This document shows, piece after piece, positions 1 to 33,091 of a stretch of 33,091 nt of DNA. This stretch comes from Deltaproteobacteria bacterium (lineage in GTDB: Bacteria > Desulfobacterota > Binatia > Binatales > Binataceae), in the NCBI GenBank assembly GCA_021780585.1, contig JAJXYM010000193.1, positions 1 through 33,091 of the forward strand, written 5' to 3'. Each line of letters starts with the position of its first letter. Position 1 is the first letter of the stretch. Below the pieces are notes generated by a model. It was not told where the DNA came from. It did no database searches and was given only the letters and a program-made list of their open reading frames with translations. The translations under genes and the position numbers were made by a program.

Positions 1-2301
1 GGCATCGACCTGATCTATTACGGCGTGGGTGGGCGGATGGAGTTCGATCTCGCGATCGCGCCGCACGCCCGGCTCGCTTCCGTCCGGCTCGAATTGAGCG
101 GCGCGCGCGCCGCCCGCGTCGACCAGACGGGAAATCTGGTCCTCGCGACCGCGGCGGGCGCCCTCCGTCTGATGCGTCCGACGGTCTACGCCGAGAGTGG
201 CGCGCGCGCCGGGGCCGCGCCCACGCGGAGCCGCGTCGATGGCCGCTACGCGATCCTGGCGCGGCGCGACGGTCGGGTGACGATCGGCTTTCGGCTCGGC
301 CCGCACGATCCCAAGGCCCGCGTCGTGATCGATCCGGCGCTCGACTACGCGAGCTTTCTCGGCGGCGTCGGCCGCGACGTCGCCACCGCCGTCGCGGCCG
401 ACGCCGCGGGGGACGTTTTTGTCGCCGGGATGACGACCTCGCCGGATTTTCCCGTCACGCCGGGCGCGATCGATTCCTCATGCTGGTACTGCTCGAATCG
501 CGGGAGCGATTTTTTCGCCAGCGCCTTTGTCAGTGAATTGCGGCCGGCCGCGCCCGGCGCGGCCCAACTGGTCTATTCGACCTACCTTGGCGGAAGCGAC
601 GGATGGGGCGGCGGCGCGGCGGCGATCGCGCTGGATTCGCGCGGCTATGCGCATCTGGCGGGCGTTACCGATTCGAGCGATTTCCCGGTGACGCCGGGCG
701 CCGTCGAACGTTCCTGCGCGGGTCGCGAACAGCCGTTCCTCGCGATTCTGAATCCCTCCGCCGCTGGAACCGCGCAACTGGTCTACGCGAGCTGTATTGG
801 CGGACGCTCCGCCTATGCGGGCGCGACGGCGCTGGCGCTCGATTCCGCCGGGCGCGACTACCTCGCCGGATATACCGCCGACGCCGATTTTCCGGTCACT
901 GCGGATGCGTTGGAGGCTTCGTGTCCCGGATGCGGCGCCGGCCGGAGCGACGGCTTCCTGAGCGTAATCGATTCGTCCGTGGCGGGCGGCGCCGGTCTGA
1001 TTTATTCGACCTTTATCGGCGGTGGCGGAAATCCGCATGGCGCCGGCGACGCGGCAACGTCGCTCGCGGTTGCCGCATCGGGCGACGTATGGCTCGCCGG
1101 AACGACCGGGTCGGACGATTTTCCGACCACTTCCGGCGCGATCGAGCCGTCCTGTCCGAGCGCGGCGGCTCCCAACGGATGCGGCGCCGGTTTCGTCGCG
1201 CATCTGCGCACTAACGCCGGCGCGCCGGCGCTTGCCTATGCGACCTATCTCGGCGGATCGGTCAACGGCGACGGAATCGCCGCGTTGGCGCTGGCTCCGG
1301 ACGGCGATCCGGTCGTGGCCGGCGGGACTTTTTCGCCCGATTTTCCAGTCAGCGATAACGCCTACCAGAAAAAATGTGGCGGCGGATGCGCGCATGGCGA
1401 CGCCTTTGTCGCCGTGATCGCGCCGAACGCGCCGCCCCCGCGTCAGTTGAGCTATGCGAGTTTTCTGGGCGGCGGCGGATCGGCGGCGGGCGGCGATTCC
1501 GCGACCGCGATCGCGGCGGCTCCGGACGGCGATATATACCTCGCTGGCGCCGCGCTCTCGCTCGATTTCCCGATCACGGCCGACGCCGCTCAGTCGCAAT
1601 GCGTCGCCTGCGCGAAAAATCCGCCGGCGCCGAACGCCTTCGTCGCCATCGTGCGGCCGTCGGCGGCGCGCGCGCGATCGCTGGTCTACGCGACCTATCT
1701 GGGCGGATCGGGCGGCTTCGACGGAACCTCGCCGGCGGGCGACGCCGCCATCGCGATCGCGTTCGATCCCGCCAGCGGCGGCCTGTACGTTGTCGGCGGC
1801 GCCGCTTCGGCCGACTTTCCCGTCACCGCCAACGGCTATCAAACACGCTGTCACGGATGCCTTGACGGTCAGGGCGGGAACGCCTTCGTCGCGCATTTCA
1901 CCGCGCCCGCCGATCGGCAGCCCACGCCGACGCCGACCGCGACGCCATCACCGACGCCCGCGCCGGATCCAGCCGGGTCGCTCGAATATCGTCCCGGCCG
2001 CCTGAACTTCGGCGCCGCACGGATCGGGAGGGGCGCGCGCCGGCGCACGCTTACGCTGCGCAATCGCGATCGGGCGCCGATCGCGATTGCGGGAATCGCG
2101 GTCAGCGGCGGCCCGGATTTTGCCGCGACCAGCGCTTGCGGACCGATTCTCGCGGCGGGTCGGCGATGCGCCGTGACGGTGAGTTTTCGGCCGCAATTGC
2201 CGGGTCGCCGGCAGGCGGCGCTCGAAATCGTCGATAACGCCCGCAACAGTCCGCAGACGATCGAGTTATTCGGCACGGGACTCGGGTTTCCGCGGCGCTA
2301 G
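1..2301 (+). CDS. SBBP-repeat beta-propeller secreted protein with C-terminal choice-of-anchor/ASH-like domain (5' end outside window)
   Basis: Frame 1 is open from base 1 (GIDLIYYGVGGRMEFDLAIAPHA..., typical of the domain preceding SBBP repeats). About seven repeats of 'YSTYLGG...DAAGDVFVAGMTTSPDFPVTPGA...C..C'; Pro/Thr linker PTPTPTATPSPTPAPDP; C-terminal LNFGAARIG...SPQTIELFGTG. The track start at 25 is an internal GTG. Confidence 0.85.
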   Translation, partial: GIDLIYYGVGGRMEFDLAIAPHARLASVRLELSGARAARVDQTGNLVLATAAGALRLMRPTVYAESGARAGAAPTRSRVDGRYAILARRDGRVTIGFRLGPHDPKARVVIDPALDYASFLGGVGRDVATAVAADAAGDVFVAGMTTSPDFPVTPGAIDSSCWYCSNRGSDFFASAFVSELRPAAPGAAQLVYSTYLGGSDGWGGGAAAIALDSRGYAHLAGVTDSSDFPVTPGAVERSCAGREQPFLAILNPSAAGTAQLVYASCIGGRSAYAGATALALDSAGRDYLAGYTADADFPVTADALEASCPGCGAGRSDGFLSVIDSSVAGGAGLIYSTFIGGGGNPHGAGDAATSLAVAASGDVWLAGTTGSDDFPTTSGAIEPSCPSAAAPNGCGAGFVAHLRTNAGAPALAYATYLGGSVNGDGIAALALAPDGDPVVAGGTFSPDFPVSDNAYQKKCGGGCAHGDAFVAVIAPNAPPPRQLSYASFLGGGGSAAGGDSATAIAAAPDGDIYLAGAALSLDFPITADAAQSQCVACAKNPPAPNAFVAIVRPSAARARSLVYATYLGGSGGFDGTSPAGDAAIAIAFDPASGGLYVVGGAASADFPVTANGYQTRCHGCLDGQGGNAFVAHFTAPADRQPTPTPTATPSPTPAPDPAGSLEYRPGRLNFGAARIGRGARRRTLTLRNRDRAPIAIAGIAVSGGPDFAATSACGPILAAGRRCAVTVSFRPQLPGRRQAALEIVDNARNSPQTIELFGTGLGFPRR

Positions 2302-2315
2302 ACGATCACGACCGC

Positions 2316-2337
2316 GGGCGCTGGCGTCATCGCGCCC
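2316..2337. terminator. Possible bidirectional hairpin between convergent genes
   Basis: GGGCGC-N10-GCGCCC inverted repeat between the stops of the convergent SBBP and sedolisin genes; no T-tract. Confidence 0.3.
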
Positions 2338-2352
2338 GGCGGGTCGGCGCGG

Positions 2353-4593
2353 TCATCGCGGCGCCCGTCCGCTGCCGGTGAGCGCGACGGTTTGCGGCGA
2401 ATCGCCGGCGTCGTCGGCGATTTGCAGCGTCACCGGAGCGGCGGGTCCGGATGCGGACGGCGTGAAGCGCACCGTGAATTTGCAGCTTTTGCCCGGTCCG
2501 ATCATCGCGCCGGCGCAATTTCCGGCCGCGCTAAAGTCGCCGCCCGCCGTCACCTGTCCGACCATCACCCAGCCCGTCTGGGTCCGGGGATTGTTGATCG
2601 TCACGATGCGGGGCGGACTCGGTTTGCCGACCGCGACATTGTTGAATGCGATCGCGGCGGGCGTGACCTTGAGCGTTGGCGGACGCGGCAGCGTGCGCGC
2701 ATAGGCCGGCACGAAGACGGCGGCGTCCACCGTGCCCCATCCGGTGGCGAGATCGAAGCCCGGCCCAGCGTCGAAACCGGCCACGCCGTTGTATCCGTTA
2801 TTGCCGCTGACGACGTCGCGCAGGCCGACCGCGCTCTGGCCCGCCGCGGCGAGGTCATACAGCGTTGGATTAAGCCGGCCAATACGGCCGCCGGCGGCCT
2901 GCACGATCAGCCGCGCGATTCCGGCCCATCCCGGCGCGGCGAGGCTGGTGCCGCCGGCGATGACGATCGCGACTGCGCCGCGCCCGTCGCATCCGGCGGA
3001 CGCAAACACGCAACTGCCGTCCATCACCGTGATAGCGCCGGGATAATAGGGACTCGCGATCAGGGAGAGATCAGGCACGTCGCGCACGCCGTCGGCCGGC
3101 GTGTCGGCGCTCTGATACGACGGTTTGGCGAACGCGGCGCTGCGCCCGCCGCCGCTCGCCCCGCCGCCCGCGATTCCGTCGTCGGGATCGTTCCAGACCC
3201 GTTCCGCGACGCTGCCGACGTCGTTGCCGTTGCCGTCGTAAACGGGATCGAAGGAGACGCCGCCGACGGCGGTGACATTCGGATCGGCCGCAAGCTCGCT
3301 GACGGTGGGCGAGGTTGCGGCGATGCATTGATTGTTGACGGGATCATAGACGACGCCCGCCGCGCCCTGATCGCCGCTCGACGCGATCACGGTCTGGCCC
3401 TGGCTGGCGGCCTGCGCGAAGATCGGATCGAGCGTCGCCGTGTAGAACGACGACGGGTTGCCGCAGTAGCTGTAACTGATGCTGACCACGGGGCAGGCGT
3501 TGTCGATGACCGCCGCGCGGATCGCGTCGAGCAATCCGTCGCCGGCGGCGGCGATCGCGTTATTGCCGAGATAGTAGCGCAGCGGCGATCCGGGCGCGGC
3601 CGCATGCGCCCATTCCAGATCGAGAAATGTCTCCATTTCGTCGCCGTTGATACCGGGACTCTTGCGGTCGGCCATGACCTTGCGGATCCCGGCGCCCGGC
3701 AGACGGAAGCGTGAGTTGAACGCGGCGACGGGGCGCGCGACAAAGTCGGAATCGCCCACAATCCCGATACATCCCGCGGCGCCCGCTCCTTTCAATCCGG
3801 CGCCGAGCAGGGGGCTTTCGTCATAGAAAGTCTGAAAATCGGCGGGACCGAAAAACGTTCCGAGATTCCTGACGTAATACTCGGGCGCGGGATTTTCGGG
3901 CAGCATCCCGCCCGCGACCAGCGCGTCGCCCGTGTCCGCCGCCACTTGCAGCGCGCCGGAATCCGTGGCCGCCGGGCGCAATTCGCTCCGGCGCAACGCC
4001 GGCCTCGCGGCATGCAGATTGTCGAGGCCGCGTACCGACTCGATTACGCTGGCGACCGACGCCGGCAACTCGGGATCGTCGGCGTTGCCGTAATGGCCGG
4101 CGTCCGCGACTTGCAGAATCGCGACGTTGAAGGCGCGCGCAGCCTGCGCGACCGTGCCGGTGAATGCGATCGTGCGCCGCGTCAAATCCGCCGAAGTGAC
4201 GGCAAAGCCCTGCGCTGAGAGCCAGTCCGCGGCGGTTTGCAGATCGCTCGCGGTCGGACCGAAGCGGGCCGCAAATTCATCCGGCGTGAGCCATCGATGA
4301 TAATTCGGCGAGCCGGGAGCCTCCTGCGCGGCGATCAATTGGTCGAGCGCGGCGCGATTGCGCAGCTTGAGCGTCAGCGCCATCGCCAGCGTGCGGCGCG
4401 AATCGGCGGCGCCGACGACGGTGAACCGATCGATGTCCCGCGGATGATTCCCGGCCAGTCGAACCATCATTTGCGCGCGCGCCGGTCGCGAGATTGCGGC
4501 GATCGTCGCGAGCGCAATGATCAGCGCCAGCGCAACCTTCCGGATTGCGGCAATTCTCTCCAGCGCGGGAGACGCATGTCCCTGGAATTCCAT
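2353..4593 (-). CDS. Sedolisin/kumamolisin-like S53 serine-carboxyl protease with pro-domain and C-terminal choice-of-anchor/ASH-like domain
   Basis: Pro-kumamolisin-like N-terminus (HPRDIDRFTVVG...HRWLTPDEFAARFGP); catalytic motifs E...D in GDEMETFLDLEWAHAAAPG, D in SSGDQGA, S in GGTSLAAPGW. Signal-peptide-like N-terminus. Track start 4605 is TTG; ATG at 4593 preferred. Confidence 0.88.
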   Translation of the reverse strand: MEFQGHASPALERIAAIRKVALALIIALATIAAISRPARAQMMVRLAGNHPRDIDRFTVVGAADSRRTLAMALTLKLRNRAALDQLIAAQEAPGSPNYHRWLTPDEFAARFGPTASDLQTAADWLSAQGFAVTSADLTRRTIAFTGTVAQAARAFNVAILQVADAGHYGNADDPELPASVASVIESVRGLDNLHAARPALRRSELRPAATDSGALQVAADTGDALVAGGMLPENPAPEYYVRNLGTFFGPADFQTFYDESPLLGAGLKGAGAAGCIGIVGDSDFVARPVAAFNSRFRLPGAGIRKVMADRKSPGINGDEMETFLDLEWAHAAAPGSPLRYYLGNNAIAAAGDGLLDAIRAAVIDNACPVVSISYSYCGNPSSFYTATLDPIFAQAASQGQTVIASSGDQGAAGVVYDPVNNQCIAATSPTVSELAADPNVTAVGGVSFDPVYDGNGNDVGSVAERVWNDPDDGIAGGGASGGGRSAAFAKPSYQSADTPADGVRDVPDLSLIASPYYPGAITVMDGSCVFASAGCDGRGAVAIVIAGGTSLAAPGWAGIARLIVQAAGGRIGRLNPTLYDLAAAGQSAVGLRDVVSGNNGYNGVAGFDAGPGFDLATGWGTVDAAVFVPAYARTLPRPPTLKVTPAAIAFNNVAVGKPSPPRIVTINNPRTQTGWVMVGQVTAGGDFSAAGNCAGAMIGPGKSCKFTVRFTPSASGPAAPVTLQIADDAGDSPQTVALTGSGRAPR

Positions 4594-5028
4594 CCCGTTA
4601 CTCAATTTTAACTATTTCAGCGCCGAATCAAAACTGATTCCAATCAATTGCGGCAATTTACACAATTTGAGTCACTAGGAGTCTAATTGCAAATCCTCCG
4701 CCGACGCAATTCCCGATTTCCCGGACCCGGGTTCGCCCGGCGAAGAGAGGAGGAGCGCCGCTGGCCGCGCGCCTCGCTTCGTCCCGCGAAGGTCATTGTA
4801 AGCTGGTAAATGTTTCAGATTCGGACTTTGCTTGACGCGTTCTTTCCGGCCGCGAAAATCAGGGAAAAGCGCGGTAAAATTGGGATCATTTATCGTCGCT
4901 CCGGCGATGGCATAAGAGATGCTTGCGGTGCTTTTCAACGCTGTCGGGCGGGAAGCCGCGGGAGCGTGGCTCGCGAAGAGGGGGAGCCGCGCTCGCGAGG
5001 ATTGAACGTTCGGGCAGATACGATCGTC

Positions 5029-6438
5029 ATGTACTATCGCCATTTCGGCCTGACCGGCGCGCCCTTTCAGTTCACGCCAACGGCGCGGATGCTCTTCATC
5101 AGCCGGTCGCATCGTGACGCTCTTGCGGCGCTGGAATGGAGCCTCGCGCACGAGCCGAGCGGCTTCACCCTGATGTTGGGTGAGACCGGCGCAGGCAAGA
5201 CCACTTTGCTGGTGGCCCTGATGGCGCGTAATCAGGGCGGTATACATATCGCCTGCGTCACCAATCCGCGGCTGGGCTTTGACGGGATCATGCGCGATCT
5301 GCTGCGGCAGTTGGGAATCGCCGCGTGCGGCGCGCAATTCGAGATGGCGGAGGCGTTCGATCGCTTCCTGAGCGGGCTTCCCGCCGGCGACCGCGTTGTG
5401 GTCATGATCGACGAGGCGCAGAGTCTCGCGGCCGACGCGCTGGAGGATTTGCGGCTGTTCGCGAATCGCGCGGACGGCGAAGGCGCGCGACTGCATTTCG
5501 TGCTCGCGGGCCAGCCCGATCTGGCGTGGCGGCTCGGCGCGCCAGAACTTCGGCAGGTCAACGATCGGATCGGAATCCGCACGGCGCTGCAAGCGCTCGA
5601 TCGCGATGAGTCCGCCGCCTACGTCGCGCATCGTGTGGCCGCGTGCGGCGGGACGGTCGCGGAGCTGTTCACGCCGGGCGCGCTCGAGCATCTGCTGGAG
5701 CACTCCGGCGGCAATCCGCGGCGGATCAATGTGCTCTGCCACAATGCGATGCTGGCGGCGTGGAACGCGGGCGAGCCGCGCGTGACGCTCGCGATAGCGC
5801 GGGCGGCGGCGCTCGCGTCCGGCTTCGCCAATGGTCGCGCGGCCGAAGCGCGGCGCGGCGGCGGCAGGTTCGCCGGCCTGCGTCTGACCAGCCTGCGGGC
5901 CGGTTCGATTCGACCGGTGGCGGCGCTCGCGGCGATGGCGTTTTTCGGCCTGGCGGCGGTCTATCTGTGGCAGGGCGATTGGTCCGGGCGCGAGGAGCCG
6001 ACCAGTATCGAGCCGGGCGGTGTGGTGGGCGACGCCGTCACCGAGCATCCGGGGGCCGGCTATATTTCGACTATCCCGAGCGGCGCGACGGATCCCGGCG
6101 GGCTCCTCGCGACCGCACCGGGGCCTGGCCTGAACGATCGCTCCGCCGCCGATGGCGCCGCCGGACGCGGCGCGCCCGCGCAGGTGCGCGTGCGCCCAGG
6201 CGATACGCTGGCGGGGATCGCGGCGCGCTACCTTGGTTCGAAAGATCAGGTCGATCGGCTGGTCGGGGCGAATCCGCGGCTTGGCGACGCCAACCGGATC
6301 TACGCGGGCGAGTTCCTGAATCTGCCCGCGGCCGCCCGTCGCATGACCGCCGCGTCGCGCGGCGTGGTCACGCCGACGGCGGGTGGCGCTGCCGATCGGC
6401 GCGCACTCGCCGCCGACGGCGCGTCCGAGGAGGAATAG
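5029..6438 (+). CDS. ExeA/GspA-like AAA ATPase with transmembrane segment and C-terminal LysM domain
   Basis: MYYRHFGLTGAPFQFTPTARMLFISRSHRDALAALEW (ExeA-like start), Walker A GETGAGKT, Walker B VVMIDEAQ, TM VAALAAMAFFGLAAVYLW, LysM VRPGDTLAGIAARYLGSKDQVDRLVGANPRL. Start moved from 4810 to the in-frame ATG at 5029. Confidence 0.82.
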   Translation: MYYRHFGLTGAPFQFTPTARMLFISRSHRDALAALEWSLAHEPSGFTLMLGETGAGKTTLLVALMARNQGGIHIACVTNPRLGFDGIMRDLLRQLGIAACGAQFEMAEAFDRFLSGLPAGDRVVVMIDEAQSLAADALEDLRLFANRADGEGARLHFVLAGQPDLAWRLGAPELRQVNDRIGIRTALQALDRDESAAYVAHRVAACGGTVAELFTPGALEHLLEHSGGNPRRINVLCHNAMLAAWNAGEPRVTLAIARAAALASGFANGRAAEARRGGGRFAGLRLTSLRAGSIRPVAALAAMAFFGLAAVYLWQGDWSGREEPTSIEPGGVVGDAVTEHPGAGYISTIPSGATDPGGLLATAPGPGLNDRSAADGAAGRGAPAQVRVRPGDTLAGIAARYLGSKDQVDRLVGANPRLGDANRIYAGEFLNLPAAARRMTAASRGVVTPTAGGAADRRALAADGASEEE

Positions 6439-6474
6439 CGCGACCGTCGTGCCGGAAACAGGAATTTAAGTTCG

Positions 6475-6550
6475 TTCGCCGATGGACATGGCGGAGCCCG
6501 CGTCGCGTAACCCCCCCCACGCAGCGGAGCGCAGCCCGTCCATCGGCGGA
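6475..6550. repeat. Large imperfect stem-loop between convergent genes (11-bp perfect terminal arms, C8 tract near the centre)
   Basis: CGCCGATGGAC (6477-6487) is the exact reverse complement of GTCCATCGGCG (6538-6548). Inner GGC/GCC and GCGT/ACGC pairs flank AACCCCCCCC. Confidence 0.6.
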
Positions 6551-6669
6551 CACTCCCATAGCGGGGCGTTTCGTGGTCGGGCGCCGGCCGGTCGTCGGGA
6601 ATTATCGCGACGTCTGTGGGCCGTCGCCGGCAAGACCCGGGACGCCTCTTATTTTTTCCCCCCGGTTCC

Positions 6670-7224
6670 TTACGGATTCGCCATGCGATCGGCAAGTTGA
6701 TCGCTGATTACCGAAGCCTTGCGCGCCAGACTCGACGCCGCGAGATAGTCATGCTGATCGATCGCGCGGCGGGCGGCGCTGACAAAGCCGCTCGCCTGGC
6801 TGTAGCTCGAAGCCTCGTCGCCGCGCAATTTGGCGCGATCGATGCGCGCGAGCCTGGCCCCGGCGTCATCGAGCAGATGCTCCGCGCTCACGCGGTCTTG
6901 GGCTTCGTCGCCGAGCGTCACGGTGGTGACGGCGGCCGGCGCGGCCGGCTCCTGACGAGCGGGCGCGGTCGCGACCGGATGCGCGCTGGGATGCGCATGG
7001 CCGCGATGCGTGGTCGCGCCCGCTTCCTCCGGCGCCACGCGCAACGGTAGCGGTCGTGGGCGCTCGCCGCTGGCGCGGGACGCCCTGGGGGTCGGCCGCG
7101 CCGGCTGCGGTCGCGTGGCGAACGGATTCGGCAGTCCCAACTGGGCGCATCCGGCGCACGCGGCGGCGAGGCCAATCGCGATTAGCCGGAGCGTCCCGGT
7201 ACGGAATGTACGCCTGGCGATCAC
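6670..7224 (-). CDS. Small predicted lipoprotein of unknown function
   Basis: Lipobox-like LAAACAGC after a hydrophobic segment; Ala-rich helical C-terminus (AARRAIDQHDYLAASSLARKASVISDQLA). Starts 7 nt after the stop of the upstream kinase (GTG start). Confidence 0.65.
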   Translation of the reverse strand: MIARRTFRTGTLRLIAIGLAAACAGCAQLGLPNPFATRPQPARPTPRASRASGERPRPLPLRVAPEEAGATTHRGHAHPSAHPVATAPARQEPAAPAAVTTVTLGDEAQDRVSAEHLLDDAGARLARIDRAKLRGDEASSYSQASGFVSAARRAIDQHDYLAASSLARKASVISDQLADRMANP

Positions 7225-7231
7225 GCGCGCT

Positions 7232-9073
7232 TCAGCCGATTCGCGCCGCCGAGGGCGCTGCCGCCGCGGCCCGTCGCACCGTCGGCATCCGGATGATCAC
7301 GGTCGCGCCGACGCCGTCCGCGGATTGAATATCCATCGTCCCATGATGGAGATCGACGGCGCGCAGCGCGAGCGGCAGTCCGAGGCCGTTGCCGTTCTTT
7401 TTGGTGGTAAAATAGAGATTGAAGATTCGCGCGAGGTTTTCCGGCGCGATGCCGCCGCCGCTGTCGGCGATTCGGATTTCGACGAAGCCGCCCGGCGCGA
7501 GCGCGGTCGTGAGCCGGAGTGTGCCGCCCGCCGCCGCCATCGCGTCGCAGGCGTTCGCGATTACGTTGCGCAGCGCTTCGGCCAGCAGCGCGCGATCGGC
7601 GCTGATCGGCGGCAGGCCGGGGTCGAAGCCGGTTTCGACGCGGATTCCCGATCGGACCACCTGCCCGGCGACTTCGCTGAGCAGTTCGTTGACGGCAACC
7701 GGCGCGAGCTTGAGCTGCTCCGGCCGCATGAAGCGCATCAGCGCGTCGATCGCGCGCGACAAGCGCTCGATCTCCTGACGCACCGCGCGCAGCCGCTGAT
7801 CGATCGGCGCGCCGCGCTCGGCGTCCTGACCAAGCAGCTCGAGCTGCAGGTTCATCGCGTTGAGCGGATTACGGATCTGGTGGGCGACGCCCGAGATCAG
7901 GCCGCCGAGCCGCACCAGCCGGCCGGAATAATCGACCACATTTTCGAGTTCCCGCATCGATTCCAGATCGCGCGCGACCACCAGCAGGCCGGCGGGCTCG
8001 GGGCCCTGGCCGAGCGAGGAGATCGACACCAGCACGCGGCCGGCGTTTTCGCCCGCGCCCAGCTCCAGCGCCACGTCGCGCATCTCGGCGCCGGTGGCGT
8101 AGACCGTTTCGACCATCCGCGCGAGCGGATTGTCGCGGCCGAGCAGCAGCGGCAGCGGTTTGCCCTCGGCCATGCCGCCGGCGGGCAATCCCAGCCGGGT
8201 CTGCGCCTCGGGATTCGCGAACAGCACTGCGCCGCCCGCGTCGAGCAGCATCACGGCGTCGGTAATCGAGCGGAAGATATTGATGAACTGGCCGCGCTCG
8301 GTCTCCCATTGCGCGCGATTCGCCTTGATCCGCCGCGACAGTTCGTTGAACTTGGCGGCGAGCGTGCCAAGCTCGTCGCCCGAGCCGACCGGCAGCGCTT
8401 CGGCGTCGCGACCCTCGGCGATCCGTTCGAACCGCGTGGCCAGATCGGCCAGCGGACGCAGCATCAGCCCGCCCGTCAGCATCGCGCCGAGCAGGCTCAG
8501 GACCACGCCGGCGGCGCCGGCGGCGAGGATGTCGCGGACCGAGCGATGCGCCGCGGCGGCGATCAGCGCGGTCGAAAGACCGACGCGAATCACCGCGAGC
8601 GGATGGCCGTTGACGTCGATCGCCCGGCTCATCTCGTAAGTGCGGCCGCCGGCGATCGCGCCGAACCGGCTGGGCGGCCACCATGAGGCGAGCGCGGCGC
8701 GCAAATCGGCGAAGGGCGGCGTCGCCGCGATCGCGGCGGGCGGCGGATCGCCGGCCGGAGCGACGATCGGCGCGCCATCGAGCGCTTCGATCCGCGCGTA
8801 GACCACGCCCTTGCCGAACGCCTGCGCGGAATCGAGCAGCGTGGCGAGGGCGGCGTCGCCGCGCATCGCGGCGACCGGATCGCCGGTCGTATGGGTCAGG
8901 GAGCGGCGAATTTGCTCGAAGGCCTGGTTGATCAGCAGGTTGCCGGAATCGGCCAAATCGCCGACCATCACAGCGGCGGTGCGATCGATCTGAATCGCGC
9001 TGATGGCGACAAACGGCAATACCAGCAGGAGCAGGAAAATCGCGGCGAGTTTGGAGCGGAGGTCCATCGTCAA
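7232..9073 (-). CDS. NtrB-like sensor histidine kinase (TM, HAMP, PAS, HisKA, HATPase)
   Basis: N-terminal TM; HAMP-like LMLRPLADLATRFERIAEG; H-box GLISGVAHQIRNPLNAMNLQLELL; HATPase motifs VIANACDAM, DSGGGIAPENLARIF, TTKKNGNGLGLPLA. Confidence 0.88.
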   Translation of the reverse strand: MTMDLRSKLAAIFLLLLVLPFVAISAIQIDRTAAVMVGDLADSGNLLINQAFEQIRRSLTHTTGDPVAAMRGDAALATLLDSAQAFGKGVVYARIEALDGAPIVAPAGDPPPAAIAATPPFADLRAALASWWPPSRFGAIAGGRTYEMSRAIDVNGHPLAVIRVGLSTALIAAAAHRSVRDILAAGAAGVVLSLLGAMLTGGLMLRPLADLATRFERIAEGRDAEALPVGSGDELGTLAAKFNELSRRIKANRAQWETERGQFINIFRSITDAVMLLDAGGAVLFANPEAQTRLGLPAGGMAEGKPLPLLLGRDNPLARMVETVYATGAEMRDVALELGAGENAGRVLVSISSLGQGPEPAGLLVVARDLESMRELENVVDYSGRLVRLGGLISGVAHQIRNPLNAMNLQLELLGQDAERGAPIDQRLRAVRQEIERLSRAIDALMRFMRPEQLKLAPVAVNELLSEVAGQVVRSGIRVETGFDPGLPPISADRALLAEALRNVIANACDAMAAAGGTLRLTTALAPGGFVEIRIADSGGGIAPENLARIFNLYFTTKKNGNGLGLPLALRAVDLHHGTMDIQSADGVGATVIIRMPTVRRAAAAAPSAARIG

Positions 9074-9410
9074 CGGCCGACGCGCCGGACGCGTGGCGGC
9101 GGACGTCGCCGATCCACGCTATCACGGTGGTCTCCGCGATCAACCGCCGCGTGGCGGAGCCTCGCGCCTTGGCTCAGAATAGCGCCGTCTGGCGGCGTCT
9201 GGCGCGCCGGGATCATCCGCGCACCGAGCGACCGGGAGAAGAAATTCACCCTGACGGAGCGATCTCTGGCGATGCTATCGATGCGGGCAGGTCGGATGCG
9301 CGCCGGCCGCCCGCTGTCGTATGACCACCCCCGCCGCATCGAATTCCCCGCCCCGATCGCAAGTTCTCCCCCGATCGGGTTCCGCACGGGCGGCCGGCCG
9401 CATCGCGGCG

Positions 9411-10756
<1,346 letters not shown>

Positions 10757-10757
<1 letters not shown>

Positions 10758-12541
10758 CAGTGATGCGTCGGGGCCGGCAGTTCGACGATAAAGCGGCTGC
10801 CGCCGCCCTCGGGAGATTCGACGAAGATGCGTCCGCTGTGCGCCTGAACGATGTCCTTGGCGATCGCGAGGCCGAGTCCGGCGGCTCCTTTTTCGGCTCC
10901 GTCGGCGCCGAACTGGGCGTATTTCTCGAAGATGTAGTTGCGGATCGCGGGCGGGATGCCGGGGCCGGAATCGGCGACCTCGATCCGCACCACGCCCGCG
11001 CCCGGATGCACCGCGATTTCGATGCGTCCGCCGGCGGGAGTGTAGCGCAGCGCGTTGCCGACCAGATTTGACACCACCCAGGAGAGTTTCACCGGATCGC
11101 CCTCGAGAACCGGCGCCGCGTCGATCTTCTTGCACAACTGTATGCCCTTTTCGTGCGCCTGGATATTGAAGCGATCGGCCACCTGCGCGACGATGCGCGC
11201 GAGATCGAGCGGGGCCCGTTCGAGCGTGATCGCGCCGGTGTCGCCGCGCGCCAGATTGAGCAGGTTGTCGCTCAGAAGCTTCATCCGGGCGCATTCCTCG
11301 AGAATCGCCTGGACCAGATCGCGCTGGCGCGGCGCGAGCGCGGCTTCCTCGCGGCTCAGCAGTTCGGCCGAAAGCGCGAGCGAGGTGAGCGGCGTGCGTA
11401 ATTCATGGGAGAGCGTCGCGACCAGATTGGCGCGCGCGCGATCCTGATCGCGCAGGTAGGTCACGTCCTGCAGCAGCAGGATCGTGCCGAGCGCGTTGGC
11501 GGCTCCGTGGCGCAGCGGAATCGGCTTGAGCACGAACGAATGGTCGCGCCCGCGCATATGCAGCGTGACCTCGACGCGCTCGCCCGCCGCGCCCTTTTTC
11601 AGCATCCGGAGCGCGTCGCGCACGCGCAGGTAGTGCGGATGGTTGCTGGAGAGATCGTCGAAGGCGGCGCCGAGGGCGTCATGCTGCTCGAGGCCCAGAA
11701 TCAGCGCGGCGGTCTGATTGATATGGATGACCACGCCGTCGCGATCGATCAGCACGACGCCGTCCTCGAGGCTTTCGATAATCGCTTCGGTCTTGCTTTT
11801 TTCGAACACCAGACGCTCGACGTTGAGCTGATCGTATTGTTCGAGCCGTTCGGCCATCTCGTTGAACTCGCGCGCGACGGCGTCGAGTTCGGCGAGCTTC
11901 TGCGGACCCAGCCGCAGATGGGCGCGGCGCTGGCTGACGCCGCGCAGGCGCTCGGCGAGATCGGTCAGCGGATGCGCGAGCGTCCATCCGAGCCACCACG
12001 AAAGCGCCGTCCCGAGCGCCATCACCAGCGCGAGGCCGAGGCCGAATTCGTAGGCGAGGCGCGCGCCGAGGCGGCTCGCGCGGCTGTCCGCGCGGAACAT
12101 CGCGGTCTTGTTCATCGCGATCAGATCGTCGAGGCGGCCGTGCAGCGCGGCGAAGTCGGCGTCGTGGCCGGAATTGGCCGGCGCGCGCGCGCCCGCGGCG
12201 AACAGCCGATCGGCGCGGCGGTGGATGTCGTCCGCGAGTTCGGGCTCGCCAACCTCAGTGAAGTCGTGGTCCTCGATCTCGAGCCAGTGGAAAAATTCAG
12301 CGCGCGCGGCCGGCGCCGCGGCCGGGGCGCGGCCTTCGAGCTCCGCGATCTGCAAAGCGCGCAGCGCCGCGTGCATATGCTGCGCGGCGTCGATACTGAT
12401 GTAATTGCGGTACAGCGTTTCGCGGATCGCGCCGCCCAGCCGGTAGACGTGGGGCAGCGTATAAAGTCCCAGCAGCACCACCATCACCAGCATCGCGAGC
12501 GAGCCGTTGCGGATGCTGCTGCGGAGGGTGGGGCGGCTCAT
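10757..12541 (-). CDS. HAMP/PAS sensor histidine kinase, part of the split Kdp regulatory system
   Basis: Two TM segments with a helical periplasmic region; HAMP-like WTLAHPLTDLAERLRGVS; PAS; H-box LVATLSHELRTPLTSLALSAELL; HATPase NLVGNALRYTPAGG, DSGPGIPPAIRNYIFEKYAQFG. Overlaps the KdpD-like stop by ATGA. Confidence 0.88.
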
Positions 12542-13698
12542 GAGCTTTCCTCGGGCGCCGCGGCGGCGGCGATTTCGACGTCGAGATCGGGCGCCGCCGC
12601 CACCAGCCGCAGCGGCACCGCGCGGCCGAACCAGCGGCGCCAGAGCGGCTGGCGGGTGCGCCCGACGATGATTTTGGTGACCCCGTGCTCGCGCGCGAAA
12701 TCGACCATCGCGCGCACCACGTCGTCGGCTTTGAGCCAGACGGTCTCCGCGCCGAGATCGCCCGCCAGGTTGATATTGTCGAGCAGCTTGACGAAATTGC
12801 CGGTGTCGACGCGCGCGACGGATTCCGCCGGCGTCTCGACATGCACGGCGTACCAGTCGGCGTTGAGCTGGCCGGCGATGCGCGAGGCCTTGCGCAGCAG
12901 GGCCGCGCTATCGGCGGGATTCGACGACAGCCCGACCATCAGGCGGTCGCCGACGAAGGTGCGCCGGCCGCCCTCGCGCTGGCGGGTTTCGAGATCCTCG
13001 CGCCGGCGATTCAGCCCGCGCGCGATTTCGCGCAGCGCCAGCTCGCGCAGCGACGTAAGATTGCTCGGCTTGAAGAAATTCCTCAGCGCCTGCTCGACGT
13101 GATCGGCCGGATAAATCTTGCCCTCGCGCAGCCGTTCGCGCAGCCCCTCGATACTCAGATCGACGTTAACGACCTGGTCGGCGCGCGACAGCACCGCGTC
13201 GGGCACGGTCTCGCGCACGTCGACGCCGGTGACGCGGCGGACGATCGCGTTGAGGCTTTCGAGGTGCTGGATATTCATCGCGGTGATGACGTTGACGCCG
13301 GCGGCGAGCAGATCTTCGACGTCCTGCCAGCGTTTTTCGTGGCGCGAGCCGGCGGCGTTGGTATGCGGCAATTCGTCGACGATCGCCCATTCGGGCTTGC
13401 GCGCGACAATCGCGTCGAGGTCCATCTCCTCGATCGTCACGCCGCGATAGGCGAGACGTCGGCGCGGCACCACCTCAAGGCCGACGATGCGCTCGGCGGT
13501 TTCCGCGCGGCCGTGGGTCTCGACGAAGCCGACCACGATATCGACGCCGCGCTGGCGCATCTGATGCGCTTCTTCGAGCATCCGGTAGGTCTTGCCGACG
13601 CCGGCCGCCGCGCCGAGATAAATTTTCAGTAGCCCGCGCTGCGGATGCGGCGCGAGATCGAGGAAACTTTCAGGTTCGGGGCGCTTATCCTGAGCCAT
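12538..13698 (-). CDS. kdpD: N-terminal-only KdpD (KdpD sensor domain plus Usp-like domain, no kinase module)
   Basis: LAPHPQRGLLKIYLGAAAGVGKTYRMLEEAHQMRQRGVDIVVGFVETHGR is canonical KdpD N-terminus; PHTNAAGSRHEKRWQDVEDLLAAGVNVITAMNIQHLESLN; Usp-like C-terminal half. Stops before any TM or HisKA region. Confidence 0.92.
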   Translation of the reverse strand: MAQDKRPEPESFLDLAPHPQRGLLKIYLGAAAGVGKTYRMLEEAHQMRQRGVDIVVGFVETHGRAETAERIVGLEVVPRRRLAYRGVTIEEMDLDAIVARKPEWAIVDELPHTNAAGSRHEKRWQDVEDLLAAGVNVITAMNIQHLESLNAIVRRVTGVDVRETVPDAVLSRADQVVNVDLSIEGLRERLREGKIYPADHVEQALRNFFKPSNLTSLRELALREIARGLNRRREDLETRQREGGRRTFVGDRLMVGLSSNPADSAALLRKASRIAGQLNADWYAVHVETPAESVARVDTGNFVKLLDNINLAGDLGAETVWLKADDVVRAMVDFAREHGVTKIIVGRTRQPLWRRWFGRAVPLRLVAAAPDLDVEIAAAAAPEESS

Positions 13699-14286
13699 TC
13701 AGGAGCCGGTGGGCCGGCCGCCCGGGCGCAGGCGGTCGAGCGCGAGGTTGAGCATCAGCACGTTCACCCCCGGTTCGCCGAACAGGCCGAGAAAACGCGG
13801 CCGGGTGTTGGCGCGCACCAGCGCCTGGATCGCATCTTCGCCAAGCCCGCGCGCCTTCGCAACCCGGGGTATCTGCAACGCGGCGGCGGCCGGACTGATT
13901 TCGGGATCGAGGCCGCTGCCCGAGGCCGTCACCAGATCGACCGGCGCCGCGGTTGCGCCGGGATTGCGTTCGCGCAGCTCGCGGACGCGCGCGGCGACCG
14001 CCGTCGCGAGCGCCTTGTTGGTCGGCCCGAGATTCGAGCCGCCGGAGGCGTCGGCGTCGTAACCCTTGTCGCCGGCGGCGGAGGGACGGCCCTGGAAATA
14101 GCGCGGCGCGGAAAAGTTCTGCCCGATCAGCGACGAGCCGACGATCGCGCCGCCGCGCCGAACGAGACTGCCGTCAGCCTGGAACGGAAACAGCGCGTGG
14201 CCGATCTCCGCGATCGCCAATGGATAGACGAGCCCGGTCAGCACGGCCAGCACGATAGTCATTCGGAGGGCGACCCAAAGACGCAT
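13699..14286 (-). CDS. kdpC: K+-transporting ATPase subunit KdpC
   Basis: RMTIVLAVLTGLVYPLAIAEIGHALFPFQADGSL...SSLIGQNFSAPRYFQGRPSAAG; SGSGLDPEISPAAA. Confidence 0.95.
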   Translation of the reverse strand: MRLWVALRMTIVLAVLTGLVYPLAIAEIGHALFPFQADGSLVRRGGAIVGSSLIGQNFSAPRYFQGRPSAAGDKGYDADASGGSNLGPTNKALATAVAARVRELRERNPGATAAPVDLVTASGSGLDPEISPAAAALQIPRVAKARGLGEDAIQALVRANTRPRFLGLFGEPGVNVLMLNLALDRLRPGGRPTGS

Positions 14287-14304
14287 AGCGATAGTCTCCG
14301 CGGT

Positions 14305-16350
14305 TCAGGCGAGATGCAGCGCCGAGACGATCAGGTCGATCGCCTTGATGCCGATGAACGGAACGATGACGCCGCCGAGGCCGTAGATCAGCAGGTTGCG
14401 CGTGAGGATCGCGGCCGCTCCCAGCGGCCGATAGGCGACGCCGCGCAGCGCCAGCGGAATCAACGCGACAATGATGAGGGCGTTGAAAATGACCGCCGAC
14501 AGGATCGCGCTCTCCGGCGTCGCCAGCCGCATGATGTTGAGCGACTGCAGATCCGGATAGCCGATCACGAACATCGCCGGAATAATCGCGAAGTATTTGG
14601 CGACGTCGTTGGCGATCGAAAAGGTGGTCAGCGCGCCGCGCGTGATCAGCAATTGCTTGCCGATCTCGACCACCTCCATCACCTTGGTCGGATTCGAATC
14701 GAGATCGACCATGTTGCCGGCTTCGCGCGCGGCCTGCGTGCCGGCGTTCATCGCGATGCCGACGTCGGCCTGGGCCAGCGCGGGCGCGTCGTTGGTGCCG
14801 TCGCCGATCATCGCGACCAGCTTGCCCTGCGCCTGCTCCTCGCGAATCAGCCTGAGCTTGGTTTCGGGCGTCGCTTCGGCGAGAAAGTCGTCGACGCCCG
14901 ATTCTTTCGCGATCGCGGCGGCGGTGAGCGGATTGTCGCCGGTGATCATCACGGTGCGCAGGCCCATCGCGCGCAATCGTTCGAAGCGTTCGCGGATGCC
15001 CTCCTTGACGACGTCCTTGAGATGGATCACGCCGAGCATCCGGGCGTTGTCCGCGACCACCAGCGGCGTGCCGCCCGAGCGCGCGATCCCTTCGACGATC
15101 GGGGCGAGGTCGGCGGGCGCGCGGCCGCCGCGCTCCTCGATGAACTTGATTACCGAGTCGGTGGCGCCCTTGCGAATCCGATGGCCGTGGAGATCGACGC
15201 CGCTCATCCGGGTCTGCGCCGAAAACGGGATGAACTGGGCGCCGTCGTCGCCAAGCTCGCGTCCGCGCAGTCCGTAGGCGCGCTTCGCCAGCACCACGAT
15301 CGAACGGCCCTCGGGCGTTTCGTCGGCGAGCGAGGCGAGTTGCGCCGCCTCCGCAAGTTCCTGCGGCAGCACGCCGGCGACCGGCAGAAACTCCTCGGCC
15401 ATCCGATTTCCCAGCGTGATCGTGCCGGTCTTGTCGAGCAGCAGCGTATCGACGTCGCCGGCGGCCTCGACCGCCCGGCCCGACATCGCGAGCACGTTAT
15501 GCTGCACCAGACGGTCCATCCCGGCGATGCCGATGGCGGAGAGCAGGCCGCCGATCGTGGTTGGAATCAGGCACACCAGCAGGGCGACCAGCACCGGCAG
15601 GGTCAGCACCGTGCCGCCATAGAGCGCGAACGGATAGAGCGACACGCACACCATCATGAAGATGATCGTGAGGCCGGCGAGCAGGATGCTGAGGGCGATT
15701 TCGTTGGGCGTTTTCTGGCGCTGCGCGCCCTCGACCAGGCCGATCATGCGATCGAGAAACGTCTCGCCGGGGTTGGCCGTGATACGCACCTTGATCCAGT
15801 CCGAGATGACCGTGGTGCCGCCGGTGACGGCGCTGCGATCGCCGCCGCTTTCGCGGATGACGGGCGCGGATTCGCCGGTGATTGCGGCCTCGTTGACGGC
15901 GGCGACGCCCTCGATCACTTCGCCGTCGCCGGGAATCACGTCGCCCGCCGCGACCATCACGACGTCGCCCTTGCGCAGTTCCGTCGCGGGCACGAGCGTC
16001 ACGGCTCCGCCGCCGGCGCCGATCCGTTTGGCCATCGTTTCGGTGCGCGTTTTGCGCAGATTGTCGGCCTGCGCCTTGCCGCGCCCTTCGGCCATCGCTT
16101 CGGCGAAATTGGCGAAGCCGACGGTGAACCAGAGCCAGATTGCGATCTGGACCTCGAAGCCGAGCTGCCGATGCGCTCCGGTCGCCAGATTGCCCACGAG
16201 GATCAGCGTGACGGCGAGCGCCGTGACCTCGACCACGAACATCACGGGATTTTTCGCCTGGACGCGCGGATCGAATTTGCGCAGTGAATCGAGCGCCGCG
16301 GCGCGGACGATTTTGCCGTCCCAGAGCGGGGTCGCCTTGCGTTCAGCCAT
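14305..16350 (-). CDS. kdpB: K+-transporting P-type ATPase subunit KdpB
   Basis: [11 protein letters not shown] phosphorylation motif, [64 protein letters not shown]. Confidence 0.97.
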
Positions 16351-16415
16351 TGCCTGAGTTTCCGTTGTTCAATTAGTCAGTGAGTATTCAACCGGCCATT
16401 ACGGGCGAAGCCGCT

Positions 16416-18143
16416 TCAATAGAGCCGCCCGTGGCGCATCGCGAGTTGCTCGACGATCGGACCGAGCGCGTCGGCCGGAAAGAACGTCAGCGCCGCGACG
16501 ATCAGAATCACGCCGACCAGCAGAATGACGAAGACCGCGCCATTGGTCGGGAAGGTGCCGGCGCTGGGCGGAACCGTGCGTTTGGCCGCCAGCGATCCCG
16601 CCAGCGCGAGCACCGGTATTTTCATCAGGAAGCGCCCCGCGAGCATCACGAGGCCCAACGTGACGTTGTAGAAAGGCGTATTGGCGTTGAGGCCGGCGAA
16701 GGCCGATCCATTGTTCGCGGACGCCTCGGTGTAGGCGTAAAGGACTTGCGTGAAGCCGTGCGGACCGGGATTCGAGATTCCGGCCAGGCCGGCCGGCAGC
16801 ACGATCGCGATCGCGGCGGGAATCAGGATGACCAGCGGGAAGACGAGGATGAAGAGCATCGCGAGCTTCATCTCGCGCCCCTCGATTTTCTTGCCCAGAT
16901 ATTCCGGCGTCCGGCCGACCATCAGGCCCGCGATAAAGACCGCCAGCACGGCCATCACCAGCATTCCGTACAGTCCCGAGCCGACGCCGCCGAAGATGAT
17001 TTCGCCGATCTGCATGTTGAGCAGCGGGATCAGTCCGCCCAGCGGCGTGAAACTGTCGTGCATCGAATTGACCGCGCCACACGAGGTGTCGGTGGTGATC
17101 GTGGCCCAGAGCGCGGAATCAACGATGCCGAAACGGACCTCCTTGCCCTCCATGTTGCCGCCGCTTTGCGCGGCCGAGGCGCGTTGATCGGCGCCCGCGC
17201 GAGTCAGCATCGGATTGCCGCGCTGCTCGCTCCAGGTCGCGATCGCGACGCCCATCAGGAAGAGGATCGCCATCGCGCCGAACAGCGCCCATCCCTGACG
17301 CCGATCGCCGACCATCCGGCCGAACGTATGCGTCAGGCCCGCGCCGATCGAAATGATCGCGAGCATCTCGATCAGATCCGTAAGCGGCGTCGGATTTTCA
17401 TACGGATGCGCCGAGTTGGCGTTGAAAAAGCCGCCGCCGTTGGTGCCCAGCTCCTTGATCGCCTCCTGCGAGGCGACCGGACCCTGCGCGATCGTTTGTG
17501 TGGCGCCTGCGACGGTTTGCGTCTGAACGTACGGCGCGAAATTCTGCGGCACGCCCTGCCAGACCAGCGCGAGCGCCATCACGATGCTGAGCGGGAGCAG
17601 AATCCAGAGCGTCGCGCGCGTCAGATCGACCCAGAAGTTGCCGATCGTTTTCGCGTTGCGCCGCACAAAGCCGCGAATCACGGCGATCGCGATCGCGATT
17701 CCGGCGGCGGCGGAAACGAAATTGTGAAACGCCAGTCCCGCCATCTGCGTCAGGTAAGACATGGTCGATTCGCCGGCGTAGGCCTGCCAGTTGGTATTGG
17801 TGGTGAAGCTGGCGGCGGTGTTGAAGGCGAGATCGGGCGCGACCGCGCTCAATCCTTGCGGGTTCAGCGGCAGCAGGCCCTGCAGGCGCTGGAGCGCATA
17901 GAGCAGCAGCATCCCGGCCGCGCTGAACAGCAGCATCGCGACGGCGTATTCGACCCAGCTCTGTTCGGTTTCCGGATGGACGCCCGCGAGGCGATAGATC
18001 AGCCGCTCGATCGGCCTGAGCGCGGGATCGAGCAAGGTTGGTTCATGGCTGAAGACGCGCGCCATGTAGCGGCCGAGCGGCACGCTGATCGCGACGACGA
18101 TCAGGAAAAACAATCCGATTTGGATTACGGCGTTGGCGAGCAC
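16416..18143 (-). CDS. kdpA: K+-transporting ATPase subunit KdpA
   Basis: [71 protein letters not shown] start preceded by AGGAGAA. Confidence 0.96.
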
Positions 18144-18152
18144 GCGCTTCTC

Positions 18153-18245
18153 CTAGAATTTCTCCGGACGCAGCATCGCGTAAACGAGATATACGGTGAG
18201 CGCGGCGGCGATCGCCGACCCCAGCAGCAATTCCCATCCGTTCAT
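18153..18245 (-). CDS. kdpF: KdpF small membrane subunit (30 aa), absent from the supplied ORF track
   Basis: Hand translation of the minus strand: MNGWELLLGSAIAAALTVYLVYAMLRPEKF*. A hydrophobic helix plus VYAMLRPEKF tail is the KdpF signature, immediately upstream of kdpA. Confidence 0.9.
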   Translation of the reverse strand: MNGWELLLGSAIAAALTVYLVYAMLRPEKF

Positions 18246-18325
18246 AGTTTCGCGCATCCCCGGACGTAGCCGAGCGCGACCGCGAAGAAGGCGCACGTGG
18301 CCACGATGAAAATTACGTCGAGCAT
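18242..18325 (-). CDS. Candidate 27-aa membrane micro-ORF upstream of kdpF
   Basis: Hand translation: MLDVIFIVATCAFFAVALGYVRGCAKL*. Its stop overlaps the kdpF start (ATGA); single hydrophobic helix with a basic C-terminus. Confidence 0.6.
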   Translation of the reverse strand: MLDVIFIVATCAFFAVALGYVRGCAKL

Positions 18326-18338
18326 GACGACTCGATAA

Positions 18339-18354
18339 TGCAGCTTCCGTGCCC
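18339..18354 (-). promoter_or_regulatory. Candidate sigma-54 (-24/-12) promoter for the kdp operon
   Basis: Minus strand GGGCACGGAAGCTGCA against consensus TGGCACGNNNNTTGCW: invariant GG and GC dinucleotides at 10-nt spacing, GGCACG intact, two mismatches. Confidence 0.65.
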
Positions 18355-18443
18355 CGCGCGGATCGGGTGGGAAAAGCGGGGGTTTTCGCGCGGAAAGACC
18401 GGCGTTAATGCGGAATGCGGTGGCGGCCGTGATGCAAATTGAA

Positions 18444-18482
18444 ACGGCGCCGCGACGCGCTCACACGCGTCCCCGGCGCCGT
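18444..18482 (-). terminator. Strong stem-loop downstream of the acyl-CoA dehydrogenase; terminator-like
   Basis: ACGGCGCCG-C-GACGCG-CTCACA-CGCGTC-CC-CGGCGCCGT: 9-bp plus 6-bp perfect arms, 6-nt loop; minus-strand continuation TTTCAATTTG. Confidence 0.6.
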
Positions 18483-18524
18483 CACAGGCGGAAACTTCGG
18501 CGTGATTCGGGCGGCCGGCGCGTC

Positions 18525-19682
18525 TCAGCCGCGCGCTTCGAGTCCCATCCGCCGCGCGATAATCACTTTCATGATTTCGTTCGTGCCGGCGTAAATCGAT
18601 TGCACCGCCGCGTCCGCGTAATCCATCGCCACGGGATATTCGAGCATGAAGCCGTAGCCGCCATGCAGTTGCAGGCACTGGCTGGCAACGCGTTTGAGCA
18701 GTTCGGTCGTCCACCATTTCGCCATGCTCACTTCGGTCACGACGTCGTCGCCGCGCACGTGCGCCGCCATCAGGCGGTCGACGAAGGTCTGGCCGACTTC
18801 AACTTCGGTGGCCATCTCGGCCAGCTTGAACTGCGTATTCTGGAAGGCGGCGATCGGCTGGCCGAAGGCGCGGCGGCCCTTGGCGTAATCGATCGTGTCG
18901 TCGAGGCAGCGGCGCGCGCTGGTGATCGCCTGGATCGCGCAGACCAGCCGCTCCTGCTGCAGCTTCTCCATCAGCATCTTGAAGCCTTCGCCCTCGCGGC
19001 CGAGCAGATTCGACGCCGGCACGCGGCAATCCTCGAAAAACAGCTCGCTGGTGTCCTGACCCTTGAGGCCGAGCTTTTCCAGCTTGCGGCCGCGCACGAA
19101 GCCGGGCGCATCCGCGTCCACCAGAATCAGGCTGACGCCGCGATGGGCCGGCTTGGCGTCGGGATTGGTCTTGGCGACGACGACGATCAGATCGGCAAGC
19201 TGGCCGTTGGAGATGAACATCTTGGAGCCGTTGATCACGTAGCTGTCGCCGTCGCGCCGGGCGGTCGTGCGAACGGCGGCGAGATCGGAGCCGGTGCCCG
19301 GCTCGGTCATCGCGATCGCGAGGATGATTTCACCGGCGATCGCGCCGGGCAGATAGCGCCGCTTCTGCTCTTCCGAACCGAAGGTCGAGATATACGGCAT
19401 GATGATGTCCGAATGGAGACCCATCATCAGGCCATGCGCGCGGACCCGCGCGAGTTCCTCGATCACGATCGCGTCATAGAGGAAGTCGACGCCGGCGCCG
19501 CCGTATGCCGCCGGCGCGTTGGCGCCGAGGAAGCCGGCCGCGCCCAGCTTGCGCCAGCTTTCGCGATCGCTGATTCCGGCGCGGTTCCAGCTCTCGATTT
19601 TCGGCGTGATTTCGCTCTCGACGAAGCGTTTGACCTGGTCGCGGAACATCTCGTGCTCTTCGGTAAAGATCTCTCGGCGCAT
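18525..19682 (-). CDS. Acyl-CoA dehydrogenase
   Basis: MRREIFTEEHEMFRDQVKRFVESEITP, AMTEPGTGSDLAAVRTTA, QLHGGYGFMLEYPVAMDYADAAVQSIYAGTNEIMKVIIAR. ATG at 19682 preferred over 19721. Confidence 0.93.
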   Translation of the reverse strand: MRREIFTEEHEMFRDQVKRFVESEITPKIESWNRAGISDRESWRKLGAAGFLGANAPAAYGGAGVDFLYDAIVIEELARVRAHGLMMGLHSDIIMPYISTFGSEEQKRRYLPGAIAGEIILAIAMTEPGTGSDLAAVRTTARRDGDSYVINGSKMFISNGQLADLIVVVAKTNPDAKPAHRGVSLILVDADAPGFVRGRKLEKLGLKGQDTSELFFEDCRVPASNLLGREGEGFKMLMEKLQQERLVCAIQAITSARRCLDDTIDYAKGRRAFGQPIAAFQNTQFKLAEMATEVEVGQTFVDRLMAAHVRGDDVVTEVSMAKWWTTELLKRVASQCLQLHGGYGFMLEYPVAMDYADAAVQSIYAGTNEIMKVIIARRMGLEARG

Positions 19683-19832
19683 AAGCGGACGGCTCCTTGG
19701 ATTCGTGCAAAATCCTTGCACGTTGGCGTTCCGGTTCCAATCGAATAAGTCTCCGCGAATCCGGCGGGGGTTGCCTTCGGACGGCGCGGGCGGCTAAGAC
19801 GGCGCAATCCGGATTCGAGGCGAGGACGGGCG

Positions 19833-20816
19833 ATGAAAGCGATTCATTTCGATCGGCTGGGCGGTCCCGAGGTGATGTACCTGACCGAGGCTCCCGTGCC
19901 GGATTTGCGGCCATCGACGGTGCTGGTGCGCAATTGCGCGATCGCGGTCAATTTCGCCGATACCTTCTTCACGCGCGGCGAATATATCGTGCGGCCGGTT
20001 TTTCCCGACACGCCCGGGATGGAAGCCGCCGGCGTGGTCGAGGCGGTCGCCCCCGACGTGACCGATTTTCGCCCTGGGATGCGCGTGGCGTATATCGGGA
20101 TGGGCGCGTATGCCGACTACACGCTGATTCGGCGCTCGCGCGTGATTCCGCTGCCCGACTTCATGGATTTCGAGCAGGGCGCGGCGCTGCCGATCGCGAT
20201 GCTTACGGCGTGGCATATGCTGCGCACGCTGCATGACGCGCGGGCGGGCGAGACCGTGCTGGTGCATTCGGCGGCGGGCGCGGTCGGAATCGCGGCGGTG
20301 CAAATCGCCAAAGCCTACGGCGCGCGCGTGATCGGCACGGTTTCGAACGCGGAGAAGGCGGAGTTCGCGCGCCAGCACGGAGCCGACGAAACGATCGATT
20401 ACGCGACCCGGGATTTCGCCGCGGAAACGATGCGGCTGACCGGGAATCGCGGCGTCGATCTGATTCTCGACGCGGTCGGCGCGCCGACTTTCGCCGCCGG
20501 CATCGGCTGTCTCGCGCCGTTCGGCCATCTGATTCTCTACGGCCGCGCGGGCGGCGCGCCCGGTCCGATCGATCCGATGCGGCTGTTCGAACGGTCGCTC
20601 AGCGTAAGCGGTTTCGTGCTGCCGCAGATCTACAATAATCACGCGGTGATGCGGCGCGGACTCGACGACTGTTTCCGCTTGATTCGCGAGGGCAAACTCA
20701 CCGTGCCGATCGGCGGACGCTTCGCGCTCGCGGACGCGGCGGCGGCGCATCGCTTCATCCTCGATCGGCGCTCGGTCGGCAAGCTGATGCTTACGCCGCA
20801 GGGGCGCGCGGATTGA
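19833..20816 (+). CDS. Quinone oxidoreductase-like MDR protein (zinc-independent)
   Basis: MKAIHFDRLGGPEVMYLTEAPVPDL, nucleotide-binding VLVHSAAGAVGIAAVQIAKAYGARVIGTVSNAEK. Confidence 0.88.
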   Translation: MKAIHFDRLGGPEVMYLTEAPVPDLRPSTVLVRNCAIAVNFADTFFTRGEYIVRPVFPDTPGMEAAGVVEAVAPDVTDFRPGMRVAYIGMGAYADYTLIRRSRVIPLPDFMDFEQGAALPIAMLTAWHMLRTLHDARAGETVLVHSAAGAVGIAAVQIAKAYGARVIGTVSNAEKAEFARQHGADETIDYATRDFAAETMRLTGNRGVDLILDAVGAPTFAAGIGCLAPFGHLILYGRAGGAPGPIDPMRLFERSLSVSGFVLPQIYNNHAVMRRGLDDCFRLIREGKLTVPIGGRFALADAAAAHRFILDRRSVGKLMLTPQGRAD

Positions 20817-20850
20817 AGCATCGCGAAAGTTTCTGTTAGCAAAGCGGGAG

Positions 20851-21240
20851 ATGAGGCTGAATCGTTCCGGTAATTCGCTCGCGATGCGAGTCGCCCTGAC
20901 GATAGCGATCGGCGCGGCGGCGACGATCGCGCCGCGGCCGGTGGACGCCGCCGACGTTGCGGCGGGCCGCGCGCTCGCGCTCGCGCATTGCGTGAAATGC
21001 CACGGCAAGGACGGCAAGGGCGACGGTCCCGCCGTCGCGGCGGAGCATCTGTCGCCGCCGCCCGGCGATTGGACCGACAAGGAGGACATGGCGGAGCATC
21101 CCGACGTCTTCCTGCGCAACATGATCGAGCAGGGCGGCAAGGCGATGGACAAATCGGAGCGGATGCCGGCGTTCGGCAAGAAGCTCACGCCCGCCCAGGT
21201 TGACGATCTGATCGCCTATATCCGATCGTTTTCCAGGTAG
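20851..21240 (+). CDS. Periplasmic mono-heme cytochrome c
   Basis: Signal-peptide-like N-terminus; single CxxCH heme motif (AHCVKCHGKDGKGDGP) and a Met ligand region (ERMPAFGKKLTPAQVDDLIAYIRSF). Confidence 0.87.
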   Translation: MRLNRSGNSLAMRVALTIAIGAAATIAPRPVDAADVAAGRALALAHCVKCHGKDGKGDGPAVAAEHLSPPPGDWTDKEDMAEHPDVFLRNMIEQGGKAMDKSERMPAFGKKLTPAQVDDLIAYIRSFSR

Positions 21241-21288
21241 TTCCGGCGAAAGATCCGTAGCGCTGATTCGTCAGGCGCGCGCAGCGCG

Positions 21289-22590
21289 TCAATTCCAATG
21301 GCGCATGGGCGAGCCGCGATAACGCATCCGCGGCCGAATCAGGCGATTGTCGGCGTATTGTTCGAGGCTGTGCGCGATCCATCCGGCGGCGCGCCCGGCG
21401 GCGAAAATCGCGGCCGGCATCCCGCGCGGAAAACCGATCATCCGCACGCATACGGTGAGGTAATAATCGAGGTTGGGGCGCAATCGCGCGCGCGCCCATA
21501 CCGCGCGCTCGACCTTGAGGGCGGTCTCGTACAGCTTGCGCCCCTTGCGCGGCGCGGTGGCGCGGGCGACCCGCTTGAGCAGCTCCGCGCGCGGATCGCC
21601 GGCCGAATAGATCGCGTGGCCGAAGCCGGGCGGCAGCAGGCCCTTCGCGCTGAAGGAATCGAGACAATGCTCGAGGCTCAAGCCGGCGGCGAGGTCGGAG
21701 AACATGCTTTCGATCCGATCGCAGGCCCCGCCGTGAATCGGACCCGAAAGCGAGCAGAGCGCGGCCAGCACGCAGGCGTAAAGATCGGCTCCGGTGCTGG
21801 CGACGACGCGCGCGGCGAAGGTCGAGGCGTTAAGTTCATGCTCGGCGCACGCCACCAATACGCGTTCGAGCGCGGCGCGATCGGCGGCGGCGAACTCGCC
21901 TATCACCCGGTCGAGCAGCCGCGCCGCCATGCCGGAGGCGCCTGCAGAACCTGCCGCCCGCGCGCCGTCGCGTTCGCCTCTGGCGGGCGACAGCGCGAGC
22001 GGCAGCGCGCCGATAATCATCCGCGCCTGATCGAGCCGCGCGCGCGGCGGCAGGCGATACTCGGCCGCCGCCAGCGCCGGCATCATCACGGCGAGCCGCA
22101 GCAGCGGCGGCGTATCCGCGCCGACCGCCGCAAGCGCGTCGGCGACCGGCTTTGGCAGCCGGGCGAGGGCGATATTTTCGCGCAGATGCGCGACCTCCTC
22201 GGGCCGCGGCCGTTCGCCGTTCCAGAGCAGCAGGCAAACCTCCTCGAAGGCGGCGTGCTCGACCAGCTCCTCGATCGGATAGCCGCGATAGGCGAGCCGG
22301 CCCTCGCTGATTGAGCTGACGCCCGACTCGGCGACGATCACGCCGGTGGAGGCGGTATCGGCGGTCGGTTGCGCGACCGTGACCCAGGAGCTGGCGTCGG
22401 GCAGGGAGCGGGCGCGCACGCCCCGTTCGGGAGCGGTCAATCCGCGCAGGGCTTCGATATCGGCGCGGCGGTAAAGGGCTTGGCGGCCGACCTTGCGGCG
22501 ATAGCTTTTGAGCCATCCGCGACTCACGTAGGCGTAAAGCGTGCCGAGCTTGACGCCCAGATGCGCGGCGGCTTCCGCCGCCGTCAGCAT
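21289..22590 (-). CDS. Citrate synthase-family protein with N-terminal MerR/excisionase-type HTH
   Basis: HTH MLTAAEAAAHLGVKLGTLYAYVSRGWLKSYRRKVGRQALYRRADIEAL; citrate synthase GVIVAESGVSSISEGRLAYRGYPIEELVE, catalytic-region motifs GPIHGGACDR, GFGHAIYSAGDPRAE, NLDYYLTVCVRMIGFP. ATG at 22590 preferred over 22800. Confidence 0.85.
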   Translation of the reverse strand: MLTAAEAAAHLGVKLGTLYAYVSRGWLKSYRRKVGRQALYRRADIEALRGLTAPERGVRARSLPDASSWVTVAQPTADTASTGVIVAESGVSSISEGRLAYRGYPIEELVEHAAFEEVCLLLWNGERPRPEEVAHLRENIALARLPKPVADALAAVGADTPPLLRLAVMMPALAAAEYRLPPRARLDQARMIIGALPLALSPARGERDGARAAGSAGASGMAARLLDRVIGEFAAADRAALERVLVACAEHELNASTFAARVVASTGADLYACVLAALCSLSGPIHGGACDRIESMFSDLAAGLSLEHCLDSFSAKGLLPPGFGHAIYSAGDPRAELLKRVARATAPRKGRKLYETALKVERAVWARARLRPNLDYYLTVCVRMIGFPRGMPAAIFAAGRAAGWIAHSLEQYADNRLIRPRMRYRGSPMRHWN

Positions 22591-22741
22591 TTGCGCCCCG
22601 TCGTCGGCGGGATGAGCGGCCACGCGCCAATCACGCCATCCCAGGGGCGGCGCGTCAAGCGCCGGGGCGGCGGATTGCGCCCGCCCTGGCGCTTCGTGAG
22701 GCACGCGCCGGGGCCAGGATTCGGTCGCGCGCCGGCGCGGA

Positions 22742-22772
22742 TTGACGGGCGCGTCGCCGAATCGGCTATAGT
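22742..22772 (+). promoter_or_regulatory. Possible sigma-70-like promoter for the luciferase-like oxidoreductase
   Basis: TTGACG, 19-nt spacer, TATAGT; wider than the usual 17 bp, about 85 bp upstream of the start codon. Confidence 0.35.
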
Positions 22773-22858
22773 GCGCGCGTCGCGCCCGAGCGGCGGCCAC
22801 GGCCGGTCGTCCCGCGACGGACGTTTCCGCTTCGATTCAGCAAGACGAGGACTTCGCG

Positions 22859-23932
22859 ATGGATTTCGGCACGCTCATTTTCACCAAGCCGCAGCGCGCG
22901 ATCAGCGACACCCGGCGAATCGAAGAGCTCGGCTTCACCACCGCATGGTTTCCCGATTCGCAAATGATTTGGGGCGACGTTTACGCCTGCATGGCGCTGG
23001 CGGCGGCGAACACCAGCAAAATCCGGCTGGCGACGGGAATTTCCGTCGCGTCGAACCGGATCCCGCCGGTCACGGTCCATGCGATCGGCACGATCAACGA
23101 AATCGCGCCGGGGCGCGTGATGTTGGGCTACGGCACCGGCCATACCGGGCGGCGCGTGATGGGTCTGCCGCCGGTCAAGTTCGCCGATTTCCGCGAACAG
23201 ACCCGCGTGATTCACGACCTGCTCAAGACCGGCGAGGCGGTCTATAACGCCGAAGGATTGAGCCGCAAAATCCGCTTTCTCCATCGCGATCGCCATTTCA
23301 TCAACCTCGACGGCCCGATTCCGTTTTACGTCGCCGCCAACGGGCCGCGCACGCTCGGATTGGCGGGCGAATTCGGCGACGGCATCATCACGACCGGCGT
23401 CGCCACGCCCGAGCGGCTGCAAGCGGTCTTTCGCCACGCCGAGGAGGGCGCGCGCGCGGCCGGCCGCACGCTTGAGCGGCGCTTGCCCTGCGTCTCGCTG
23501 ACGCACGTGGTCGTGACTCGGCCGGGCGAGCGGCTCGATTCGCCGCGCATCACGCAAATGGCGGGTCCATGGGTGATCACCTGCCTGCACGCGATCGCGG
23601 CGGGCTACGCCAAGCCACGCTCGCTGCCGCCGGACGCACGCAAGATATACGACGCTTACGCCGATTATCTCGCGCATCTGCCGGGACCGCCCGAGGAGCG
23701 CTATCTGGACCTGCACAACGGCCATTGCACCTTTGTGCCCGAACGCGAGCGCCGCTTTGTCACGCCTGAGACGATTCGCGCGACCGCGATTGTCGGCGCG
23801 GCTGACGAGGTGATCGCGCAGCTCAAGACGCTCGAACAGGGCGGACTCGACGGCGTGTTCCTGAATCCGCCGATGGACGGGTTCGAGGAATATGTTGACG
23901 AATTCGCGCGCGAAATTATCCGGCGGATGTGA
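22859..23932 (+). CDS. LLM-class (luciferase-like) flavin-dependent oxidoreductase
   Basis: MDFGTLIFTKPQRAISDTRRIEELGFTTAWFPDSQMIWGDVYACMALAAANTSKIRLATGISVAS...RVMLGYGTGHTGRR; FYVAANGPRTLGLAGEFGDGIIT. Confidence 0.88.
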   Translation: MDFGTLIFTKPQRAISDTRRIEELGFTTAWFPDSQMIWGDVYACMALAAANTSKIRLATGISVASNRIPPVTVHAIGTINEIAPGRVMLGYGTGHTGRRVMGLPPVKFADFREQTRVIHDLLKTGEAVYNAEGLSRKIRFLHRDRHFINLDGPIPFYVAANGPRTLGLAGEFGDGIITTGVATPERLQAVFRHAEEGARAAGRTLERRLPCVSLTHVVVTRPGERLDSPRITQMAGPWVITCLHAIAAGYAKPRSLPPDARKIYDAYADYLAHLPGPPEERYLDLHNGHCTFVPERERRFVTPETIRATAIVGAADEVIAQLKTLEQGGLDGVFLNPPMDGFEEYVDEFAREIIRRM

Positions 23933-24073
23933 TTTTGCGGGACGGCCGAATAATTACGCGGCTCCGCTCAAGCATCGACTGGCGCTCGATTTGCTATCTA
24001 TTGCCTGAATAATGTCATCATTGGATGTCAAAAATGCTCTTGCGATGCGTGGTCTTCAACCGGCGCTGCTGAT

Positions 24074-24088
24074 AACGTCTATGACGTT
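24074..24088. promoter_or_regulatory. Operator-like dyad in the inositol-3-phosphate synthase leader
   Basis: AACGTC-TAT-GACGTT, perfect 6-bp arms, 3-nt spacer, in an AT-richer intergenic region. Confidence 0.35.
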
Positions 24089-24189
24089 CTTTCAGACCAC
24101 CTAATTTACTTTGAGGCTCGCGTCCGATAAGAAATTAGCGTTCGCTGCGGGACTTTCATCCGTCGCGGCGGAGGAGGGCGTTGCTCGCG

Positions 24190-24213
24190 GGGGTTTGGCA
24201 GCGCCGAAACCCC
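24190..24213 (+). promoter_or_regulatory. 5'-leader hairpin immediately upstream of the inositol-3-phosphate synthase start
   Basis: GGGGTTTGGC-AGC-GCC-G-AAACCCC, a near-perfect hairpin with one bulge, ending 21 nt before the ATG at 24235. Confidence 0.5.
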
Positions 24214-24234
24214 TGTAGGCGAACCAATAAGAGA

Positions 24235-25341
24235 ATGTCGAAGATCCGGGTGGCTATCGTCGGGGTTGGCAATTGCGCTTCCTCATTGCTCCAGGGCCTT
24301 GAGCATTACAAGCATGCGACCGACGCGGCCCGAGTGACGCCGGTCGGTCTGATGCACTATGACCTGGGCGGCTACCGCCCGGACGATATCGAGGTGGCAT
24401 GCGCGTTCGATATCGACGCGCGCAAGGTCGGTCGTCCGCTTGAGGAAGCCTGTTTTGCGCCGCCCAATAATACCGTCACCATCTGGCGCGATTTGCCGGC
24501 CTATGGCGTGACCGTCGAGATGGGCGAGCTGCTCGACGGCGTCGCGCCGCATATGCGCAATTATCCGCCCGAGCGCACCTTCGTCCCGATGGAGAACGCG
24601 CGCTCCGCGGATATCGAGCGGCGACTGCGCGAAACCGGCGCGGAAGTGATGCTCTGTTACCTGCCGGTCGGCAGCCAGCAAGCGGTCGAGCGCTACGCCC
24701 ACGCCTGCCTGGAGACGGGGGTCAGCCTGCTCAATTGCATGCCGGTGTTTATCGTCTCGAACGCAAAGTGGGCCAGGGAGTTCACTGCGCGCAAGATTCC
24801 CGTGGTTGGCGACGACGTCAAGTCGCAACTCGGCTCGACCATCCTGCATCGCGCGATCATGAAGCTGTTCGCCGATCGCGGCATCAAGCTCAAGCATACC
24901 TACCAGCTCAACACCGGCGGCAATACCGATTTCCTCAATATGCTCGATCGCGCGCGGCTCGGCTCCAAGCGCACCTCGAAGACCGAGGCGGTGCAGAGCA
25001 TATTGCCCGAGCGGATGCCGGACGTGGACGTCCATATCGGGCCGTCGGATTACGTCCCCTGGCAAAACGATAACAAGGTTTGTTTCCTGCGGGTCGAGGG
25101 CGAAGGCTTCGCCGGCATCCCGATCGAGCTTGAATTGCGGATGTCGGTGCAGGATTCGCCGAATTCGGGCGGCGTCGTGATCGACGCGATCCGCTGCCTC
25201 AAGCTGGCGCGTGACCGTGGCGTCGGCGGTCCGCTCTATTCGATCTCCGCTTATACGATGAAGCATCCGCCGGAGCAGCTTCCCGACACCGTCGCGCGCG
25301 AGCGCGTCGAGCAGTTCATCGCCGGCGAAATCGAGCGTTAG
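24235..25341 (+). CDS. Inositol-3-phosphate synthase (myo-inositol-1-phosphate synthase family)
   Basis: MSKIRVAIVGVGNCASSLLQGLEHYK...VACAFDIDARKVGRPL; NCMPVFIVSNAKWAREFTARKIPVVGDDVKSQLGSTILHRAIMKLFADRGIKLKHTYQLNTGGNTDFLNML. ATG at 24235 preferred over 24181. Confidence 0.93.
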   Translation: MSKIRVAIVGVGNCASSLLQGLEHYKHATDAARVTPVGLMHYDLGGYRPDDIEVACAFDIDARKVGRPLEEACFAPPNNTVTIWRDLPAYGVTVEMGELLDGVAPHMRNYPPERTFVPMENARSADIERRLRETGAEVMLCYLPVGSQQAVERYAHACLETGVSLLNCMPVFIVSNAKWAREFTARKIPVVGDDVKSQLGSTILHRAIMKLFADRGIKLKHTYQLNTGGNTDFLNMLDRARLGSKRTSKTEAVQSILPERMPDVDVHIGPSDYVPWQNDNKVCFLRVEGEGFAGIPIELELRMSVQDSPNSGGVVIDAIRCLKLARDRGVGGPLYSISAYTMKHPPEQLPDTVARERVEQFIAGEIER

Positions 25342-25486
25342 CCGCGACCGTCGTCAGCCGCGCCGGAATTCCGCGCATGACGAGCGCGGCGGGGTTTGCC
25401 TATCCGATCCGGATATGCGAATTTTCGCCTGCGGGTAAGCGATTCCTTCCGGCGAATCCGGCCTGCCCGCGCGGACGGAGGACGCC

Positions 25487-25954
25487 ATGGCGATGACGCT
25501 CGAGCAGCGCCTGCAGGCGCAGGAAGACATTCAGGCGATCGCGAAGCTCAAGGCGCAATACTGCGACTATGCGGATGGCGGCTGGGATCGTCCGTCGCAT
25601 AACTACGACGGCGTCGCCTCGCTCTTCGTGCCCGACGGTTTGTGGGAGGGCGACGGCGTCGGCCGCGGCGCCGGCCACGACGGTATCCGCGCGCTCTTCA
25701 AATCGTTTCAGCAACGATTACCCTACGCTTTCCATCGCATCACCAACCAGGTGATCGAGGTCAACGGCGACCTCGCGACCGGCTCATGGCATATCGTGGC
25801 GCATCTGGTGCGCGCCAAGGACGGCAAGCCGATTCGCGTCGCCGGCATATACAATGACGAATTCGTGCGCACGCCGGCGGGATGGCGGTTCAAGACGCTG
25901 CGCGTCACGGCGGCGAACTATCGCGCGCCCGACGCCGCGCCGGCCCGCGCCTGA
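25487..25954 (+). CDS. SnoaL-like / NTF2-like protein
   Basis: [31 protein letters not shown]...[34 protein letters not shown]...[26 protein letters not shown]. Confidence 0.85.
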
Positions 25955-26045
25955 CGATCGGCGGGTGGCCGGCGATTACGCGCGGCGTCATGGACCTTGC
26001 GGACGCGCTGGATTAGCTTCATCGAACCAAGCGGAGGCCTTCATC

Positions 26046-27194
26046 ATGGGAGTTTTGAGCGGATATAAAATCGTCGAATTCGCCGGTATCGGGCCGGCGC
26101 CGATGTGCGCGATGCTGCTGGCGGACATGGGCGCCGAAGTCTTGCGCATCGACCGCGCCGAGGACGCCAAGCTCGGCATCTCGATGGACGTCAAATACAG
26201 CCTGCTCAATCGCGGTCGCCGTTCGGTCGCGATCGATCTGAAACAGCCCGACGGACGCGCGGCCGCGATGCGTCTGGTGGAAAAGGCCGACGCCATCCTC
26301 GAAGGCTTCCGGCCCGGCGTGATGGAGCGGCTCGGACTCGGCCCCGACGAATGCCTCAAGCGCAATCCGAAGCTGGTCTACGGCCGGATGACCGGATGGG
26401 GCCAGGAAGGTCCGCTCGCGCACGCCGCCGGCCACGACATCAACTATATCGCCCTGAGCGGCGTGCTCGCCTCGATCGGCCGCGCCGGTCAGGCGCCGGT
26501 GCCGCCGCTCAATCTGGTCGGCGACTTTGGCGGCGGTGGGCTCTACCTCGCGCTCGGCGTCGTCGGCGGATTGCTCGAGGCGCAGAAATCCGGCAAGGGC
26601 CAGGTGATCGACGTCGCGATGGTCGACGGCGCGTCGTCGCTCCTCACCGCCGTCTATGGGATGCACGCGGCCGGGATGTGGGCGGATAAGCGCGGCGAAA
26701 ATATCCTCGACACCGGCGCGCATTTCTACGACGTCTACGAGACCAGCGACGGCGAGTATGTCGCGATCGGCTCGATCGAGGGGAAATTTTACGCCGAGTT
26801 GTTGCGTCTGACCGGACTCGAAGGCCAGGAGTTGCCGCGCCAGATGGATCGCGCGCAATGGCCGGCGTTGAAGAAGAAGCTCGCCGAAATTTTCAGGACC
26901 AAGACGCGCGCCGAATGGTGCAAGATCATGGAGGGCAGCGAAGTCTGCTTCGCCCCCGTGCTGAACATGGCGGAGGCGCCGAAACATCCCCATAACGTGC
27001 ATCGCGGAACCTTCGTCGAAATCGACGGCGTGCCGCAGCCCGCGCCCGCGCCGCGCTTCAGCCGCACGCCGAGCGCGATTCAGCGTCCGCCCGCGCGCCC
27101 GGGCGAGCATACCGAGGAAGCCCTGCGCGAATGGGGTTTCAGCGCGTCGGAGTTGGAGAAGCTGCGCGGAACCGGCGCGATCGGCGTGCGCTGA
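26046..27194 (+). CDS. Family III CoA transferase (CaiB/BaiF; alpha-methylacyl-CoA racemase-like)
   Basis: [37 protein letters not shown]...[17 protein letters not shown]...[20 protein letters not shown]...[27 protein letters not shown]. Start moved from 25854 to the ATG at 26046. Confidence 0.94.
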
Positions 27195-27232
27195 CCGCCG
27201 CGCTCGAATACGCGCGGGCGGAGCCGCGCACG

Positions 27233-27285
27233 GCGCCACTTCGCTTCGGCTCGAATACGGGCCGGTCGGGGTGGCGCTGTTTTTT
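27233..27285 (+). terminator. Rho-independent terminator-like element after the CoA transferase
   Basis: GCGCCAC (27233-27239) pairs with GTGGCGC (27271-27277), with inner CGGC/GCCG pairing, followed by a T6 tract (27280-27285). Confidence 0.5.
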
Positions 27286-27381
27286 CTGGCGTGGCGATTG
27301 ATTGCCCGGCGAATCATTTCGCCGCCAATCCGTGGCGGTTGGCAACTCCGCATCGTCCCGCGCCGGCGCGTGAAATTCGTT

Positions 27382-27411
27382 TTGACGCGGACCGCCGCAC
27401 AGTCGTATTAG
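27382..27411 (+). promoter_or_regulatory. Possible sigma-70-like promoter for the alcohol dehydrogenase
   Basis: TTGACG, 18-nt spacer, TATTAG, 24 bp upstream of the ATG at 27436. Confidence 0.4.
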
Positions 27412-27435
27412 TTATCGGCGGAGGCGCGGTATCAG

Positions 27436-28455
27436 ATGAAGGCAATCGCCAAAACTCGGCCCGAACATGGCGTCGAAATTGTTGACGTGCCGGTGCCCAA
27501 GCCCGGTCCCGGCGAACTGCTGGTCAAGGTTGCGGCCTGCGGCATCTGCGGCTCGGACCTGCATATCTACCTGTGGGAGCTGGGCGCGGAGCGGGCGCTG
27601 CCGTCGATGCCCGCCGTGATCGGCCATGAGCCGGCCGGCGAAGTCGTCGAAGTCGGCGCCGGCGTGAGCGGCTTCAAACCCGGCGACCATGTCGCGCTCG
27701 ATCCCTTCGGGCCGTGCGGGCGATGCGCCGCGTGCCTGTCGGGGCGCTACAATTTTTGCCATACGCCCGGCCGGCTCGGCGGCGCCTTTGCCGAATATTG
27801 TATTGCGCCCGTGCAAAATTCCTGGCTCGTGCCGAAGACCATGGACTTCGAGCAGGCCGCCCTGCTCGAACCGTTCGCGACCGGCCTGCACGCGATCGAG
27901 GAGTCCTCGCTCAAGGCCGGCGACAGCGCGGTGATCGAAGGGCCCGGCCCGATCGGCCTGTGCACGGCGATCGCGGCGCGCGCGCTCGGCGTCACGTCGA
28001 TCGTTATCACCGGCCTTGCGGCCGACGCCGAACGGCTCGCGCTCGCCCGCGAGATGGGCTTCCAGACGGTCTGCGCCTCGGATCGCGACTGGACCGATCA
28101 GGTGCGCGCGCTCGTGCCGCCGCATGGCGCGGACGCGGTTTTCGACGCGGCCGGTTTCCTCGATTCCGTGCGCCATCTGGTGAAGCGCGGCGGCGAGGTG
28201 GTGCAGCTCGGATGGCCGGCGCGGGACCTGCCGGCGGCTGAATTGCGCGCGTTGTTCTTTCACGGCGCGAAAATCATCCCGTCGCGCGTGCGCGTGCCCG
28301 AAACCTGGCGGCGCGCGGTCGCGATGGCCGCGGCGGGCGCGGTCGATCTGAAACCGATGGTCACGCATCGTTTCGACCTCGACCACGGCGTCGAGGCGTT
28401 CGAGCTGTTGCACAACCGCAAGGGAGTCAAGGCGCTGATTCTGCCGCGGCTCTGA
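27436..28455 (+). CDS. Zinc-dependent MDR alcohol dehydrogenase (threonine/sorbitol dehydrogenase-like)
   Basis: ACGICGSDLHIY, GHEPAGEVVEVGAGV, structural zinc cysteines CGRCAACLSGRYNFC. Confidence 0.92.
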   Translation: MKAIAKTRPEHGVEIVDVPVPKPGPGELLVKVAACGICGSDLHIYLWELGAERALPSMPAVIGHEPAGEVVEVGAGVSGFKPGDHVALDPFGPCGRCAACLSGRYNFCHTPGRLGGAFAEYCIAPVQNSWLVPKTMDFEQAALLEPFATGLHAIEESSLKAGDSAVIEGPGPIGLCTAIAARALGVTSIVITGLAADAERLALAREMGFQTVCASDRDWTDQVRALVPPHGADAVFDAAGFLDSVRHLVKRGGEVVQLGWPARDLPAAELRALFFHGAKIIPSRVRVPETWRRAVAMAAAGAVDLKPMVTHRFDLDHGVEAFELLHNRKGVKALILPRL

Positions 28456-28457
28456 TC

Positions 28458-28477
28458 GCGGCGCGCGATCGCGCCGC
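28458..28477. repeat. Intergenic stem-loop
   Basis: GCGGCGCG-CGAT-CGCGCCGC, perfect 8-bp arms, between the alcohol dehydrogenase and amidohydrolase genes. Confidence 0.45.
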
Positions 28478-28517
28478 CGGCAAAATCTCCGCGGTTACAT
28501 CATCGAGGTGAACTGAC

Positions 28518-29636
28518 ATGCGAAATGGCTACAAAATCGTCGATACCGATTCCCATATGATGGAGCCGGAATGGCTCTGGGAACGCTATATCGAGGACGC
28601 CTACAAATCGCAGGCGCCGAAAGTCGGGCGCGCTCCGGTCTCGAATCGCCGCACCTTCCTGGTCGAAGGCGATTCCTTCGTGCGCGAAAAAGGTAAATAT
28701 CCGATGGCCGCGCCGGCGTTCCTCGAAGCCGTGAAAAAGGCCATGCAGCGTTTCGAGAAGGCGAGCAAAAGCGGTTTCAGCGCGCAGAGCCGGCTCGCAG
28801 ACATGGACGAGCAGGGCGTCGACGTGCAGATTATCTACCCCACCGTCGCCGGCCAGATGCTCGGCCGCGATTTCCACGACACCAAACTGTTGGCCGCCTG
28901 CACCCGCGCCTACAATAACTGGGCCGCCGATTACGCCGCCGCCGCGCCGGAGCGCCTGCGATGGGCCGCGGCGCTGCCGATGCAGGACGTTGAAGAAGCG
29001 ATGAAGGAGGCCCATCGCACCGCCAAAATGGGATGCGTCAGTTACTACATGCGCCCGAACCCGGTCGGCGGCCGTTCGCTGTGGGACGACGCGCTGCTGC
29101 CGCTGTGGAGCGAGATCGAGCAGATCGGCAAGCCGATTTCGACTCATGAGTCGGCGTCGTCGTCGGTGCCGGGCTTCGGCGATCGGATGGACACTCACGT
29201 CAGCGGCCACATTTTGTCGCATCCGTTCGAGGCGATGGCCGCGATGGCGGGCCTGATCTGGTACGGCGTGTTCGAGAAATTCCCGAACCTCAAGGTGATT
29301 CATGTCGAGGCCGACGGCGGCTGGGTGCCCTACTGGCTGCAGCGCATGGAGCAGCATTGGGACTTCAGCGGCAACGCCGAACACGAGTATCTCACCAAGC
29401 GGCCGACTGAGTATTTCAAGCGTAACGTATGCGTCGCCTTCCGCGGCGACGAGCCGACCATGAAGGCGGCGATCGAGATGGTCGGGGCCGACAATTTCAC
29501 CTGGGACACCGACTATCCGCATCCCGACGGCACCTATCCGTGGGGGATCGAGTCGATGCTCAAGCAGCCGATTTCCGACGAGGCGCGCCGCAAGATCTTC
29601 TGGGACAACGCCGCGCGCACCTTCAACCTGAACTGA
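28518..29636 (+). CDS. Amidohydrolase family 2 metal-dependent hydrolase
   Basis: YKIVDTDSHMMEPEWLWERYI; LADMDEQGVDVQIIYPT; HVSGHILSHPFEAMAAMAGLIWYGVFEKFPNLKVIHVEADGGWVPYWLQRMEQHW; DNFTWDTDYPHPDGTYPWGIES. Confidence 0.92.
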   Translation: MRNGYKIVDTDSHMMEPEWLWERYIEDAYKSQAPKVGRAPVSNRRTFLVEGDSFVREKGKYPMAAPAFLEAVKKAMQRFEKASKSGFSAQSRLADMDEQGVDVQIIYPTVAGQMLGRDFHDTKLLAACTRAYNNWAADYAAAAPERLRWAAALPMQDVEEAMKEAHRTAKMGCVSYYMRPNPVGGRSLWDDALLPLWSEIEQIGKPISTHESASSSVPGFGDRMDTHVSGHILSHPFEAMAAMAGLIWYGVFEKFPNLKVIHVEADGGWVPYWLQRMEQHWDFSGNAEHEYLTKRPTEYFKRNVCVAFRGDEPTMKAAIEMVGADNFTWDTDYPHPDGTYPWGIESMLKQPISDEARRKIFWDNAARTFNLN

Positions 29637-29643
29637 CTATTCG

Positions 29644-29683
29644 CGGCGGCCGATCGGTTGGTGCGCGACCGGATCGGCCGCCG
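29644..29683. repeat. Intergenic stem-loop (12-bp perfect arms)
   Basis: CGGCGGCCGATC (29644-29655) is the exact reverse complement of GATCGGCCGCCG (29672-29683), with inner GGT/ACC pairing. Confidence 0.6.
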
Positions 29684-29724
29684 TAAACGAACCCGCTAAC
29701 GGCGGCGCGCAGAGGCGCTTCACG

Positions 29725-30915
29725 ATGGATTTCGAATACACGCCAGAACAGGAAGCGTTCCGCGTCAAGGTGCGCGCCTGGCTGAAGGATAACTTCCCGC
29801 CCGAACTCGCGATCGACGATCCGATGGACGAGCGGATCGCGCCCAACCGCGAGATTTTCGAAAAACGGCGCGCATGGCAGCGGAAGCTGGCGGACGCCGG
29901 ATGGGTCGGACTGTCGTGGCCGAAGGAATACGGCGGCGGCTCCGCGAATCTGATGGAGCAGATCATTTTCGACGACGAGTATTTCCGCGCCCGCGCTCCC
30001 GTCCTGCCCGGCTACTCCGGCGTCAGCCTGCTGGGTCCCACGCTGATGCAATGGGGAACCGAGGAGCAGAAGAAAAAATATCTGCCGCGCATCCTGCCCG
30101 CCGCGGACGTTTGGTGTCAGGGCTATTCCGAACCCGGAGCCGGTTCCGATCTCGCCGGCCTCAAGACGCGCGCCGAACTCAAGGGCGATTACTTCATTAT
30201 CAATGGCCAGAAGGTCTGGACCTCCGGCGCGCAATACGCGGACAAGATGTTCCTGCTGGCGCGCACCGATCCCGACGCGCCCAAGCACAAGGGCATCAGC
30301 TATCTGATTATCGACGACATGGGCTCGCCGGGAATCGAGGTGCGGCCGCTGGTCACGATGAGCGGGCATCATCATTTCAACGAAGTCTTTTTCGATAACG
30401 TGCAGATCCCGAAGGAGAATATCGTCGGGCCGCTCAACGAGGGCTGGAAGGTCGCCGTCACCACGCTTGCCTTCGAGCGCGGAATCGCGGGCGGCGGCGG
30501 CCATTCGGCGCAGGTTCGGCGCCTGGCCGATCTGGCGCGGCGCGTTGAAATTGGCGGGCGCCCGGCGTGGGATCACGAATGGGTGCGCCAGGACCTCGCG
30601 CAGTTCCTGATCGAATGCGAAGCGGCGAAATATACCCGCCTGCGTTCGCTGACCCGCCGCCTCAGGGGATTGCCGCCCGGGCCGGAGGGTTCGACGCTCA
30701 AGCTGGTCGGTTCGGAACTGGGGGTGAGAATCGCGCGCTTCGCCAGCGAACTGCTCGGCCCCTACGCGATCCTGGGCGAGCCGACGCCGCTCGTGCCTGA
30801 CGCGCCGCGCTGGCAGAGCCGGCTGCTGAGCTCGCGCCAATACACGATCGCGGGCGGCACCAGCGAAATCCAGCGCAATATCCTGGGCGAGCGGCAACTC
30901 GGATTGCCCAAATAG
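29725..30915 (+). CDS. Acyl-CoA dehydrogenase
   Basis: MDFEYTPEQEAFRVKVRAWLKDNFPPEL; LADAGWVGLSWPKEYGGG; CQGYSEPGAGSDLAGLKTRAELKGDYFIINGQKVWTSGA; QYTIAGGTSEIQRNILGERQLGLPK. Confidence 0.94.
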   Translation: MDFEYTPEQEAFRVKVRAWLKDNFPPELAIDDPMDERIAPNREIFEKRRAWQRKLADAGWVGLSWPKEYGGGSANLMEQIIFDDEYFRARAPVLPGYSGVSLLGPTLMQWGTEEQKKKYLPRILPAADVWCQGYSEPGAGSDLAGLKTRAELKGDYFIINGQKVWTSGAQYADKMFLLARTDPDAPKHKGISYLIIDDMGSPGIEVRPLVTMSGHHHFNEVFFDNVQIPKENIVGPLNEGWKVAVTTLAFERGIAGGGGHSAQVRRLADLARRVEIGGRPAWDHEWVRQDLAQFLIECEAAKYTRLRSLTRRLRGLPPGPEGSTLKLVGSELGVRIARFASELLGPYAILGEPTPLVPDAPRWQSRLLSSRQYTIAGGTSEIQRNILGERQLGLPK

Positions 30916-30940
30916 CGCGCCCCGCCAATCGCGAGATCAC

Positions 30941-30988
30941 AACGGCCGCCGCGACTCGATCGCGCCGCGCCGGCCGTTGCCATTTTTT
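30941..30988 (+). terminator. Rho-independent terminator after the acyl-CoA dehydrogenase
   Basis: AACGGCCG (30941-30948) / CGGCCGTT (30971-30978) with an inner CGCGA/TCGCG stem, followed by GCCATTTTTT. Confidence 0.7.
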
Positions 30989-31016
30989 CGCCGGTTGGCT
31001 CCGGCCCTGACTGGCC

Positions 31017-31604
31017 TTATGGGTCGCGTTGGCGTTCGCGCGTGCTCCACGGACGGGCGTTAACCTGCGAGGCCACGCGCGCCGCCGCCGACGGCGGCAG
31101 CGGCTTGACGATCACCTCGCCGATCATCTCGTCCGCTTCGTGCGACCAGCAGAAATAACGGTACTCGCCGGGCTGGGTGAACGTATGCCGATAGCTTCCA
31201 CCCGGCATCACGTTGCCCGAACTGAACGGTTTGACGCCGGCCGGCAGGGCGACGTCGCCGGGACGGTCCGCCTTGGCGGGATCATCGACCACCGAATGGC
31301 CAACGTCGCCCGTGTTGCGCCATTCGACCGTCTGGCCAACGGTGATATCGATGGTGTCGGGCGAGTACATCGGCGAGTCGTCCTGCATCGTGACGATCGC
31401 GGTCGGGCCGGAAACCGAAGTCGCGAGCGCCGACGCCGGCTGAATCGAGGCGCTCTGGCGCGCATCGGCGTCGGCGAGCGGATCCGCTCGCCCGGTCGAG
31501 GGCGAGAGCAAAAACGGCGTCACCGCGAGCAAGGCGAGGGTGAACCACCCCAGCCGCGCACAAACTCCGGGTCCCCGGTCGGAATTGGTCGCGAATTCGG
31601 GCAC
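31017..31604 (-). CDS. Plastocyanin/azurin-like cupredoxin (secreted blue-copper protein)
   Basis: Signal-peptide-like N-terminus; SPDTIDITVGQTVEWRNTGDVGHSVVDD and YRYFCWSHEADEMIGEVIV give type-1 copper ligand pattern H...C..H....M. Confidence 0.88.
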   Translation of the reverse strand: MPEFATNSDRGPGVCARLGWFTLALLAVTPFLLSPSTGRADPLADADARQSASIQPASALATSVSGPTAIVTMQDDSPMYSPDTIDITVGQTVEWRNTGDVGHSVVDDPAKADRPGDVALPAGVKPFSSGNVMPGGSYRHTFTQPGEYRYFCWSHEADEMIGEVIVKPLPPSAAARVASQVNARPWSTRERQRDP

Positions 31605-31797
31605 AAGTGAGGCAACTATGCAAAATCAGCGCCCCGTGTGCAATCGATCGTTCATGTTCCCGCAATAATAGCCGCAAGTCCGCGGAAATGCGCGATTTTT
31701 CGCGGCCGGACGCAGCCCTGTCCGGCGTGCGGCGGAGGTTGCGCCGATGCGTCCGTGTCGCCGTTATGCTACCGCGTTCGCCCGATATCGTCGTCGC

Positions 31798-33091
31798 TCA
31801 GGCGCTGAGCTTGCGCTTGAGGATTTCGTTGACGACCTTCGGATTCGCCTTGCCGCCAGTCGCCTTCATCACCAGGCCGACGAAAAAGCCGAAGAGCTTG
31901 TCGCGTCCGGCGCGGTATTCGGCGACCTTGGCCGTTTCGGCGGCGATCACGCGATCGCACGCCGCGCCGATCGCGGCTTCGTCCGACACCTGCGCCAGGC
32001 CGAGCTCGGCCACCGTCGCCGTCGCGCCTTTGCCCGACTTGCACATCGCGGCGAACGCGGTCTTTGCCGCATTGAGGCTGATCGCCCCCTCCTCGACCAT
32101 GCGTAGCAGTGCGCCCGATTCGGTCGCGGGCGGCGCCGCCGCGGCGATCGGCTGGCCGCTTTCGTTGACCACCCGAAGCGCCTCGGTCATCACCCAGTTG
32201 GCGGCGGTACGATAATTTTTCAGGCCGGCCGCGACGATCGTTTCGAAGTAGGCGGCGAAGTCGCGGTCCTGGGTGAGCACCGCGGCTTCGTAGGCGGTCA
32301 GGCCGAGGCTTTTGACGAAGCGCGCCCGCTGGTCGGCGGGCAACTCCGGCATCGCGGTCTTGATCGCCTCGATCAGGTCGGGCGTGACTCGCAGCGGCGG
32401 CAGGTCGGGTTCGGGAAAATAGCGATAGTCGTTGGCGAATTCCTTCGAGCGCATCGGGCGCGTCTGTTCGCGCACGGGGTCCCACAGATGGGTCTCCGGA
32501 GCGACGCGGCCGCCGGCTTCGAGAATTTCGATCTGGCGCTCGACTTCGTGCGCGATCGCCTTTTCGACGAAGCGGAACGAGTTGAGATTCTTGATTTCAG
32601 TCTTGACGCCGAATTCCGTCACGCCCTTTTTGCGCACCGAGACGTTGACGTCGCAGCGCAGACCGCCTTCCTCCATTTTGCCGTCGGAGGCCTCGATATA
32701 GCGCAGGATCGAGCGCAATTCGCGCAGATAGGCGCCGGCTTCGTCGGCGGAGCGGAGATCCGGCTCGCTGACGATTTCGACCAGCGGCACGCCCGAGCGG
32801 TTGAAGTCGACCAGACTGGCGTCCGCCTCATGGATATTCTTGCCGGCGTCCTCTTCCATATGGATTCGCGTCAGGCGGATCCGGCGCGGCTCGGCGTCGT
32901 CGCGTTCGGCCGGCAACTCGATATAGCCGCCCTTGCATAGCGGCGACTCGTACTGGCTGATTTGATAGCCCTTGGGCAAATCGGGATAAAAATAGCTCTT
33001 GCGATCGAAAATCGACTCGCGGGCGATTTCGCAATGAGCCGCCAGGCCGGCGCGGATCGCCAATTCGACCGCATGCCGATTCAGCACCGGC
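31798..33091 (-). CDS. gatB: Aspartyl/glutamyl-tRNA amidotransferase subunit B (N-terminus outside window)
   Basis: FDRKSYFYPDLPKGYQISQYESPLCKGGYIEL; EEDAGKNIHEADASLVDFNRSGVPLVEIVSEPDLRSADEAGAYLRELRSILRYIEASDGKMEEGGLRCDVNVSVR; C-terminal GatB/YqeY-like tail. Confidence 0.96.
   Translation of the reverse strand, partial: PVLNRHAVELAIRAGLAAHCEIARESIFDRKSYFYPDLPKGYQISQYESPLCKGGYIELPAERDDAEPRRIRLTRIHMEEDAGKNIHEADASLVDFNRSGVPLVEIVSEPDLRSADEAGAYLRELRSILRYIEASDGKMEEGGLRCDVNVSVRKKGVTEFGVKTEIKNLNSFRFVEKAIAHEVERQIEILEAGGRVAPETHLWDPVREQTRPMRSKEFANDYRYFPEPDLPPLRVTPDLIEAIKTAMPELPADQRARFVKSLGLTAYEAAVLTQDRDFAAYFETIVAAGLKNYRTAANWVMTEALRVVNESGQPIAAAAPPATESGALLRMVEEGAISLNAAKTAFAAMCKSGKGATATVAELGLAQVSDEAAIGAACDRVIAAETAKVAEYRAGRDKLFGFFVGLVMKATGGKANPKVVNEILKRKLSA

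Follow-up and report, generated by a model that had tools for sequence, protein, structure and literature searches.

KdpFABC is a textbook pump whose details have been worked out in Escherichia coli. Three distinct KdpA sequences, all of 557 aa, are present in the Protein Data Bank (PDB), presumably all from E. coli. Elsewhere, small single-helix accessory proteins are found with large membrane complexes, such as CydX of cytochrome bd and AcrZ of AcrB. The kdp operon of Desulfovibrio vulgaris (DVU3334-3339) is composed of kdpFABC, a KdpD divided between a sensor half and an independently encoded kinase, and then a regulator, and DVU3334 is presumably of the NtrC type. A study on D. vulgaris reported that this regulator controls its own operon and that 22 of 29 DNA-binding regulators were of the NtrC type (PMC3333781). 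In the kdpFABCDE operon of Caulobacter crescentus, about 100 nt between the promoter and kdpF were described as a structured 5′ untranslated region (PMC8552747).

Here, the kdp cluster of a Deltaproteobacteria bacterium (Desulfobacterota; Binatia; Binatales; Binataceae) was analysed in a 33,091-nt stretch of DNA (contig JAJXYM010000193.1), referred to as the window (Table 1). The region 9411-13698 resembled the D. vulgaris arrangement, since KdpD was split there into a sensor half lacking the kinase and a histidine kinase encoded on its own, and the regulator was of the NtrC type instead of KdpE-like. A long ORF at 9411..11294 corresponded to an over-extended version of this regulator gene, and a second PAS/HAMP histidine kinase was encoded just beyond the cluster (7232-9073, minus strand). 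However, the kdp operon of the window begins with a micro-ORF, while the available part of the D. vulgaris study, which concerns another lineage, mentions neither such an ORF nor a leaderless start (PMC3333781). The C. crescentus leader would be long enough for an ORF of this kind, judging by length alone, but no ORF was described there (PMC8552747).

Table 1. Features of the kdp cluster in the window (positions are those of the window)
Feature	Coordinates	Strand	Description
Sigma-54 (RpoN) -24/-12 promoter-like element	18339..18354	minus	GGGCACGGAAGCTGCA; GG-N10-GC; 14 nt from the C at -12 to the micro-ORF start codon
Predicted 5′ untranslated region	18326..18328	minus	3 nt; predicted start site 18328, 12 nt after the C at -12
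Micro-ORF, first gene of the kdp operon	18242..18325	minus	27 aa, ATG start, MLDVIFIVATCAFFAVALGYVRGCAKL followed by the stop; conserved, kdpA-linked, under purifying selection
kdpF	18153..18245	minus	30 aa; Potass_KdpF PF09604 (E=1.2e-9), TIGR02115 (8e-9); ATG overlaps the micro-ORF stop
kdpA	16416..18143	minus	PF03814, TIGR00680
kdpB	14305..16350	minus	TIGR01497
kdpC	13699..14286	minus	PF02669, TIGR00681
KdpD sensor half	12538..13698	minus	KdpD and Usp domains, kinase absent; PF02702, NF038185
Separate PAS/HAMP histidine kinase of the kdp cluster	10757..12541	minus	
NtrC-type sigma-54-dependent response regulator	9411..10757	minus	448 aa; receiver, Sigma54_activat, Fis-type HTH

The initial annotation had placed a 27-aa micro-ORF at the head of the kdp operon, and this was confirmed by the ORF coordinates (18325..18242), which added the strand missing from the claim (minus). 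The micro-ORF stop codon, TGA, lies inside the string CTATGA, whose ATG is the start of kdpF at 18245. This ATGA overlap, also proposed at the outset, was borne out both in the window and in the 30 kdp loci fetched from the same order, all of which (30/30) carried the micro-ORF and its junction to kdpF.

KdpA was present in 40 of the 41 genomes of this order, and a profile built from the 30 micro-ORF copies yielded 39 matches in the 41 whole genomes, every one of them (39/39) on the same strand as a kdpA and 129-158 nt ahead of it, which indicated that the gene is linked to kdpFABC and absent elsewhere. In the genomes without a profile match (G001, G004, G005 and G038), KdpA was missing, divergent or partial, or the assembly was 53% complete. 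Divergence was computed pairwise over 36 aligned copies (630 pairs), giving a pS of 0.73 versus a pN of 0.31 and a pN/pS of 0.42 in frame, in comparison with 1.0 and 1.4 out of frame and 0.97 for the 81 nt of adjacent noncoding DNA just upstream. The synonymous sites had diverged as much as this noncoding DNA, and the values were comparable to those of kdpF (0.66 synonymous, 0.25 nonsynonymous). Thus, the amino acid sequence is under purifying selection; an upstream profile search and a substitution test had both been suggested in the initial annotation.

The survey was extended to kdpA-anchored loci of other lineages, and an iterated profile was run against all six frames of the upstream regions (193 loci in all). 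Matches were found in 14/20 loci of Alphaproteobacteria, 22/28 of Acidobacteriota, 16/24 of Eremiobacterota, 5/12 of a Gammaproteobacteria sample, 5/23 of other families of the window's phylum, 3/21 of Bacteroidota and 7/15 of named plasmids, and homologues also occupied the same place in Burkholderiaceae and Deinococcus. The impression that similar tiny ORFs precede kdpF in other genomes therefore held for many of them. A Shine-Dalgarno-like site preceded the micro-ORF in 21/22 of the Acidobacteriota loci (4.1 expected), 12/14 of the Alphaproteobacteria (2.3 expected) and 7/7 of the plasmid set (0.8 expected). As a strand control, the iterated profile gave no significant match on the minus strand of the 193 upstream regions, and when the same 300 nt were read on the opposite strand, a hydrophobic ORF of 22-50 aa was seen at a single locus (1/193). 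The micro-ORF was not found at the surveyed loci of Enterobacteriaceae (Escherichia, Pluralibacter), Bacilli (Enterococcus, Lactiplantibacillus), a haloarchaeon (Halobacterium) and Picosynechococcus. In a quickly made KdpA tree of 182 loci, carriers were largely on one side and presence/absence required at least 19 changes, a count in which gains and losses are not distinguished. When a second genome collection was scanned with a sequence pattern, kdpA-adjacent matches came up in Binatia, Eremiobacterota, a Pyrinomonadaceae, a Chthonomonas and a Xanthobacteraceae genome; the remaining matches had no kdpA nearby.

Many of the profile-negative loci still carried a hydrophobic ORF of 26-34 residues in the corresponding place, such as MADVAFVLTTIAVFALVAFIAKGVAKL in a Streptomyces and MVTFLLLALAVLLFAICFLSVEFFEKI in a Bacteroidota genome, and these look-alikes, judged by eye, would add about 33 of the 193 loci. 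The Streptomyces and Bacteroidota ORFs are similar-looking and are treated as candidate homologues only. In some Bacteroidota (L208-L212), an unrelated-looking hydrophobic ORF of 30 residues was seen in the same place (MDVYYYLFRGILIFLILAGFAALSGIIFHTGG). At L173, L174, L179 and L216, which encode divergent KdpA paralogues, kdpF was preceded by a small ORF of another kind (MNLVIWLPAMF...GVCYLFMEACEKI or similar), possibly a second branch of the micro-protein family. In Deinococcus sp. D7000 (L093), a small hydrophobic ORF (MPGVLLGLLILLVLFGVAAWALKLPDNL) followed kdpF rather than preceding it, and at L192 a comparable ORF overlapped the kdpA start; both arrangements are possible order variants. 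Another locus (L037) harbored, in the first 400 nt of the analysed stretch and upstream of its intact micro-ORF/kdpF pair and kdpA, a decayed tandem micro-ORF and kdpF unit, in which a sequence ending in FEVALAYVQECNRL and a stop was directly followed by one ending in TPWELFLHAMVAASLVCCPVCVLTKPEKF and a stop.

A G+C-rich genome makes the over-reading of short hydrophobic ORFs easy, and the micro-ORF could on these grounds be a functionless product of chance. This reading is contradicted jointly by the conservation, the selection, the kdpA linkage, the Shine-Dalgarno excess and the strand control, which leave it a negligible probability, and as a statement on the family it was refuted, the translation of the window copy itself being a prediction. 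It is thus strongly supported that the micro-ORF is a real protein-coding gene, conserved and tied to kdp.

The identity of this small protein was then considered in relation to KdpF (PF09604 / TIGR02115), which is likewise a single membrane helix of about 30 residues encoded just before kdpA; the micro-ORF, too, encodes a short single-helix protein between the kdp promoter and kdpA. The matching size, position and single helix, together with the endings of both proteins, often E-K/R-F or E-K/R-L, could suggest a second KdpF, that is, a diverged tandem copy replacing or doubling the first. However, the micro-protein carries the pattern F-F-x5-Y-V-x-G-C-[ED]-[RK]-L, in contrast to Y-L-V-Y-A-x-x-R-P-E-K-F in KdpF, and no profile similarity was detectable: the hhalign probability was 1.3%, within the range of 20 column-shuffled decoys (0.1-3.3%), on which basis paralogy was rejected. 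Moreover, the micro-ORF matched no family model and none of 23 diverse relatives (0/23) reached the Potass_KdpF / TIGR02115 model, and KdpF was also present in nearly every locus with a profile match. Descent from KdpF is therefore very improbable, and the earlier view that the micro-ORF is distinct from the separate gene kdpF was upheld. By analogy, the micro-protein probably works in a way similar to KdpF.

Neither the window micro-protein nor the 23 diverse members gave a significant or convincing match in Pfam, NCBIfam or PDB, so that this small-protein family was missed by both curated family libraries searched. Over 114 sequences, D3, F14, Y20, C24 and the final [ED][RK][LIV] were conserved. 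The gene had been called unannotated, which is true for most records, but RefSeq holds two relatives in the same place under uninformative names. WP_212667346.1 of Mycetohabitans (34 aa; L086 1008-1112) is named 'potassium ABC transporter ATPase', a name that must be wrong, as 34 residues are too few for an ATPase. WP_275451547.1 of Azospirillum is a 'hypothetical protein' whose 42-aa CDS comprises the conserved 27 residues and an N-terminal extension. No paper describing an ORF before kdpF was found in the openly accessible literature searched, so a prior description elsewhere is possible; kdp was unmentioned in the main text of transcript/translation papers on S. meliloti, M. tuberculosis and Bradyrhizobium.

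The promoter and the start codon of the window operon are unusually close. In 24 of the 30 same-order loci, a GG-N10-GC element preceded the micro-ORF start by 13-15 nt (with the spacing of L007 counted from its first ATG), and in one more by 18 nt. In addition to this core, RpoN and an enhancer-binding regulator were present in the genome, and RpoN was encoded in 41/41 genomes of the order. At sigma-54 promoters, transcription begins 12 nt after the C at -12. A spacing of 13-15 nt combined with this rule predicts a nearly leaderless mRNA, which in the window would probably start about 3 nt before the ATG. In the genus g2 (L025, L026 and L030), the strong or best sigma-54 site was found 142-207 nt upstream, which indicated that the closeness of promoter and start, and with it leaderless translation, would be common but not universal in the order. 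L017 had no good sigma-54 element.

The proposal of translational coupling was only partly sustained. All loci of the window's order share the ATGA overlap, but a gap of 1-17 nt separates the micro-ORF from kdpF in most Alphaproteobacteria and Eremiobacterota, in many cases with a Shine-Dalgarno sequence before kdpF. Within the order, such sites preceded kdpF in 12/30 loci versus 3.5 expected, so kdpF need not rely wholly on coupling. These data also bear on the idea of a cis-acting leader ORF, in which translation would matter and not the product, either by loading ribosomes onto a leaderless message and passing them on to kdpF or by sensing translation for attenuation. The universal overlap in the order, the start codon close behind the promoter and the few Shine-Dalgarno-like sites before the micro-ORF (9/30, with 4.4 expected) speak for this idea. 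It is nonetheless improbable, as the protein-level selection resembles that of kdpF, the same residues are kept across phyla, and most members of the two groups named above have a gap at the junction, often with a Shine-Dalgarno site. The retention of the peptide under different promoters, with and without the ATGA overlap, favours a function of the protein and not of translation alone.

Taken together, these features would best fit a protein of one helix that is co-translated with KdpF, here from a nearly leaderless sigma-54 transcript, and serves KdpFABC as an accessory subunit or modulator, a reading deduced from sequence and considered reasonably probable. The operon's own NtrC-type regulator would serve the sigma-54 promoter, producing an mRNA that begins just ahead of the ATG. 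After loading on this message with almost no leader, ribosomes would translate the micro-protein and continue into kdpF via the ATGA overlap, and the two small proteins would be made together under potassium limitation. The micro-protein would insert as one helix, with the N-terminus outside and the basic C-terminus inside, and, in a manner similar to KdpF, would attach to KdpA or KdpB as an accessory subunit of KdpFABC, helping the assembly of the complex or tuning its activity. The conserved face of the helix was not clearly one-sided: the helix moment at 100 degrees gave a p of about 0.1, and among six angles compared the maximum was at 110. Like CydX and AcrZ, the micro-protein is a small product that annotation easily misses and that is encoded alongside a large membrane complex or would act on it, but its binding is putative and no sequence relation is claimed.

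The gene order is also compatible with binding to KdpD or another membrane protein. The main rival of the subunit reading is a regulatory membrane peptide, whose helix would bind a sensor (the KdpD sensor half, the separate kinase or, elsewhere, KdpDE) or another potassium transporter, thereby feeding back on kdp expression rather than residing in the pump. Both an additional subunit and a regulatory peptide had been put forward as possibilities in the initial annotation. Sensor kinases are known to be targeted by a class of small membrane peptides (PMC3618439), and the sensor genes belong to the same operon in most same-order loci. The NtrC-type regulator was found in every cluster of the order where the fetched DNA reached far enough, except L255. 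This operon, the same as that of L020, was the sole one surveyed without a linked KdpD, kinase and NtrC-type regulator, and it also had no sigma-54 element close to the start. The retention of the micro-ORF there argues against a sensor ligand, weakly, as KdpD is encoded elsewhere in the L255 genome. Moreover, the gene stands beside kdpF, heading the pump genes, and not with the sensors. This rival is therefore rather unlikely. As the gene is linked exclusively to those of the pump, its product most likely acts on KdpFABC as an accessory subunit or modulator.

Since the solved structures are presumably all from E. coli and the micro-ORF was not found at a kdp locus of this species (L286), they could not have shown the micro-protein, which may thus be a pump partner missed by every solved structure. 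As the E. coli KdpFABC works without it, the micro-protein is not needed for transport as such. A bolder version, held more tentatively and with somewhat less than even confidence, is that a fifth subunit, made of a single helix, belongs to the Kdp pump of most bacteria and was overlooked because E. coli lacks it, and that in the window's order the nearly leaderless sigma-54 transcript sets its ratio to KdpF. If true, a conserved extra micro-protein in many phyla would make the model complex a reduced form, and with the micro-protein it could be tested in a simple way how a P-type ATPase is assembled or throttled by small helices.
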